From positions 620,001 through 684,000 of the forward strand of contig NZ_CP022415.1 of assembly GCF_002222635.1 (NCBI RefSeq): DNA of 64,000 bases. Reading direction: 5' to 3'. The notes beneath the pieces were generated by a model that was given only the letters and a program-made list of their open reading frames with translations, did not search any database and was not told where the DNA came from. The position numbers and the translations under genes were made by a program. The stretch comes from Pseudosulfitobacter pseudonitzschiae. GTDB lineage: Bacteria; Pseudomonadota; Alphaproteobacteria; Rhodobacterales; Rhodobacteraceae. Shown in pieces: positions 1-64,000 of the stretch. The number at the start of each line of letters is the position of its first letter. Position 1 is the stretch's first letter.

Positions 1-139
1 GCGTGTAGATGTCATTGGTGATCACGCCGACCGAATGGCTGTCGCGCAGCGCTTCGCACAGGGCTGCGGTCAGGGTGGTCTTGCCAGCGCCCACAGGGCC
101 ACCGATACCGACGCGCAGGGGGCCGTTCATATGGGTCAT
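1..139 (-). CDS. ureG: Urease accessory GTPase UreG (N-terminal part, cut by window edge)
   Basis: UreG is the SIMIBI-class GTPase that powers nickel delivery to urease together with UreE, UreF and UreD. Only about the first 46 codons lie in the window. They begin [20 protein letters not shown], and the P-loop [11 protein letters not shown] is clear, followed by the start of the [10 protein letters not shown] stretch typical of UreG. The start ATG overlaps the ureF stop as ATGA, so the two genes are translationally coupled. A second in-frame ATG lies three codons downstream. It is the last visible gene of the urease operon reading leftward. Confidence 0.95.
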
Positions 140-792
140 GTGCGGAAAATCCTTGAATATTGGGTTTCGTGTTTCATCGAGGCGATGTCGGTCAGGAACG
201 CCGTGGCGGTCAAGTCGTCAAGGCTGGTAGTACAGGCGCGCGCGGCGATGTCCTGCGCCGCAGGTGTCAGGGCGCGGATGATCGCCTGACCGTCGCTTTG
301 ACCCAGCGGGACCAGCCGCATCGCGGCCCCTGCCAGACTGCTGGTCAGGCTGTGCAGGTACATCTTGGCGGTCAGGTCCAGCGGCAGACCGGCGTGCCGC
401 GCCGCTTCGCCCACGGCGACCGGATAGGTGCGCGGCGTGGCAGTGGCACCGTTCAGGGCGGCAACGGCTGTGGCAAAGGCGGCCCCTTGCAGGTCGGTTT
501 CGCGCAACCGCTCGGACGAGGCGGCAAAGGCGCGGGCGGTCGCATCCACAACACCCGCGTCATCGGCGCGATAGGCGGCGGCAATGAACAGGCAATCGTT
601 CCAGCCCGCGCCATGGCGCAGCACTGTTTCGATCCAGTCTCGGGTCTGCGTGGCATCCGCCACGTCGCCCGCCTGCACCGCCCATTCCAGCCCGTGCGAA
701 TAGGCGAACGCGCCCACCGGAAACGACGGCGAGAACCATTGCGCCAGCGTCAGAACGGCGTCGTGACTAGGGCCAGTGGGATCAGTGGGCAT
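136..792 (-). CDS. ureF: Urease accessory protein UreF
   Basis: UreF forms the UreD-UreF-UreG activation complex on apo-urease and acts as the regulator of the UreG GTPase. The 218-residue product starts [20 protein letters not shown] and contains the UreF-typical [20 protein letters not shown] segment near residue 22 and the later [21 protein letters not shown] stretch. An ATG eight codons further upstream (816) is possible, but it would overlap ureE by 35 bases. The chosen start overlaps by only 11. The gene lies between ureE and ureG and overlaps both, as expected for one operon. Confidence 0.95.
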
Positions 793-1234
793 GGCTGTGC
801 GTGCGCCCAACGCCATAGGCGCCGCCCTCGGGCGTGAACGGCTCGTGCACTTCGCGCACAGTGGCGCCGATCTTGCCCAGCATGTCGCGGATCACGTGGT
901 CGGGCTGGATCAGCAGGCGGCGGTCCTCGATCTGGCAGGGCGTGTGACGGTTGCCGATGTGCCATGCGATGCGCGGCATGTCGTCGCCCGTCACCTCCAG
1001 CAGATCCTGGGCGGCGGCCTGTACCAGCACCTCGCGCCCGTCCGACAGCACCAGCACCCCGCCATGATCCAGCGAAGTGGTCTGCGCCAGGTCGATCAGG
1101 ATCGGCTGGCCGTCGTCGGTTTCCAGCATCTTGCGGCGCAGAAACCGCGTGTCGTAATCCAGCGTGATCTGCGCAAAGGGGGTCGAGTGACTGTGATCGT
1201 GATAGATGCGGGCGGTCAGGGTGTGCATGGTCAA
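782..1234 (-). CDS. ureE: Urease accessory nickel metallochaperone UreE
   Basis: UreE carries nickel to the urease active site. The 150-residue protein has the usual two-domain layout: an N-terminal peptide-binding domain and a C-terminal metal-binding domain that includes GDDMPRIAWHIGNRHTPCQI near residues 85-105, with the conserved histidines of the dimeric metal site. It ends in a short histidine tail (THSHAH), shorter than the His-rich tails of enterobacterial UreE, so metal storage capacity is probably modest. A second ATG two codons downstream could also serve as start. It follows ureC with a gap of 4 bases. Confidence 0.95.
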   Translation of the reverse strand: MTMHTLTARIYHDHSHSTPFAQITLDYDTRFLRRKMLETDDGQPILIDLAQTTSLDHGGVLVLSDGREVLVQAAAQDLLEVTGDDMPRIAWHIGNRHTPCQIEDRRLLIQPDHVIRDMLGKIGATVREVHEPFTPEGGAYGVGRTHSHAH

Positions 1235-1238
1235 ACCT

Positions 1239-2948
<1,710 letters not shown>

Positions 2949-2970
2949 GGGCGTGTCCTTTGGTGGGCGG

Positions 2971-3312
2971 TCAGCGGGTTTTTGTACCGGGCATCAGGGG
3001 GCCGCGTTTGCCCAGACGGCGGGCATTGGCGCGGGTCTTGCGGCGCAGGGGGCGCAGGGCGGCGTTCATCACCTCGTCGGGGCGTTTGCCGCTGATGGTG
3101 GCAAAGGACGCGGCTGTTGCGCTGTCCAGAAAAGCCGTTGGCTTTTCCGACATCATGCGGTCATTTTCGGAACTGGTGACAGACCACAGGCCCGCCATGC
3201 CCATCACCCGCATCGTCATGACGCTGGCGGTTTCCACCATCAGCATCGAGGCATTCATCCAAGATATGTACAATTCGGCAGGCGTTGCGTACCGATTGGC
3301 TTTATGCGCCAT
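2971..3312 (-). CDS. Phasin-like small protein inside the urease operon
   Basis: A 113-residue Met- and Ala-rich helical protein ([20 protein letters not shown]...) sits between ureB and ureC. Its start ATG overlaps the ureB stop as TGATG, and ureC begins 22 bases after its end, so it is part of the operon. The middle, with [15 protein letters not shown] and a run of Ser, Glu, Asn and Lys residues before [12 protein letters not shown], recalls phasin or antifreeze-type annotations given to short helical proteins. The C-terminus is strongly basic ([13 protein letters not shown]). No cysteine or histidine cluster suggests nickel binding. The function is unknown; an assembly or scaffolding role would be a guess. 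Confidence 0.7.
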
Positions 3313-3617
3313 CAAAGGTCTCCCATGACCTGCTGGTTGAATCCGAACACCCGCCGCGCCCCGCCATAGGGGATCAGCGTCACCTCGCGGCGCTGGCCCG
3401 GCTCAAAGCGCACGGCGGTGCCTGCGGCGATGTCCAGACGCATGCCCCGCGCGGTGTCGCGGTCAAAGTCCAACGCAGCGTTTGTTTCTGCAAAGTGGTA
3501 GTGCGAGCCGACCTGCACGGGCCGGTCGCCGGTGTTGGCGACCATCAGCGTGATTGCCGTGGCCCCTGCGTTCAAGATGATGTCGCCCTCGGCTGTGATC
3601 AACTCTCCTGGTATCAT
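3312..3617 (-). CDS. ureB: Urease subunit beta UreB
   Basis: This is the non-catalytic beta subunit of the UreABC trimer. The 101-residue protein starts [18 protein letters not shown] and contains the family segment [20 protein letters not shown] near residue 31, followed by [11 protein letters not shown] near the end. Longer readings upstream in the same frame are not urease-like. The start ATG overlaps the stop of the upstream small membrane-protein gene as ATGA, and the stop overlaps the start of the phasin-like gene. Confidence 0.97.
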
Positions 3618-3826
3618 TTGCGTGACTTGTTCTGGTTGCGTGCGCGGATTGCCGCGCGACCTGCGGTCAGGGCGATGGCGGCGGCGATTGCGACCATGCC
3701 CAGCACCACTGGCACCCACGCGCCGGCCCCGTCCGAGACGTGGGGGTGCAGGTGCAGCCCGGCATCGGTGTGTGCTGCCACGGGCGCGGCAAGAAGGGAA
3801 AGGCCAAGGGTCGTTAGGGATTTCAT
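3614..3826 (-). CDS. Small His-rich exported membrane protein in the urease operon
   Basis: A 70-residue protein lies between ureA and ureB and overlaps ureB as ATGA. It has an N-terminal signal-like segment ([20 protein letters not shown]), a short predicted periplasmic stretch with four histidines ([11 protein letters not shown]), one hydrophobic membrane span ([19 protein letters not shown]) and a basic cytoplasmic tail. A nickel-related role is plausible because HupE/UreJ-type nickel transporters also carry histidines just after the signal region, but this protein has only one clear span after the signal and is no full transporter. That role is inference from motif and place only. Confidence 0.7.
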
Positions 3827-3841
3827 CAAGATAGGCTCCTG

Positions 3842-4144
3842 TTAGCGGATGGGATTGTGGACGGTCACCAGCTTGGTGCCATCGGGAAAGGTGGCCTCGA
3901 CCTGCACGTCGTGGATCATTTCGGCGATCCCTTCCATACATTGGTCGCGGGTGATGATTTGCGCGCCTGCCTCCATCAGGTCGGCCACGCTGCGCCCGTC
4001 GCGCGCCCCTTCGACCACCGCATCGGTGATCAGGGCAATTGCTTCGGGATGGTTCAGCTTTACGCCGCGCTCCAGCCGTTTGCGGGCGACCACGGCGGCC
4101 ATCGCAATCAGCAGTTTGTCTTTTTCGCGGGGGGTCAGGTTCAT
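3842..4144 (-). CDS. ureA: Urease subunit gamma UreA
   Basis: This is the smallest structural subunit of urease. The 100-residue product starts [20 protein letters not shown] and includes the family signature [24 protein letters not shown] near residues 27-50 and [18 protein letters not shown] at the end. The length matches the family exactly. It is followed by the small His-rich gene rather than directly by ureB. ureD ends one base upstream. Confidence 0.98.
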
Positions 4145-4145
4145 G

Positions 4146-4913
4146 TCAGATCATCCATGTTCGCGGAAGGGGGCCACCCTTGAGGCGGATAAGAACGGGC
4201 AGCAGGCTGCGCCGCAACTCGAAACTGTCGATGGCGAGAAATCTTGCCACCAGCATGTCGTCACCAATCAGGCTGGCCCCTGCGGTGTCGGGCAGCATGG
4301 CACGCACGGGCCCCAGCTGTCCGGCGGCGTCCGGCGCGATATAGACCAGTGCGGCCATCGCCCCCGCTTCGTTTGCAACAAAGGGTTTGGCCAGATGCGC
4401 CGAGACATCGCCCGTCATCACAAGTGCATCATGAAAAAGCGGCACGCCCGCACGGTTGATCATGATGCGGTCGCGCAGGTGCAACCCGTTCAGCCGTTCG
4501 CCCATGGCCGCACGTCCGAAGACCAGCGGTTCAACCATCAGCAGCTGGGCCTCTGCGGCCATTTCGATCTGCAACCGGCGGTCCAGTGCGGCCCCGTCAT
4601 ATAGAATCGTCTCTTGTGGCAGCCAGTCGATCCGCGCCTTTGCCTCGACGGTCAGCGTGTTGCGCAACTGGCCAACCTCGCCGGTCTGCGCGCGGTAGGC
4701 ACGCTCGCAGGCCTGCGTGGTCAGGCACAGGGTGGTGCCGCGTTCCGCCGCGGCCGCCAAGGCATATCGGTCACCGCCGGTGATCCCGCCTGCGGTGTTC
4801 AGCACTACGGCGTCCAGTGCCGGGCTGCTGCTGCGCGGAAACAGACATTTTGACGATCCTGCCTGATGCAGCCCGCCCAGCACCGACCGGCCGCGCGCCA
4901 GCTTCGACGACAC
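4146..4913 (-). CDS. ureD: Urease accessory protein UreD (true start unclear)
   Basis: UreD is the scaffold that docks UreF and UreG on apo-urease. The sequence after residue 1 is clearly Ure[26 protein letters not shown] near residue 40, [12 protein letters not shown] near residue 64 and [16 protein letters not shown] near residue 96. The first candidate start is GTG at 4913, giving 255 residues. The family-typical basic stretch [10 protein letters not shown] lies just upstream in the same frame and would be left out. The frame stays open to 5012 but has no ATG, GTG or TTG there, and a stop follows at 5013-5015. Either a GTG start, a rare start codon or a one-base frameshift near 4945-4955 is possible. 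Confidence 0.88.
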
Positions 4914-5013
4914 AGCAATGCGCCCGCGCGCACGGGGCTGGCGGGCGTCTGCCGTGGGTATGACCGAAAGGTGCGTAATCTGTTTGTCCCCTGTGCCGGT
5001 GGGCGATCCGAGT

Positions 5014-5380
5014 CATCACGCCCTGCGCCAGCTACTAGAGCACCGGATACCGCCATTGCCCATGCGCAGGACACATTTCTGACATTTATCGCCCGAATAT
5101 TGGTCGTTTTGCGGGTGGTTGCCTAAAAAGTGTGCTGAATCCGCTGTGCTACCATGCTGCACCTGCATCGGTGTTTGCCATTCGCAAACCGTTCACACGA
5201 CGGTGAGGCCACCAGATTGCGCCGAATTTGCGCTGAATGGGGGATGTGTGGCGACCTGACGAATTGGAGCTCGAGGGGCCGCCACACGGTATTGCAACGC
5301 ATAGTTGCGGGACCAACTTAGGCAGCTGTGTGTGCGGTTCAAGCCGCAGCCGCCAAATATGGCCCGCTTTGGAGACAGAT
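5014..5380. other. Divergent control region between ureD and urtA
   Basis: About 370 bases separate the two divergent urea gene sets and must hold both promoters. A short inverted repeat GCAAC-GCATA-GTTGC lies at 5294-5308, and a loose TGCACC...GGTG pair lies at 5158-5173. The second resembles an NtrC half-site arrangement, but its spacing is off by one and the right half is imperfect. I found no convincing sigma-54 minus-24/minus-12 pair. No gene-like reading frame is supported. A GGAGA ribosome site sits 5 bases before the urtA ATG. Confidence 0.5.
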
Positions 5381-6664
5381 ATGACTTTTCTCAAATCCAC
5401 GCTGACAGGCACTTTGGTGGCCGCGTCGCTTGGCTCGGTGGCGATGGCTGCCGACGATACGATCAAGGTCGGCGTCCTGCATTCGCTTTCGGGCACGATG
5501 GCGATTTCGGAAACCACACTGAAAGACACAATGCTGATGCTGGTCGAACAGCAAAACGCCAAAGGTGGCCTGTTGGGCAAACAACTTGAGGCCGTGGTCG
5601 TCGACCCTGCATCCGACTGGCCGCTGTTTGCGGAAAAAGCACGTGAGTTGCTGACCGTACACAATGTCGACGTGATCTATGGCAACTGGACATCCGTATC
5701 GCGCAAATCGGTTCTGCCGGTCATCGAAGAACTGAACGGCCTGCTGTTCTATCCGGTGCAATACGAGGGCGAGGAATCGTCCAAGAACGTGTTCTACACC
5801 GGTGCCGCGCCGAACCAACAGGCGATCCCTGCAACGGATTATTTTCTGGACGAGCTTGGCATCGAGAAATTCGCCCTGTTGGGCACCGACTATGTCTATC
5901 CGCGTACAACCAACAACATCCTTGAAAGCTATCTCAAGGGTAAGGGCATTGCCGCCGGAGATATCTTTGTGAACTACACGCCGTTTGGTCACTCGGACTG
6001 GTCCAAGATTGTGGCCGATGTGGTTGCATTGGGCGCTGACGGCAAAAAAGTCGGCGTGATCTCGACCATCAACGGCGATGCCAACATCGGTTTCTACAAG
6101 GAATTGGCAGCGGCCGGTATTTCGGCGGATGATATTCCCGTTGTGGCCTTTTCGGTCGGTGAAGAAGAGCTGTCGGGACTGGATACGTCCAACCTTGTCG
6201 GGCATCTGGCCGCGTGGAACTATTTCATGTCTGCTGACACGCCTGAAAACGCCGAGTTCATTGAAACATGGCACGCTTTCATCGGTGACGAAAAACGCGT
6301 GACCAACGACCCGATGGAGGCCCACTATATCGGCTTCAACATGTGGGTTGCTGCGGTCGAAGCGGCTGGCACCACCGATGTGGATGCTGTGCGTGCGGCA
6401 ATGTACGGGCAGGAATACCCGAACCTGACCGGTGGCATGGCCGTGATGGGCGTGAACCACCACCTGTCCAAACCTGTGCTGATTGGTGAAATTCAGGCCG
6501 ACGGCCAGTTCGACATCATCTCGGAAACCGATCCGGTTCCGGGTGACGCATGGACCGACTTCCTGCCCGAATCCGCCGTGCTGGAATCGGATTGGAAGGA
6601 TCTGGGTTGCGGTATGTACAACACCGAAACCAAGACCTGTGTTCAGACCCTTTCGAACTATTAA
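5381..6664 (+). CDS. urtA: Urea ABC transporter substrate-binding protein UrtA
   Basis: UrtA is the periplasmic binding protein of the urea importer. The 427-residue precursor begins MTFLKSTLTGTLVAASLGSV, a standard Sec signal with a cleavage-like AMA-AD site near residue 23. The mature part is a type I periplasmic-binding fold with IKVGVLHSLSGTMAISE at its start and family-typical stretches such as NWTSVSRKSVLPV, FYPVQYEGEESS and NVFYTGAAPNQQ. The start was set at the ATG with a GGAGA ribosome site; longer upstream reading is not signal-like. It leads the urtABCDE operon, divergent from the urease genes. Confidence 0.97.
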   Translation: MTFLKSTLTGTLVAASLGSVAMAADDTIKVGVLHSLSGTMAISETTLKDTMLMLVEQQNAKGGLLGKQLEAVVVDPASDWPLFAEKARELLTVHNVDVIYGNWTSVSRKSVLPVIEELNGLLFYPVQYEGEESSKNVFYTGAAPNQQAIPATDYFLDELGIEKFALLGTDYVYPRTTNNILESYLKGKGIAAGDIFVNYTPFGHSDWSKIVADVVALGADGKKVGVISTINGDANIGFYKELAAAGISADDIPVVAFSVGEEELSGLDTSNLVGHLAAWNYFMSADTPENAEFIETWHAFIGDEKRVTNDPMEAHYIGFNMWVAAVEAAGTTDVDAVRAAMYGQEYPNLTGGMAVMGVNHHLSKPVLIGEIQADGQFDIISETDPVPGDAWTDFLPESAVLESDWKDLGCGMYNTETKTCVQTLSNY

Positions 6665-6673
6665 GCCAACCAA

Positions 6674-6699
6674 GAAAGGGCGCGACCCCGCGCCCTTTC
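6674..6699 (+). terminator. Perfect hairpin between urtA and urtB (attenuator or processing site)
   Basis: An 11-base-pair perfect stem (GAAAGGGCGCG with CGCGCCCTTTC) with a 4-base loop lies 10 bases after the urtA stop. No long T-run follows (only GACCCCC), so full termination is doubtful. Such hairpins often stabilise the upstream binding-protein mRNA or reduce read-through into the permease genes. Confidence 0.6.
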
Positions 6700-6724
6700 C
6701 GACCCCCTTGCGGACTTCATTCAC

Positions 6725-8683
6725 ATGACCAGACTTATTGCCGCCACGCTGGCCTTGTTGCTAAGCTGTGTCACCGTTTCGGCGCAGGAAACCAACGGTG
6801 CGATCCAGCAAGTGCTGCAACAGCACAGCGCCGCCATTCTCAAAAGCTCGCGCACAACCATTGGACCCGCCATTGATGCGGTTGCAGACAGCGGTTTGCC
6901 GCAGGCGCAAGCGGTGCTTGAGGCGTGGTCGAACAAAACCATGTGGGTCCGTGAAGCAGACGGGCTGTTCTTTCGCGCGGAAAAGGCGGATGGTGGCTTT
7001 CGTTTGATTGATTTCGACAGTGGTGAAACGGTTGGTGTGTTCGACAAGGGCGCGCTGGACCAGATCAAACCCAACAGCGGTATTCGCGCGCTGATCGGTA
7101 CGGCCTTGGTGCAGTTCCAGCTAAAAGACCCTGACCCCAAGCGCCGTCAGGACGCGCTAACGTCGATTTCGCGCGACCCTGATCCCGCGCTGCTGAAACC
7201 GCTGCGCAACTCGATCGAGATGGAGCAGGACGCCGGTATGAAGGCGCAAAAGCTGCGGCTGGAGCGGTTGCTGACCATCGCCTATGACACAGACCCCGAC
7301 GCGCGGGTGCAGGCGATGGCCGATATGTCCGGCGATCTGGGCGTCGATGTGCGCGCCACGCTGAACCCGCTGGTCGCCACCCGCCGCGCCGTGGTGCAAG
7401 GCGAAGTGCCCGAAAGCTCCAACGTGGCCCGTATCCTGACACCCGGCACCGAGGCGCTGGGCAAGGTCGAGGCCTATGACATGCTGGTCGCCGCCGATCT
7501 TGCGCCGCGGCGCGTGACCAATGCGGCCATGCGTGCCGCACTTGAGGCGCATATCGCGGACGGGCGTGTGGGCGGCGTCGCGGTGCAGCAACTCGGCAGC
7601 GACGCGGCGCGCCGCGCAGCCTATATCACGCTGGCCGAAGCAGGCATCGTGCCGCCCTTTATCTCGGAAGAGGAAGTGCAGGCCACGCTGGACGGGTTTA
7701 CCTTTTACGACGCCTATGCCGACCCGTCGCCGCAGGTAACCGATGCGGCTGTGGCAGCATTGAATGCGATCAAGATGAATGTGGGGCTGAATCAGGCCGC
7801 CGACCTGACGCTGGACGCGCTGTCGCTGGCGTCGATCTACTTTCTGGCGGCCATCGGGCTGGCCATCACCTTTGGCGTGATGGGCGTGATCAACATGGCG
7901 CATGGCGAATTCATCATGATGGGTGCCTATACCGGCTATGTCGTCCAGCAGATCATTCCCAATCACACCCTGTCGATCATCGTGGCGATCCCGCTGGCCT
8001 TTGCCGTGACGTTTGCCGCCGGTGTCGCGATGGAGCGGCTGGTGATCCGCTGGCTCTATAATCGCCCGCTGGAAACACTTCTGGCGACATTCGGGATATC
8101 GATCGCGCTGCAACAGCTGGCCAAGAACATCTTCGGCACGCAGGCGCGCCCGCTGACTGCGCCCGCGTGGCTGGACGGGGCGCTGACGCTGAACGACGTG
8201 GTGTCGATCAGCTATATCCGCATCGCGATCTTCTTTCTGGCGCTGTTCTTCCTCGCGGTGTTCCTGTTCATCATGAAGCGCACGCGGCTGGGGCTGGAAA
8301 CACGCGCTGTGACGCAAAACCCGCGCATGGCTGCGTCGATGGGGATCAATCCGGGGCGGGTGAATATGCTGACCTTCGGACTGGGTTCGGGCATTGCGGG
8401 GGTGGCGGGTGTGGCCATCGGTCTATTTGCCAAGGTCACATCCGAGATGGGTTCGGACTATATCGTGCAGAGTTTCATGACGGTGGTTGTCGGCGGTGTC
8501 GGCAACATTTGGGGCACGCTGGCGGGGGCCGCGATGATCGGGTTCCTGCAAAAGGGCATCGAATGGGGCAACCCCAGCAACACGCTGGCGGCGCAGACCT
8601 ACATGATCGTCTTCATCATCATTTTCATCCAGTTCCGGCCAAGGGGCATCATCGCCCTCAAGGGCCGCGCGGCGGGGGACTAA
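6725..8683 (+). CDS. urtB: Urea ABC transporter permease UrtB
   Basis: UrtB is one of the two LivH/LivM-type permeases of the urea importer. At 652 residues it is long because it has a signal sequence (MTRLIAATLALLLSCVTVSA) and a large extra soluble N-terminal domain to about residue 350, with the HEAT-like pairs DPDPKRRQDALTSISRDPDP and DTDPDARVQAMADMSGD. The membrane part begins near LTLDALSLASIYFLAAIGLA and includes GVMGVINMAHGEFIMMGAY and TRLGLETRAVTQNPRMAASM. UrtB proteins of proteobacteria commonly have this extension. It ends 4 bases before urtC. Confidence 0.95.
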   Translation: MTRLIAATLALLLSCVTVSAQETNGAIQQVLQQHSAAILKSSRTTIGPAIDAVADSGLPQAQAVLEAWSNKTMWVREADGLFFRAEKADGGFRLIDFDSGETVGVFDKGALDQIKPNSGIRALIGTALVQFQLKDPDPKRRQDALTSISRDPDPALLKPLRNSIEMEQDAGMKAQKLRLERLLTIAYDTDPDARVQAMADMSGDLGVDVRATLNPLVATRRAVVQGEVPESSNVARILTPGTEALGKVEAYDMLVAADLAPRRVTNAAMRAALEAHIADGRVGGVAVQQLGSDAARRAAYITLAEAGIVPPFISEEEVQATLDGFTFYDAYADPSPQVTDAAVAALNAIKMNVGLNQAADLTLDALSLASIYFLAAIGLAITFGVMGVINMAHGEFIMMGAYTGYVVQQIIPNHTLSIIVAIPLAFAVTFAAGVAMERLVIRWLYNRPLETLLATFGISIALQQLAKNIFGTQARPLTAPAWLDGALTLNDVVSISYIRIAIFFLALFFLAVFLFIMKRTRLGLETRAVTQNPRMAASMGINPGRVNMLTFGLGSGIAGVAGVAIGLFAKVTSEMGSDYIVQSFMTVVVGGVGNIWGTLAGAAMIGFLQKGIEWGNPSNTLAAQTYMIVFIIIFIQFRPRGIIALKGRAAGD

Positions 8684-8687
8684 GGCC

Positions 8688-9917
8688 ATGAACCGTTCAT
8701 TTGTCGCACGAAACCCGTCGGTTTTGATCTTTCTGGCCCTGCTGGCGTTGTTCACTCTGGGCGTTACCATCCTGTCCGAAGGCTTTGGCGTCGGCATGAT
8801 CTCGACCAGTTTCGTCAAGACATTGGGCAAGACGCTGTGCCTGTGTCTGGTTGCCGTGGCGATGGACCTGATCTGGGGCTATGCCGGTATCCTCAGCCTC
8901 GGGCATTTCGCGTTCTTCGGGCTTGGCGGGTATATGATCGGCATGTGGCTGATGTACGAGCGCACCCGCCTGATCGTGGTCGATGCGCTGGCCCAAGGGT
9001 CGATGCCACCCACGCCACAAGAGGTCGTCGACGGCATCGGCAACCAGATTTTCGGTGTGGTGGGCAGCAGTGAATTTCCCGCCATCTGGGCCTTTGCCGA
9101 CAGTCTGACGTTGCAACTGGCGCTTGTCGTGCTGGTGCCGGGCCTGCTGGCGCTGGTTTTCGGCTGGCTGGCGTTTCGCAGCCGCGTCACCGGCGTTTAC
9201 CTGTCGATCCTGACGCAGGCGATGACACTGGCGCTGGCACTGTACCTGTTCCAGAACGACAGCGGATTGCGCGGCAACAACGGCCTATCGGGCCTGCAAA
9301 ACCTGCCCAATGTCACCGCCTCGCAGGATGTGGTGTCAATGTGGTTCTTCTGGGGGTCTGCGCTGGCGCTGGGGCTGGGCTATCTGCTGGCGGTATGGGT
9401 GGTCTCGGGCAAGTTCGGCTCGGTCATTCGCGGCATCCGCGACAACGAGGCGCGTGTGCGGTTTCTTGGCTATTCGGTCGAGGCCTACAAGCTGGCCCTG
9501 TTCACCCTGACCGCCTGTATCGCGGGCATCGCGGGCGCGTTGTATTATCCGCAGGCGGGCATCATCAACCCCGCCGAGATTGCCCCCATCGCGTCGATCT
9601 ATCTGGCGGTCTGGGTCGCCATCGGCGGGCGCGGACGGCTCTATGGCGCTGTGATCGGGGCGGCTGTCGTCAGCCTGTTGTCCTCATGGTTCACAGGGGG
9701 GCAGGCGCCCGACATTCCGCTGGGGTTCTACACGATCAAATGGGTCGACTGGTGGCTGGTGCTGCTGGGGCTGTCCTTTGTCGGTGTCACGCTGTTCGCT
9801 CCGCAAGGCATCGGCGGGCTGGTCGATCTGATCAGCGACCGGTTGCGGCCCGACCGGCACGGGGCCGACCTTGGCCCCGATCAGGGATCGTTGCGCGAGA
9901 AGGAGGCGCAGAAATGA
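8688..9917 (+). CDS. urtC: Urea ABC transporter permease UrtC
   Basis: This is the second membrane subunit, of the LivM type, with 409 residues. It starts MNRSFVARNPSVLIFLALLA and contains DLIWGYAGILSLGHFAFFGLG near residue 63, GLRGNNGLSGLQNL near residue 197, and the permease-ATPase contact region with IRGIRDNEARVRFLGYSVEAYK near residue 250. About eight to ten membrane spans are visible. Its stop overlaps the urtD start as ATGA. Confidence 0.96.
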   Translation: MNRSFVARNPSVLIFLALLALFTLGVTILSEGFGVGMISTSFVKTLGKTLCLCLVAVAMDLIWGYAGILSLGHFAFFGLGGYMIGMWLMYERTRLIVVDALAQGSMPPTPQEVVDGIGNQIFGVVGSSEFPAIWAFADSLTLQLALVVLVPGLLALVFGWLAFRSRVTGVYLSILTQAMTLALALYLFQNDSGLRGNNGLSGLQNLPNVTASQDVVSMWFFWGSALALGLGYLLAVWVVSGKFGSVIRGIRDNEARVRFLGYSVEAYKLALFTLTACIAGIAGALYYPQAGIINPAEIAPIASIYLAVWVAIGGRGRLYGAVIGAAVVSLLSSWFTGGQAPDIPLGFYTIKWVDWWLVLLGLSFVGVTLFAPQGIGGLVDLISDRLRPDRHGADLGPDQGSLREKEAQK

Positions 9918-10654
9918 GCACGCTTCTCGAAGTCTCCGGCGTCTCGGTCAGCTTTGACGGCTTTCGCGCCATTAACAACCTGTCGTTCCGCATCGCGGAC
10001 GCCGAAATGCGCGCGGTGATCGGGCCGAACGGCGCGGGCAAGACGACATTCATGGACATCGTCACCGGCAAGACCAAGCCCGACGAGGGCCGCGTGCTCT
10101 GGGGTGAAAAATCGGTGTCGCTGCTGAAGATGAGCGAGGCGAAGATCGCGCAAGCGGGGGTGGGGCGCAAGTTCCAGAAACCCACGGTGTTCGAGGATCA
10201 AAGCGTGCAGGAAAACCTGCTGATGGCCTTGAAGAAACCGCGCGGCTGGTTTCCGGTCCTGTCGTATCGCCCGTCCGGGGAAGACCTGGCCAAAGTCGCC
10301 ACACTGGCGAATGACATCGGTCTGGGCGATGCGCTGCTGCGTAAGTCGGGCGAGCTGAGCCACGGGCAGAAGCAATGGCTGGAGATCGGCATTTTGCTGG
10401 CACAGGAACCGCGCCTGCTGTTGGTCGACGAGCCCGCCGCCGGCATGACCCCGGAAGAGCGCGAAAAGACCACCGACATTCTGGTCGAGGCCGCCAGGAC
10501 CCGCGCCGTCGTCGTGGTGGAACACGACATGGAGTTCGTCCGCCGTCTGAATTGCAAGGTCACCGTGCTGCACGAAGGCTCGGTTCTGGCCGAAGGGTCG
10601 CTGGACCACGTCACATCCAATCAGGACGTCATCGACGTCTATCTGGGGCGCTGA
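9914..10654 (+). CDS. urtD: Urea ABC transporter ATP-binding protein UrtD
   Basis: UrtD is one of two ATPase subunits of the urea importer (LivG type), with 246 residues. It starts MSTLLEVSGVSVSFDGFRAI. Walker A is GPNGAGKTT near residue 38, the signature is LSHGQKQWLEIG near residue 149, Walker B is LLLVDEPAAG near residue 170, and the H-loop histidine is in VVEHDMEFV. The signature has SHGQ instead of SGGQ, which is usual for UrtD. The start is coupled to urtC; a longer open frame further upstream belongs to the urtC region. Confidence 0.96.
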   Translation: MSTLLEVSGVSVSFDGFRAINNLSFRIADAEMRAVIGPNGAGKTTFMDIVTGKTKPDEGRVLWGEKSVSLLKMSEAKIAQAGVGRKFQKPTVFEDQSVQENLLMALKKPRGWFPVLSYRPSGEDLAKVATLANDIGLGDALLRKSGELSHGQKQWLEIGILLAQEPRLLLVDEPAAGMTPEEREKTTDILVEAARTRAVVVVEHDMEFVRRLNCKVTVLHEGSVLAEGSLDHVTSNQDVIDVYLGR

Positions 10655-10656
10655 AC

Positions 10657-11352
10657 ATGCTGAGTTTGAAAGACCTTACCCTGCACTATGGGCACAGCCA
10701 GATCCTGAACGGGATTTCGATGCAGGCCGCCATGGGCGAGGTGACCTGCGTGATGGGCACCAACGGCGTAGGCAAGACCAGCCTGATCAAGGCGATCTCC
10801 GGCACCCATCCGCGCAGTGCCGGAACCCTGTCGCTGGACGGACAGGACCTGCCGGTGCTGCCCGCGCACAAGCTGGCGCATCTGGGTGTGGCCTATGTGC
10901 CGCAGGGGCGCGAGATATTTCCGCTGATGACGGTGAAAGAGAACCTCGAGACCGGCTTTGTCTGCCTGCCGCCCGATGAACATTTCATACCCGACCATAT
11001 TTACGATCTGTTTCCGGTGCTCAAGGACATGACATCGCGGCGCGGCGGCGATCTGTCCGGCGGACAGCAGCAACAATTGGCCATCGCGCGGGCGCTGATC
11101 ACCAAACCCAAGCTGTTGCTGCTTGACGAGCCGACCGAGGGTATCCAGCCCAACATCATCCAACAGATCGGCAACGTGATCCGTCTGCTGCGCGATCAGG
11201 GTGATATGGCGATTGTGCTGGTCGAACAGTATTTCGAATTTGCCTATGATCTGGCGGACCGTTTCGTGGTGCTGCGCCGCGGGTCCGTGGTGCTGGAAGG
11301 GGCCAAATCCGAGATCGCCAAAGCCGACGTGCTGCGCGGCGTTTCCGTCTGA
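10657..11352 (+). CDS. urtE: Urea ABC transporter ATP-binding protein UrtE
   Basis: UrtE is the LivF-type ATPase, with 231 residues, starting MLSLKDLTLHYGHSQILNGI. Walker A is GTNGVGKTS, the signature is LSGGQQQQLAIARAL, and Walker B is LLLLDEPTEGIQPN, followed by VEQYFEFAYDLADRF. The GTNGVGKTS form and the IQPNII segment are typical of UrtE. The start lies two bases after the urtD stop, and it closes the operon. Confidence 0.96.
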   Translation: MLSLKDLTLHYGHSQILNGISMQAAMGEVTCVMGTNGVGKTSLIKAISGTHPRSAGTLSLDGQDLPVLPAHKLAHLGVAYVPQGREIFPLMTVKENLETGFVCLPPDEHFIPDHIYDLFPVLKDMTSRRGGDLSGGQQQQLAIARALITKPKLLLLDEPTEGIQPNIIQQIGNVIRLLRDQGDMAIVLVEQYFEFAYDLADRFVVLRRGSVVLEGAKSEIAKADVLRGVSV

Positions 11353-11445
11353 GCATTTGCGCGGGTCGGTCTGTGCGGCGGCGCACTTGCATTTCCTGAC
11401 AGAAATAGACAGGTATTGCCCGAACGCTTCTGCAAGGGACTTGCC

Positions 11446-12201
11446 ATGACAGATCAAACCGCTGACGCACCCCGTATCGCGCGCACCCGCCACGCGTTGC
11501 GCCGCCGCAGCCTGACGGTTGCCGCATCGGAAAAACTGACGCCACATATGATCCGGCTGACCCTGCAAGGCGCGGACCTGCATGATTTCACCAGCACCGC
11601 CCCCGATGACCATATGAAGCTGATCCTGCAAGGTGATGGCGACAGTCCGCAAATGCGTGACTACACCCCACGCCGGTTCAGCGCATCTGAACTGGTGGTG
11701 GATGTGGTCGATCACCCCGGTGGCCCCGCCGCCGACTGGGCGCGCGACGCGGCAGTAGGCGACAGCATCACCATTGGCGGCCCGCGCGGCAGTCAACGGA
11801 TCGAAGGCGACATCGCCCACTGGCTGTTGATTGGCGACGAAACGGCGTTGCCTGCCATTGGCCGCTGGATCGAGGAACTGCCAGATGGTGCGCGCGTTAC
11901 CAGCATTGTCGGCGTGCCGGATGCCACAGACGAACAGACATTGGACACCGCCGCCGACTGGCAAGCGCACTGGCTTCACCGTCCGCTAAAGCAGGCAACC
12001 GATCCCGCACCCTATCTGGCAGCGCTGGACGCCATGACAGTGCCGCCGCGCACCTTTGTCTGGGTCGCTGCCGAAGCACAGGTGGCGCGTGCCATCCGCA
12101 CGCATCTGTTGGACAATGGGCACGACAAACAGTGGATTAAGGCTTCGGGCTATTGGGTGGCGGGTCAGGCCGATGCTTCGGATAAGGCGATCGGGGACTG
12201 A
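11446..12201 (+). CDS. Siderophore-interacting protein (FAD/NAD(P)H ferric-siderophore reductase)
   Basis: Proteins of this ViuB/YqjH-like family reduce ferric siderophores in the cytoplasm to release iron. The 251-residue protein has an N-terminal FAD-binding half with the flavin motif RDYTPRRFSA near residue 72 and a C-terminal SIP half with WLLIGDETALPAIGRWIEEL near residue 125 and VAAEAQVARAIRTHL near residue 207. It ends in WIKASGYWVAGQAD, typical of the family. The ATG with an AAGGGA ribosome site was chosen over a TTG ten codons upstream. No siderophore genes are adjacent, so the substrate is unknown. Confidence 0.9.
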   Translation: MTDQTADAPRIARTRHALRRRSLTVAASEKLTPHMIRLTLQGADLHDFTSTAPDDHMKLILQGDGDSPQMRDYTPRRFSASELVVDVVDHPGGPAADWARDAAVGDSITIGGPRGSQRIEGDIAHWLLIGDETALPAIGRWIEELPDGARVTSIVGVPDATDEQTLDTAADWQAHWLHRPLKQATDPAPYLAALDAMTVPPRTFVWVAAEAQVARAIRTHLLDNGHDKQWIKASGYWVAGQADASDKAIGD

Positions 12202-12296
12202 CGGCATATTGGTCAAGCGTCTCACCATTTTGTGCGGGCAGGGGCCGTTGGTGTTCTTGACCTTGCGCGGCCCATGCCATAACACACCGGTGCTAC

Positions 12297-12370
12297 GCGG
12301 GCGTTGTGTAGTGGTAAGACCTTAGCCTTCCAAGCTAATGACGCGGGTTCGATTCCCGCCGCCCGCTCCA
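12297..12370 (+). tRNA. tRNA-Gly(UCC)
   Basis: The 74-base gene folds as a full cloverleaf. The acceptor stem GCGGGCG pairs with CGCCCGC, the anticodon stem TTAGC (12322-12326) pairs with GCTAA (12334-12338), and the loop CTTCCAA presents anticodon TCC at 12329-12331. The T-arm is GCGGG-TTCGATT-CCCGC. CCA is encoded. It lies alone between the flavoreductase and the ABC exporter. Confidence 0.97.
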
Positions 12371-12478
12371 ATTTTTCCCTTGCGCAGATTGTTTCGATTC
12401 CCCGACAGGGTCTTTGTCGCATTGACCCCGTGGCGTGCAGACGCCACAAGTCGTCGCGAAATGAATTCAGGAGCTGTC

Positions 12479-14305
12479 ATGGCCGATCACCCCCCGCAGA
12501 CTGTTCCCCTTCAAGCGCCCGCCCCGGGCAAGGGCGATGACCAGCGTGCGGCGTCCAAGCGTATCGGCGCTTTGGCTGCGCTGTGGCCCTTCGTGACACC
12601 TTATCGTGTTTTGATGGTGGCGGCGGTCATGGCGCTGGTGCTGACGGCGGTGGTGTCACTGACCCTGCCGCTGGCGGTGCGCCGTGTGGTCGACAACTTT
12701 CGCACAGAGGACGGGGCGCTGCTGGACCAGTATTTTCTGGCAGCCATTGGCATTGCCGGGTTGCTGGCCGTGGGGACCGCGCTGCGCTATGCGCTGGTCA
12801 CGCGGCTGGGCGAGCGGGTTGTTGCCGACATTCGCAAGGCGGTGTTCGATCGTGTGATCGGCATGAGCCCCGCATTCTATGAAAAAATCATGACCGGCGA
12901 GGTTCTTAGCCGGATCACAACCGACACTACGCTGATCCTGTCGGTGATCGGGTCAAGCGCGTCGATTGCCCTGCGCAACATGCTGATTTTTGCGGGCGGG
13001 CTGGTGCTGATGCTGCTGACGTCGGCCAAGCTGACGGGGCTGGTGCTGTTGATCGTGCCCGCCGTGGTGATCCCTATTCTGGTGCTGGGGCGTCGCTTGC
13101 GGGTAATCAGCCGTGAAAATCAGGACTGGATTGCGGCCTCGTCGGGCAGCGCGTCCGAGGCACTGGGGGCGGTGCAGACTGTGCAGGCCTTTACCCAAGA
13201 GGCGACGACGCGGGCGCAGTTTGCGCAGGTAACCGAGCGCAGCTATGACGCGGCAGGGCGGCGTATTCGCACGCGGGCGCTGATGACCATGATCGTGATC
13301 TTTCTGGTCTTTGCGGGCGTAGTCGGCGTGCTGTGGATCGGTGCCAATGACGTGCGCGCCGGTGCCATGTCTTCGGGCGCGCTGATCCAGTTTGTGATCT
13401 ATGCGGTGATGGTTGCGGGCGGCGTTGCCGCCCTGTCCGAGATCTGGGGCGAGCTGCAACGCGCGGCGGGGGCCACCGAACGGCTGATCGAGTTGCTGAC
13501 AGTCGAGGACAGCGTGCATGATGTCGCGGTCCCTGCCACGCTGCCTGTACCGGTACAGGGCGGCATCCGCTTTGACGATGTGTCGTTTTCTTATCCTTCG
13601 CGGTCCGATGTGTCGGCGCTGGACCACGTCAGCCTTGAGATCGCACCGGGCGAGACCGTCGCCTTTGTCGGGCCATCCGGTGCGGGCAAGACGACCATCA
13701 TCCAGATGCTGCTGCGCTTTTACGAGCCGCAGTCGGGGAGCATCATGATCGACGGCGTAGCCCTGAGCACGCTGGCGCGCGACGACTTTCGCGGCCACAT
13801 CGCGCTGGTGCCGCAAGATCCGGTGATCTTTGCCACATCGGCGCGCGACAACATCGGCTTTGGTCGTCCCGGTGCGACCGAGGCCGAGATTGAAACCGCA
13901 GCCAAGGCGGCGGCGGCCCATGATTTCATCGTGGCGTTGCCCGACGGCTATGACTCCTACTTGGGTGAACGGGGCGTGATGCTGTCGGGTGGGCAAAAGC
14001 AACGCATTGCCATTGCCCGCGCCATTCTGCGCGACGCGCCGGTTCTGTTGTTGGACGAAGCCACCAGCGCTCTGGACGCCGAAAGCGAACGCGCGGTGCA
14101 GGCGGCGTTCGAGACGCTGAGCCACGGGCGCACCACGCTGATCGTGGCACACCGTCTGGCCACCGTCAAAAAGGCCGACCGGATCGTGGTGATGGAACAG
14201 GGCGGGATCGTGGCTGTGGGCACCCATGACGAACTGGTGTCCCAAGGCGGGCTTTATGCGCGTCTGGCCAAGTTGCAATTCACCGGCGGTGCAGACGCGG
14301 AATAA
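12479..14305 (+). CDS. ABC exporter, fused membrane and ATPase domains (MsbA/BmrA-like)
   Basis: This is a half-transporter with an N-terminal six-span ABC membrane domain (residues about 35-330) and a C-terminal ATPase (about 360-600), 608 residues in all. The Walker A GPSGAGKTTIIQM lies near residue 397, the signature LSGGQKQRIAIARAI near 502 and Walker B VLLLDEATSALD near 523. The length and domain order match lipid or drug exporters that work as homodimers. The ATG after CAGGAG was chosen; an upstream ATG (12461) would place the ribosome site inside the gene. The substrate cannot be read from the sequence. Confidence 0.92.
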   Translation: MADHPPQTVPLQAPAPGKGDDQRAASKRIGALAALWPFVTPYRVLMVAAVMALVLTAVVSLTLPLAVRRVVDNFRTEDGALLDQYFLAAIGIAGLLAVGTALRYALVTRLGERVVADIRKAVFDRVIGMSPAFYEKIMTGEVLSRITTDTTLILSVIGSSASIALRNMLIFAGGLVLMLLTSAKLTGLVLLIVPAVVIPILVLGRRLRVISRENQDWIAASSGSASEALGAVQTVQAFTQEATTRAQFAQVTERSYDAAGRRIRTRALMTMIVIFLVFAGVVGVLWIGANDVRAGAMSSGALIQFVIYAVMVAGGVAALSEIWGELQRAAGATERLIELLTVEDSVHDVAVPATLPVPVQGGIRFDDVSFSYPSRSDVSALDHVSLEIAPGETVAFVGPSGAGKTTIIQMLLRFYEPQSGSIMIDGVALSTLARDDFRGHIALVPQDPVIFATSARDNIGFGRPGATEAEIETAAKAAAAHDFIVALPDGYDSYLGERGVMLSGGQKQRIAIARAILRDAPVLLLDEATSALDAESERAVQAAFETLSHGRTTLIVAHRLATVKKADRIVVMEQGGIVAVGTHDELVSQGGLYARLAKLQFTGGADAE

Positions 14306-14311
14306 CAACCG

Positions 14312-14373
14312 GGCAGGGGGCCAGCCCCCGACGCTGACGCGTCTCCCCCGGAGTTTTCGGGCAAGATGAAGGA
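14312..14373 (+). repeat. Dispersed intergenic hairpin repeat, copy 1
   Basis: The stretch contains a small hairpin GGGGG-CCAG-CCCCC (14316-14329), then CTCCCCCGGAGTTTTC and GGGCAAGATGAAGG. It matches in order the element at 53812-53871 and the reverse copy at 40852-40890. It lies just after the ABC exporter stop and may act as its terminator. Confidence 0.6.
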
Positions 14374-14509
14374 CGCGATACGGCTGACGCTGCGTCGGCC
14401 AAAGGGCCGTTTTCACCTGATATGCTTGCGCATTTTCCCAAAGCACCGCATCTTGCTTTGCTAAGGGAAAAGGCCGCCGGACAGCGGTGGTGACAGGGAG
14501 GAGACACCA

Positions 14510-16408
14510 ATGACCTATGCAGGGATGGAAGACCGCAAGCGCATCGAGGCCGAAGGACCATGGGCCGAGCGCGATCTGCCGGTGACGCTGTTTGGAATGC
14601 TCAGCGACACGACCGCGAAATTTCCAAAGCACAATGCCGTCAGCTATCAGATTTTTTCGGGTCCGAAAGACAAGGCCGAGACCTTAAACTGGACCGAGTT
14701 GAAGGCTAAAACCGCGCAAACTGCCAATATGCTGCGCAGCATGGGCATCGGGCCCAAGGACGTTGTGGCCTATGTGCTGCCCAACTGTAACGAGGCGATT
14801 CTGACCATGCTGGGCGGTGCCACCGCAGGTATCGTCAACCCGATCAACCCGCTGCTGGACCCCGAGCAGATTTCGTCGATCCTGCGCGAGACGGGGGCCA
14901 AGGTGGTTGTGACGCTGCGCGCCTTTCCCAAGACGGACGTGGCCGAGAAGGTCGCCGAGGCGGTCGAACATGCGCCGAACGTCAAAACCGTGCTTGAGGT
15001 TGACCTGCTGCGCTATGTGACGCCGCCGAAATCGTGGATTATTCCGCTGATCCGCCCAAAGGCCGCACAGGCGGGCCATGCCGATTACCTGAGCTTCAAC
15101 ACCGAGCTGAAAAAGCACAACACCACCCTTGATTTCGAGGACGTGCAGGAAGACCGCGTGGCCTGTTATTTCCACACCGGTGGCACCACGGGCATGCCAA
15201 AAGTGGCGCAGCACCGCTATTCCGGACTGGTCTACAACGGCTGGGTCGGGGGCGAGTTGTTGTTGAACGAAAACGATGTGCTGTTGTGCCCGCTGCCGCT
15301 GTTTCATGTGATGGCGGTGCATGTGATCCTGATGGGGGCCGTGTTCAGCGGCGCGCATGTGGTTTTCCCGACGCCGCAGGGCTATCGCGGCGAAGGCGTT
15401 TTCGACAACATCTGGAAGCTGACGGAACGCTGGAAGATCACCTTTATCGTCTCGGTCCCTACGGCGCTTGCCGCGATGATGCAGCGCCCGATTGATGCGG
15501 ATGTGAGCACGGTGAAGACGGCCTTTTCGGGGTCGGCCCCACTGCCCAAAGAGCTGTTCAAACGCTTTGAGGAAGCCACAGGCGTGACCATCGTCGAAGG
15601 CTATGGCATGACCGAGGCGACTTGCCTGATTTCGGGTAACCCTGTGGACGGATTGAAGAAAATCGGCAGTATCGGTATTCCGTTCCCCTATTCGGACGTC
15701 AAGATCGTCAAACAGACCAACGACGGCCCGCTGGAGTGCGCTGTGGACGAGATTGGCGAGATCTGCATCTCGAACCCCGGCGTCTACACGGGTCACACCT
15801 ATACCGAAGAGGCCAAGAACAAGGATCTGTATTACAACGACACGCACCTGCGGTCGGGCGATCTGGGGCGGATGGATGCCGACGGCTATCTGTGGATCAC
15901 GGGCCGCGCCAAGGATCTGATCATTCGCGGTGGCCACAACATCGACCCCGCCGAGATCGAGGACGTCTTGCAGGGGCACAAGGCCGTGGCCTTTGCCGGT
16001 GCCATCGGCCAACCCGATGCCCATGCGGGCGAAGTGCCTTGCGCCTATGTCGAATTGGTGGATGGCGCCACCGTAACCGAGGACGAACTGCTGGCCTATT
16101 GCAAGAAGCACGTTCACGAACGCGCGGCACACCCCAAACATATGACCATTCTGGACGAACTGCCCAAGACGGCAGTGGGCAAGGTGTTCAAGCCTGATCT
16201 GCGCAAGAATGCGATCACGCGGGTCTATAACGCCGCCCTGTCCGATGCCGGATTGAAGGCGCGGGTGACGTCGGTGATTGACGACAAAAAACGCGGGCTG
16301 ATGGCGCAGGTCGCGGCGAATGGCGACAGCGAGGCCGAGATTGGCAAGGTGCTGGGTGCGTTCATTCAAGGATGGGAACCGGACGCCCATGCCACAGCAG
16401 CGGAGTAG
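14510..16408 (+). CDS. Acyl-CoA synthetase (AMP-forming), fatty or carboxylic acid specific
   Basis: This 632-residue enzyme of the ANL superfamily activates a carboxylic acid to its CoA thioester via an acyl-AMP. The P-loop-like motif FHTGGTTGMPKVAQH lies near residue 219, the GYGMTEATCLIS motif near 364, the hinge region GRAKDLIIRGGHNIDP near 465 and the catalytic lysine motif LPKTAVGKVFKPDLR near 550. An unusual C-terminal tail of about 60 residues follows. The ribosome site GGGAGGAG is strong. A hairpin (AAAGCA with TGCTTT, 14440-14459) lies upstream and may be an operator. The downstream esterase gene begins six bases after it, so both may act on one ester substrate. Confidence 0.9.
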   Translation: MTYAGMEDRKRIEAEGPWAERDLPVTLFGMLSDTTAKFPKHNAVSYQIFSGPKDKAETLNWTELKAKTAQTANMLRSMGIGPKDVVAYVLPNCNEAILTMLGGATAGIVNPINPLLDPEQISSILRETGAKVVVTLRAFPKTDVAEKVAEAVEHAPNVKTVLEVDLLRYVTPPKSWIIPLIRPKAAQAGHADYLSFNTELKKHNTTLDFEDVQEDRVACYFHTGGTTGMPKVAQHRYSGLVYNGWVGGELLLNENDVLLCPLPLFHVMAVHVILMGAVFSGAHVVFPTPQGYRGEGVFDNIWKLTERWKITFIVSVPTALAAMMQRPIDADVSTVKTAFSGSAPLPKELFKRFEEATGVTIVEGYGMTEATCLISGNPVDGLKKIGSIGIPFPYSDVKIVKQTNDGPLECAVDEIGEICISNPGVYTGHTYTEEAKNKDLYYNDTHLRSGDLGRMDADGYLWITGRAKDLIIRGGHNIDPAEIEDVLQGHKAVAFAGAIGQPDAHAGEVPCAYVELVDGATVTEDELLAYCKKHVHERAAHPKHMTILDELPKTAVGKVFKPDLRKNAITRVYNAALSDAGLKARVTSVIDDKKRGLMAQVAANGDSEAEIGKVLGAFIQGWEPDAHATAAE

Positions 16409-16413
16409 GTGCT

Positions 16414-17349
16414 GTGCCCGACTATGACCGGTTGATGGACAGTGAGGTCCGTGCCTTTATGGCGCGGACCGCGCTGCATTATCCGCCCGATGCGGTGGAT
16501 CTGACCGTGGACGACCAGCGCCGCGTCTATAACGCGATGTGTGCCGACTTTGATGTGGGGTATCCTGACGGTGTGACCGCGCAGGACCGCACCTTTGGTG
16601 GTGTGCCCTCGCGGGTCTACAGCCGTGCAGCCCCCGTCGCGGGCACGGTTTTCTTTTGCCACGGGGGCGGGTTTGTTGTTGGCGGACTGGACAGCCATGA
16701 CAGCATCTGCGCCGAGTTTTGCGCAGGCACGGGGATGCAGGTGATTGCGGTCGATTACGGGTTGTCGCCCGAGTGTCCCTTTCCGCGAGATTTTGAAGAC
16801 GCATGGGCCGCGTTTCAAGCGGTTTGCGCCGAGACCACGGGTGCGATCGTGCTGTGCGGCGACAGTGCGGGTGGCAATCTGGTGGCAGCGGTGGCCCATT
16901 ACGCGCGGGGCCGCATCGACGGGCGGATTTCCGGCAGCTTGTTGATCTATCCGGGCCTTGGCGGTGACCGCACACGCGGCAGCTATGTCACCCACGCTGA
17001 TGCGCCGGGCCTGAGCGTGCGGGACATGGCATTTTACCAAAGTTTGCGCAGTGGCGGGCAGGACCGCACCGGCGATCCGCGTTTTGCACCGCTGCAAGAC
17101 ACCGATTTTTCCGGCCTGCCGCCCGTTGTCGTGCTGACGGCCGAGTTTGATCCACTGTCCAGTGATGGCGAGGCCTACCGTGATGCCATTCAGGCCGCAG
17201 GGGGGCGTGCCGTGTGGATCGAAGAGGCAGGGCTGGTGCATGCCCATCTGCGGGCGCGACACATGTCGAAACGTGCCGCGACCAGCTTTGCGCGGATGGT
17301 TCAGGCGCTGACCCTGTTACGCGAGGGGCAGATGACCGACATCGCGTAA
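16414..17349 (+). CDS. Alpha/beta hydrolase, hormone-sensitive-lipase-type esterase
   Basis: The protein has 311 residues from the GTG start at 16414, which follows GGAG by a proper distance. It has the HSL-family oxyanion motif HGGGFVVGG (near residue 78), the nucleophile elbow GDSAGGN (near 150), the acid residue in TAEFDPLSSDGEAY (near 245) and a catalytic histidine in AGLVHAHL (near 275). No signal peptide is present, so it works in the cytoplasm. It is coupled to the acyl-CoA synthetase, which suggests ester cleavage followed by activation of the released acid; that is inference. Confidence 0.88.
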   Translation: MPDYDRLMDSEVRAFMARTALHYPPDAVDLTVDDQRRVYNAMCADFDVGYPDGVTAQDRTFGGVPSRVYSRAAPVAGTVFFCHGGGFVVGGLDSHDSICAEFCAGTGMQVIAVDYGLSPECPFPRDFEDAWAAFQAVCAETTGAIVLCGDSAGGNLVAAVAHYARGRIDGRISGSLLIYPGLGGDRTRGSYVTHADAPGLSVRDMAFYQSLRSGGQDRTGDPRFAPLQDTDFSGLPPVVVLTAEFDPLSSDGEAYRDAIQAAGGRAVWIEEAGLVHAHLRARHMSKRAATSFARMVQALTLLREGQMTDIA

Positions 17350-17354
17350 CGCCC

Positions 17355-18191
17355 TCAGGTCAGGAACGGTTTCGCCTTCATCGTGTCGGGAACCGGTGCG
17401 CCCAGCCGTGACAGGATGGTGGGGGCCAGTTGCAACTGGTCAATTACCGTGTCTTCGTGCGGGCCTTCGGCGTCACCGAAATAATATAACGCTGCCTCTT
17501 GTTGCAGCGCGCCGCGCCCGCCGTGGTGGCCACGCTCGTCCTGCCCGTGGTCGGCGGTGACGATCACCTCGTATCCCATCTGACGCCAGCGCGGGATAAA
17601 GGGGGCCAGCATCTCGTCCATAACCATACAGGCGTGGTCCATTTCCTGACTTTCGTGAAAGAATCGGTGGCCCATGCTGTCCAGCGTACAGGTGTGCAAC
17701 ATGCCATAATTCAGGCCAAAGCGCAGACACAGGTTGGTCAGCGATCCAAACAGATCCACGTCGGAGGGCGTCATCTGGTTGGTCTGGCCATAGCCGGTCA
17801 TCGTGTGGAAACGACCGTGGTTGATGGTGTTGCTGTCTGGTTCATCATATTCGATGTCGCGGACATAGTCGAAGGGGTGGCGGTTGAAAAATTCCGACCA
17901 AAAGCTGTGTGCGACCGCCCCCGTCACACCGCCCGCCGCGCGGGTTGCTGAGAACACATCGGGGTGCGACAGGCGAAAGACGTTGCCATTGCCGGTGCAG
18001 CCGTGTTCGGCGGGGGCCACACCTGTGTGGATCGACGCATAGCACGATGCCGAGATTGACGGCAGCACTGCGCGCAGTTTCCACACACGGGCATCGCCGC
18101 TGTCGACCCAGCCTTCCAGATTGCCGAACAACCGCCGCCAGTTGCGCCACGGCACGCCGTCCAGAATAATCAGCAACAGTTTCTTGTCCAT
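17355..18191 (-). CDS. Alkaline-phosphatase superfamily enzyme (phosphodiesterase/nucleotide pyrophosphatase-like)
   Basis: The 278-residue protein starts MDKKLLLIILDGVPWRNWRR and has the metal-site pattern of the superfamily: an N-terminal ILDG aspartate, a nucleophile candidate in LPSISASCYASIHTG, DSMGHRFFHES in the middle and TADHGQDERGHHGG towards the end. It has no signal peptide, unlike classical periplasmic phosphatases. It lies 99 bases after the ABC ATPase gene on the same strand and is probably co-transcribed with the importer, so it may act on the imported compound. Its stop is five bases from that of the esterase running the other way. Confidence 0.82.
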   Translation of the reverse strand: MDKKLLLIILDGVPWRNWRRLFGNLEGWVDSGDARVWKLRAVLPSISASCYASIHTGVAPAEHGCTGNGNVFRLSHPDVFSATRAAGGVTGAVAHSFWSEFFNRHPFDYVRDIEYDEPDSNTINHGRFHTMTGYGQTNQMTPSDVDLFGSLTNLCLRFGLNYGMLHTCTLDSMGHRFFHESQEMDHACMVMDEMLAPFIPRWRQMGYEVIVTADHGQDERGHHGGRGALQQEAALYYFGDAEGPHEDTVIDQLQLAPTILSRLGAPVPDTMKAKPFLT

Positions 18192-18290
18192 GAGGGCCTC
18201 CCTACGGGTGTGCGCCGGCTTGAACTTCTAGGCCCCGCAACCTGTTGATATAAAAGGGCAGGGCACGTCAGGGCACCCCGCCGGAACGCT

Positions 18291-19928
18291 CTAGTTGCCC
18301 GCACTTTCCATGCGACGGTGTTCGATCACCTCTTCCAGCCAGCCGATCTTCATTTCCGGCACCGAACTGAGCAGCAAGTCGGTGTAGGCATCGAAAGGCG
18401 GCGACAACACCTGCGATTTGGAGCCATAGCGCACGACTTCGCCCTGATACATCACGGCGATACTGTCTGCGATGGCGCGCACCGTCGCCAGATCATGGGT
18501 GATGAACAGATAGGCCACGTCCTCGACCTTTTGCAGCTTTAACAGCAACTTGAGGATACCGTCCGCCACCAGCGGGTCCAGCGCCGAGGTGACCTCGTCG
18601 CAGATGATCAGTTTGGGTTTGGCCGCCAGTGCGCGCGCGATGCACACACGCTGTTTCTGACCTCCTGACAGTTCCGCGGGATAGCGGTCCTGATAGCCAT
18701 CGCCCAGCTCGATCTCGTCCAGCAGTTCTTGGATGCGGGTCTGTTTTTCGCGGCCCTTGAGGCCAAAGTAGAACTCCAATGGCCGACCGATGATCGTGCC
18801 GACGGTCTGACGCGGATTCATTGCCGTATCGGCCATCTGATAGATCATCTGCAACTCGCGCAGGTCGTCGCGCGGACGTTGCGGCAGGCTGGGGGGCAGA
18901 TCACGGCCCGCAAAGTGGATGTTACCCGCCGAAGGGGGCAGCAGGCCGGTGATCACCCGCGCCAGCGTTGATTTGCCCGATCCGCTTTCGCCCACAACGG
19001 CCAATGTCTGACCGGGGTGTAGCTCTACGTTGATGTTCTTGAGCACGTCGAAATTGGTGCCGGTATAACGTGCTGTGACATTCTCGACCCGCAAGATAGC
19101 TTCGTCGCTTGGCTCTTTCTCGATGTGTTTGATCGAGCGGACGGAAACCAGCGCCTGCGTGTATTCTTCTTGCGGGTCGTTGATGATCTGGTCGGTGGTG
19201 CCGTATTCGACCATCTCGCCCTGTCGCAGCACCATGATCTGGTCGGCCACCTGTGCCACCACGGCCAAATCGTGTGTGATATACAGCGCAGCGACGCCCG
19301 TTGCTTCGATCGCATCCTTGATCGCCTTCAGAACGTCGATCTGTGTGGTCACATCAAGGGCCGTTGTCGGTTCGTCAAAGACCACAAGATCAGGCTCGGG
19401 GCACAGGGCCAGAGCCGTCATGCAGCGTTGCAATTGCCCGCCCGAAACCTGATGGGGAAAACGGTTGCCGATGGTTTCAGGGTTGGGCAGACCCAGCTTT
19501 TCGAACAGATCAACCGCGCGCGCTTCGGCGTCTTTCTTGCTGAACTTACCTTGGCTGATCGCAGCCTCGGTCACCTGCTCCATGATCTTTTTCGCAGGGT
19601 TGAAGGACGCTGCCGCCGATTGCGAGACATAGGTCACTTCGGCACCGCGCAGGCGACGGATATCGCGAGGGCTGGACTGCAACAGATCTCGTCCGTTCAC
19701 CCAGACCTCGCCGCCGGTCAGTTCCACGCCGCCACGGCCATAGGCCAGCGTGGCCAGCCCGATGGTGGATTTGCCTGCACCGGATTCGCCGATCAGACCC
19801 AGAACTTCGCCTGCCTTCAGATCGAAATCGATGCCGTGGACGATTTCGATGTCATGTGGCTTTTCTCCCGGTGGATAGATCGTTGCGCCAATTTTCAGTC
19901 CGCGGACTTTAACCAAAAGATTGCTCAT
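18291..19928 (-). CDS. Peptide-type ABC transporter, fused double ATP-binding protein (DppD-DppF-like)
   Basis: The 545-residue protein joins two complete ATPase domains. The first has Walker A GESGAGKST, the signature VSGGQLQRCMTALAL and Walker B LVVFDEPTTALD. The second has GESGSGKST, LSGGQKQRVCIARAL and LIICDEVTSALD. The signature of the first is VSGG rather than LSGG. Both halves match the OppD/OppF family of dipeptide, oligopeptide and nickel importers. Its ATG overlaps the stop of the upstream permease gene as ATGA. Confidence 0.94.
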   Translation of the reverse strand: MSNLLVKVRGLKIGATIYPPGEKPHDIEIVHGIDFDLKAGEVLGLIGESGAGKSTIGLATLAYGRGGVELTGGEVWVNGRDLLQSSPRDIRRLRGAEVTYVSQSAAASFNPAKKIMEQVTEAAISQGKFSKKDAEARAVDLFEKLGLPNPETIGNRFPHQVSGGQLQRCMTALALCPEPDLVVFDEPTTALDVTTQIDVLKAIKDAIEATGVAALYITHDLAVVAQVADQIMVLRQGEMVEYGTTDQIINDPQEEYTQALVSVRSIKHIEKEPSDEAILRVENVTARYTGTNFDVLKNINVELHPGQTLAVVGESGSGKSTLARVITGLLPPSAGNIHFAGRDLPPSLPQRPRDDLRELQMIYQMADTAMNPRQTVGTIIGRPLEFYFGLKGREKQTRIQELLDEIELGDGYQDRYPAELSGGQKQRVCIARALAAKPKLIICDEVTSALDPLVADGILKLLLKLQKVEDVAYLFITHDLATVRAIADSIAVMYQGEVVRYGSKSQVLSPPFDAYTDLLLSSVPEMKIGWLEEVIEHRRMESAGN

Positions 19929-20737
19929 CCCCGGCCCCCTTTCAGTGAAGTGGTGCGGTTCAGGATCCAGTCCGCCACAAGGTTGACGCTGATTGCCAGC
20001 GTGGCAATCGCCACCGCAGGATAAAGTGCGGCCCCGATGCCATAGACGATACCATCCTTGTTTTCCTTCACGATGCCGCCCCAGTCTGCCTGTGGCGGTT
20101 GCACGCCCAGACCAAGGAACGACAGGGTGGATACGAACAGAACCGCAAAGATGAACCGCAGACCCATTTCCGCCACCAGCGGCGACAGGGCGTTGGGCAG
20201 AACCTCGCGGAAGATGATCCAGACCAGTTTTTCGCCGCGCAGGCGCGCCGCTTCGACGTAATCCATCACGGTGATGTCCACCGCGACAGCCCGCGCCAGC
20301 CGGTAGACGCGGGTGCTGTCCAGCAGGCCCATGACCACGATCAGCACCGGAATAGTCACCGGCATCACCGACAGAACCACCAGCGCAAAGATCAGCGACG
20401 GGATCGACATGATCAGATCGACAAAGCGCGACAGCACTTGGTCAGCCCATCCGCCCAGAACAGCAGCAGCAAAGCCCAGTACCGATCCGGTGATGAACGA
20501 CAGCGCGGTGGCCATCGTGGCGACAAATATCGTGGTGCGCCCGCCATAGATCATCCGGCTGAGCAGATCACGCCCGATGGTGTCTGTGCCCAGCAGAAAT
20601 TCAGCGGAAGACGGCTCCCAGACCCCGCCGACAACTTCGGCCATGCCATAGGGGGCGATCCAAGGGGCGAAAATGGCCATCAGGAAATAGGTCGCGGTAA
20701 AGAACAGCCCGATCAGGGCAGAAAGTGGTATGCGCAT
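19925..20737 (-). CDS. Peptide-type ABC transporter permease (DppC-like)
   Basis: This 270-residue inner-membrane permease starts MRIPLSALIGLFFTATYFLM. It contains FLLGTDTIGRDLLSRMIYGGRTT near residue 47, a DppC-family marker, and the ATPase-contact segment DYVEAARLRGEKLVWIIFREVLPN near residue 155. Six spans are visible. It lies between the other permease and the ATPase, and pairs with the DppB-like permease upstream. Confidence 0.93.
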   Translation of the reverse strand: MRIPLSALIGLFFTATYFLMAIFAPWIAPYGMAEVVGGVWEPSSAEFLLGTDTIGRDLLSRMIYGGRTTIFVATMATALSFITGSVLGFAAAVLGGWADQVLSRFVDLIMSIPSLIFALVVLSVMPVTIPVLIVVMGLLDSTRVYRLARAVAVDITVMDYVEAARLRGEKLVWIIFREVLPNALSPLVAEMGLRFIFAVLFVSTLSFLGLGVQPPQADWGGIVKENKDGIVYGIGAALYPAVAIATLAISVNLVADWILNRTTSLKGGRG

Positions 20738-20792
20738 CAGATCAGCCCTCCTGCGGACCGGATGACTTTTGCGGTGTATAAATCGGTAAAGG

Positions 20793-21749
20793 TCATTTCG
20801 GATGCCTCAGTCTTGGGTTCGCCAGAATCGAGACAATGTCCGCGATCATGTTCAGCACGATATAGACAGCGGCAAAGATCAGCCCGCAGGCCTGCACCAC
20901 CGGAACATCGCGTTTGGAAACGTGATCGACCAGATATTGCCCCATGCCGGGGTAGGTAAAGACCACCTCGATCACGACGACACCAACAACCAGATAGGCA
21001 AGGTTCAGCATCACCACGTTGACGATGGGTGCGATGGCATTGGGAAAGGCGTGTCTGCGGATCACCTCGAAGATGCTCAGCCCCTTCAACTCGGCCGTTT
21101 CGATATAGGCCGACTGCATCACATTCAGGATCGCGGCACGGGTCATGCGCATCATATGCGCCAGAACGACCAGCGTCAGCACCGCGACGGGCAGTGCGAT
21201 GGTGTTCAGCTTTTGCCCCAAGCTCATGGTGTCGTTGATCAGTGCGGCAGAAGGGGCCCAGCCCAGTTTGACGCCGACAAAGAACATCAGAACATAGCCG
21301 ATCAGGAATTCGGGGATCGAAATTGACGTCAGCGTGATCGCCGAGATCAGTTTGTCCGGCCAGCGGTCGCGGAAGCGGACCGCGAGCAGACCTAGAAAAA
21401 TAGCCAGCGGAACCGAGATAACAGCGGCCCAGAAGGCAAGGAACATGGTGTTCTTCAAGCGCCCGCCAAGACTTTCGGCAATATCTCTGCCATTGGTCAG
21501 TGCGGTGCCCAGATCACCCTGCAACACGTCGCCCAACCAGGCGAAATAGCGGGCAACAGGAGGATCGTTCAGACCCAGTTCGGCGCGAAGGTTTGCCAGG
21601 GATTGGGGCGTGGCGGACTGCCCCAATATGGATTGCGCGACGTCGCCTGGCAGGATCGTGGTGCCAACAAAGATCAGGACAGAGGCCGCGAAGAGCAAAA
21701 CGACACCCAGCGCAACGCGCTGGGTGATCAGTTTTAATACAGGGTGCAT
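20793..21749 (-). CDS. Peptide-type ABC transporter permease (DppB-like)
   Basis: This 318-residue permease starts MHPVLKLITQRVALGVVLLF and has the DppB-type beginning with a first span followed by TTILPGDVAQSILGQSATPQ. The EAA-like contact loop (SAYIETAELKGLSIFEVIRRHAFPN, near residue 215) and the final VFTYPGMGQYLVDHVSKRDVP are also typical. It follows the binding-protein gene by 13 bases. A 55-base gap separates it from the next permease gene. Confidence 0.93.
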   Translation of the reverse strand: MHPVLKLITQRVALGVVLLFAASVLIFVGTTILPGDVAQSILGQSATPQSLANLRAELGLNDPPVARYFAWLGDVLQGDLGTALTNGRDIAESLGGRLKNTMFLAFWAAVISVPLAIFLGLLAVRFRDRWPDKLISAITLTSISIPEFLIGYVLMFFVGVKLGWAPSAALINDTMSLGQKLNTIALPVAVLTLVVLAHMMRMTRAAILNVMQSAYIETAELKGLSIFEVIRRHAFPNAIAPIVNVVMLNLAYLVVGVVVIEVVFTYPGMGQYLVDHVSKRDVPVVQACGLIFAAVYIVLNMIADIVSILANPRLRHPK

Positions 21750-21762
21750 CTGATCTGCGCCC

Positions 21763-23367
21763 TTATGCCGACTTCAGCCAGCACTTGATGGCCGCTTGGT
21801 TCGACATCATCTCGCCGTTCGGATCGTTGATCCAGCCGCCCAGATCGTTGCTGACGCCGTTCACAAAGTCGTTGAACATCGGCAGGATCAAACCGCCTTC
21901 GTTGCGCAGCATCATACCCATTTCCGAGTAGATTTCCTTGCGCTTGGCGTCGTCCAGTTCGGCCTTGGCTTGGTTCAACATGGCGTCGAACTCGGGGCGT
22001 TTCCAGCGGGTGTCGTTCCAGTCTGCGGTCGACAGATAGGCTGTCGTATACATCTGGTCCTGCACCGGACGGCCGCCCCAATAGGATGCGCAGAACGGTT
22101 GCACGTTCCACACTTCCGACCAGTAACCGTCGTTCGGCTCACGCTTGATTTCCAGCGGAATACCAGCGGCTTGGGCCGACTGCTGGAACAGCGATGCGGC
22201 ATCGACCGCACCGGGGAAGGCACCGTCAGAGACACGCAGGATGATCGGGCTGCCGTCGTGACCCGAGGCCGCGTAATGCTCTTTCGCTTTTTCAAGCGAA
22301 TGTTCGCGCTGCGGGATCGAGGCATCAAACAGCGGATAAGCGGCGTTGATCGGGAAGTCGTTGCCGATCGAGCCGTAGCCGCGCAGGATCTTGTCCACCA
22401 ACTCTTCGCGGTTGATCGCATATTTCAACGCCAGACGCAGTTCGTTGTTGTCAAAGGGGGCGGTGTCGATGTGGGCGATAAACACATAGTGGCCGCGACC
22501 CGCCGACGATTGCACCGACAGGTTCGGCGCACGGTCCAGCAGGCTGGCCACTTTGGGATCAACGCGGTTGATCGCGTGCACCTGACCGGATTGCAGCGCC
22601 GCTGTCCGCGCGGTCGCGTCGTTCAACACGAGAACTTCGACAGCGTCCGCAAAGCCGCGGTTTTCCGAATCCCAGAAATCATCGCGCCGCTTGAACGCAT
22701 GACGCACGCCGGGTTCGTCGATTTCCAGCGTATAGGCACCCGTGCCGATCGCAGCGCCGGGATTGTCCATGCCGCCGTCAGGCTGGATAATCAGGTGATA
22801 ATCGGCCATCAGATAGGGAAGGTCGGCGTTGGCCGATTCCAGATCGACGATAAAGTTGTCGCCATCCACTTTCATGCCCGCGATGCCCTTCATGATGCCC
22901 AAGGCACCCGATTTGCTTTCCTCGTTCGAGTGGCGCTGCATGGTTTTCAGCACGTCTTCGGGGGTCATGTCCTTGCCGTTCGAGAACGGAATACCCTTGC
23001 GGATTTTGAACACCCACTGTTTCGCATCTGCCGACGCCTCGACGCTTTCGGCCATGCGGTATTCGATCTTGCCTTCGGGATCGACCTCCAGCAGCGTTTC
23101 ACCCCAAGCGTAAAGATTGTTCAACGGCACTTCGGATGCGGTCAGGGCGGGGTCTTGGGTGTTGGTGGATTCGCCACCCGACGAGCCGATCTTGATCGTT
23201 CCGCCCCGTTTGGGTGCCTCATGTGCGGCGGCGTGTGCGTGGCTGGCCAGCATGGCGTTGGCAGCAACAGCTGTCACACCCAAGGCTGCAGCGCGGCCCA
23301 CGAATTCACGGCGCGTCATGCGGCCCTTGGCCACTTCGCTGGTCATATGTTGCAGTTGTTCGTTCAT
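21763..23367 (-). CDS. Peptide-type ABC transporter substrate-binding protein (Tat-exported)
   Basis: This 534-residue extracytoplasmic solute receptor of family 5 (DppA/OppA fold) leads the importer operon. The N-terminus has a twin-arginine signal: basic lead, then MTRREFVGRAAALG, a hydrophobic span and an AHA-AA-like cleavage site near residue 47. The mature domain contains the SBP_bac_5 pattern YRMAESVEASADAKQWVFKIRKG-type (near 106-128), with later ALKYAINREELVDKILRGYG (near 316). Tat export is unusual but known for such receptors. The ligand cannot be named from sequence; peptides, or another compound cleaved by the neighbouring hydrolases, are possible. Confidence 0.92.
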   Translation of the reverse strand: MNEQLQHMTSEVAKGRMTRREFVGRAAALGVTAVAANAMLASHAHAAAHEAPKRGGTIKIGSSGGESTNTQDPALTASEVPLNNLYAWGETLLEVDPEGKIEYRMAESVEASADAKQWVFKIRKGIPFSNGKDMTPEDVLKTMQRHSNEESKSGALGIMKGIAGMKVDGDNFIVDLESANADLPYLMADYHLIIQPDGGMDNPGAAIGTGAYTLEIDEPGVRHAFKRRDDFWDSENRGFADAVEVLVLNDATARTAALQSGQVHAINRVDPKVASLLDRAPNLSVQSSAGRGHYVFIAHIDTAPFDNNELRLALKYAINREELVDKILRGYGSIGNDFPINAAYPLFDASIPQREHSLEKAKEHYAASGHDGSPIILRVSDGAFPGAVDAASLFQQSAQAAGIPLEIKREPNDGYWSEVWNVQPFCASYWGGRPVQDQMYTTAYLSTADWNDTRWKRPEFDAMLNQAKAELDDAKRKEIYSEMGMMLRNEGGLILPMFNDFVNGVSNDLGGWINDPNGEMMSNQAAIKCWLKSA

Positions 23368-23442
23368 GTTCAGGTCTCCCGTTGATTGTTTTCACGCATT
23401 GGCGCAACACAGTCAGTCGCCCGACTGTCGCGCGCGTTTTTA

Positions 23443-23458
23443 TTGACTATAGCGTCAA
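23443..23458. promoter_or_regulatory. Candidate operator, inverted repeat TTGAC-N6-GTCAA
   Basis: A perfect 5+5 inverted repeat (TTGAC TATAGC GTCAA) lies 76 bases upstream of the binding-protein gene, in a locally AT-rich stretch that should hold its promoter. It looks like a dimeric repressor site, but no regulator gene is adjacent. Confidence 0.35.
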
Positions 23459-23516
23459 CGTTGCGCATTTGTGGCATTGTCGCAAGGATTAATCCGTGCT
23501 CCAAGCCGGTGTGTGA

Positions 23517-25532
23517 TCAGAGGTGATCACGCAGAATGCTGTCCTCCACGTTTTTGTCGAATATCAGTGCGTCATTCTCGTATGCCTCGATTTTCGCCGT
23601 CAGGTAGAACGTCGTCGAGTCCGACCACATTTCGCAGCGCGTTTCGGTGCGCAGACGGGTGTCATCCCGCTCGATTTCGTCGGTCCAGTGGCAGATGCCG
23701 CGGGCGCTGAGCGGATCGTCAGGGTGGATCGACCACGTCTCGCGCGCGACCGAGCCGTTGATCATCCCGTGGTCGCTGTCGCGCCACTTGCCGAAATCAT
23801 CCTCGATCACCAGCGTCGTCGTACCGGTCACCATGTCGGTGTCCTGACGGCGCACGTGGTTTTCGGGGCGCAGTTCTTCCACCTGCCACGGGTCGGCGGC
23901 GGCGGGGGGCGCAAAGGCAACTGTCTTGTCTCCGGGGCGGGGCTCATGCAGCGGCACGCCCAGTTGCGCGCGGTGGATATGCACCGCTGCGGCTGTGGGG
24001 GCGGGCCAGATCAACGGCCAATAGGCGGTCGAAATGGAGACGCGCAGGCGGTGGCCCTTGGGCACGCAATAACCGATGTGATCCAAGCTGAGCGTCACGA
24101 ACTGATCCTCGCCCACCGGCATTGCCGCGGGGTCCGACGCGCTGTCGCGGTGGCTGAGGTTCAGCACGCCATAGGTGATCCGCGTCGATGCTCCGTCAGG
24201 ATGCACATGGCACAGCCGCACGGCCAGTTGCGCCTGAGGCGCATCGCTGCGCAACATCATTTCGATGGCAGGGGCACCGAGAATATCCATGTCCTTGTCC
24301 AGCGGTGCCGAGGTCCATGTCGCTGACAGCCCGTCGTCGCGGCGCTGGTCGCCGGGCATCTCGGGGCCAAGCCAGATGGCACAATATTCGCCCGCATCAG
24401 CACCGGTATGGGCGGGCGATAGCACCGTGGTGTCTGCGACGTCCGGCTCGGATGTCAGAACACCGTCGCCCAGCCAGAAATCACGGTTCATCACCGGCGC
24501 TTCATGCATCGTCTCGCGGCCGGCCACGGTGCCGTCTTGCGTGACCCAGCGGCCGGGACGGTCGGTGTACCATGTGGCGGGGCGCACGCCGTCCATCACA
24601 TAGGCGCGGTAATCGGGGTCGTCTTCAACGCCGGTGTCGATGTCTTTCAGCCAACGGTCCCACCAGCGCAGGGCCTCTTGGAGAAACCCGATGCGCGGTT
24701 CCGGCACGGCAAAGTGAGGGTATTTGTGAACCCACGGGCCAACGATCCCCTTTGCACCCGGAATGTTGCGCACGACCTGCGGCACGGTGTTCTTATAGCT
24801 GTCGCCCCAGCCACCTACGGCCAACACTTTGGCCTTGATCGTGTCATAGCTTTCGCAAACGCTGCCATGTTCCCAATAACTGTCGCGCCGCTGGTGGCGT
24901 AGCCACAGCGAGGGCAGAAACGGTTCGGCCTCAAGCCGCTGTAACCACATCTCGCGCCAGTTCTCGCGCAGTGCAGGGTCGGGCGCGCGGCTGGAGTAGG
25001 ACCACATTGTCGCCCCCCAGCCAAGGTTTTCGTTCAGCAGATTGCCACCCTTGTAATGGATGTCATCAGCAAAGCGGTCGACAGTCGAACACAGGGTGAT
25101 GATCGCCTTGAGCTCGGGCGGGGTCATCGCCGCCACTTGCAGCGAATTGAAGCCGCCCCAGCTGATCCCCATCATGCCCACATTGCCGTTGCACCACGGC
25201 TGCGAGGCCAGATGGCGGATCACTTCGACAGCGTCGTCCAGTTCTTGCTGGCTGTATTCATCCTCCATGATACCTTCGCTGTCGCCATTGCCGCGCATGT
25301 CGACGCGCGCGCAGGCATAGCCGTGTCGGGCAAAATAGGGATGCGTCAGCGCATCGCGCGCGCAGGTGCCGTCGCGTTTGCGGTAGGGCAGGAATTCCAG
25401 AATGGCCGGAACCTGTTCGCTGTCGTCCTCGGGTCGCCACAGTCGCGCCGACAGGCGGGTGCCGTCCGACAGGATGATAGCGTGGTCTGGGTCTTCGGTT
25501 ATGTCGCGGGGGGCATTGGATGTGTCGCTCAT
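23517..25532 (-). CDS. CocE/NonD family hydrolase (X-Pro dipeptidyl-peptidase-like)
   Basis: The 671-residue protein starts MSDTSNAPRDITEDPDHAII. The alpha/beta-hydrolase core has the nucleophile motif GISWGGF near residue 124, an acid residue in VGGWGDSYKNT near 243 and a histidine in GPWVHKYPH near 267. The C-terminal third (GDQFVTLSL-type region to the end) is the jelly-roll domain of the CocE/PepX family. No signal peptide is present. Members cleave esters, amides or X-Pro dipeptides. Its place upstream of a peptide-type importer fits intracellular processing of an imported compound. The start follows from ATG and lies well clear of the glycerate kinase stop; a longer frame upstream is not conserved-looking. 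Confidence 0.87.
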   Translation of the reverse strand: MSDTSNAPRDITEDPDHAIILSDGTRLSARLWRPEDDSEQVPAILEFLPYRKRDGTCARDALTHPYFARHGYACARVDMRGNGDSEGIMEDEYSQQELDDAVEVIRHLASQPWCNGNVGMMGISWGGFNSLQVAAMTPPELKAIITLCSTVDRFADDIHYKGGNLLNENLGWGATMWSYSSRAPDPALRENWREMWLQRLEAEPFLPSLWLRHQRRDSYWEHGSVCESYDTIKAKVLAVGGWGDSYKNTVPQVVRNIPGAKGIVGPWVHKYPHFAVPEPRIGFLQEALRWWDRWLKDIDTGVEDDPDYRAYVMDGVRPATWYTDRPGRWVTQDGTVAGRETMHEAPVMNRDFWLGDGVLTSEPDVADTTVLSPAHTGADAGEYCAIWLGPEMPGDQRRDDGLSATWTSAPLDKDMDILGAPAIEMMLRSDAPQAQLAVRLCHVHPDGASTRITYGVLNLSHRDSASDPAAMPVGEDQFVTLSLDHIGYCVPKGHRLRVSISTAYWPLIWPAPTAAAVHIHRAQLGVPLHEPRPGDKTVAFAPPAAADPWQVEELRPENHVRRQDTDMVTGTTTLVIEDDFGKWRDSDHGMINGSVARETWSIHPDDPLSARGICHWTDEIERDDTRLRTETRCEMWSDSTTFYLTAKIEAYENDALIFDKNVEDSILRDHL

Positions 25533-25584
25533 GGGCGTTGGTTTTCCTGTCTGGGCGCGGATGTCAAGGCGATGGGGCGGGCAA

Positions 25585-26676
25585 TCAGGTTTTGCGTGCG
25601 ATGAGCAAGTCCATGACATTTGTGCCGGTGGGGCCTGGCTTTAGCAGGGCGTGGCGTGCCGCAAGCCAGTCATAGGGCGCGGCTGTGTCGATGGCGTTTT
25701 GCCCGCTGGAGAGCCACGTCTGCCCGTCCACCACGGCCCCTGCAGCATCGGTCGGACCGTCGGACCCGTCGGTGCCCGCCACAAGGATCTGCAGATCGTC
25801 CCGACCCGTTATTTCACGGGCCAAAAGCAGCGCCAGCATCATGTTACGCCCGCCCAATCCGGGGGCCTCGGGCAGGATCACCGTGGGTTCGCCACCAAGG
25901 ATATGCAGGCCGGATTCGGCGGCCTTCAGTTGTGCGGCAATGCGCGGAGCAAGGGCGGTGACGTCATCATAAAGCGTCTCGGCGTTGCTGCGCACATCTG
26001 CGCCGGCAGCATCGGCAATGGCTTGGCGCGCGATGGCATTTGACGCGACGATGCGTGCTTCATGGGCAAACGCCACATTATTGGGCGCATCCCCGATGCC
26101 CGAACCGATAACCCCCAAACTGTCGCCTTCTACGTCCGATATTGCCAGCGTCGTGACGCGCGCGCCCCCGAAAGTGCCCAACAGCTTGCCGCCCTTGATC
26201 CGAGACAATCCGCGCCGCATGACGTTGATCGCGTGAATATCCGCTCCCGAGGCCAGCTTGTCCTGTGTGCGCTGCGTCAGATCCGCCAGCGTCAGCCCGT
26301 CTTCCAGCACTTCGGCCAGCGCCGACGCCCCGCCCGAGACCAGCATCAACAGATGCGATTGCGGCCCGCAGCCTTGCACTGTTTTGAGCAGCGACGCGCC
26401 TGCCTCAAGGCTGGCTACATTGGGCACAGGGTGCGCCGCTTCGATCACCTGCGCATGGGGCGGTGCGCCGTCGGCGTGGCCATCCTTGGTGATGATCAGA
26501 ACCGGCGCATCCGGAAACAGCGCCGCCGCAGCACCAGCCATTGCGGTGGCAGCCTTGCCCACGGCGATGATCTGGTCGGGTGGCGTGATCGGATGGGCGT
26601 GCAGGGATTGGCGCACACTGGCGTCGCCCCCAACCGCATTTACGCCGATGTGCCAAAGATTTTCGAGCGCAGTCAT
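25585..26676 (-). CDS. Glycerate 2-kinase (MOFRL/DUF4147 family)
   Basis: This family phosphorylates D-glycerate to 2-phosphoglycerate, feeding glyoxylate or tartrate products into glycolysis. The 363-residue protein has the DUF4147 part with AVGKAATAMAGAAAALFP near residue 38, LLMLVSGGASALAEVLEDGL near 108 and NVMRRGLSRIKGGKLLG near 150. The C-terminal MOFRL part has HILGGEPTVILP, GGRNMMLALLLA and VAGTDGSDGPTDAAGAVVD. It is shorter than many relatives of about 420 residues, mainly at the N-terminus. It may be regulated by the palindrome at 26801-26814. Confidence 0.88.
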   Translation of the reverse strand: MTALENLWHIGVNAVGGDASVRQSLHAHPITPPDQIIAVGKAATAMAGAAAALFPDAPVLIITKDGHADGAPPHAQVIEAAHPVPNVASLEAGASLLKTVQGCGPQSHLLMLVSGGASALAEVLEDGLTLADLTQRTQDKLASGADIHAINVMRRGLSRIKGGKLLGTFGGARVTTLAISDVEGDSLGVIGSGIGDAPNNVAFAHEARIVASNAIARQAIADAAGADVRSNAETLYDDVTALAPRIAAQLKAAESGLHILGGEPTVILPEAPGLGGRNMMLALLLAREITGRDDLQILVAGTDGSDGPTDAAGAVVDGQTWLSSGQNAIDTAAPYDWLAARHALLKPGPTGTNVMDLLIARKT

Positions 26677-26800
26677 GGTGTCCTCGGTCGTGTTGGGCGT
26701 GAACGGGGGGCACCAAATGGGGGCACCAAAGGAAACCTAACGTGGCTGCGCGGGGCAGGCCACCAAGGAAAGTGAGAAAAATCAAAAAGACTCTATGCGC

Positions 26801-26814
26801 CGAATCATGATTCG
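26801..26814. promoter_or_regulatory. Perfect palindrome CGAATCATGATTCG, candidate operator
   Basis: This 14-base perfect palindrome lies 125 bases upstream of the glycerate kinase start. A further GAATCA half-site follows at about 26818. It looks like a binding site for a dimeric regulator, although none is encoded nearby. Confidence 0.35.
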
Positions 26815-27089
26815 GTTAGAATCACCTCAGGTCCAATAAATCACGACATAACCCGCGACAGACGGGGCGCGTGACGGGCTTCGGATGGTTTAAATTGGTG
26901 CTTTTGCGCCGCCTGCATTGGTGCGGGTGCGCGGTAAGGTGTTATATTATTCAATCCGATACAGGCAAAGACGTCCACGCCCCTTGGGGCGCGCGGCAGA
27001 TCAGATTGGCAGACACGCGAGGGGTGGAGGGCAGGTGGCCCAGCCACCCCCGCAGTGTTTGGTTTGTACCCCCAACGGCTGTTCGCGTG

Positions 27090-27136
27090 GCACCTGCGGG
27101 AGCCTCCGGCGGGGATATTTCCAGCCAAAGAAACAG
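27090..27136 (+). repeat. Dispersed intergenic hairpin repeat, copy 2 (diverged)
   Basis: The stretch GCGGGAGCCTCCGGCGGGG is followed by ATATTTCCAGCCAAAGAAACAGG. It matches the ATATTTTTGGCCAAAAGAAGG end of the copy at 53812-53871 with a few changes. It lies between convergent or non-coding borders, just past the dtd stop. Confidence 0.5.
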
Positions 27137-27148
27137 GACAAGATCAGC

Positions 27149-27592
27149 CTAGTCTGCGGTGTCGAGCCAGAGGGTCACGGGGCCGTCATTGGTCAGGCTT
27201 ACGGCCATGTCGGCACCGAATTTTCCGGTTTCTGTGGCAATGCCCAGATTGCGCAGGGCGTGGACAAACTGAAGGTACAGCGTTTCGGCCTGATCGGGTC
27301 TGGCCGCGCCGGAAAATCCGGGGCGGTTGCCGCGAGTGGTGTCGGCAGCCAAGGTGAACTGGCTGACAACAAGGGCCGACCCGCCGGTTTGCAGGATCGA
27401 CAGGTTCATCTTGCCCGCTTCGTCCTTGAACAGGCGCAGCTTTGCGATCTTGGCTGCCAGCGTACGTGCGGTATCAATATCATCACCGGGCATGGAGCAG
27501 ACCAGGATCAGCAGGCCGGGGCCGGTCTGGCCTGTCAGAACGCCGTCAACACGCACGGCGGCCTCGGACACCCGTTGCAACAGGGCGCGCAT
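27149..27592 (-). CDS. dtd: D-aminoacyl-tRNA deacylase
   Basis: Dtd removes D-amino acids (and glycine from tRNA-Ala) mischarged onto tRNA. The 147-residue protein starts [20 protein letters not shown], has the SQFTLAAD motif near residue 78 with the active-site pocket, and the Gly-cis-Pro motif in [12 protein letters not shown] near residue 135. The ATG at 27592 overlaps the nitroreductase stop as TGATG, so it is coupled to that gene. It ends the minus-strand run that starts at 34790. Confidence 0.95.
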
Positions 27593-28263
27593 CAATTTTT
27601 CCAGTCAATGACGTCGGCAGCGGGCGCACGTGCGGTGCGAAAACTGTTGGCCGGGTGGTCCGGATCTGCATAGCCGAAGGAAATGGCACAGAGCAGGTTG
27701 CGATCCTCGGGCAGATCGAAGTGGTCGCGCACCATTGGCGCGTGGGCTGCGATGGCGGCCTGCGCAATCGTAGCCACCCCCAAAGCCGCAGCCGCCAGCG
27801 TAAAGGCGGTGACAAAGCCGCCCGAATCCATCGCCCCATACGGTCCCAGCTCGTTTGGTGCGGTCACCAGCGCCACATGCGGAGCGTCGAACAGGCGGTA
27901 GTTTTCCATCATTTGCCGCGCAGCGGCAGGGCGGTCGCCCTTTTCGATGCCCACCGCATTGTAAAGCTGAAAGCCGCAGGCGCGACGGCGGTCGGCATAG
28001 ACACCCTGATATTTCTCGGGCCAGTCCAGATCGGGCGCGGGCGCAGTGGCCATCGCATGAGCATAGAGCGCCTCGCGGAAGTTGTCCGTTGCAGAGCCGC
28101 TGGTGATGGTCAGTTGCCAAGGCTGGGCGTTGCACCAGCTGGGCACCTTTTGGGCGGTGGCCACGATGGCCGTGATCGTATCCTGATCCACAGGATCAGA
28201 ACGGAACGCGCGGCAGGAAAAGCGCGCGTCAAGGATCGCGTTCAATGTGTCGATATGTGTCAT
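27592..28263 (-). CDS. Nitroreductase family protein
   Basis: An FMN-dependent NAD(P)H oxidoreductase of 223 residues. It shows the family start [20 protein letters not shown], with SCRAF in place of the common SxRxF, a WCNAQPWQL motif near residue 43 for flavin binding, and the later [20 protein letters not shown] and [15 protein letters not shown] segments. The substrate cannot be named. It starts nine bases after the zinc-ribbon gene and overlaps dtd. Confidence 0.88.
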
Positions 28264-28272
28264 CTCGGCCTC

Positions 28273-29385
28273 TTATTGGTTTTGCGCCACAAAAAAGCCG
28301 ATGGCTGCCGCCGCAAGCAACCCAAGCACAACCGCGATGGTGATCTTGATGGCCGAATAGGGCCGCTCGCCTTGCACCCGTCCGGTGCGCCCGTTGACGA
28401 CAAATCTGTACGTTTTCCCGCGATATTTGTACGCCGCCAGCCAAACCGGCAGCAGGATGTGCTTGAACGTCACCTCGCCCAGTGTCGTGTCCATCTGGTG
28501 AATCCGCTGGCGATCACCGCCGATGTCAAAGCGCACGTCGCGTTCGATCACACGGTCCATATGTGCGCGGGCTTCGGCATAGCCGTCTTGCAGTTTGACC
28601 GAATAGGCTTCGGCTCGGAAACCGGCCAGATACTCGGGGGCGTAAGGTTCAAGGGCCGCCAGATCCCACGGTTCCAGCGCGTCGGTGTAGCGTTTCGGCA
28701 GGCTGGTCGAGGCCAGAACCAGCACGTCGTCAAAGAACCGTGCCACGCGGCCTGCGGCGCGGTTCCAGCGCACTTTGGCCTCTTGTACCATTGTCGGTTT
28801 GCCATCGCGCATGACGGTTCGGGTGACGTAATAGACCGTGCCACGTTCGCCGCTGTACGATGTTTTGGTGTCCGCATCAAAGGTCCAATAGGGCACATAA
28901 ATCCCCTGCATCGCGCGACCTTTGCGGGCATAGTCCTGCAAACCATTGGGTGCAAACCACAGACGGCCCAGCCAGTCGGTCATCGCACCACGCGCGGCTG
29001 TTTCGGTCAGGCCAAAGGGCAGCACGCCGCGCGGCTTGATATGCCGGTTCAGGCCGGTGTCGGCCACAACAGGCGTCGCACAGAACGGGCATTCGGTGGC
29101 ATGTACCTTGGCGTCGAACGCCACCTCGGCGGCGCAATTGGGGCATTTGGAAATGCGGGTTTCTTCGATCTCGGCCTCGGGCAGGCGGGCATCAAGGGCT
29201 GCGTTAAAGTCCAGCTCGCGGATCGCCTGACGTTTGGGGGTCGCATTGTCCATCGCTTGAACGTGGCCGCAGTGGTCACATTTCAGCTGGCCCTGTCCGG
29301 GTGCAAACCGCATGTCGGCACCACAGGCATCGCAGGGAAAGCGGAATTCGTCGGCGGGGGTGTTCTGGTCGTCTTCAAAGCTCAT
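28273..29385 (-). CDS. Double zinc-ribbon (TFIIB-type) protein with C-terminal membrane anchor, YdjG-like
   Basis: The 370-residue protein carries two Cys4 zinc ribbons near its N-terminus, CDACGADM...CDHCGH (residues about 18-41) and CPNCAAEV...CPFCATPV (about 80-103). A large middle domain contains GIYVPYWTFDADTKTSYSGE near 165. One hydrophobic segment (IKITIAVVLGLLAAAAIGFF) sits at the end, so it is anchored in the inner membrane. The architecture recalls Bacillus YdjG, a partner of an SPFH protein. An SPFH gene lies three genes upstream. Function here is unknown. Confidence 0.75.
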   Translation of the reverse strand: MSFEDDQNTPADEFRFPCDACGADMRFAPGQGQLKCDHCGHVQAMDNATPKRQAIRELDFNAALDARLPEAEIEETRISKCPNCAAEVAFDAKVHATECPFCATPVVADTGLNRHIKPRGVLPFGLTETAARGAMTDWLGRLWFAPNGLQDYARKGRAMQGIYVPYWTFDADTKTSYSGERGTVYYVTRTVMRDGKPTMVQEAKVRWNRAAGRVARFFDDVLVLASTSLPKRYTDALEPWDLAALEPYAPEYLAGFRAEAYSVKLQDGYAEARAHMDRVIERDVRFDIGGDRQRIHQMDTTLGEVTFKHILLPVWLAAYKYRGKTYRFVVNGRTGRVQGERPYSAIKITIAVVLGLLAAAAIGFFVAQNQ

Positions 29386-29448
29386 GGGTCAGACCATGCC
29401 ATTGATCATCGGGGGTGTCATCTGGTGTCTTTGTCCGTCGCTGGGCCG

Positions 29449-30030
29449 TTACAAATAGCGGTGAAACCGTCGCGGTACCATGATCCGCAAGGCGTTGTCG
29501 TGCAACCGGTAATGGCGCCAGATGTGGAACAGCGCGTGGCCCCCTGCCACGGCCCCCAGTGCGTAGAACTGCACTATATGCACGGTGCCGACGATCTGGT
29601 TTGCCGTGCGCAGCCCCAAAGGGGGCGCAATGGGCAGAAAGCCGCCCGCCTTGAGCAGAACGGCCGAGGTCAGCCCCAGCAGAAAGCCGGTGAAGGCCAC
29701 AAAGAACAGCCCCCAGATCAGGGTCAGGTGCAGCCAACGGTGGGCAGGGCGCATCCAGCCGCGCAGCTTTGGCCCCGGACGACTGGCCAGCCCGCGCCGC
29801 ATCAGATCGGCGGTCCATGCCAGCGACAGTGACACAAATATCAGCGCCAGAATCGAATGCGCCTGAAAGGCACGGGGGCCAAAGGGCGTCACATCCTTAG
29901 GTTGGACCAGCAGGAACCAGATGAACAGTGGCACCATGATCCAGTGCAGCCATTTCAGCGCCACCCGGCGCGATGGCAGGCGCGCCATCAGGCGTGTCCG
30001 GCGCGAAGGGGTATCAGGTGCTGTCGTCAT
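29449..30030 (-). CDS. Cytochrome b561-like membrane protein
   Basis: The 193-residue protein from the ATG at 30030 (a GTG four codons upstream also reads in frame) has four predicted spans. Candidate haem ligands are visible: LKWLHWIMVPLFIWFL near residue 27, AHSILALIFVSL near 60, RPAHRWLHLTLIWGLFF near 95, and VHIVQFYALGAVAGGHALFHIW near 150. These match prokaryotic cytochrome b561 / di-haem membrane proteins that shuttle electrons from quinol. It sits between the zinc-ribbon and SPFH genes. Confidence 0.8.
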   Translation of the reverse strand: MTTAPDTPSRRTRLMARLPSRRVALKWLHWIMVPLFIWFLLVQPKDVTPFGPRAFQAHSILALIFVSLSLAWTADLMRRGLASRPGPKLRGWMRPAHRWLHLTLIWGLFFVAFTGFLLGLTSAVLLKAGGFLPIAPPLGLRTANQIVGTVHIVQFYALGAVAGGHALFHIWRHYRLHDNALRIMVPRRFHRYL

Positions 30031-30063
30031 GTCATATGTCACGCGCTGCGGGCTGCAAAAGTT

Positions 30064-30240
30064 TCACGGCACGGCCGCCCAGTGGTCGCGGATCAGCGGA
30101 AAACCCGTTTCGCGCCAAAACGTGGTCGAGACGGTGCCGGTCAGTTCGGCAAATCCGGTGTCCAGCGCACGGTTCAACCTGTCCAGATCGGCAGGCATCG
30201 GCATGCCGACAAAAAGCCTGCGCGGCGCATCCCAAAGCAC
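30064..30240 (-). CDS. Hypothetical 58-residue protein
   Basis: An open frame from GTG at 30240 gives a 58-residue product ending in WRETGFPLIRDHWAAVP. It has no membrane span and no recognised domain. Gaps of 38 bases to the SPFH gene and 33 to the cytochrome gene leave room for it and little else. The start is uncertain; the ATG at MPMPADLDR gives 46 residues. The protein-like composition and tight fit support it as a real gene, but weakly. Confidence 0.45.
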   Translation of the reverse strand: MLWDAPRRLFVGMPMPADLDRLNRALDTGFAELTGTVSTTFWRETGFPLIRDHWAAVP

Positions 30241-30278
30241 CGGATCGGGGCATAAAGTGCCTCCATCCCGGCCATCTT

Positions 30279-31394
30279 TTATGCTCCCGGCGGCGGCGGC
30301 GGCAGGATTGTGAACAGCTGTGCCAGCTCGGCCACGTCCTCTGCCCGCAGCCAGCCGTCCTGGCCTGCGGTCCAGACATAGCTGTCGCGGGTCAGCGCAC
30401 CCTCGGCTGCCATGCGGCCCAGAGACGCCTTGGAGAACGGGCCGGTGGTTTTGCCACCCTCTGCGATGTGCCAGACATGCTCGACCGGTGGCGGGGGCGG
30501 TGCGACGCTGGCAGGTGCGGTGCCTTGGGGCCGTGCCCCCCACGGGCCTGCGCCGCCTGCGACCGACTGGCCGATTTGCATGCCCAGACCGGCCCCCAGA
30601 CCGGTTTGCATTGCAGCCGCTCCAGCACCCTCGCGGCCCATCGCCTCGGCAGTCTGGAACTGCAAGTATTCGTTAAGGTTGCCGATCACACCCATCGAAG
30701 AGCGTTTGTCCATCACCGCCTCGACCGCAGGCGGAAGCGAGATGTTTTCAATGTAAAGCTCGGGCAGCATCAGGCCGTATTCGGCGATGACGGGTGCGAT
30801 CTGCTTGGCGACCAATGTGCCCAGTTCGCGGGTGTTGGCGGCCATGTCCAGCACGGGAATTCCAGCACCAGCCAAGGTGCGCGAGAATTCTTGCACGATG
30901 ATGTTGCGGATCTGGAAGCTGATTTCGTCCATCGTGAATTCGCCATCGGTGCCGACGATTTCCAGCAGGAATTTGGCCGGATCGGACACTTTGACCGAAT
31001 AGGTGCCAAAGGCGCGCAGACGCACGGGTCCGAACTCGGGGTCGCGGGCGATGATCGGGTTTTTGGTGCCCCATTTCAGATCGTTGAAACGGGTGGTGTT
31101 GACGAAATAAACCTCGGATTTGAAGGGCGATTTGAACCCGTGATCCCAATGCTGAAGGGTCGTCATGATCGGCATGTTATTGGTCTCGAGCATGTAGAGA
31201 CCGGGCGTGAACACATCGGCCAGCTGGCCTTCGTGAACGAACACCGCCGCCTGACCTTCGCGCACTGTCAGCTTGGCGCCGTATTTGATCTCGTGGCCAT
31301 GTCGCTGAAACCGCCAGACCATCGTGTCGCGGGTGTCGTCCGTCCAGTGGATGACGTCAATGAACTCGCCGGAGAGGAAATCGAAAATGCCCAT
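30279..31394 (-). CDS. SPFH-domain protein with C-terminal GYF_2 domain, YdjI-like
   Basis: The 371-residue protein starts MGIFDFLSGEFIDVIHWTDD. Its first 230 residues are the SPFH domain of the virion-core/YdjI type, including HGHEIKYGAKLTVREGQAAVF, FTPGLYMLETNNMPI and RLRAFGTYSVKVSDPAKFLL. A Gly/Ala/Pro linker follows (about 265-305), then a GYF_2 domain (VWHIAEGGKTTGPFSKASLG, about 315-365) that should bind proline-rich partners. A poly-Pro end (PPPPPGA) closes it. SPFH proteins scaffold membrane microdomains. In Bacillus the relative YdjI links PspA to the membrane. No PspA gene is in this window. Confidence 0.82.
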   Translation of the reverse strand: MGIFDFLSGEFIDVIHWTDDTRDTMVWRFQRHGHEIKYGAKLTVREGQAAVFVHEGQLADVFTPGLYMLETNNMPIMTTLQHWDHGFKSPFKSEVYFVNTTRFNDLKWGTKNPIIARDPEFGPVRLRAFGTYSVKVSDPAKFLLEIVGTDGEFTMDEISFQIRNIIVQEFSRTLAGAGIPVLDMAANTRELGTLVAKQIAPVIAEYGLMLPELYIENISLPPAVEAVMDKRSSMGVIGNLNEYLQFQTAEAMGREGAGAAAMQTGLGAGLGMQIGQSVAGGAGPWGARPQGTAPASVAPPPPPVEHVWHIAEGGKTTGPFSKASLGRMAAEGALTRDSYVWTAGQDGWLRAEDVAELAQLFTILPPPPPGA

Positions 31395-31514
31395 GTGGTC
31401 CTCGCATTTGATGTGCTGCATTGGCAGCCTGTCACAGCTTGATGGCGCTCGCCACCAAAACTGCGGGGAATTTGTCCGGATTAAACGCTCCGGGTGGTCT
31501 TGTGTCGAGCGCTT

Positions 31515-32471
31515 TTAAAGTGGCCCGTTCGTTCGTTCGCGGGCCAGAATGCGCACGATCGGCTCGGCTTTGGCCATGCTCATGCCGATATTCAGGCGAT
31601 CATCATATAGCATGCCCAGCAGCATTTCGTCGTGATCGGTCAGCAGCGCAAATTCGTCGTCGTCGTTAAAGATCGACGGGCGCGCCATCGGGCTGTCATT
31701 GGCCAGCCCCAAGCCTTGGGCCAGCTCTTCGTGAATGCACGACAGGCGCAAGAGATCGGGGTTTTCCGCACGGATCACCGCGACGGCGGCGGTATAGGTG
31801 TGCGGGTCGGGGCCGGTGGCATAGGCCGCCACGGCGCAATAGATGTCATCGCCAAGGTTCATCAGTGGCGCCAGCGACGCCTTGGTGATTCCCGGAATGC
31901 GGGTGGCTTGGGTGGTCAGTACCTCGGCGCGGTCGTCCTCGGAGACGAACAATACCAGAAAATTGGGCGCTGTGCCCATCGTCACGGGATGGCCCGTGGC
32001 ACGACCCAGTCGCGCGGCATAGCGGGTCACATCACTGCGATCCTGACGCTGTTGCGATGCGGGCACCGACCTGCCAAAGGCCACGCCCATGCGCACGGGA
32101 CCAGCCCAACGGCGCAGGCTGCCGGGCAGGCCCGATGCGCGGGTGCCCGCGCCATATTCGTTGAAAAACACGATCTGGTTAAAGTTTCGTGCCAGCATAT
32201 CGGCGCTGTACGGTGTGTCCGTGCCGCCGCCATCCTGACGCAGCAACCCTTGGGACAGCTGCGCCGATTGCACCTGCGCTAGATAGCTGCGCTTGGCGGC
32301 GCTTTCTTCGGAGGTGGGCAAAGCCACGCGGATCGGCGCGGCGTTGCGCTCGGGTCGTGCGCGCGGGGTCAGAACAGGCTCGACCGGGGCAATCAGATCG
32401 CAGGCAGCCACCGACAGGCCCAGCGCCAAAGCGCCAAACCAACCTGCCCCCCGCAATGCGACCGCACCCAT
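31515..32471 (-). CDS. DUF2927 lipoprotein
   Basis: The 318-residue protein starts MGAVALRGAGWFGALALGLS and has a lipobox SVAAC near residue 24, so it is probably a lipoprotein of the outer or inner membrane. The DUF2927 region runs over the rest, with NFNQIVFFNEYGAG near 110 and a striking CIHEELAQGLGLANDSP segment near 258. That segment resembles an HExxH zinc-protease motif in which the second His is Gln. It lies 4 bases after telA, so it is translated with it. Function is unknown. Confidence 0.75.
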   Translation of the reverse strand: MGAVALRGAGWFGALALGLSVAACDLIAPVEPVLTPRARPERNAAPIRVALPTSEESAAKRSYLAQVQSAQLSQGLLRQDGGGTDTPYSADMLARNFNQIVFFNEYGAGTRASGLPGSLRRWAGPVRMGVAFGRSVPASQQRQDRSDVTRYAARLGRATGHPVTMGTAPNFLVLFVSEDDRAEVLTTQATRIPGITKASLAPLMNLGDDIYCAVAAYATGPDPHTYTAAVAVIRAENPDLLRLSCIHEELAQGLGLANDSPMARPSIFNDDDEFALLTDHDEMLLGMLYDDRLNIGMSMAKAEPIVRILARERTNGPL

Positions 32472-32475
32472 CGTC

Positions 32476-33672
32476 CTAGCCCGGAACTGAGGTGCCAGCG
32501 GTGTCGCCTGTGCCGTCCTTGCGCGCTTTGGCCGAGGCCAGAGTATCGCGCAGGTCTGCTTCCATCTTCTTGAGATCCTCTTCGGCGGCGGCGCGCTTGG
32601 CCTTGCCTTCGTCGGCAATCTGCAAACTTTCCTGAATGGTGCCGATCAGATCTGCGTTGGCCTGTTTCACCGCTTCGATGTCGAACACGCCACGCTCCAT
32701 CTCGGTGCGGATCATCGTGTTGGTCTCGCGCAGGTTCTTGGCGTTCGAGGTCAGCAATTCATTGGTCAGATCGTTGGCATCGCGCACGGCTGTTGCTGCT
32801 TCGGCGCTGCGCTGCATGGTCACGGCTTGGGCCAGTTGGGTTTCCCACAGCGGCACGGTGTTCACGAGGGTCGAGTTGATCTTGGTCACCAGCGACTTGT
32901 CGTTTTCCTGCACCAGACGGATCGAGGGCAGCGATTGCATCGTCACCTGACGCGTCAGTTTCAGGTCATGCACACGGCGTTCCAGATCGTCGCGCGCGGC
33001 GCGCAGGTCGCGCAGTTCTTGCGCTTTCATCACCTGATCGTCTTCGGGGGCGGCTTTCACCTCGGCCTCTTTGGCGGGGATAACATCGGTGTCCATCTCT
33101 TCGATCTTGGCCTCGCCCGCCGCGATATACAGCGCCAGTTCATCGTAGAAATTCAGGGTCTTTTCGTACAGCAAATCCAGCGATTTGATGTCTTTCAGCA
33201 GCGTGTGTTCATGGTTCAGCAGGTTGTCGGTGATCTTGTCGATCTGTGCCTGAACGGTTTCGAATTTGGCGGTAAACTTGGCAAAGGGCGCGGCGCGGCC
33301 CAGCAGCTTTTCCCACCACGAACGGTCGCGGCGCACATCCAGTTCCGACACGCTAAAGCCGCGGATGGCCGACACGATACTGCGCAGGCTGTCGCCCGCC
33401 GGACCCACATCCTTGTTGCGTACATCCGTGAGCATGGCCTGCGAGATGGTCTGCAATTCTGCCTGCGCACCCGATCCGAACGACACAATCGACTGGGTGT
33501 CGGCCATGTCGATTTCGTCCATGCGCCTGCGGATTTCGGCGCTGACAGGGGCGTCGGCGTCTTTCAGCGCCACAATGGCGGTGGCCTCTTTCGGCTCGGG
33601 CAGGATCACCGCGTTGATTTGTTCAACGTCGGCCAGCGATTTTTCGGCCTTTTGGCGCACAGTCTCAGACAT
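32476..33672 (-). CDS. TelA-family toxic anion resistance protein
   Basis: This 398-residue protein is cytoplasmic and strongly helical. It starts MSETVRQKAEKSLADVEQIN. TelA marks include VSELDVRRDRSWWEKLLGRAAPF near residue 107, LLNHEHTLLKDIKSLDLLYEKTL near 150 and PLWETQLAQAVTMQRSAEAA near 280. A coiled-coil tail follows from about 345. TelA is linked to tellurite and other envelope-stress resistance in other bacteria, often beside XpaC as here. It starts 15 bases after the XpaC gene stop. A name such as telA would be family-based only. Confidence 0.88.
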   Translation of the reverse strand: MSETVRQKAEKSLADVEQINAVILPEPKEATAIVALKDADAPVSAEIRRRMDEIDMADTQSIVSFGSGAQAELQTISQAMLTDVRNKDVGPAGDSLRSIVSAIRGFSVSELDVRRDRSWWEKLLGRAAPFAKFTAKFETVQAQIDKITDNLLNHEHTLLKDIKSLDLLYEKTLNFYDELALYIAAGEAKIEEMDTDVIPAKEAEVKAAPEDDQVMKAQELRDLRAARDDLERRVHDLKLTRQVTMQSLPSIRLVQENDKSLVTKINSTLVNTVPLWETQLAQAVTMQRSAEAATAVRDANDLTNELLTSNAKNLRETNTMIRTEMERGVFDIEAVKQANADLIGTIQESLQIADEGKAKRAAAEEDLKKMEADLRDTLASAKARKDGTGDTAGTSVPG

Positions 33673-33687
33673 GTTCTATTCCTTAGT

Positions 33688-34596
33688 TCACCGGGTTTTA
33701 GGGGGCGCGATATGCACGCCTTCGCGCTTTAAACGGTCGCGCAGTACGTCGATTTCTACATTCAGATCGCTGCGGTCGTCCAACAGCAAGGCTTGGGTGC
33801 GCGCGTCAAAGTTCTGTTCCAGATCGTCCAGCAGGGCGGCATAGCCTGCGCGCGCCTGTGCATCGCGGGTGCGCGCATAGATGTCGGCAAACTTGATCGT
33901 CGCATCGCGCGCACCCATCAGATAAACACCCAGATAGCGCCGCGCAGCAGTCAGATCGCGGGGGTCTTCCTCGACGGTGCGGATCAGTGTGCGGGCTTTG
34001 GTCTGAAACTGGGCCAGGCGGGTTTCCATCTTGCGGTCATTCGCACGCAGCAGTGCATCGGACATTTCACGCAGGTATTTTTCGGCCTCGTCGACCACGC
34101 GGGCCACGCGGTCTTGTTGAAAGGTGTCGATGCCTTCCATGCCCTTGGATCGCAGCGGGTCCAGCCCGAATGCCGCCAGATGCAGACCACCAGCGATCAC
34201 GCCGTAGATGACGGACGACAGGATGTCGGTTTGATGGGTTACACCCGCCAGTATCGCACCCGCCGCCACGGCCACGCTGGCCAGTATCTTGCGCGGCAGG
34301 GCAGGGCGGCGCGCAATCTTGCGGTCGTGGAACGCGGCTTCGGCGCGCAGTCCTTCGCGGGTCAGCACTGCGGCCAGTGCCCAGACGGCCGCGCCCACCA
34401 GACCCGTGGCCAGTAATGCAGGGCCTTCGCCAAACGCGGTCAGCGCCAAGGCCAGAGGCGGCAAGAACATCAGGTTCGAGCGTAATCCTGCCGGATCAAC
34501 CTGCGCAGGCGCAGGCATCAATCCGCGTGGCTTGGAGGACGCACCGGGTGCGGTTTCATCCTCGGGGCTGTATTTACCGCCGTAACGCTGTGCCAT
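33688..34596 (-). CDS. XpaC-family (5-bromo-4-chloroindolyl phosphate hydrolysis) protein
   Basis: The 302-residue product starts MAQRYGGKYSPEDETAPGAS and overlaps the upstream small gene as TGATG; upstream reading in frame is not protein-like. Two hydrophobic pairs (about residues 42-75 and 105-140) place it in the inner membrane, followed by a soluble helical half (MEGIDTFQQDRVARVVDEAEKYLREM and onward). XpaC usually partners TelA, and the two are adjacent here. Its name comes from an old plate assay and says little about its real role. Confidence 0.82.
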   Translation of the reverse strand: MAQRYGGKYSPEDETAPGASSKPRGLMPAPAQVDPAGLRSNLMFLPPLALALTAFGEGPALLATGLVGAAVWALAAVLTREGLRAEAAFHDRKIARRPALPRKILASVAVAAGAILAGVTHQTDILSSVIYGVIAGGLHLAAFGLDPLRSKGMEGIDTFQQDRVARVVDEAEKYLREMSDALLRANDRKMETRLAQFQTKARTLIRTVEEDPRDLTAARRYLGVYLMGARDATIKFADIYARTRDAQARAGYAALLDDLEQNFDARTQALLLDDRSDLNVEIDVLRDRLKREGVHIAPPKTR

Positions 34597-34790
34597 CACT
34601 CGGCCCCCAACCAGCCAGAGCCTACGCCCAGCATCACCACCATCAGCAGACCAAAGGCGACCTTGGGGATCGCACCGCCGGGTGCGCCGCCTGACGAAGG
34701 TTTGGGTGTTTGGCGGAACACCGACGCCACAGCACCGGCGGCCACCACGATGGCCAGGATGAGAATCACGAAAAGGATCAGTCGGGACAT
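34596..34790 (-). CDS. Small two-span membrane protein heading the XpaC-TelA gene set
   Basis: A 64-residue protein starts MSRLILFVILILAIVVAAGA and has a second hydrophobic stretch (VAFGLLMVVMLGVGSGWLG) at the end with a Pro/Ser/Gly-rich link between. Its stop overlaps the XpaC start as TGATG, so it is coupled to it and is the first gene of the set. No enzyme motif is seen. A longer open frame to 34832 has no better start. Confidence 0.6.
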   Translation of the reverse strand: MSRLILFVILILAIVVAAGAVASVFRQTPKPSSGGAPGGAIPKVAFGLLMVVMLGVGSGWLGAE

Positions 34791-35134
34791 TGCGCGTCCT
34801 TTGTTTAGCAGTGGCCCTATACATACGCGCACCGCTGCGTTTTACCAGTGGGCAGCATTGTTTGATGCCGGTCAATCCCCCCTTGGTCCGGTGCGCGGCG
34901 CTACATTCGGCTTGCGCGAAATGCTTGACCGGATGACCCCGACCGCGACACGCAGAATAACCGGAAAATGAAATGCCGTCTTCGATATCGGGATGATTTC
35001 ATAGCCATATAGATGCCAAATGGATGGTTGTGCGTATCAGCTACCTCAAGATTGTGACAAATAAAACGGGGCACAAGGGGGAAAGTTCCCGATTGTGCCA
35101 CTGTTACAAGGTTTGTCCGGTCGGGGGGCGTGGT
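34791..35134. other. Gene-free 344-base stretch holding the promoter of the XpaC-TelA gene set
   Basis: I find no supported reading frame on either strand. The stretch is less GC-rich than its neighbours at 34961-35080 and should carry the leftward promoter for the gene at 34790. Nothing more specific, such as an operator or terminator, is clear. The downstream end abuts the stop of the pseudouridine synthase gene. Confidence 0.5.
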
Positions 35135-36220
35135 TTAACGACGAGGCGGCTTGCCGGATTTGGGGTCGCGCGCAGGGCGGGTGCCGCTTGGCTTGCCGCC
35201 GCCCGACGGCTTGCCGCTGCCGAAGGTTTTGCCACTGCTAAATGTCTTGCCACTGCCTGAGGGCTTGGCCCGGGCCGACCGTGGGTCTTCGGACCTGTCC
35301 GAACCGGACTTGCCCGAACTGCCGGACTTGCCCGAACTGAATGTGCGTCCCGCAGGTTTACCACCCGCGAAGTTGCCGCCGCCAGACCGCGCGCCTGCGG
35401 CTCCGGGCCGCTGGCCGGATGTTTTCGGTCCGCCGGGACGTTTGACCACGGGTTTTTTCTGGGCCGTGCCGGTCGGTGACACTTCCAGCGCCTCCAGCCC
35501 CAACTGGTCGCGCAAAATCTTGCGGCGCACTTCTTCCACAGCGCCGGCTTTCAATTCGCCCAACTGGAAGGGGCCATAGCTGACGCGGATCAGACGGTTC
35601 ACACTCAGCCCGATCTCTTCCATCGCGCGGCGAATCTCGCGGTTCTTGCCTTCGCGCAGGCCCACGGTCAGCCACGCGTTTGCACCCTGCTGGCGGTCCA
35701 GCGTCACCTGCATCGGCTGGAACCGCTCGCCGTCGGCTGTGATGCCGTCGCGCAGCGGGGCGAATGTGTCTTCGGTGGGCCGCCCGTTGACCCGCACGCG
35801 GTAGCGCCGCAGCCAGCCCGTCGAAGGCAATTCCAGTTTGCGCTTGATGCCGCCGTCATTGGTCAGCAGCAGCAACCCTTCGGAATTGATGTCCAGCCGC
35901 CCGACACTCATCACGCGCGGCATGTCCTCGGGCAGATCGTCGAAAATGGTCTTGCGGCCCTTTTCATCGGAATCCGTCGCCACCAGACCTACAGGTTTGT
36001 GATACAGCCACAGCCGTTCGTGTTCCGGTTCGGCCACGGGTCTGCCATCGACCACAATCGTGTCGGTTGGCAGGACATTCAGCGCAGGGCTATCGATCTT
36101 GACGCCGTTAACGGTAACCCGTCCGGCTTCGATCATGCGTTCAGCCTCGCGGCGGCTGGCAACGCCGGCGCGGCTAAGGACTTTGGCGATGCGATCGCCT
36201 TGGGGTGTGTCGGTGCTCAT
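35135..36220 (-). CDS. rluB: 23S rRNA pseudouridine synthase, RluB type, with Gly/Ser/Lys-rich tail
   Basis: The protein of 361 residues from the ATG at 36220 has an S4 RNA-binding domain ([30 protein letters not shown], residues about 10-40) and an RsuA/RluB catalytic domain with [18 protein letters not shown] (near 105), where the aspartate is the catalytic residue, and [19 protein letters not shown] (near 190). From about residue 250 the tail is low-complexity and basic, with repeated [16 protein letters not shown] and similar units. Such tails are common in RluB of alphaproteobacteria and probably bind RNA. An ATG four codons upstream (36232) is possible. Confidence 0.9.
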
Positions 36221-36283
36221 GTGACGCGGCATAGAGCAATTCGCGGTCTTGCGAAAGCGCCTGTGATCAGGGCATGTGAAGAC

Positions 36284-36736
36284 ATGAGTTTTCGCAGCTT
36301 CATGGATCAGGCACTAGACGCCGCCACAGCCGCCGCCGCGCGCGGAGAAGTGCCCGTGGGCGCGGTGATCGTAGACCCCGCAGGGCAAGTGGTGGCCGTG
36401 GCAGGCAACCGCACCCGCGAAATCTGCGACCCCACGGGCCACGCCGAAATTCTGGCGATCCGCGCAGCCTGTGCCGCTGCCGGATCAGAGCGGTTGGTCG
36501 GCTATGATCTGTATGTCACGCTGGAACCCTGCGCGATGTGCGCCGCGGCAATTGCGGCGGCCCGCATCGGGCGGCTGTACTATGGCGCGTCCGACCCCAA
36601 ATCAGGCGGCGTGGCCCAAGGCGCGCGGGTTTTCTCCCACCCGCAAAGCCACCACTGTCCCGAGATTTACGACGGCATCGCCGCAGCCGAGGCCGAAGCG
36701 ATGCTGAAAGCGTTTTTCGCGCAAAGACGCGGTTAA
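36284..36736 (+). CDS. tadA: tRNA-specific adenosine deaminase TadA
   Basis: TadA converts A34 of tRNA-Arg(ACG) to inosine. The 150-residue protein has the deaminase zinc site: HAE at 53-55 in [14 protein letters not shown] and PCAMC (C83, C86) in [23 protein letters not shown]-like [22 protein letters not shown] segment also fits the family. The first ATG with a fitting context was used; upstream in-frame reading overlaps rluB antisense. It runs divergently from rluB, and its stop overlaps the stop of the convergent UPF0173 gene by two bases. Confidence 0.94.
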
Positions 36737-37425
36737 AGCGTGATCGGCTCCAGCAGTTGCGGCGCGATCACGTCGACGTCCGGCAATCCGTCAACCAGCG
36801 CCTGAGCGTCCTGCGCCAGCAACGGAAACGTGCGGTAGTGGCACGGGATCACGGTCGAGAAGTTGAAATACCGCTTGGCCGCATAGGCAGCCGCCGCCAT
36901 GTCCATGGTGAAATGCCCGCCCGCCGACAGGATGCCGATGTCGGGTTTGTAATAATCGCCCATCCATTCCATATCGGCCATGATGTCGGTGTCGCCCGAA
37001 ACGTAGATGCACTTGCCCTCTCCCCGGATGATGAACCCGCATTCCTGCCCCATGTATAGTGGCGTGTCGCCGTCCATGATCGACGAGGAATGCGACGCGG
37101 GCACCAGCGTCACCGACACTTTGCCCAGCTGGATCGTGCCGCCACGGTTGAACGCGTTGCCTTCGACAGCCCCCTTGGAGACCAGATAGCCGACCAGCTC
37201 GACAATGCCCGAGATCGGCACGCCGCTGTCCTTGCTGTACGATGCCACGTCTTGTGTGTGGTCAAAGTGCCCATGCGTCACCAGAATATGCGTGGCCCCC
37301 TCACAAGCCGCGCGCGCCTTGTCGTCCTCCAGCATCGGATTGCCGGTCAACCACGGATCAATCAGCAGCACCTGATCTTCGATTTCGATGCGGAATGATC
37401 CGTGGCCCAGCCAGATGATATTCAT
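36733..37425 (-). CDS. UPF0173-type metal-dependent hydrolase (metallo-beta-lactamase fold)
   Basis: The 230-residue protein starts MNIIWLGHGSFRIEIEDQVL and carries the metallo-beta-lactamase motif THGHFDHTQDV near residue 50, VPASHSSS near 110, SGDTDIMADMEW near 140 and VIPCHYRTFPLL near 195. The family is widespread but no natural substrate is established. A very long open frame reaches upstream to 39144 but overlaps gatA antisense and is not protein-like. The gene meets tadA end to end. Confidence 0.9.
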   Translation of the reverse strand: MNIIWLGHGSFRIEIEDQVLLIDPWLTGNPMLEDDKARAACEGATHILVTHGHFDHTQDVASYSKDSGVPISGIVELVGYLVSKGAVEGNAFNRGGTIQLGKVSVTLVPASHSSSIMDGDTPLYMGQECGFIIRGEGKCIYVSGDTDIMADMEWMGDYYKPDIGILSAGGHFTMDMAAAAYAAKRYFNFSTVIPCHYRTFPLLAQDAQALVDGLPDVDVIAPQLLEPITL

Positions 37426-37654
37426 AAGTCGTCTCCTTTGTTCACCGCCGATGGTAGCGCATGTGGCCGCTTTGGGCAGCCTTGGCGGCGGATTTTTTTG
37501 ATCGAAGGCGCGGGTGCAGACCGCTGGCACCGCGCGAGCAAGGGTGTGTTTTTCCCGCAATCGTATTCTTTGCGCAGGTGCCTCGGCGGTGTGGCCCTTG
37601 CAGCGTGGCGGGCGGGGCGGTAAAGCGCTTGCCAAGCAGATGAAGGAGAGTCCG

Positions 37655-37942
37655 ATGTCGATTGACCAAAGCACCGCCGCCCGTGTGGCCAAGCTGGCCC
37701 GCATCAAGGTGGAAGAGGATGCGCTGCCCGCGTTGGCAGCTGAATTCAACACGATCCTCGGCTTCATCGAACAATTGAACGAAGTGGACGTGGACGGCGT
37801 CGAGCCAATGACATCCGTGACCCCGCAGCGCCTGACGCGCCGCAAGGACGTGGTGACCGACGGAGGCCAGCAGCAAAAGGTTCTGGCCAATGCTCCCGAT
37901 GCCCGCGAAGGATTTTTTGCCGTGCCGAAGGTGGTGGAATAA
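37655..37942 (+). CDS. gatC: Aspartyl/glutamyl-tRNA amidotransferase subunit C
   Basis: GatC stabilises the GatCAB complex that turns Glu-tRNA-Gln and Asp-tRNA-Asn into their amides. The 95-residue protein starts [20 protein letters not shown] and ends with [17 protein letters not shown], the usual GatC end. An AAGGAGAG ribosome site sits upstream. Its stop overlaps the gatA start as TAATG. gatB is not in the window. Confidence 0.96.
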
Positions 37943-39429
37943 TGACCGATCTCAACACATTGACACTGGCCGGCGCCCGCGATGCCCTGCGTCGTGGCGA
38001 CACCACGTCGAAGGAACTGACCGAAGCCTGCCTGAAGGCGATCGACGGGGCAGGGGCGCTGAACGCCTTTGTGCACCACACGCCCGAGATCGCATTGGAA
38101 CGCGCCGCCGAGGCCGACAAACGCATCGCTGCCGGCGACGCGCCGGACATGTGCGGCCTGCCCATCGGCATCAAGGATCTGTTCTGCACCGAAGGCGTGC
38201 CGTCGCAAGCCGCCAGCCGCATCCTCGAAGGCTTCCTGCCGCAGTACGAATCCACGATCACCGCGCAGTTGAAATCTGCCGGTGCGGTGATGCTGGGCAA
38301 GCTCAACATGGACGAATTCGCCATGGGCTCGTCCAACGAGACATCCGTTTACGGCAACGCGGTGAACCCGTGGCGGCGCGGCAATGACGACACGCAACTG
38401 ACCCCCGGTGGCTCGTCCGGTGGGTCGGCCTCTGCTGTCGCCGCGGATCTGTGTCTTGCGGCCACCGGCACCGACACCGGCGGCTCGATCCGCCAGCCTG
38501 CGGCCTTCACCGGCATCGTCGGCATCAAGCCGACCTACGGGCGCTGCTCGCGCTGGGGCGTTGTGGCCTTTGCCTCCTCGCTGGATCAGGCGGGCCCGAT
38601 GACCAAGACCGTGCGCGACAGCGCCATCATGCTGGGCGCGATGTGCGGCCACGATCCCAAGGACAGCACCAGCGCCGACCTGCCCGTGCCCGACTTCGAG
38701 GCGGCGCTGACCGGCGATATCCGGGGCCGCAAAATCGGCATCCCGCGCGAATACCGCATGGAGGGCATGCCCGCCGATATCGAAAAGCTGTGGGATGACG
38801 GCGCCGCGATGCTGCGCGACGCAGGGGCCGAGATCGTCGACATCTCGCTGCCGCACACCAAATACGCGCTGCCTGCCTATTATGTGATCGCCCCCGCCGA
38901 GGCGTCCTCGAACCTCGCGCGCTATGACGGCGTACGCTTTGGCCATCGCGCCAGACTGGACCACGGCGACGGCATCACCGAGATGTACGAGAAAACCCGT
39001 GCCGAAGGCTTTGGTACCGAAGTTCAGCGCCGCGTGATGGTCGGCACCTATGTGCTCTCCGCAGGCTTCTACGACGCCTATTACAACCGCGCCCGCAAGG
39101 TCCGCACGCTGATCAAGAAAGACTTCGAAGACGTCTTTGCCCAAGGCATCGACGCCATCCTGACGCCAGCAACCCCGTCAGCGGCCTTTGGTCTGGGCGA
39201 GATGTCGGATGCCGATCCGGTGCAGATGTACCTGAACGATGTGTTCACCGTCACCGTGAACATGGCGGGCCTGCCGGGCATCGCCGTGCCCACGGGACTT
39301 GACAAACAAGGGTTGCCACTGGGTCTGCAACTGATCGGACGCCCGTGGGAAGAGGCAGATTTGCTGTCTTCCGCTTATGCGCTCGAACAGGCGGCCGGAT
39401 TTGTGGCAAAACCGGGAAAATGGTGGTAA
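37942..39429 (+). CDS. gatA: Aspartyl/glutamyl-tRNA amidotransferase subunit A
   Basis: GatA is the amidase that frees ammonia from glutamine for the tRNA amidation. The 495-residue protein has the amidase-signature triad: catalytic Lys in [12 protein letters not shown] (K78), the cis-Ser motif [21 protein letters not shown] near residue 155 and the nucleophile Ser in [11 protein letters not shown] near 180. Length is normal. Translation is coupled to gatC. Confidence 0.98.
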
Positions 39430-39478
39430 ACGGCCTTAAAGGGTGGGCGCAGACCCACGCAATTGGGCAGAGAAAAGC

Positions 39479-40198
39479 ATGAAGATTTATCTGATGGTCG
39501 CCGCAGTTGGCGCTTTGGCGGCGTGCCAGCCGGTAGTTCCCGACAGCGCCGCAGGGGTGGGCAATCCCGGACGTGGCGTAGGGTTCAACACCACCACGGC
39601 CACAGCGGTGCCTGCTGCGCCCGGCGTCTCCAGCCAGCCTTTGGGCGGGACAGCCCCGGCAACCACGTCTTCAGCAAATGGCAGTTTTGATCCCGACCTT
39701 TTGGCGGCATCGCTGGATGAAGACGAACGCGCGGCGGCTGCGAATTCTGGCCGCGAGGTGGTAAATGCCAGCCCGTCCAACCCCGCGCCAGCAGCGGTCA
39801 GCAATCCGGGCATCTCGGACGAGAACGACTTTGACGCCGTGGCCGCGCGCCAGACCATCGCCAGCGATAAGGCCCGCATCGCCGAAAATCGCGCGCAATA
39901 CGAGGTGGTACAACCCACGGCCCTGCCGTCGCGCAGCGATGCAGGCGGGCCCAATGTGGTCGAATACGCGCTGCAAACCAGACACCCGCGCGGCACCAAG
40001 ATACACCCACGCCTTGGCTTTGGCGGCCAGTCGAAAATGGCCCGCAATTGCGCGGTCTATACCAACGACGACGAAGCACAGACCGATTTTCTGGCCCGAG
40101 GCGGCCCGAAACGTGACCGCAAGGGGCTGGACCCCGATGGCGACGGCTATGCCTGCGGCTGGGATCCGACCCCCTACCGGCGTGCCGCTGCGAACTGA
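39479..40198 (+). CDS. Excalibur-domain lipoprotein
   Basis: The 239-residue protein starts MKIYLMVAAVGALAACQPVV with a lipobox ALAAC, so it is a probable lipoprotein. A long Ala/Pro/Thr/Ser-rich low-complexity part follows. The C-terminal Excalibur calcium-binding domain holds DPDGDGYACGWDPTPYR (near residue 220), with the cysteine and acidic loop typical of the family, and the partner cysteine in RNCAVYTNDDEAQ. Such domains occur on envelope-exposed proteins. Its stop overlaps the amidase start as TGATG, which points to joint work at the cell wall. Confidence 0.8.
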   Translation: MKIYLMVAAVGALAACQPVVPDSAAGVGNPGRGVGFNTTTATAVPAAPGVSSQPLGGTAPATTSSANGSFDPDLLAASLDEDERAAAANSGREVVNASPSNPAPAAVSNPGISDENDFDAVAARQTIASDKARIAENRAQYEVVQPTALPSRSDAGGPNVVEYALQTRHPRGTKIHPRLGFGGQSKMARNCAVYTNDDEAQTDFLARGGPKRDRKGLDPDGDGYACGWDPTPYRRAAAN

Positions 40199-40851
40199 TG
40201 CACATCCACAGCCACCCGTCCCCCAATTGCGGCCCCCGCAGGGACGGGTTGCGGCCCGAGCTTGTGGTGATCCACTACACCGCCATGCACAGCGCCGATG
40301 CGGCCCTACAGCGCCTATGTGACCCCCGACACGAGGTTTCGGCCCATTATCTGATCGCTCAGGACGGCGCGGTGACCCAAATGGTGCCCGAAGACCTGCG
40401 TGCGTGGCATGCAGGCACAGGCCACTGGATGGGCCACGACGATATCAACTCGCGCTCGATCGGGATCGAGTTGGACAATGACGGCCAGGGCCCCTTTGCC
40501 GAAGCCCAGATGCGCAGCCTTGAAACCCTGATACGCGATCTTCTGCACCGTTGGTCGATCCCGCCGCAGGGCGTCATCGGCCATTCCGACATGGCCCCCG
40601 ACCGCAAATTCGATCCCGGCCCGTATTTCGACTGGACCCGCCTCGAAGCGGCAGGGCTGGCAGGCCTGCGCGGCACCGGCGCAGGCCCCCGAACGGCAGA
40701 GCCGGAAACCTTCCGCCACCTTGCACGCGCCGCAGGCTATACTGCTGATGTCACCGACGACGCGTTGTTGCACGCCGTCCGCCTGCGCTACCGCCCGCAG
40801 GTCACCGGCCCGCTGACACCCGAAGATTATATCCCCTTGGTCCGCGCCTGA
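40198..40851 (+). CDS. N-acetylmuramoyl-L-alanine amidase (Amidase_2, AmiD-like)
   Basis: The 217-residue enzyme cleaves the bond between N-acetylmuramic acid and L-alanine in peptidoglycan fragments. Zinc and catalytic positions show in ELVVIHYTAMHSADAALQRL (near residue 22), RAWHAGTGHWMGHDDINSRSIGIELDN (near 68) and GHSDMAPDRKFDPGPYFDW (near 125). No signal peptide is visible, so it may be a cytoplasmic recycling enzyme. Coupling to the lipoprotein upstream is by TGATG overlap. The end segment HLARAAGYTADV may belong to a peptidoglycan-binding-like tail. Confidence 0.92.
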   Translation: MHIHSHPSPNCGPRRDGLRPELVVIHYTAMHSADAALQRLCDPRHEVSAHYLIAQDGAVTQMVPEDLRAWHAGTGHWMGHDDINSRSIGIELDNDGQGPFAEAQMRSLETLIRDLLHRWSIPPQGVIGHSDMAPDRKFDPGPYFDWTRLEAAGLAGLRGTGAGPRTAEPETFRHLARAAGYTADVTDDALLHAVRLRYRPQVTGPLTPEDYIPLVRA

Positions 40852-40890
40852 TCCTTCATCTTGCCAGATAAACTCCCCCCGGAGGGCCGT
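40852..40890 (-). repeat. Dispersed intergenic hairpin repeat, copy 3 (reverse orientation)
   Basis: Read on the minus strand this is CCTCCGGGGGGAGTTTATC then TGGCAAGATGAAGG, which matches copy 1 at 14312-14373. It lies between the amidase stop and the RNase P RNA gene. Confidence 0.55.
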
Positions 40891-40952
40891 TCTGCCATCA
40901 ATGCACCCCGGTGCCCATTGACGTGCGCCCATACATACGTCTAAGCCGCCCC

Positions 40953-41362
40953 TGCGCGGAAGGCTGGATGGCCGCGGGGGCGAGGGCAACCTTGCGTCCG
41001 AGGAAAGTCCGGACTCCACAAAGCAACGGTGCCGGGTAACGCCCGGCGGGGGTAACCCTAGGGAAAGCGCCACAGAGAACAGACCGCCTTTATGCGGATC
41101 GGGCAACCGACATCACATAGGGGTAAGGGTGAAACGGTGGAGTAAGAGACCACCGCGGGACGGGCAACCGGACCGGCACGGCAAGCCCCACCGGGAGCAA
41201 TGCCAAATAGGGATCGCGTGTGGCGCAAGCCGCAGGGCCGCTTTGGCCCGAGCAGATCCGGGTTGGCAGCTAGAGGCGCACGGGTAACCGTGTGCCAAGA
41301 TGAATGGCCATCCACGAGGGGCAACCCTTGGGACAAAATCCGGCTTACAGGCCTTCCGCGCA
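40953..41362 (+). ncRNA. rnpB: RNase P RNA (class A)
   Basis: RnpB is the catalytic RNA that trims tRNA 5' ends. The 410-base gene has paired ends (TGCGCGGAAGGCTGG at the start with GGCCTTCCGCGCA at the end), the universal GAGGAAAGTCCGGAC block at 41000-41014, and the late conserved segments ACGGTGGAGTAAGAGACCACCG near 41133 and CAAGATGAATGGCCATCCACG near 41297. It is intact. No strong terminator is obvious after it. Confidence 0.95.
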
Positions 41363-41532
41363 CCTTATCTTGCCCTTCCCATGCGACTTTATTGGTCAAG
41401 CTGGCTTTTCTTGGTCTCGCCGCCGTCGCTGTGCGTTGTCTTGGCGCGCTAAATAAAATCCGGCTCGTCGCAAGCCATGTTAACATCCCGAAAGGTCCAG
41501 GGTTTTCTGAATATAATCGAAAGGCATCCGCT

Positions 41533-42795
41533 ATGAAAGTTCTTGTCATGGGCGCGGGCGTTATTGGCGTCACGACCGCGTATTATCTGGCCAAACAGGG
41601 CGCGGATGTAGTGGTGATTGACCGCCAGACCGGTCCTGGGCAGGAAACCAGCTATGCCAACGCAGGAGAGTTGAGCTATGGCATGACCTCGCCGTGGGCT
41701 GCGCCGGGGATTCCGATGAAGGCGCTCAAATGGATGTTCATGAAACGCAGGCCGCTGTTTATCTGGCCGCTGATCAGCCCGAGCATGTGGAAATGGGGCG
41801 TGGACATGGTGCGCAATTGCAACGAGGAACGCTATCGCATCAACAAGGCCCGCATGGTGCGGGTGTCGAATTACTCGCGTGACGTGATGCCCGATTTGAT
41901 TGCCGAGACAGGGATTGCATACGATGGCCGCGCACAGGGCACCTTGCAACTGTTTCGCACCGCCAAGCAGATGAAAGCCTCGAAGGCTGATCAGGAGATT
42001 CTTGCCGAATACGATTCCCCCTACGAGGTGCTGGGCCGCGACGCCTGCATTGCCGTCGAACCGGCACTGGCCGAGGTGCGCCACAAATTTGTTGGTGGCC
42101 TGCGCCTGACTGCCGACCGGACCGGTGATTGCCGGATGTTCACCATCGCCCTTGCGAAAAAATGCATCGAGATGGGTGTTGAATTTCAATATGGCCAGTC
42201 AATCAAATCCATCGCCATCGAAGACGGCAAGATTGCGGGGGTGAATACGGAAATCGCCGGTCGGATCACGGCAGATGCTTACGTCTGCGCGATGGGTAGT
42301 TACGCGGTGAACGTGCTGAACCCCATCGGGGTCAGGCTGCCGGTCTATCCGGTCAAAGGGTATTCCGTTACGGTGCCCGTCACCGACGACGCCTTTGCCC
42401 CCCAATCAACGATCATGGACGAAACCCACAAGGTTGCGATCACCCGTCTGGGCGACCGTATCCGCGTTGCAGGCACCGCAGAAATTGCAGGCTATTCCAA
42501 CCGTTTGGGTCCACATGCCACCGACACGGTCAAGTATGTCATCAGTGATCTGTTCCCCAAAGGCGGAGATATTTCGCGCGCCGAAGGCTGGACCGGCCTG
42601 CGCCCGATGACACCCGACGGCACGCCGGTTCTGGGGTCCACAAAATACGCCAATCTTTTTGTCAACACGGGCCACGGGACATTGGGCTGGACAATGGCCT
42701 GCGGTTCGGGCCGCGCGGTTGCCGATGTCGTTCTGGGCAAGACACCCGAGATTTCTTTTGACGGTCTGACGGCGGCCAGATTTGCGAGCAACTAG
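41533..42795 (+). CDS. dadA: D-amino acid dehydrogenase (DadA-like FAD enzyme)
   Basis: The enzyme oxidises D-amino acids, classically D-alanine, to keto acids and ammonia at the inner membrane. The 420-residue protein starts MKVLVMGAGVIGVTTAYYLA with the FAD GxGxxG motif, followed by GPGQETSYANAGELSYGMTSPWAAPGIP near residue 36. The C-terminal FAD contact GWTGLRPMTPDGTPVLGSTKYANLFVNTGHGTLGWTMACGSG near 355 is clear. Upstream is a 170-base gap after rnpB that probably holds its promoter. A related role in lysine or proline-type D-amino acids cannot be excluded. Confidence 0.9.
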   Translation: MKVLVMGAGVIGVTTAYYLAKQGADVVVIDRQTGPGQETSYANAGELSYGMTSPWAAPGIPMKALKWMFMKRRPLFIWPLISPSMWKWGVDMVRNCNEERYRINKARMVRVSNYSRDVMPDLIAETGIAYDGRAQGTLQLFRTAKQMKASKADQEILAEYDSPYEVLGRDACIAVEPALAEVRHKFVGGLRLTADRTGDCRMFTIALAKKCIEMGVEFQYGQSIKSIAIEDGKIAGVNTEIAGRITADAYVCAMGSYAVNVLNPIGVRLPVYPVKGYSVTVPVTDDAFAPQSTIMDETHKVAITRLGDRIRVAGTAEIAGYSNRLGPHATDTVKYVISDLFPKGGDISRAEGWTGLRPMTPDGTPVLGSTKYANLFVNTGHGTLGWTMACGSGRAVADVVLGKTPEISFDGLTAARFASN

Positions 42796-42957
42796 GATGG
42801 TTCGACCCGAAAGCGGCGGGCATCCGGACGCTACAGTCCGCTTGCACGGCTGGGTTTGGCGCGATAGCCGCCCCTTGGGTGCGGCACGCACGAAACCGCG
42901 GTGCGGGCACTGCGTGCATTACTTCCCGCAATTCCGGCCCGCGTGCCGATTTTGCGG

Positions 42958-42985
42958 TTGACTCACCCCCCGATCTGCTTAGAAG
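42958..42985 (+). promoter_or_regulatory. Candidate promoter of rpmG
   Basis: TTGACT (42958-42963) and TAGAAG (42980-42985) are separated by 16 bases and lie 60 bases upstream of the rpmG start. The sites resemble the sigma-70 elements used by alphaproteobacterial ribosomal genes. Confidence 0.45.
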
Positions 42986-43045
42986 GCGGGGTTCAGGAAT
43001 TACGCGCCCGCCTACCGGGGCTATCGGCGCAGCAGGAGAAGAGAC

Positions 43046-43213
43046 ATGGCGAAGCCAACCACGATCAAGATCCGTCTGAACTCGTCCGCGGGCACAGGCC
43101 ACTTCTACGTTACCAAGAAAAACGCACGCACGATGACCGAAAAAATGTCGGTCCGTAAATACGACCCCGTTGCGCGCAAGCATGTTGAATACAAAGAAGG
43201 CAAGATCAAGTAA
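43046..43213 (+). CDS. rpmG: 50S ribosomal protein L33
   Basis: The 55-residue protein starts [20 protein letters not shown] and contains [20 protein letters not shown] with the end [11 protein letters not shown], all typical of bacterial L33 without the zinc-binding cysteines (the C-minus form). GGAGAAGAG lies before the ATG. A rho-independent terminator follows at 43242-43268, so it is a single-gene unit. Confidence 0.97.
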
Positions 43214-43241
43214 GATCAGCTTTCGAGACTTCGATACGCAG

Positions 43242-43268
43242 GGCCGCGCCGCAAGGACGCGGCCTTTT
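43242..43268 (+). terminator. Rho-independent terminator after rpmG
   Basis: A 7-base-pair stem GGCCGCG with CGCGGCC (43242-43248 with 43258-43264) has a 9-base loop and is followed by TTTTGCGTTT. It lies 29 bases after the rpmG stop. Confidence 0.8.
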
Positions 43269-43345
43269 GCGTTTCGTCCTTTGCACTTTCAGGCACGGTC
43301 CATCCCCCCATTGCAAGCGCCCCAGCGCCTGACAGGAGACCGACC

Positions 43346-43828
43346 ATGTTCATTCGCCCCGCCACAGCCTCTGACAAGGGCGCTGTGGATGCACTGCTGG
43401 CGCGCAGCTACCCTGTGCTGCTGGCGCGCGACTACACCGCCCAAGAGCTTGCCGCAACCTTGCCCGTGATGACCTGCGCTCGGCCCGAGTTACTGGGCTG
43501 CGGCACCTATTACGTGATCGAGGATGGGGCCGCGCTTTTGGGGGCAGGGGGCTGGACCCCTGATGCCACTGATCCCGCACTTGGACACATCCGCCACGTT
43601 GTCACCGACCCGCGCCAGTTGCGTTCGGGTGTGGCCACATGGCTGATGCACCACAGCTTTGACAGTGCCCGCGCAGCAGGGGTGCAGCGCATGGAATGTT
43701 GGGCCACCCGCACCGCCGAGGGTTTCTATCACGCGGTGGGGTTTCGCACGCTCGGGCCGATGGATGTGACCCTGACGGGCAGCATCACATTCCCCGCCAT
43801 CCGCATGGCGAGGGCGTTGGACGTCTAG
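43346..43828 (+). CDS. GNAT-family N-acetyltransferase
   Basis: The 160-residue protein starts MFIRPATASDKGAVDALLAR, the standard GNAT beginning. The acetyl-CoA loop region is RHVVTDPRQLRSGVATWLMHH near residue 86, where the usual Q/RxxGxG is weakly kept as RQLRSGV. The final part, ATRTAEGFYHAVGFRTLGPMDVTL, is typical. The substrate is unknown. Its stop overlaps that of the convergent DUF1272 gene. Confidence 0.85.
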   Translation: MFIRPATASDKGAVDALLARSYPVLLARDYTAQELAATLPVMTCARPELLGCGTYYVIEDGAALLGAGGWTPDATDPALGHIRHVVTDPRQLRSGVATWLMHHSFDSARAAGVQRMECWATRTAEGFYHAVGFRTLGPMDVTLTGSITFPAIRMARALDV

Positions 43829-44133
43829 CGATCCTTGGGCGGTACATCGCGCAGCTTGGTAGACAGGGCAGTGGCTGCGTCCGGCGGATGGTGCATCGTC
43901 CGCCGCTTGGTGCTGGCGGGATGATTGCCCAGTCCGGTGCCCTTGCGATGCGCCCCTGCTGGCCGGATCGGGCGCGGGGCAAAGCCACCGCCGCAGTTGG
44001 GGCAGACGTTGTGCAGGTGCGCCGCGACGCAGTCGGCGCAAAAGGTACATTCATAGGTGCAGATGCGCGCGTTCTCGGCGTCGGGCGGCAGGTCCAGATC
44101 ACACATCTCGCAGTTCGGGCGCAGTTCCAGCAT
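43825..44133 (-). CDS. DUF1272 Cys-rich small protein
   Basis: The 102-residue product starts MLELRPNCEMCDLDLPPDAE. Seven or more cysteines sit in its first 50 residues (CEMC, CTYECTFCADC, CPNC), giving the paired zinc-ribbon pattern of DUF1272. The tail is basic and rich in Lys, His and Arg. Upstream in-frame reading starts with a weak ATG at 44187 but its sequence is not conserved-looking. Its role is unknown; family members are annotated as zinc-ribbon proteins only. Confidence 0.8.
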   Translation of the reverse strand: MLELRPNCEMCDLDLPPDAENARICTYECTFCADCVAAHLHNVCPNCGGGFAPRPIRPAGAHRKGTGLGNHPASTKRRTMHHPPDAATALSTKLRDVPPKDR

Positions 44134-44216
44134 TGGGTGGGCTCCTTCCGTGCGCCGCATCGTTGGCACGGATTTTGAACCCGTCAAGTCCGGCGTTCCC
44201 GCCCCCGACCTGTTGG

Positions 44217-44250
44217 CAAAGAAAAAGGGCCGGTCCCGCGACCAGCCCTT
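44217..44250 (-). terminator. Rho-independent terminator of the Bax-inhibitor gene
   Basis: On the minus strand an 11-base-pair stem with one G-U pair (44225-44235 with 44240-44250) and a 4-base loop is followed by TTTTCTTT. It lies 28 bases after the stop of the gene at 44278. Confidence 0.8.
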
Positions 44251-44277
44251 TCCAAAACCATTGTGTTGCGGTGCGCG

Positions 44278-45018
44278 TTATTCGCGGCTGCCGAACAGTT
44301 GCAGCAGGAACATGAACATGTTGATAAAGTCCAGATACAGATTCAACGCGCCCATAATCGCCGCCTTACCCAGCCATTCGCTGTCAGCCTGTGCGGCGTG
44401 CTGGATGTAGTCGTTTTTGATCTTCTGCGTGTCATATGCGGTCAGACCGGCAAAGATCAGAACACCCAGGATCGACACAGCGAACATGATCGCTGGCGAT
44501 TGCAGGAAGATGTTGACGATCGACGCGACCAGAATACCAATCACACCCATGATCAGGAACGAACCCCAACCCGAGATGTCTTTTTTGGTGGTGTACCCCC
44601 AAAGCGACAGGCCAGCGAAGGCGATCGACGTGATCAGGAACACCTGCGCAATGGACATGCCGGTGAAGGCGACAAAAATCCAGCTTAGCGACAGGCCCAT
44701 GACGGATGCGAAAGCGTAAAAGAACAGTTGCGCCCCAGCCGCCGACAGACGGTTGATTGCGGCACCAAAGGCAAAGACCATGCCCAGCGGTGCAAACATC
44801 ACGATCCAGCCCAGAATGTTGGGTTGCAGCGTTTCAGGGTTGCGGAAAATGCTCAACAGTTGCGGGTTGGACCCTACAGCCCATGCCACGAGGAACGTCA
44901 GCAACATGCCCACGGACATTGTGCCGTAGACTTTGTTCATGTGGGCGCGCAGGCCCGCGTCGATCTCGGCAGAGCGTGTGCCAGCTGCTGCTGTCCGGAT
45001 CGTGTTGATGTCAGCCAT
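44278..45018 (-). CDS. Bax inhibitor-1 / YccA family membrane protein
   Basis: The 246-residue protein starts MADINTIRTAAAGTRSAEID and has seven predicted spans from residue about 30 to 240. The YccA/BI-1 pattern includes VYGTMSVGMLLTFLVAWAVG near 30, FAFGAAINRLSAAGAQLFFYAFA near 88, LSWIFVAFTGMSIAQVFLITS near 112 and FAGLTAYDTQKIKNDYIQHA near 190. Relatives modulate FtsH proteolysis and ion leakage in other bacteria. The promoter lies in the 140 bases upstream, before the DUF1127 gene. Confidence 0.92.
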   Translation of the reverse strand: MADINTIRTAAAGTRSAEIDAGLRAHMNKVYGTMSVGMLLTFLVAWAVGSNPQLLSIFRNPETLQPNILGWIVMFAPLGMVFAFGAAINRLSAAGAQLFFYAFASVMGLSLSWIFVAFTGMSIAQVFLITSIAFAGLSLWGYTTKKDISGWGSFLIMGVIGILVASIVNIFLQSPAIMFAVSILGVLIFAGLTAYDTQKIKNDYIQHAAQADSEWLGKAAIMGALNLYLDFINMFMFLLQLFGSRE

Positions 45019-45158
45019 TGAAAGCCTCCGTTAATAACACTGATGATCCGCAGATTTCAGCCTGCGGCGTTAGATACGTTGAATATCGGGCCGCAAGCAG
45101 GCTATTTCAAGTGTTTTCGGAGCGTTATAGGTCGCTTTTTCGCGAGCTTCAGCGCAGA

Positions 45159-45374
45159 TCAGTCTTTCCACGTCGCAGGCACGTCCCAGACGGGGCGTGT
45201 GGCTTCGTCGTGTGCCTCTTTTGCGGTCACGCCGATGTCTTCCAGCGCACGCGCGTCAAGCTGTGCAAGCGCGCGGCGCGAGCGCCACAGCGACAACAGG
45301 CTGGCGCGGCTGGGGCCGGCATCTCTGGTGCGGGTGAACAGGGTCGAGCGGGCGATCATATCGGTCATTGTCAT
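45159..45374 (-). CDS. DUF1127-family small protein
   Basis: The 71-residue protein, read from ATG at 45374, has the DUF1127 core WRSRRALAQLDARALEDIGVTAKEAHDEATRPVWDVPA. Small arginine-rich proteins of this kind bind or regulate RNA in some alphaproteobacteria; that role is only known for relatives. An earlier in-frame start (45419) adds 15 residues and seems less likely. It is divergent from the LysR gene, which probably regulates it. Confidence 0.82.
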   Translation of the reverse strand: MTMTDMIARSTLFTRTRDAGPSRASLLSLWRSRRALAQLDARALEDIGVTAKEAHDEATRPVWDVPATWKD

Positions 45375-45498
45375 GTCATTTGATCCTTCGGTACGTATGA
45401 AACGACGGGTTTCTATCAATTCTGTTGATGTATATGCCTATTCGTGTAACATTTTTAAAACGAATGTTTGTGCTGCATTACATCAAGGAGTGTGATGG

Positions 45499-46374
45499 AT
45501 GAGGAATTTGGATATCACGACGTTGCGGTCTTTCGCCGCTGTGGCCGAAACTGGCGGCGTCACGCGGGCGGCGGGGTTTCTGCATCTGACGCAATCGGCG
45601 GTCTCTATGCAGTTGAAAAGACTGGAAGAAACGCTGGGGCTTGAGTTGCTCGACCGTTCGGGTCGGACCATCGCGCTGACCTCGGCGGGCGAGCAGTTGC
45701 TGGTCTATGCCAAACGCATGGTGGCACTGAACGACGAGGTGATCGTGCGGCTGACCGATCAGGCCTATGTCGGTACAATCCGGCTGGGTGTGCCCCATGA
45801 CATCGTTTATCCGGCGATTCCCCGCGTGCTGAAACAGTTCAACGCGGCCTTTCCGCGGGTGCAGGTGCAACTGATCTCTTGCTATACAAAAGCGTTGAAG
45901 GCCGATTTTGGCAAAGGTGAAATCGACCTGATCCTGACAACCGAAACCTTTGTCGATGCGGGCGGCGAAACCCTGTGCGTCAAACCACTGTGCTGGCTGG
46001 GCGCGCCGGACGGGTCTGCATGGCGCCAGCGTCCGCTGAAGCTGGCCTTTGGGCGGCACTGCACCTTTCGTCCGCGCGTCATCGAACGGTTGGATAAGGC
46101 AGGCATTGATTGGGACGTGATCGTGGAAACCGACAGCGACCGCACCATCGAGGCCACCGTCAGCGCCGATCTGGCGATCAACACGATGATCGAGGGAACA
46201 GAGCCACCCCATCTTCAGCGGATTGACCACGGCGGCCACCTGCCGGACCTGCCTGCGCAGATGATCAATCTTTACGGTGCGACGCGATCGAAAAACATGG
46301 TGCATGACGCGCTCGCAGACCTGTTGCGACGTGCTTTTGGCAACGAAGAGCACACACGCCTGCGCGCGGTATAG
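45499..46374 (+). CDS. LysR-family transcriptional regulator
   Basis: The 291-residue regulator has the LysR winged-helix domain at its start (MRNLDITTLRSFAAVAETGGV, then TRAAGFLHLTQSAVSMQLKRLEETLG) and the substrate-binding domain from about residue 90. An AAGGAG ribosome site sits nine bases before the ATG. It runs divergently from the DUF1127 gene over 125 bases; that gap should hold both promoters and is the likely target of the regulator. The effector cannot be named. Confidence 0.92.
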   Translation: MRNLDITTLRSFAAVAETGGVTRAAGFLHLTQSAVSMQLKRLEETLGLELLDRSGRTIALTSAGEQLLVYAKRMVALNDEVIVRLTDQAYVGTIRLGVPHDIVYPAIPRVLKQFNAAFPRVQVQLISCYTKALKADFGKGEIDLILTTETFVDAGGETLCVKPLCWLGAPDGSAWRQRPLKLAFGRHCTFRPRVIERLDKAGIDWDVIVETDSDRTIEATVSADLAINTMIEGTEPPHLQRIDHGGHLPDLPAQMINLYGATRSKNMVHDALADLLRRAFGNEEHTRLRAV

Positions 46375-46786
46375 TTGTTTGATCGGGCCGGAAATGGCCG
46401 CCAATCGACGGGTTCAACTGTGGGTTACAAGGGGCGCTGAAACCCTTCGGCTTCCCCAAGGGCAGCCGGACAGGTGCCGGTGACGCACTGCCCAAGTTTT
46501 TGATAAATTTTGCTTTCTGTGCTATCTTTGATGTCCGGTGACTTTGTCGCATTGTTCTCGGGTGACGTGCATTGCAAGGGGCAGCGTTTGAAGTGGGGTC
46601 ATTGGTGCTAATCAAATTTCGACTTTTTGGAAAGATACTTAAGGTTGAGCGTTAGAAGTGTTGCTTTTGATGTGCAAATGCCTATTGTTTTTTTCCTGTA
46701 AACGAGTGTGAAATCCAAGCCTGAAAATGATCGGATCCAAGTGAGCCTCATCTTCGCCTGCATGGAATTTTCAAAGGAGGTTTTAG
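46375..46786. other. Gene-free 412-base stretch, AT-rich near its right end
   Basis: No gene is supported. The part from about 46600 to 46740 is strikingly AT-rich for this genome, with runs such as TTTTTTT near 46689. It is likely the promoter and control region of the XRE regulator at 46787. A weak inverted repeat CCCTT...AAGGG lies near 46443, which could end the LysR transcript. Confidence 0.5.
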
Positions 46787-47158
46787 ATGGCTCATAAAGT
46801 AGACGAGCACGTTGGAAAACGTATTCGCCAGCGTCGCTGGTTGGTTGGCATGACCCAACAAAAACTGGCCGAGATGGTCGGTATTAAATTTCAGCAAATT
46901 CAAAAGTATGAAACCGGTGCGAACCGCGTCAGCGCGTCCCGCCTGTGGGATATCGGCGAGGCGATGGGCGTCAACGTATCGTTTTTCTTCGAAGGGCTGG
47001 ATGGTGATGTGGGGTCGAAACCTTCGGGCCGCTTTGTTCCCGGCGATTTGCTGGAAGACAAAGAAGCGATGGATCTTGTGCGCTCGTACTACGCCATCCC
47101 CAAAAACCAGCGCCGGCGTCTGTTCGAACTGGCCCGCGTGCTGAGTGACGTTGCATAA
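46787..47158 (+). CDS. XRE-family transcriptional regulator
   Basis: The 123-residue protein starts MAHKVDEHVGKRIRQRRWLV and carries a helix-turn-helix domain with GMTQQKLAEMVGIKFQQIQKYETGANRVSASRLWDIGEAMGV (residues about 22-63), matching the Cro/CI fold. The rest is an acidic helical tail (VRSYYAIPKNQRRRLFELARVLSDVA). A very strong AAAGGAGG ribosome site precedes it. Such proteins occur widely in alphaproteobacteria as housekeeping regulators. Nothing in the window shows its targets. Confidence 0.88.
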   Translation: MAHKVDEHVGKRIRQRRWLVGMTQQKLAEMVGIKFQQIQKYETGANRVSASRLWDIGEAMGVNVSFFFEGLDGDVGSKPSGRFVPGDLLEDKEAMDLVRSYYAIPKNQRRRLFELARVLSDVA

Positions 47159-47210
47159 ATCCTGACGGGATTGTCTTGCCTTGGGGCTGTCAAAATGGCA
47201 CCTCGGCAGG

Positions 47211-48005
47211 ATGACATACACCCATGATGCCCTTCTGGATGTGGCGCAGCAGCTGGCCGATGCCGCCCGCGCTGCGATCCTTCCCCATTTTCGCAACATC
47301 GGCCTGACAGCCGAAAACAAGCTGTCAGGCGGCTATGACCCCGTGACCATTGCCGACCGCGCCGCCGAAGAGGCGATGCGCGCGGTTCTGGCCGACCTGC
47401 GCCCCGACGACGCCATTCTGGGCGAAGAGTTCGGCGCCGTGGCTGGCTCCAGCGGGTTGACGTGGGTGCTGGACCCGATCGACGGCACGCGCGGCTTTGT
47501 TTCGGGTACGCCGACATGGGGCGTTCTGATCGCCGTGGGCGGCAAGGATGGCCCCGAAATCGGCATTATCGACCAGCCCTATATTGGCGAGCGTTTCATC
47601 GGCACACCCGAGGCCGCATGGGTCCACGGTCCCCAAGGTCGTGCGCCGTTGAAAACCCGCCCGCCGCGTCCGCTGTCGCAGGCCACCGTCTTTACCACCT
47701 TCCCCGAGGTCGGCACCCCTGCGGATGCCGCCGCGTTTGTCGACGTGGCGGGGCGCGCGCAACTGACGCGCTACGGGATGGATTGCTATGCCTATGCGCT
47801 GGTGGCCGCAGGTCAGGTCGATCTGGTGATCGAGGCAGGTTTGAACGCCTACGACATTCAGGCCCCCATCGCCGTGATTCAGGCCGCTGGCGGCATTGTC
47901 ACCGACTGGCAGGGCGGACCCGTCCACAACGGGGGCCGCGCACTGGCTGCCGCCAACGCCGGGATTCACGCCGAAGCGCTGGCCATATTGGCCAAACACA
48001 TATGA
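47211..48005 (+). CDS. hisN: Inositol-monophosphatase-family histidinol-phosphatase
   Basis: The enzyme most likely dephosphorylates L-histidinol phosphate in histidine synthesis. The 264-residue protein has the IMPase metal motifs: GEEFG near residue 72, WVLDPIDGTRGFVSGTPTWG near 86 and LNAYDIQAPIAVIQAAGGIVTDW near 225. HisN and IMPase proteins are similar, so inositol phosphatase is an alternative. The start at 47211 was chosen over an upstream ATG-like codon by sequence fit; its stop overlaps the next gene as ATGA. Confidence 0.88.
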   Translation: MTYTHDALLDVAQQLADAARAAILPHFRNIGLTAENKLSGGYDPVTIADRAAEEAMRAVLADLRPDDAILGEEFGAVAGSSGLTWVLDPIDGTRGFVSGTPTWGVLIAVGGKDGPEIGIIDQPYIGERFIGTPEAAWVHGPQGRAPLKTRPPRPLSQATVFTTFPEVGTPADAAAFVDVAGRAQLTRYGMDCYAYALVAAGQVDLVIEAGLNAYDIQAPIAVIQAAGGIVTDWQGGPVHNGGRALAAANAGIHAEALAILAKHI

Positions 48006-49342
48006 CCGAGGTTCTGGTCAAAGGCGCGGATTGCATCCTGACAATGGACGACGACCGCCGCGAACTGGCCGGTGCCGACATCTTGCTGCGCAATGGCAGG
48101 ATTGCAGGGGTGGGGCAGGAGCTGGAGACCTCCGGCGAAACCGTTCTGGCGGCGGGCTGTGTGGTCACACCCGGTTTGGTCAACACCCACCACCACCTTT
48201 ACCAGACGCTGACCCGTGCCGTGCCCGGCGGTCAGGATGCGCTGTTGTTCGGCTGGCTGAAAACGCTCTATCCGATCTGGGCGCGGTTTACGCCGGACCA
48301 TATGCACACCTCTGCGCAGGTGGGGCTGGCCGAACTGGCGCTGTCGGGCTGCACCTTGTCGTCCGATCACCTTTATCTTTACCCCAATGGCGCACGGCTT
48401 GAGGATACGATCCACGCCGCTGCCGAGCTGGGTCTGCGGTTCCATCCCACGCGCGGCTCTATGAGTATCGGGGAAAGTCTGGGTGGGCTGCCCCCTGACA
48501 ATCTGGTCGAGCAAGAGGCCGCGATCCTCGAGGATTGCATCCGTGTGATCGACGCCTTTCACGACCCGTCCGAAGGGTCGATGTGTCGCGTGGGCCTTGC
48601 GCCCTGTTCGCCCTTTTCGGTCAGCACTGGCCTGATGCGAGACACTGCCCTTCTGGCCCGCGACAAAGGGGTGATGCTGCACACGCACTTGGCCGAAAAC
48701 GAAGAAGACATCGCCTATAGCCTTGCGGCTTATGGCAAACGCCCCGGTGAATATGCACAGGATCTGGGCTGGACCGGGCCAGACGTCTGGCACGCGCATT
48801 GCGTCAAGCTGGACACATCCGAAATTGACCTGTTCGCCCGCACCCGTACCGGTGTGGCGCATTGCCCGTGTTCGAACTGCCGTCTGGGCAGCGGCATTGC
48901 CCCCGTGCGTGCCTTGCGCGATGCAGGTGTGCCGGTTGGGCTGGGCGTGGACGGATCGGCCAGCAATGACGCTGGCAATCTGGTGGCCGAGGCACGTCAG
49001 GCGATGTTGTTGCAGCGTGTCGCCAACGGCGCCGACGCCATGAGCGCGCGCGAAGCGCTCGAGATCGCCACCCGAGGCGGCGCCGACACTCTGAGCCGCC
49101 CCGATTGCGGTCGCATCGCAGTGGGCAAACGCGCCGATCTGGCGATCTGGGATGTCAGTGGTATTGCCAGTGCAGGCAGCTGGGATCCGGCGGCATTGCT
49201 GCTGGCGGGGCCGACGACGGTACGCGACCTGTTTGTCGAAGGCCGCCAGATCGTGCGCGACGGGCAAATCACGACGCTGGACATGGGCGCGGTCATTGCG
49301 CGGCAGAACACGCTTGCCCGTCAGCTGCAAGACGCGCTGTAG
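48002..49342 (+). CDS. 8-oxoguanine deaminase-like amidohydrolase
   Basis: The 446-residue enzyme belongs to the cytosine-deaminase-like amidohydrolases. It has VTPGLVNTHHHLYQTLTRAVPG near residue 60, SSDHLYLYPNG near 120, LHTHLAENEEDIAYSLAAYGKRP near 220, HCPCSNCRLGSGIAPVRALRD near 286 and GVDGSASNDAGN near 317, which are the metal and substrate positions. The HCPCSNCRL stretch is typical for 8-oxoguanine deaminase and for hydroxyatrazine-type relatives. The start overlaps hisN, so both genes are coupled. The substrate call is by family only. Confidence 0.82.
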   Translation: MTEVLVKGADCILTMDDDRRELAGADILLRNGRIAGVGQELETSGETVLAAGCVVTPGLVNTHHHLYQTLTRAVPGGQDALLFGWLKTLYPIWARFTPDHMHTSAQVGLAELALSGCTLSSDHLYLYPNGARLEDTIHAAAELGLRFHPTRGSMSIGESLGGLPPDNLVEQEAAILEDCIRVIDAFHDPSEGSMCRVGLAPCSPFSVSTGLMRDTALLARDKGVMLHTHLAENEEDIAYSLAAYGKRPGEYAQDLGWTGPDVWHAHCVKLDTSEIDLFARTRTGVAHCPCSNCRLGSGIAPVRALRDAGVPVGLGVDGSASNDAGNLVAEARQAMLLQRVANGADAMSAREALEIATRGGADTLSRPDCGRIAVGKRADLAIWDVSGIASAGSWDPAALLLAGPTTVRDLFVEGRQIVRDGQITTLDMGAVIARQNTLARQLQDAL

Positions 49343-49389
49343 CTGGCGGCGCGGCATTCAAGGCGCACGGCCTGACCTTCGGGCCGTCG

Positions 49390-50280
49390 TTACAAATCCA
49401 GAATCAGCGCGCCGGATTCTTTGGCCTTGTGCTCTGGCTCGACGTGGATGGCGATATGCGTGACCTCCAGCGTCTCTTTAAGTGCTTTTTCGATCCGGTC
49501 ACAGATTTCATGGGCTTCGAACACTGTCGTCTCTCCGGGCACCACAAGGTGGAAGTCGATAAAAATGGCTGAACCGGCGTGGCGTGTGCGCAGATCATGC
49601 GCCTCCATCGCGCCATTGGCCTCCGAGGCGATGACTTCGTGGATGCGGTTCATCATGGTTTCCGACACCGCTTCATCCATCAAACCGCTCAGCGATTCCC
49701 GAACGATTTTCCAACCCGACCACAGAATGTTGACGGCCACCAGCGAGGCAAGGATCGGGTCCAGAATCCACCATCCGGTCGCAACCGCCAAAAGCACGCC
49801 AACCGCCACGCCAATCGAAGTCAGAACATCGGTTACCAGATGTTTGCCGTCAGCGACCAAAGCAGGGGATTTATGTTTGCGCCCGTTCGAGATCAGCACC
49901 CACGCCCACAGGCCGTTGATGACAGTGGCCCCCAAATTCACCAAAAGCCCTTCGACGGGCGCATCCAGTGCGGCGGGGGTCATAAAGCCCTGAAATGCCT
50001 CGCGCAGGATCAAAAGTGCGGCAAGGATAATCATCACCCCTTCAAGCACAGCACTGAAAAATTCGGCCTTGTGATGGCCATAGGGGTGATCGGCGTCCGC
50101 AGGCTTGGCCGCAACGCGGATGGCAATCAGGGCGGCAAAGGCGGTCGCCACATTGACCGTGCTTTCCAGCGCATCCGACAAAAGCGCAACCGAGCCAGTC
50201 ATCCAATAGGCGAGTGTTTTCAGCCCCAGAACGGCGAAGCCTATGAAGATACTGCCAATCGCAAGCTTGATCGTCGACAT
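49390..50280 (-). CDS. Cation diffusion facilitator family metal efflux protein
   Basis: The 296-residue protein has the CDF membrane pattern: MTGSVALLSDALESTVNVA near residue 27 with the first metal-site Asp, then ADHPYGHHKAEFFSAVLEG near 65, and DGKHLVTDVLTSIGVAVGVLLAV near 145 with the second site. A cytoplasmic C-terminal domain with HLVVPGETTVFEAHEICDRIE follows. The D..H..D pattern fits Zn, Fe or Co export. It lies between the two deaminase genes on the other strand relative to the first. Confidence 0.9.
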   Translation of the reverse strand: MSTIKLAIGSIFIGFAVLGLKTLAYWMTGSVALLSDALESTVNVATAFAALIAIRVAAKPADADHPYGHHKAEFFSAVLEGVMIILAALLILREAFQGFMTPAALDAPVEGLLVNLGATVINGLWAWVLISNGRKHKSPALVADGKHLVTDVLTSIGVAVGVLLAVATGWWILDPILASLVAVNILWSGWKIVRESLSGLMDEAVSETMMNRIHEVIASEANGAMEAHDLRTRHAGSAIFIDFHLVVPGETTVFEAHEICDRIEKALKETLEVTHIAIHVEPEHKAKESGALILDL

Positions 50281-50438
50281 GACGGGAATCCTCGTTGCGC
50301 TTTGCGCATCTGATAAAGACTGCGCCTTAAAAGCTCAAGTGATTGACTTTGAAAGTGAAAATCACTCGCAACTGCGGATGCGGTTTTCCGGATGATCACA
50401 CCACGCCGCATTCCGGTGGGCCTGCGCGGTCGCGTGCC

Positions 50439-51725
50439 TTAGGTCACAACCCGCCCGTTCACCCAAACCTGCGCCACCGCGCGGTCGTCACCCATCATGA
50501 TGGTGGCAAACACTGCCTCCCAGATGTCTGACACATTTGCCGCCCGCTGCGCGATGGCAGGCGTCGAGGCAAGGTCGAGCACGCAAATATCCGCCTCATA
50601 TCCGGCTGCCAACGTGCCGATGCGGTCGTGCAAGTGCAGGCTGCGCGCCGATCCTGCGGTGGCCAGCCACAGCAAATGCCGCGCGTGCAGCGGGGTGCCG
50701 CGCAACTGGCCGATCTCATAGGCGGCAGCCATTGTGCGCAGCATCGAAAACGAAGACCCGCCGCCGGTGTCCGTTGCCAGCCCGATCGCGATGCCGCGCG
50801 CAGCCAGCCCCGCCAGATCCATCAGCCCCGACCCGATAAAGGTGTTCGAGGTCGGGCAATGCACCACTGCGGCACCCACTTCTGCCAAGCGGTCAATCTC
50901 GCGCGGCTCCATGTGGATCGCGTGACCATAAACACCGTGCGCGCCCAATAGCCCGCGCGCTTCGTAGGTGTCCAGATAATCGCGGGCTTGCGGATAGAGG
51001 TCGCGCACCCATGCAATCTCGTCGACTTGTTCCGACAGATGCGTCTGCATTAGGCAATCGGGATGCTCGGCCCAAAGCGCGCCAAGCGCCTCAAGCTGTT
51101 CGGGGGTCGACGTGGGCGAAAACCGCGGTGTGATTGCATAGTGCGCGCGGCCCGTGCCGTGCCAGCGGGTCAGCAGCGCCTTGCTGTCGTCATAGGCACT
51201 TTGCGCGGTGTCGCGCAGGGTGTCGGGGGCGTTGCGGTCCATGCAGGTCTTGCCGGCCACGACGCGCATGTCGCGCGCCGCGGCTGCCTCGAAAAACGCA
51301 TCGACGGATGCGGGGTGGATGGTGGCAAAGGAACACATCGTAGTGGTGCCGTGCGCCAGCGCCAGATCAAGATAGTCGCCCGAGACCCTGGCTGCGTAAT
51401 CCGTATCGCCAAAGCGGGATTCTTCGGGGAAAGTATAGGTGTTCAGCCAGTCGATCAGCCGCTTGCCCCAGCTGGCGATGATGGCGGTTTGCGGGTAATG
51501 CACGTGCGCATCGACAAAACCGGGCAGGATCAGTCGGTTGGCGTGATCATGCACCTCGGCCTGCGGGGCCTGCGCACGCAGCCGATCGGCGGGGCCGGTT
51601 GCCGCAATGTGGTTGCCCTCGATCAGCACGCCGTGTCCGGCATGGATCTGCACCGCGTCCGCGTCGGCAAACGGGTCGCCGGTGGTCTTCAGCACATGGC
51701 CGGTCAAAAGGATTTGCTTGCTCAT
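50439..51725 (-). CDS. guaD: Guanine deaminase
   Basis: This enzyme turns guanine into xanthine. The 428-residue protein starts MSKQILLTGHVLKTTGDPFA. It contains ILPGFVDAHVHYPQTAIIAS near residue 66, LMQTHLSEQVDEIAWVRDLYPQ near 220, VVHCPTSNTFIGSGLMDL near 290 and IGLATDTGGGSSFSMLRTM near 313, all in line with GuaD. The first codon as read further upstream is a GTG that adds three residues. It is the second purine deaminase in the window. Confidence 0.9.
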   Translation of the reverse strand: MSKQILLTGHVLKTTGDPFADADAVQIHAGHGVLIEGNHIAATGPADRLRAQAPQAEVHDHANRLILPGFVDAHVHYPQTAIIASWGKRLIDWLNTYTFPEESRFGDTDYAARVSGDYLDLALAHGTTTMCSFATIHPASVDAFFEAAAARDMRVVAGKTCMDRNAPDTLRDTAQSAYDDSKALLTRWHGTGRAHYAITPRFSPTSTPEQLEALGALWAEHPDCLMQTHLSEQVDEIAWVRDLYPQARDYLDTYEARGLLGAHGVYGHAIHMEPREIDRLAEVGAAVVHCPTSNTFIGSGLMDLAGLAARGIAIGLATDTGGGSSFSMLRTMAAAYEIGQLRGTPLHARHLLWLATAGSARSLHLHDRIGTLAAGYEADICVLDLASTPAIAQRAANVSDIWEAVFATIMMGDDRAVAQVWVNGRVVT

Positions 51726-51840
51726 GTGGCGCACGATAAGCGGGTGGTCACAAAAGGTAAATTGACCTTTGGTCTTGCCGCACCATTGTGTACCAGAACA
51801 CCCGCGCCTATTGTCGCGGACGCATTACGGGGGCCGGGCC

Positions 51841-53250
51841 ATGTCAGACGAATTCGAACCGATCAAGGAAGAAGCCAAGATCGAAGAAGAGCGCTCTGAC
51901 GAGGCATACGAACTGGACCGCAAAGCGGTCAGTGCGATTCTTTATGCGGTGGACATCGAGGATCAGGCCAAACTGATCGAGTTGATGGAACCGCTGCACC
52001 CGGCGGACATCGCCGACCTTCTGGAACAGGTGAACGCCTTTGACCGCACGCGGCTGATCCGGCTGTACGACCGTGAATTCGACGGTGATATCCTGTCGGA
52101 ACTGGACGAAAGCATTCGCGACGAAGTGATTGCGGTGCTGACACCACAGGTGTTGACGCAGGCGGTGCGCGATCTGGACAGCGACGATGTGGTCGATCTG
52201 GTCGAAGACATGGACGACACCCAGCAGGGTGCGATCCTTGACGCGCTTGAAGATGCCGACAGGCTGGCCGTGCAGCAGGCGCTGTCCTACCCCGAATTTT
52301 CCGCCGGTCGCTTGATGCAGCGCGAAGTGGTGATGGCTCCCGAACACTGGACCGTGGGCGACGCCATCGACCATTTGCGCAACTCTTCCGAAGAGGATCT
52401 GCCGGACCAGTTCTATCATATCGTCGTGGTTGATCCGCGTCTGCACCCTGTTGGAAACGTAACGCTGGGCAAGTTGATGCGCTCGCGCCGCGAGGTGCCG
52501 CTGCTGGACATCGTGGAGCCGACATTTCAGGTGATACCGGCCACACAGGCCGAAAGCGACGTGGCCTATGCGTTCAACCAGTACCACCTGATCTCGGCCC
52601 CCGTTGTCGATGACGAAGGCCGCCTGATCGGTCTGATCACCATCGACGACGCGATGGCCGTTCTGGACGAGGAACACGAAGAAGACATCATGCGTCTGGC
52701 CGGTGTCGGTGAGGGGTCGCTGTCGGATCGTGTGGTCGAGACTACCAAACGGCGGATGCCGTGGCTGGCGGTCAACCTTGTGACCTCGATTGCCGCGTCG
52801 CTGGTGATTGCGCAATTCGAAATGGCAATTGCGCAGATCGTGGCGCTGGCCGTGCTGATGCCCATCGTGGCGTCGATGGGCGGCAACGCGGGCACCCAGT
52901 CGCTGACCGTGGCGGTGCGCGCGATTGCGACCAAAGACCTTACCGGTAGCAACGTCTGGCGGGTGATCCGGCGCGAGGTGCTGGTGGGGCTGGTCAATGG
53001 CATATTGTTCGCGGTGGTTATGGGCGTGGTCGGGCTGATCTGGTTCGGATCGCCTGCGCTGGGCTATGTGATCGCTGCGGCGATGGTGGTGAACATGGTG
53101 GTTGCCGGCTTTGCGGGAACGGTGATTCCGGTGATCCTCGACCGTGTGGGTGTGGACCCCGCGCTGGCCTCGGGCGCCTTTGTGACGACTGTGACCGATG
53201 TGGTCGGCTTTTTTGCCTTCCTCGGGCTGGCGGCGGCGGTCTTGCTGTGA
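51841..53250 (+). CDS. mgtE: Magnesium transporter MgtE
   Basis: The 469-residue protein has the MgtE architecture: an acidic N-terminal domain (residues about 10-135), a pair of CBS domains (about 150-270) with QFYHIVVVDPRLHPVGNVTLGKL, and five spans from about 295. The pore signature MPIVASMGGNAGTQSLTVAVRAIA lies near residue 340. The frame extends upstream to 51769, but ATG 51841 is preceded by a plausible start region. Its stop overlaps the GTG of the next gene. No upstream magnesium riboswitch was recognised. Confidence 0.95.
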   Translation: MSDEFEPIKEEAKIEEERSDEAYELDRKAVSAILYAVDIEDQAKLIELMEPLHPADIADLLEQVNAFDRTRLIRLYDREFDGDILSELDESIRDEVIAVLTPQVLTQAVRDLDSDDVVDLVEDMDDTQQGAILDALEDADRLAVQQALSYPEFSAGRLMQREVVMAPEHWTVGDAIDHLRNSSEEDLPDQFYHIVVVDPRLHPVGNVTLGKLMRSRREVPLLDIVEPTFQVIPATQAESDVAYAFNQYHLISAPVVDDEGRLIGLITIDDAMAVLDEEHEEDIMRLAGVGEGSLSDRVVETTKRRMPWLAVNLVTSIAASLVIAQFEMAIAQIVALAVLMPIVASMGGNAGTQSLTVAVRAIATKDLTGSNVWRVIRREVLVGLVNGILFAVVMGVVGLIWFGSPALGYVIAAAMVVNMVVAGFAGTVIPVILDRVGVDPALASGAFVTTVTDVVGFFAFLGLAAAVLL

Positions 53251-53801
53251 CGCTTGAGGCGCAAAAGGCGGCGGCGCGCACGGCGGCTTTTGCCCGACGC
53301 AAGGCGGCCTTTGCGGCGGCGGCCCCCGCAGCCTGTGGCGTGTTGTCGGAATTGTTGGCGGGGCATCGCGGTGTGCCGCTGGCTGGCTACGTTCCTATCC
53401 GCACCGAAATTGATCCGCTGCCTGCGATGGCCGAAGCATCGGCCTATGGCCCTGTGGGCGTGCCGGTGATCCAAGGGGCGGGGCTACCGTTGCAGTTCTC
53501 GGTCTGGGAACCCGACATGCTCCTGCGCGACGGGCCGTTCGGTGCGCGCGTGCCCGCGGCCGATGCGTGGATGGTGCCGCAGATTGTAATAGTGCCGCTG
53601 GTCGCCTTCGACCGGCGCGGCGGACGGTTGGGCTATGGGGGCGGATTTTACGACCGCACGCTGGAACGGTTGCGTGCGCGTGGTCCGGTGCTGGCTGTGG
53701 GCTTTGCCTTTGCCGCGCAAGAAGCGGACGCGCTGCCATTGGAACCGACGGACCAACCGTTGGACATGATCGTCACCGAAGCAGGCGTGATCACCTTCTG
53801 A
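53247..53801 (+). CDS. 5-formyltetrahydrofolate cyclo-ligase
   Basis: The enzyme returns 5-formyl-THF to the folate pool as 5,10-methenyl-THF. The 184-residue protein begins at a GTG overlapping the mgtE stop (GTGA). It has VPLAGYVPIRTEIDPLPAM near residue 43 and the C-terminal motif RGGRLGYGGGFYDRTLERL near 125, which is the family signature for folate and ATP binding. The last residues are typical. The dispersed repeat lies just after it. Confidence 0.9.
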   Translation: MTLEAQKAAARTAAFARRKAAFAAAAPAACGVLSELLAGHRGVPLAGYVPIRTEIDPLPAMAEASAYGPVGVPVIQGAGLPLQFSVWEPDMLLRDGPFGARVPAADAWMVPQIVIVPLVAFDRRGGRLGYGGGFYDRTLERLRARGPVLAVGFAFAAQEADALPLEPTDQPLDMIVTEAGVITF

Positions 53802-53811
53802 GAGAGTGGCC

Positions 53812-53871
53812 GAGGGGGCTTTGCCCCCGCGCCTTTGGCGCTCCCCCAGGATATTTTTGGCCAAAAGAAGG
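53812..53871 (+). repeat. Dispersed intergenic hairpin repeat, copy 4 (clearest copy)
   Basis: It consists of GAGGGGGCTTTGCCCCCGCG and CCTTTGGCGCTCCCCCAGG followed by ATATTTTTGGCCAAAAGAAGG. Two small hairpins (GGGGGC/GCCCCC and GCGCC/GGCGC) and the TTTTTGGCCAAAA palindrome stand in order. Copies occur at 14312, 27090 and 40852. Confidence 0.65.
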
Positions 53872-53914
53872 TGGGGGGCTTGTTCGGGGGCTGTCGGGAC
53901 GCATAAGAGGGCGC

Positions 53915-54739
53915 ATGAAAATATTGTTCTTAGGCGATGTGATGGGCCGCGCAGGTCGGCAGGCGGTGTCAGACGGGCTTCCGAAGCTGCGTGCGGCGTG
54001 GAAACTGGATTTTGTCGTGGTCAACGGCGAAAACGCAACCTCTGGAATGGGGCTGTCGGCGGCGCACGCGCGCGCGATCCTTGAGGCCGGAGCGGATTGC
54101 GTGACGCTGGGCGATCACGCGTTCGACCAGAAGGATATGTTGCAGTTCTGTGAGGCAGAGCCGCGTATCATCCGTCCGTTGAACTTTTCCAAATCGGCCC
54201 CCGGTAAGGGCGCGCGTCTGTTCGAGGCACGCGGCGGGCGCAAGGTTCTGGTTTGTCAGGCGCTGGGGCAGGTATTTATGAAACGCCCGTTTGATGATCC
54301 GTTCTCGGCCACCGAGGCGGTGTTCCGCACCCACCCTCTGGGCGGTCAGGCGTCAGCGGTGATTGTCGATTTCCATTGCGAGGCGACCAGCGAGAAGATG
54401 GCGATGGGGCATTGGTGCGACGGGCGCGCGTCGCTGGTGGTGGGCACGCATACGCATGTGCCGACGGCGGATGCGATGATCTTGCGCAAGGGCACCGCCT
54501 ATCTGACCGATGCGGGCATGTGCGGCGATTACGATAGCGTGATCGGCATGCAGCGCGACGAACCGTTGCGCCGTTTCATCACCGGCATGCCCAAAGAGCG
54601 GTTCTCGCCTGCGTTGGGCGAGGTGACCCTGTCGGGCGTCTATATCGAGACTGACGACAAGACCGGCAAGGCCACGCGGATCGAAATGGTCCGTCAGGGT
54701 GGGCGACTGCCGCCTGCGGGTCCTGCACCGATTGCCTGA
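53915..54739 (+). CDS. YmdB-like metallophosphoesterase (TIGR00282 family)
   Basis: The 274-residue protein starts MKILFLGDVMGRAGRQAVSD. Metal-binding positions show as GDVMGR, VVNGENA near residue 39, TLGDHAFDQKDM near 64, DFHCEATSEKMAM near 150 and VVGTHTHVPTADAMIL near 173. Bacillus YmdB of this family hydrolyses 2',3'-cyclic AMP and affects gene expression. The start matches the ATG after a weak GAGGGC ribosome site; an earlier open reading frame upstream in the same frame is not part of the protein. Confidence 0.9.
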   Translation: MKILFLGDVMGRAGRQAVSDGLPKLRAAWKLDFVVVNGENATSGMGLSAAHARAILEAGADCVTLGDHAFDQKDMLQFCEAEPRIIRPLNFSKSAPGKGARLFEARGGRKVLVCQALGQVFMKRPFDDPFSATEAVFRTHPLGGQASAVIVDFHCEATSEKMAMGHWCDGRASLVVGTHTHVPTADAMILRKGTAYLTDAGMCGDYDSVIGMQRDEPLRRFITGMPKERFSPALGEVTLSGVYIETDDKTGKATRIEMVRQGGRLPPAGPAPIA

Positions 54740-54873
54740 CAACCGGGCGTTGGTGCGGTGATTTGTCCACTTTGTTGATCTGACAAGCGTCGGGCACACG
54801 CATGTGCTTGCAGCCCTGCGCGTGATCGGCAAAAGTGTCCAACGGGCATTTTCACAAGGTAGAGCCGCCACAT

Positions 54874-56652
54874 ATGGGCCTTTTCCAACTTTCGCAGACC
54901 GGCAGTGCGGTTTTGACACTGACGATTGTCGGGATCATGTTCATCATGTTCCTGCGCGAGACCTTTCCGACCGAAGTTGTGGCGATTGCGGGGGCGGCCG
55001 TGATGCTGATCACCGGTGTACTGCCTTATGAAGCCGCGCGGTTGGTTCTGGCCAACCCTGCGCCGTGGACGATTGCGGCGATGTTCATCATCATGGGCGC
55101 ACTTGTGCGCACCGGCGCACTGGATGCGTTCACCGGTCTTGCCAGCCGCCATGCGCGTACCAATCCGGCGCTGGCCATTGGATTGCTGATGGCCTTTGTG
55201 GTTGGTGCAAGCGCGATCGTCAGCAATACGCCGGTGGTTGTCGTGATGATTCCCGTGTTTATGCAAATCTCCAAAACGATGGGTATGAGCCCGTCCAAGC
55301 TGTTGATCCCGCTGAGCTATGCGGCGATCCTTGGCGGAACGCTGACCCTGATCGGGACATCTACCAACCTGCTGGTGGACGGCTCGGCGCGGGCCAACGG
55401 GATGGCGCCGTTTTCGATTTTCGAGGTGACGCCACTGGGTGCGATACTGGTGGTCTGGGGCATGATCTATCTGCGGTACGTCGCGCCGTGGCTGCTGCCC
55501 GACCGCGACAGCATGGCCAATCTGCTCAGCGACAAGCGCAAGATGAAGTTTTTCACCGAGGCCGTGATCCCCCCCGAAAGCAACCTGATCGGGCGCGAGG
55601 TGTCGGGCGTTCAATTGTTCAAGCGCGAAGGGGTGCGGCTGATCGACGTTGTGCGTGGCGACCTGTCGCTGCGGCGCAATCTGACCGCCGTGACCCTGCA
55701 GGTGGGCGACCGTGTGGTTTTGCGCACGCAGATGACGGAATTGCTAAGCCTGCAAAGCAACAAGGAACTCAAGCGCGTGGATCAGGTGTCTGCGGTGGAA
55801 ACCCAGACGGTCGAGGTGCTGATCACGCCGGGCTGCAAGATGATCGGGCGTTCGCTGGGGTCTATGCGGCTGCGGCGTCGCTATGGCGTTTATACGCTGG
55901 CGGTACACCGGCGGAACCAGAACATCGGCCAACAACTGGACGATCTGGTGGTGCGTGTGGGCGATACGCTGCTGCTGGAAGGCGCGCAGGAAGACATCGC
56001 GCGGCTGGCATCGGATATGGATATGGTCGATGTCTCGCACCCCTCAAGCCGCGCGTTCCGGCGCGGCCACGCGCCGATTGCCGTGGGCGCGTTGATCGGT
56101 ATCGTCGCACTGGCGGCCTTTGGTGTGGCTCCGATCCTGCTGCTGAGTGTGCTGGCCGTGGCGCTGGTGCTGATCACGCGCTGTATCGACGCAGACGAGG
56201 CGTTCGAATTTATCGACGGCAGCCTGCTGGCGCTGATCTTTTCCATGCTGGCAATTGGCGCCGCGCTTGAAGCGTCGGGCGCTGTGGCGTTGATTGCCAA
56301 CGCGATCGCGCCTCTGATCGGTGATTTGCCGCCCTTCTTTATCATCTGGTCGATCTATCTGCTGACCAGCGTGCTGACCGAACTGGTCAGCAACAATGCG
56401 GTGGCGGTGGTGATGACGCCGATTGTCATCGGCCTGGGCGCGGCACTGGGCATTGATCCGCGCGCGCTGGTGGTGGCGGTGATGGTGGCGGCCAGCGCGT
56501 CCTTTGCCACGCCCATCGGCTATCAGACGAATATGCTGGTTTATGGCCCCGGCGGCTACAAGTTCACCGATTTCATGCGGGTTGGCATCCCGCTGAACCT
56601 GAGCGTGGGCGTGCTGGCGTCGGCGATCATTCCGTACATGTGGCCGTTGTAA
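54874..56652 (+). CDS. SLC13/DASS-type permease with internal RCK/TrkA-C domains (paralogue 1)
   Basis: The 592-residue permease from ATG 54874 has a membrane part with IMGALVRTGALDAFTGLASRHA near residue 80 and AAILGGTLTLIGTSTNLLVDG near 150. A soluble insert follows at about residues 215-395 with two TrkA-C-like regions (VIPPESNLIGREVSGVQLFK, VEVLITPGCKMIGRSLGSMR). A second membrane part has LVSNNAVAVVMTPIVIGLG and ATPIGYQTNMLVYGPGGY near 550. Members transport dicarboxylates, sulfate or other anions with sodium. A GTG start 13 codons upstream is possible. A close relative is encoded at 59470. Confidence 0.85.
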   Translation: MGLFQLSQTGSAVLTLTIVGIMFIMFLRETFPTEVVAIAGAAVMLITGVLPYEAARLVLANPAPWTIAAMFIIMGALVRTGALDAFTGLASRHARTNPALAIGLLMAFVVGASAIVSNTPVVVVMIPVFMQISKTMGMSPSKLLIPLSYAAILGGTLTLIGTSTNLLVDGSARANGMAPFSIFEVTPLGAILVVWGMIYLRYVAPWLLPDRDSMANLLSDKRKMKFFTEAVIPPESNLIGREVSGVQLFKREGVRLIDVVRGDLSLRRNLTAVTLQVGDRVVLRTQMTELLSLQSNKELKRVDQVSAVETQTVEVLITPGCKMIGRSLGSMRLRRRYGVYTLAVHRRNQNIGQQLDDLVVRVGDTLLLEGAQEDIARLASDMDMVDVSHPSSRAFRRGHAPIAVGALIGIVALAAFGVAPILLLSVLAVALVLITRCIDADEAFEFIDGSLLALIFSMLAIGAALEASGAVALIANAIAPLIGDLPPFFIIWSIYLLTSVLTELVSNNAVAVVMTPIVIGLGAALGIDPRALVVAVMVAASASFATPIGYQTNMLVYGPGGYKFTDFMRVGIPLNLSVGVLASAIIPYMWPL

Positions 56653-56705
56653 GTGTGCGCGACGGGGTCGCCGGTCCAATAGATGTCGGGAAAGACGGGA
56701 AAACA

Positions 56706-57737
56706 ATGCGAAACGTAACCTACGGAACCGCGCTGACGTTGATGCTGGGATGGCTGCTGTGGATCGGCAAGCCGGTGTTGCTGCCGGTGCTGGCCTCGGT
56801 GATCTCTGTCTATATCCTGTTGGCCGCAGCCGAGAGCATGAAACAACTGCCCATATTGGGCCGTCTGCCGGATTTGGTGCGGCGCGGCATGATCCTTGTG
56901 GTGTTTGCCCTGTTTGTGATCTTGCTGTTCATTCTGGTCATAAACAATCTGGCGCAGGTGGCCGCAGTGCTGCCGCGCTATGAGCAAAACCTTGAAAACC
57001 TGATCACCCGCAACGCCAGCCTGTTGGGGATCGAAGACGAACCGACATGGGCCAACGTGCGCAGCGTCACGTTGGATCAGATTGATTTCCGGTCATGGAT
57101 TGCGCCCGCGCTGCTGTCCTTGCGCGGTTTTGGAACCACGCTGTTTCTTGTTGTGCTCTATGCCAGCTTTTTCATCGCAGAACGGGGGGCGATGACACGC
57201 AAAGTGGTTATGGCCATGGGCGGAGAAGAGGCCGGTGGCCGCGCGATTTCAGTGCTGTCGCGGATCAACGAGCGGATTGGGCAATACCTGCTCGTCAAGA
57301 CCACGTTGAACGTGATCCTTGGGGCCATTTCCTATGTGATCATGCTGCTGCTGGGGATCGAATTTGCCCTGTTCTGGGCGGTGCTGATCGCCTTTTTGAA
57401 CTATATCCCCTATATCGGCTCGCTCATTGGGGTGCTGTTTCCGGTCCTGCTCAGCCTTGCGCAATTTGGTACGCTAAGCATGACGGCAACGGTACTGGTG
57501 GCGCTGACAACGGCGCAGGTTGTGGTCGGGGCCTATCTTGAACCGCGCATGATGGGGCGGGCGTTCAACCTCAGCCCCTTTGTCGTGCTTCTGGCGCTGG
57601 CATTCTGGAGCACGCTCTGGGGCTTGCCCGGCGCGTTGCTGGCGGTTCCGCTGACGGCAAGTCTGGTGATCGTGCTGACCGAAATTCCGTCGGCACGCCC
57701 CATCGCGGTATTGCTGTCGGCCAACGGCAAGATCTGA
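56706..57737 (+). CDS. AI-2E family transporter (UPF0118)
   Basis: The 343-residue protein starts MRNVTYGTALTLMLGWLLWI and has two N-terminal spans, a helical soluble stretch (about residues 90-155), and further spans with the family pattern FWAVLIAFLNYIPYIGSLIGVLFPVLL near 225 and GRAFNLSPFVVLLALAFWSTLWGLPGALLAVP near 285. Family members have roles in exporting small molecules or sodium/proton exchange; substrate is unknown. The start was set at the ATG after the upstream permease by sequence. Confidence 0.9.
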   Translation: MRNVTYGTALTLMLGWLLWIGKPVLLPVLASVISVYILLAAAESMKQLPILGRLPDLVRRGMILVVFALFVILLFILVINNLAQVAAVLPRYEQNLENLITRNASLLGIEDEPTWANVRSVTLDQIDFRSWIAPALLSLRGFGTTLFLVVLYASFFIAERGAMTRKVVMAMGGEEAGGRAISVLSRINERIGQYLLVKTTLNVILGAISYVIMLLLGIEFALFWAVLIAFLNYIPYIGSLIGVLFPVLLSLAQFGTLSMTATVLVALTTAQVVVGAYLEPRMMGRAFNLSPFVVLLALAFWSTLWGLPGALLAVPLTASLVIVLTEIPSARPIAVLLSANGKI

Positions 57738-57747
57738 GCGTTCGCGC

Positions 57748-59403
57748 CTAGCCAATCGCCTGCGACCGCCCCGCGTTGCGCCCCGAAAAGATGCAGCCCC
57801 CCAGAAACGTGCCCTCCAGCGCGTTGTAACCGTGATAGCCGCCGCCGCCAAAGCCTGCCACTTCGCCCGCTGCAAATAGACCCGGAACCGGTGCGCCATC
57901 CGCGCCAATCATCTGGCTGTCCAGGTTGGTTTGCAGCCCACCCAGCGTTTTGCGCGTCAGGACATGCAGTTTGACCGCGATCAGCGGGCCATTTGCCGGA
58001 TCAAGAAACCTGTGCGGTTTCGCTGTGCGGATCAGCCTGTCGCCGCGATAGTGGCGGGCTGCATGTATTGCCATCATCTGCGCATCTTTGGAAAACGCAT
58101 TGTCCACCTGCGCGTCGCGCGCCGCGATCTGGGCGCGCAGGGCGGCAGGGTCCAGCGGCACCTTTGCGATGCGGTTCATGCCTGCAACCAGCGTGTCCAG
58201 ATCGTCAGCCACAACGAAATCGGCACCATGTTCCTTGAACGCCTCTACGGGGCCAGTGGCGCGTTTGCCGGACAGGATGCGCTGGCGGATCACCTCGCGC
58301 CAACTGCCGCTGGTAAAATCGGGGTTCTGTTCGGACCCCGACAGGGCGAATTCCTTTTTGATGATCTTCTGGGTCAGCACGAACCAGCTGTAGTCATATC
58401 CTGTGGCCAGAATCGCACGCAGGGTGCCCATGCTGTCAAAACCGGGCAGGGCGGGCGGCGCAAAGCGTTTGCCGGTGGCGTCGAACCACATCGACGACGG
58501 CCCCGGCAGGATACGGATGCCGTGAGCGGGCCAGATCGGATTCCAGTTCCTGACCCCTTCGGTATAGTGCCACATACGGTCGCCGTTGATGACGTGGCCG
58601 CCTGCCTGCTCGGAAATGGCGATCATGCGGCCATCCACATGCGCGGGCACACCTGCGATCATCTGCTCGGGTGCGGGGCCAAGCCGGTCGGTGGGCCATG
58701 CCTTGCGCACCATCTCGAAATTGCCACCGATGCCGCCCGATGTAACGATGACCGAGGCGGCCTTGAACGCAAAATCCCCCGCAGGGTCACGGTTGGTGGA
58801 TACCCCGCGCGGGGCGGGGTCGTCTGTCAGCACCGTGCCGGACACACCGGTTGCCGCACCGTTGGTCATGTCGATGCGGTCCACTTGATGGCGGAACCTG
58901 AACACGATCAGCCCTGCGCCTTCGTGCTCCAGACAGCGGCGGGTGAAGTGTTCCAGCGTGCCGGGGCCGGTGCCCCATGTGATGTGAAAGCGCGGCACAG
59001 AATTGCCGTGCCCGTCGGCAAAACCGCCGCCGCGTTCGGCCCAGCCCACCACCGGAAACCAGCGCAGGCCCATCTTGTGCAGCCACGGACGCATCTCGCC
59101 TGCGGCAAAGTCGATATAGGCCTCGGCCCATTTGCGCGGCCACGCATCTTCGGGGCGATCAAACTGCGCGCTGCCCATCCAGTCGCCCAACGCCAGATCA
59201 CGGCTGTCTCGGATGCCCATGCGGCGCTGTTCGGGGGTGTTGACCATGAACAGCCCGCCAAGGGACCAGAACGCCTGTCCCCCCAGACCGCTGCGCGGTT
59301 CCTGATCAACGACAATCACCCGCTTGCCCCGGTCGCCCAGCTCGGCCGCAGCGGCAAGGCCCGCCAGACCCGCGCCCACAATAATGGCGTCTGCGTGTTC
59401 CAT
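57748..59403 (-). CDS. FAD-dependent dehydrogenase (flavocytochrome c / KsdD-like)
   Basis: The 551-residue protein starts MEHADAIIVGAGLAGLAAAA with the FAD-binding GxGxxG fold (residues about 8-33), then EPRSGLGGQAFWSLGGLFMVNTPEQRRMG near 35-63. Later segments such as VIVTSGGIGGNFEMV near 222 and GLFAAGEVAGFGGGGYHGYNALEGTFLGG near 505 fit FAD-binding dehydrogenases of the succinate dehydrogenase / 3-ketosteroid dehydrogenase type. The substrate is unknown. It runs opposite to the AI-2E gene, ending 10 bases from it. Confidence 0.88.
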   Translation of the reverse strand: MEHADAIIVGAGLAGLAAAAELGDRGKRVIVVDQEPRSGLGGQAFWSLGGLFMVNTPEQRRMGIRDSRDLALGDWMGSAQFDRPEDAWPRKWAEAYIDFAAGEMRPWLHKMGLRWFPVVGWAERGGGFADGHGNSVPRFHITWGTGPGTLEHFTRRCLEHEGAGLIVFRFRHQVDRIDMTNGAATGVSGTVLTDDPAPRGVSTNRDPAGDFAFKAASVIVTSGGIGGNFEMVRKAWPTDRLGPAPEQMIAGVPAHVDGRMIAISEQAGGHVINGDRMWHYTEGVRNWNPIWPAHGIRILPGPSSMWFDATGKRFAPPALPGFDSMGTLRAILATGYDYSWFVLTQKIIKKEFALSGSEQNPDFTSGSWREVIRQRILSGKRATGPVEAFKEHGADFVVADDLDTLVAGMNRIAKVPLDPAALRAQIAARDAQVDNAFSKDAQMMAIHAARHYRGDRLIRTAKPHRFLDPANGPLIAVKLHVLTRKTLGGLQTNLDSQMIGADGAPVPGLFAAGEVAGFGGGGYHGYNALEGTFLGGCIFSGRNAGRSQAIG

Positions 59404-59469
59404 GATGCTCTCCCTGAGAACAAGCGTAACCGTGGAGCGCGCCTTGATGCCAGCCTTTTCCTGCGTGTG

Positions 59470-61242
59470 CTACAGCGGCCAGAAGAACAGGATCGACGGG
59501 ATCGACACGCAGATCACGATAACCTCCAGCGGCAGCCCCATCCGCCAGTAATCGCCAAAGCGATAGCCGCCGGGACCAAGGATCAGCGTGTTGTTCTTGT
59601 GCCCGATCGGCGTCAGAAACGCCGAAGAGGCCGCCACCGCGACCGCCATCAGGAACGGATCGGGCGACACACCCAGCGTCTGCGCCATCTGGATGCCCAC
59701 AGGAGCCGCGACGATGGTGGTGGCGGTGTTGTTCAGCACGTCCGACAGGGTCATGGTGACCACCATCAGCACGCTCAGCACCACCCACGCGGGCATACCA
59801 TCGGTCAGGTTCACCAACGCGCCCGAAATCAGCTGGGTGCCGCCGGATGTCTCAAGTGCCGCGCCCAGCGGTATCATCGACCCCAGCAGCACGATCACCG
59901 GCCATTCGATATGGGTGTAAAGTTCGGACAGGGGCACGATGCGCGTCAGAACATAGGCGGTGACCACAAGCCCCAAGGCAACAGGCAGGTAGACCAGCCC
60001 GAAGCTGGCGGCAGCAACAGCACCGGCGAACAGCCCGATGGCCAGCCAGACCTTGGAGTTTTCGGTGACCGCCAGACCGCGATCTGCCAGCGGCAGCACG
60101 CCCAGCCAGTCGGTGACGTGGCCCGCCGTGTCGCGCGGCACCAGCAGCAACAGGATGTCACCGGCCTGTAACTCGGTTTTGCGCAGTTCGGATGTGATCT
60201 TGCGGCCCTGACGGGAAATGCCCAGCAGCACGGTGCGCTGGCGCCATGCCAGCCCCACGGTTTGCGCGGAACGTCCATTCAACCGCGAGGCTTCGGGCAC
60301 CACGACTTCGATGATCTCGACGCCTTCGCCATCGGCGTTCAGACGCTCTTCGCGGTCGGCATCGGCAAGTTTCAGGTTCAGCGTCGAGCGGAATTCGTCC
60401 AGCGCATCCGGTGTCGCCTCGATCACCAGCGCGTCACCGGCTTGCAGCGCCACGTTGCGCGACGAACCATAGCGCCGCTTGCCGTCACGGATCAGCCCGA
60501 GGATGGCCACATCGGCACCATCGGCGGCCTCTTGCAACTCGGCGATACGCTGGCCGACCAGCTTGCTTTCGTCGGGCACGATCAACTCGGCGATGTATTG
60601 CGAAATGTCTTCCTTGTTCAGCGTGGCGTCAGCGCGTGTGGGGATCAACCGCCACCCGATCAGTGCCACAAAGATCAGGCCGGCAATGGCCGCGATTCCG
60701 CCCACGGGGGCAAAGTCGAACATGCTGAACGGCGCGCCCAACGATTCCTGCCGGATCGAGGCGATGATGATGTTGGGCGGTGTGCCGATCAGCGTGGCCA
60801 TACCGCCCAGAATGGTGGCAAAGCTCAAGGGCATCAGGCTCAGGCCCGGCTGGCGACCTGCCTTTCGCGATGTTTGGATATCAACCGGCATCAGCAGGGC
60901 CAGTGCTGCGACATTGTTCATAAATGCCGACAGCACACCGCCAACAGCTCCCATGATGGTGATATGCGCGCCCAGGCTGCGGCCCGAGTCGATCAGCGTG
61001 CGGGTGATCAACAACACAGCGCCAGAGCGGACCAGCCCCGTCGACACCACCAGCACCAGCGCCACGATCAGGGTCGCGGGATGCCCAAATCCGGAAAATG
61101 CGTCTTTTTCCGGGACCACGCCCAGCACGACGCCGGTCATCAGGGCGGCAAAGGCCACAAGGTCATAGCGGAAACGGCCCCAGAGCAGCAGCCCAAAGAC
61201 GGCTCCGAAAAGCGTGAAGAGGATGATTTGATCTGTTGTCAT
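59470..61242 (-). CDS. SLC13/DASS-type permease with internal RCK/TrkA-C domains (paralogue 2)
   Basis: This 590-residue permease starts MTTDQIILFTLFGAVFGLLL. It contains ILGGMATLIGTPPNIIIASI near residue 145, an insert with RCK/TrkA-C regions (ELIVPDESKLVGQRIAELQE and EVVVPEASRLNGRSAQTVGL, about residues 215-400), then VLNNTATTIVAAPVGIQMAQ near 515 and FLTPIGHKNNTLILGPGGY near 545. The shared motifs show it is a paralogue of the gene at 54874. An upstream TTG could add three residues. It lies on the minus strand, 66 bases from the FAD dehydrogenase. Confidence 0.85.
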   Translation of the reverse strand: MTTDQIILFTLFGAVFGLLLWGRFRYDLVAFAALMTGVVLGVVPEKDAFSGFGHPATLIVALVLVVSTGLVRSGAVLLITRTLIDSGRSLGAHITIMGAVGGVLSAFMNNVAALALLMPVDIQTSRKAGRQPGLSLMPLSFATILGGMATLIGTPPNIIIASIRQESLGAPFSMFDFAPVGGIAAIAGLIFVALIGWRLIPTRADATLNKEDISQYIAELIVPDESKLVGQRIAELQEAADGADVAILGLIRDGKRRYGSSRNVALQAGDALVIEATPDALDEFRSTLNLKLADADREERLNADGEGVEIIEVVVPEASRLNGRSAQTVGLAWRQRTVLLGISRQGRKITSELRKTELQAGDILLLLVPRDTAGHVTDWLGVLPLADRGLAVTENSKVWLAIGLFAGAVAAASFGLVYLPVALGLVVTAYVLTRIVPLSELYTHIEWPVIVLLGSMIPLGAALETSGGTQLISGALVNLTDGMPAWVVLSVLMVVTMTLSDVLNNTATTIVAAPVGIQMAQTLGVSPDPFLMAVAVAASSAFLTPIGHKNNTLILGPGGYRFGDYWRMGLPLEVIVICVSIPSILFFWPL

Positions 61243-61472
61243 GCGCGGCAACCTAGAACGGCGGCATGGTCACGGCCAGTGGTATTCGGCGGCCTTATGA
61301 GTGGGGCCAGCGGGTTGGCGCGTTGCCCGCCGCTGCGGACGCGCCTTGCCTGTAACCATGCGAACGGGACCGGCCCCCTCGTTTGCCAAGGCTTGCGGCC
61401 CACCCGCGTGGTGCACTATAGCAGCCGGAAAAGCCGCGCGGCGGCGCATGTCAGTTGCAAATCGGAGGCGTT

Positions 61473-62222
61473 ATGGCAGGCCACTCAAAATGGGCGAATA
61501 TCCAGCACCGCAAGGGGCGTCAGGACAAACTGCGCGCCAAGGTGTTTTCAAAGATGTCCAAGGAAATCACCGTGGCCGCCAAGATGGGCGACCCCGATCC
61601 CGACAAGAACCCGCGTTTGCGTCTGGCGATCAAAGAGGCGAAATCGGTGTCCGTGCCCAAGGACGTGATCGACCGTGCGATCAAGAAATCCCAAGGCGGC
61701 GACAGCGAAGACTACGAAGAAATCCGGTATGAGGGTTACGGCCCCAACGGTGTCGCGGTGATCGTCGAGGCGATGACCGACAACCGCAACCGCACGGCAT
61801 CTGTCGTGCGCTCGACGTTCACCAAGAACGGCGGCAATCTGGGCGAAACCGGCAGCGTCGGCTTTATGTTCGATCGCAAGGGCGAGGTGGTCTATCCTGC
61901 GTCGATCGGTGACGCCGACACGGTGATGATGGCCGCCATCGAGGCGGGCGCCGAAGACGTGGAAAGCACCGAAGACGGGCACGTCATCTGGTGCGCCGAC
62001 ACCGACCTGAACGAGGTGTCTACAGCGCTCGAGGCCGAACTGGGCGAAAGCGACGCCACACGGCTGGTGTGGAAGCCCACAGTCACCACCGAGATGGATC
62101 TGGAAAGCATGCAAAAACTGATGAAGCTGATTGACGCTTTGGAAGACGATGACGACGTGCAGCGCGTCACCGCCAACTTTGAAGCCTCTGACGAGGTGAT
62201 GGATCAGCTGGGCGAAGAGTAA
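61473..62222 (+). CDS. yebC: YebC/PmpR-family protein (translation or transcription regulator)
   Basis: The 249-residue protein starts [20 protein letters not shown], the hallmark YebC beginning. It has [11 protein letters not shown]-type and [39 protein letters not shown] near residues 55-95. Relatives ease ribosome stalling at proline runs or act as regulators. GGAGG precedes the start. A terminator follows at 62250. Confidence 0.96.
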
Positions 62223-62509
62223 CCCAAGCAACCGCCTGCCACATCTGTGCGCCGCTCCGTCGACGGGGCGGCGTTTTTGTTGCAAAACAGGCCGCGTGCA
62301 ATGCTGCCCCAGCTTAGGGAAACGGCGGGCTGGCGGCGTTGGCGGCGCAAGCGGCGCATCACCGAACGCAGGGCTGTCAGACGGTCGTTGGCCGCATCGC
62401 CACCGGCGCGGGCCTGAACGGCAAGTATCTTTTCCTGCGTTTCCAAAGCGCTTTCGATCATGTCGAAGTCGGATGTGGTCAGATCGAGGCTATGGATCGG
62501 GGCGGACAT
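62204..62509 (-). CDS. Conserved small helical protein, antisense to the end of yebC
   Basis: The 101-residue product starts [20 protein letters not shown], continues [20 protein letters not shown] and has a basic stretch [10 protein letters not shown] near residue 51. The first 60 residues look like a Rhodobacteraceae-type small hypothetical protein. The remaining 40 are unlike a protein and read through the yebC terminator, ending 19 bases inside yebC. A lost early stop codon may explain the tail. Function is unknown. Confidence 0.6.
62250..62278 (+). terminator. Rho-independent terminator after yebC
   Basis: A 9-base-pair stem (CGCCGCTCC with GGGGCGGCG, one G-U pair) with loop GTCGAC is followed by TTTTT. 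It starts 27 bases after the yebC stop. Confidence 0.8.
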
Positions 62510-62694
62510 CTTGGTGTTCCTTTATTGGTCAAGTCTTGTGCATATGGTGCAAGACTCTGGCCACGCCAAGACCGGAACGCCGATTTGTAACACAAAAATG
62601 ACGGGTATCACGCAGCGGTGATTGAAATCTGCGGTTTGCGCAGGAGGTGCCGTCGCACTAAACACCTGCAACGCAGAGTTCGGAAAGACATCTC

Positions 62695-63291
62695 ATGACA
62701 TCGTTTCTACCGGGGTTTTATCTGGGGTTTTCCCTGATTTTGGCAATTGGCGCGCAGAATGCCTTTGTGCTGCGTCAGGGCTTGATGCAGGCGCATGTGT
62801 TCTGGGTCTGCCTGACCTGTGCGCTGTCCGACGCGCTGCTGATCAGCGCGGGCGTGGCAGGCTTTGGTGCAATGGCCGAGGCGGTGCCATGGCTGGAAAC
62901 GGTGATGCGCTGGTTCGGGGCGGCGTTCTTGTTGTGGTACGGCTGGCGGAATGCGCTCAGTGCGTGGCGCGGCGGTCAGTCACTGGACGCCGCCGACACG
63001 CGCGGCGGGTCGCTGCGCGCCACGCTTCTGGTGGTACTGGCGCTGACATGGCTGAACCCGCATGTCTATCTGGACACGCTGATGCTGCTGGGCGCGATCT
63101 CGGCGCAGTATCCGGACAAGCTGGCCTTCGGGGCAGGGGCGGTCACCGCCAGTTTCGTATTTTTCTTTTCGCTGGGCTATGGCGCACGGCGGTTGCGCCC
63201 CCTGTTTGCCAATCCACGCAGCTGGCAGGTGCTGGACGTGCTGATCGCGCTGACCATGTGGGCCATCGCGGTGAAACTGATCTTGATGTAA
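62695..63291 (+). CDS. argO: LysE/ArgO-family amino-acid exporter
   Basis: The 198-residue protein starts MTSFLPGFYLGFSLILAIGA. It contains the ArgO/LysE signature AIGAQNAFVLRQGLMQAHVFW near residue 16 and a later TWLNPHVYLDTLMLLGAIS near 120. Six spans are visible. It exports arginine or lysine-type amino acids. The gap of 185 bases before it probably has the promoter; no regulator gene is adjacent. Confidence 0.88.
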   Translation: MTSFLPGFYLGFSLILAIGAQNAFVLRQGLMQAHVFWVCLTCALSDALLISAGVAGFGAMAEAVPWLETVMRWFGAAFLLWYGWRNALSAWRGGQSLDAADTRGGSLRATLLVVLALTWLNPHVYLDTLMLLGAISAQYPDKLAFGAGAVTASFVFFFSLGYGARRLRPLFANPRSWQVLDVLIALTMWAIAVKLILM

Positions 63292-63359
63292 GGCCGCAGC
63301 CCGCCGTTGCGAGGGCGGCTTTGGCGTGATATTTCGGCGTCGTATTGCGCGGTGACGAT

Positions 63360-63911
63360 ATGGCTGGACAATTGAAACTGTATATTCTCGGGGCGTCTTG
63401 CGCTGGTGTGTCCACGCTGGGCGATCTGCTGTCGAGACAGATGGATGTGCCGCAACTGGACGTCGACGATTACTACTGGCTGCCGACCGACCCGCCCTAC
63501 ACCACCAAACGCCCGCCGGAAGAGCGCGTCCGGCTAATCAGGTCCGATCAGGCCAGAACCAATGGCTGGGTTCTGTCGGGGTCGTTTATCGGCTGGGGAG
63601 AATCCCTTGTCGATCAGGTTGATCTGATTGTGTTTGTGAAAACCCCCACAGCGGTGCGCATGCAGCGTCTGAACGCCAGAGAGTCACAGCGCCACGGCGC
63701 ACGCATCCTGCCGGGCGGTGATATGCACGCAGCACATCTGGCCTTTCGGAACTGGGCGGCGCGCTATGACGATCCGACATTTAGCGGGCGCAATCTGGCG
63801 CAACATGAAAGCTGGCTCCAGACCCAAACCGCTCCGGTGCTGCGGCTGGACGGCACACAGAATGCGAACGCACTGGTGCAATCGGTGACAAGCGCGCTTG
63901 CGTCTGCCTGA
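63360..63911 (+). CDS. P-loop NTPase (adenylate-kinase-like) with atypical Walker A
   Basis: The 183-residue protein from ATG 63360 (a TTG five codons upstream reads in frame) has a P-loop-like motif GASCAGVST at about residue 11, where the Walker lysine is Val. DVDDYYWLPTDPPYTTKRPPEER follows near 35, and LIVFVKTPTAVRMQRLNARE near 95. That DDYYWLPTDPP motif occurs in a family annotated as adenylate kinase or AAA-like without the lysine, to my knowledge. Enzymatic function is unproven. The ninety bases after it hold nothing recognisable. Confidence 0.75.
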   Translation: MAGQLKLYILGASCAGVSTLGDLLSRQMDVPQLDVDDYYWLPTDPPYTTKRPPEERVRLIRSDQARTNGWVLSGSFIGWGESLVDQVDLIVFVKTPTAVRMQRLNARESQRHGARILPGGDMHAAHLAFRNWAARYDDPTFSGRNLAQHESWLQTQTAPVLRLDGTQNANALVQSVTSALASA

Positions 63912-64000
63912 CGGTCTGCGCCGCGCGCGCAAAAATCAAGCGTGCTCAACGCTCTGACCTGCCCAATTCGCCAAACACCGCGCATAGCCCCTTGCACGTC

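Follow-up and report, generated by a model that had tools for sequence, protein, structure and literature searches.

Locus and gene content

The window (the whole 64,000-nucleotide stretch of Pseudosulfitobacter pseudonitzschiae DNA that was analysed) carries the usual XpaC-TelA-DUF2927-SPFH-zinc-ribbon cassette on its minus strand (Table 1). The SPFH gene, which runs from an ATG at 31394 to a stop codon whose last base is 30279, encodes a protein in which a Band_7_1 domain (PF13421; 340 bits against a cut-off of 24; E value, 5.1e-102) is followed by a Gly/Ala/Pro linker (approximately residues 250 to 304 by sequence), a GYF_2 domain (PF14237; 70.6 bits against a cut-off of 25.8; E value, 9.1e-20), and the end PPPPPGA. 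Both Pfam matches lie above the curated cut-offs, and the domain order agrees with the original prediction, which had read an SPFH domain, such a linker, a GYF_2 domain, and a poly-Pro end from the letters. GYF_2 has one match in the genome by profile search. No membrane segment was found in the SPFH-GYF protein, with no 19-residue window reaching 1.6 on the Kyte-Doolittle scale (highest value, 1.09).

Table 1 Features of the SPFH-GYF protein and its cassette in the window
Feature	Position	Strand	Basis
SPFH (Band_7_1)-linker-GYF_2-PPPPPGA protein, 371 aa	30279..31394	(-)	Pfam; alignment of 79 sequences
Band_7_1/SPFH domain, residues 26-236	30687..31319	(-)	Pfam PF13421; Foldseek
GYF_2 domain, residues 308-357	30324..30473	(-)	Pfam PF14237; fold match
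Polyproline tract before GYF, PPPPP, residues 299-303	30486..30500	(-)	Sequence; alignment
C-terminal polyproline tail PPPPPGA, prolines 365-369	30282..30302	(-)	Alignment; codon patterns
Zinc-ribbon protein, one C-terminal hydrophobic segment	28273..29385	(-)	Weak Pfam match below cut-off
DUF2927 putative lipoprotein	31515..32471	(-)	Pfam on longer ORF 31515-32618; LSVAAC near N-terminus
TelA family protein	32476..33672	(-)	Pfam
XpaC-type protein (PF10112)	33688..34596	(-)	Pfam on longer ORF 33688-34875; three hydrophobic stretches

TelA, like GYF_2, has a single match in the genome, the one in the cassette. Upstream of XpaC lies a small hydrophobic protein (34596-34790), with similar open reading frames (ORFs) in 9 of 94 loci by BLAST, many loci ending short of that position. 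An open stretch at 30064-30282, between the SPFH gene and a cytochrome b561 gene, has BLAST matches in the window's own genome only (L001 and L006) and is probably not a gene. A scan of the region gave no promoter-like sites and 11 terminator-like sites (mean of 7.0 in shuffles), and NCBIfam gave no match for the seven proteins scanned. An anti-phage defence system was rejected because none of the five cassette proteins had a PADLOC match at an E value of ≤0.001, and a PspA operon because PspA_IM30 (PF04012) had no match in the genome at the same threshold.

Distribution and neighbours

The SPFH-GYF gene is ordinary and widespread, and is common in marine bacteria. Its closest named relative, among the best 80 of at least 574 encoded relatives, is from Pseudosulfitobacter koreensis (95% identical). 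The Band_7_1 gene is present in at least 26 genomes of the family (own genome included) and absent from one (G499) among the genomes listed, to which the count refers; a further 325 genomes without a match stand outside that list. Among 94 loci with matches, in which the counts are lowered by short loci and two loci (L001 and L006) both represent the window's own genome, the SPFH gene is accompanied most constantly by the zinc-ribbon gene (89 loci), followed by TelA (85), DUF2927 (81), and XpaC (75). Seven genomes that belong to the class but not to the family bear GYF; in five of them TelA adjoins the SPFH gene, and in the other two (L183 and L184), covered over 8.5 to 9 kb, it does not. Where more remote relatives carry GYF, the zinc-ribbon gene is mostly adjacent (it was not seen in L135/L151, which are one genome), and no TelA was seen within the stretches available, most of them short (L182, 8.5 kb).

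Not all Band_7_1 relatives end in GYF. By Pfam, ends without it carry SHOCT (L013 and L171), HTH_17 (L168), or a double zinc ribbon (L177); beyond these four examples, the assignment of end modules relied on visual inspection and simple patterns. The HTH_17 C-terminus is found at L168:3565-4722 (Pfam) and, judged from sequence, in L169 and L170, in each case again next to a zinc-ribbon gene, and an SPFH protein of this kind might touch DNA. Since the zinc-ribbon gene adjoins these three HTH-ended SPFH genes, the link between SPFH and zinc-ribbon proteins does not need GYF. On a tree of 69 SPFH cores, including 52 GYF rows (18 of them outside the family, and L159 counted as GYF), the GYF label needs two changes, and the SHOCT and HTH groups fall together beside GYF rows. 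The C-terminal module is exchanged between lineages, on a tree in which some branches are long and some forks weak.

Proline tracts

The SPFH-GYF proteins carry proline tracts on both sides of the GYF domain. We collected 121 distinct proteins, 120 of them complete, and every complete one has PPP as well as PPxP in the stretch from GYF to the stop; PPP also occurs within 40 residues before GYF in 116 of the 120. None of 17 SPFH relatives without GYF has PPP in its last 140 residues, a contrast of 120 to 0 that reflects few independent events, given that the GYF label needs only two changes on the tree. An 18th relative without GYF (L159) was set aside as a frame-split copy, having PPP, with GYF in the next ORF; at this locus, from the same phylum, two overlapping frames encode the SPFH and GYF parts. 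In an alignment of 79 sequences, which omits L061 (cut at a contig end) and L075 (without a start) among the 80 named loci, prolines P365 to P369 are invariant (79/79), P299 is invariant, and P300 to P303 are kept in ≥90%.

The poly-Pro end is not chance. A crude ORF caller, which recovered about 50 of the SPFH genes, gave 1,111 ORFs in the window and the 80 named loci, of which 51 have PPP in their last 15 residues; 49 of these were flagged as the SPFH-GYF gene and one (L075) is its fragment, leaving 1 among the 1,061 others. The codons of the tail prolines form 55 patterns among 79 loci, so that the tail is held at the protein level. Simple CCG-repeat slippage was rejected as its origin, the pure CCG pattern being found in 5 of the 79 loci. 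Outside SPFH proteins, PPP follows a GYF_2 domain within 30 residues in 3 of 14 cases.

Polyproline stalling of ribosomes is established, and the tail after GYF is 9 to 12 residues long in 104 of the 120 complete proteins, which places the tract a few codons before the stop. It might therefore act in translation, through a slowing of the ribosome, relieved by EF-P, that could for instance set the timing of release or co-assembly; GYF would be unrelated to it. We consider this very improbable, as it leaves unexplained both the second tract before GYF and the absence of the tract from SPFH relatives with other modules.

The original prediction was that the protein may assemble partners through GYF-proline contacts, and it named the small membrane protein and the DUF2927 protein as bearers of Pro-rich stretches. 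These partners did not hold up: the prolines of both (4 in the small protein and 21 in DUF2927) are scattered singly, with no PP in either. The co-occurrence of tract and GYF domain (120/120 against 0/17) does agree with the general idea that GYF-proline contacts drive assembly. Among nine window proteins checked, only the SPFH-GYF protein has PPP; XpaC has two PP. Across the named loci, PPP is found in TelA in 0/74, XpaC in 4/71, DUF2927 in 24/76, zinc-ribbon in 16/75, and SPFH in 79/79; the sequences compared extended as many as 12 residues ahead of the presumed start, and a few matches fall there.

It is improbable, in our estimate, that GYF binds proline-rich stretches of XpaC, DUF2927, and the small membrane protein and so assembles these neighbours. 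The cassette is conserved, and some homologues of DUF2927 and of the zinc-ribbon protein do have PPP, as counted above; against this, the window's own neighbours lack it, and it is absent from TelA and rare in XpaC. DUF2927 is a putative lipoprotein, probably outside the cytoplasm given its lipobox-like LSVAAC, so its linker should lie outside as well, while the SPFH protein has no hydrophobic segment. The zinc-ribbon tracts are sporadic and, outside the family, occur in L155 and L159 only, among the N-termini compared. PPPPP runs directly before the first zinc ribbon are found in L069, L071, L105, and L108 and are absent in the window; their wording is close to that of the SPFH protein's own tract. 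Recruitment of TelA by GYF was rejected on its count of zero, and recruitment of the zinc-ribbon N-terminus on its low count, its absence in the window, and its restriction to two loci outside the family.

GYF signature and structure models

GYF modules are of a type known to bind proline-rich sequences, with the canonical signature W-x-Y ... GPF-x4-M-x2-W-x3-GYF. Part of it is retained here: residue 308 is aromatic and GP[FY] is complete in all 123 distinct SPFH-GYF domains, and residue 320 of GPF is F or Y in 123/123, against 4/13 of other GYF_2 domains. Other positions have changed. Residue 310 is I, V, or L in 98% of SPFH-GYF domains (Y in 10/13 other GYF_2 domains), residue 328 is M in 72%, K in 13%, and W in 8% (W in canonical GYF domains), and the GYF triplet, mostly replaced, reads GAL. 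The window protein departs from the full signature: it keeps W308 and GPF and has other residues where Y, W, and GYF would stand. Three further GYF_2 domains are followed by PPP, and these carry L or V rather than F in the GPF position. The co-occurrence with a proline tract argues that proline recognition is kept in SPFH-GYF proteins, perhaps by a variant surface.

The full-length AlphaFold model is of moderate quality (pLDDT, 65.5), with linker residues 249 to 302 and tail residues 364 to 368 below 50. Foldseek returned 29 PDB matches for it at an E value of ≤0.001; the top matches of the SPFH part are SPFH proteins from solved complexes, those listed being HflK/C, stomatin, prohibitin, flotillin, and QmcA (query-normalised TM, approximately 0.23 to 0.35). 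The GYF fragment (residues 291 to 371) models well (mean pLDDT, 81.5), with an average of 67 over the block that holds the tail (fragment residues 71 to 80). Its best PDB match is 7z3c, the GltJ GYF domain, and the GYF fold that the original prediction had put at stake is thus borne out. The next matches are a chloroplast TIC complex chain and then the Smy2 GYF domain with a proline-rich peptide (3fma), and GIGYF GYF domains are also among the best. The TIC chains matched are 8z9y_E, 7vcf_Q, and 7xzi_F.

The partial loss of the canonical signature and the low-confidence tail in the full model are consistent with another arrangement, in which GYF binds a partner encoded elsewhere, or binds through a non-proline surface, and the prolines on either side serve as rigid spacers, or as weak competitors closing the site until the partner arrives. 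Other ligands may also exist, as 70 genome sites match the five-proline codon pattern in any frame (overlaps counted singly), two of them in the SPFH-GYF gene; as a ligand list, these sites were rejected as too many to interpret. We regard this arrangement as rather unlikely, though to be kept in view: a terminal tail cannot space domains, yet its prolines are invariant and are absent from relatives without GYF.

Proposed role

We tentatively favour a reading in which GYF recognises the polyproline tract that the family itself carries, probably from one protomer to another. In its favour are the co-occurrence of tract and GYF, the invariant tail prolines, the F or Y at residue 320, the single GYF_2 match in the genome, and the lack of PPP in every cassette neighbour; against it are the partly kept canonical signature, the low confidence of the modelled tail, the few independent events behind the co-occurrence, and the usual lack of a nearby tract in GYF_2 domains outside SPFH proteins. 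On this proposal, SPFH domains would pack next to one another along the inner surface of the cytoplasmic membrane, where the zinc-ribbon protein may anchor the assembly, and the GYF domain of one protomer would hold the PPP(P/L)P tract of a second protomer, or its own. GYF would then be a cohesion module, taking the position filled in relatives by SHOCT, HTH_17, or zinc ribbons. The broader version, in which SPFH-GYF proteins are self-cohering scaffolds whose GYF grips the next protomer's PPP(P/L)P tail and whose lock is exchanged for SHOCT, HTH_17, or zinc-ribbon modules, is more speculative, and we put it forward with some doubt. If GYF does recognise the family's own tract, bacterial GYF_2 would gain a ligand within its own chain and a function in closing SPFH assemblies or in linking them.

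Comparison with known systems

The SPFH and GYF combination is visible in domain databases. No description of an SPFH-GYF fusion was found in the excerpts of non-subscription literature searched; the available part of a paper on planctomycete conflict systems (PMC7159879) has GYF pairs, with SPFH in its reference list only. Of solved GYF domains, that of GltJ (AgmX) from Myxococcus xanthus (7z3c) is the closest, both by sequence profile (E value, 1.3e-5) and by Foldseek. GltJ is a gliding machinery protein and is not known to have an SPFH domain; the literature searched yielded nothing on GltJ together with GYF. The GYF domains of Smy2, CD2BP2, and GIGYF share the fold, with W308 and GPF kept in the window protein, and differ in the later part of the signature (W..GYF), most of which SPFH-GYF proteins have lost.

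Among SPFH systems, PSP neighbourhoods include Band-7 proteins that end in a zinc ribbon or SHOCT and so likewise join SPFH to small end modules, in a membrane-stress context (excerpts of PMC11237479); the main text of that survey mentions neither GYF nor TelA. In Listeria, an XpaC-TelA-like operon is discussed with bacteriocin exposure, and a TelA mutant is cited as 4-fold more susceptible to nisin (excerpts of PMC12791056). A bacterial SPFH protein forms a 24-mer (excerpt of PMC10936438).

The nearest counterpart is Bacillus subtilis YdjI, an SPFH protein that, according to excerpts of PMC8581546, is soluble and has a zinc finger close to its end. It depends on YdjG and YdjH to be placed at the membrane; PspA foci there require YdjI in turn, and fluidity is affected by it. 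YdjI, from the pspA-ydjGHI operon (PMC8581546), resembles the window protein in being an SPFH protein without a membrane segment. A zinc-ribbon membrane partner (YdjG) is encoded near YdjI (excerpts of PMC11237479), a place that the zinc-ribbon protein with its C-terminal hydrophobic segment could take in the window cassette. The differences lie in the C-terminal module (a zinc finger in YdjI, GYF_2 here), in the partner (PspA for YdjI, XpaC and TelA in the cassette here, in a genome without a PspA_IM30 match), and in YdjH, whose TPM domain is encoded in the YdjI operon, whereas the one TPM match of the window's genome lies about 1.14 Mb away. The protein could, we suggest with reserve, be a YdjI-like soluble SPFH scaffold of an XpaC-TelA-zinc-ribbon cassette. 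The analogy to YdjI of B. subtilis and TelA of Listeria makes envelope maintenance the likely role of the cassette. The GYF, SHOCT, HTH_17, and zinc-ribbon ends provide a comparative set in which the function of the YdjI-type end module may be asked.
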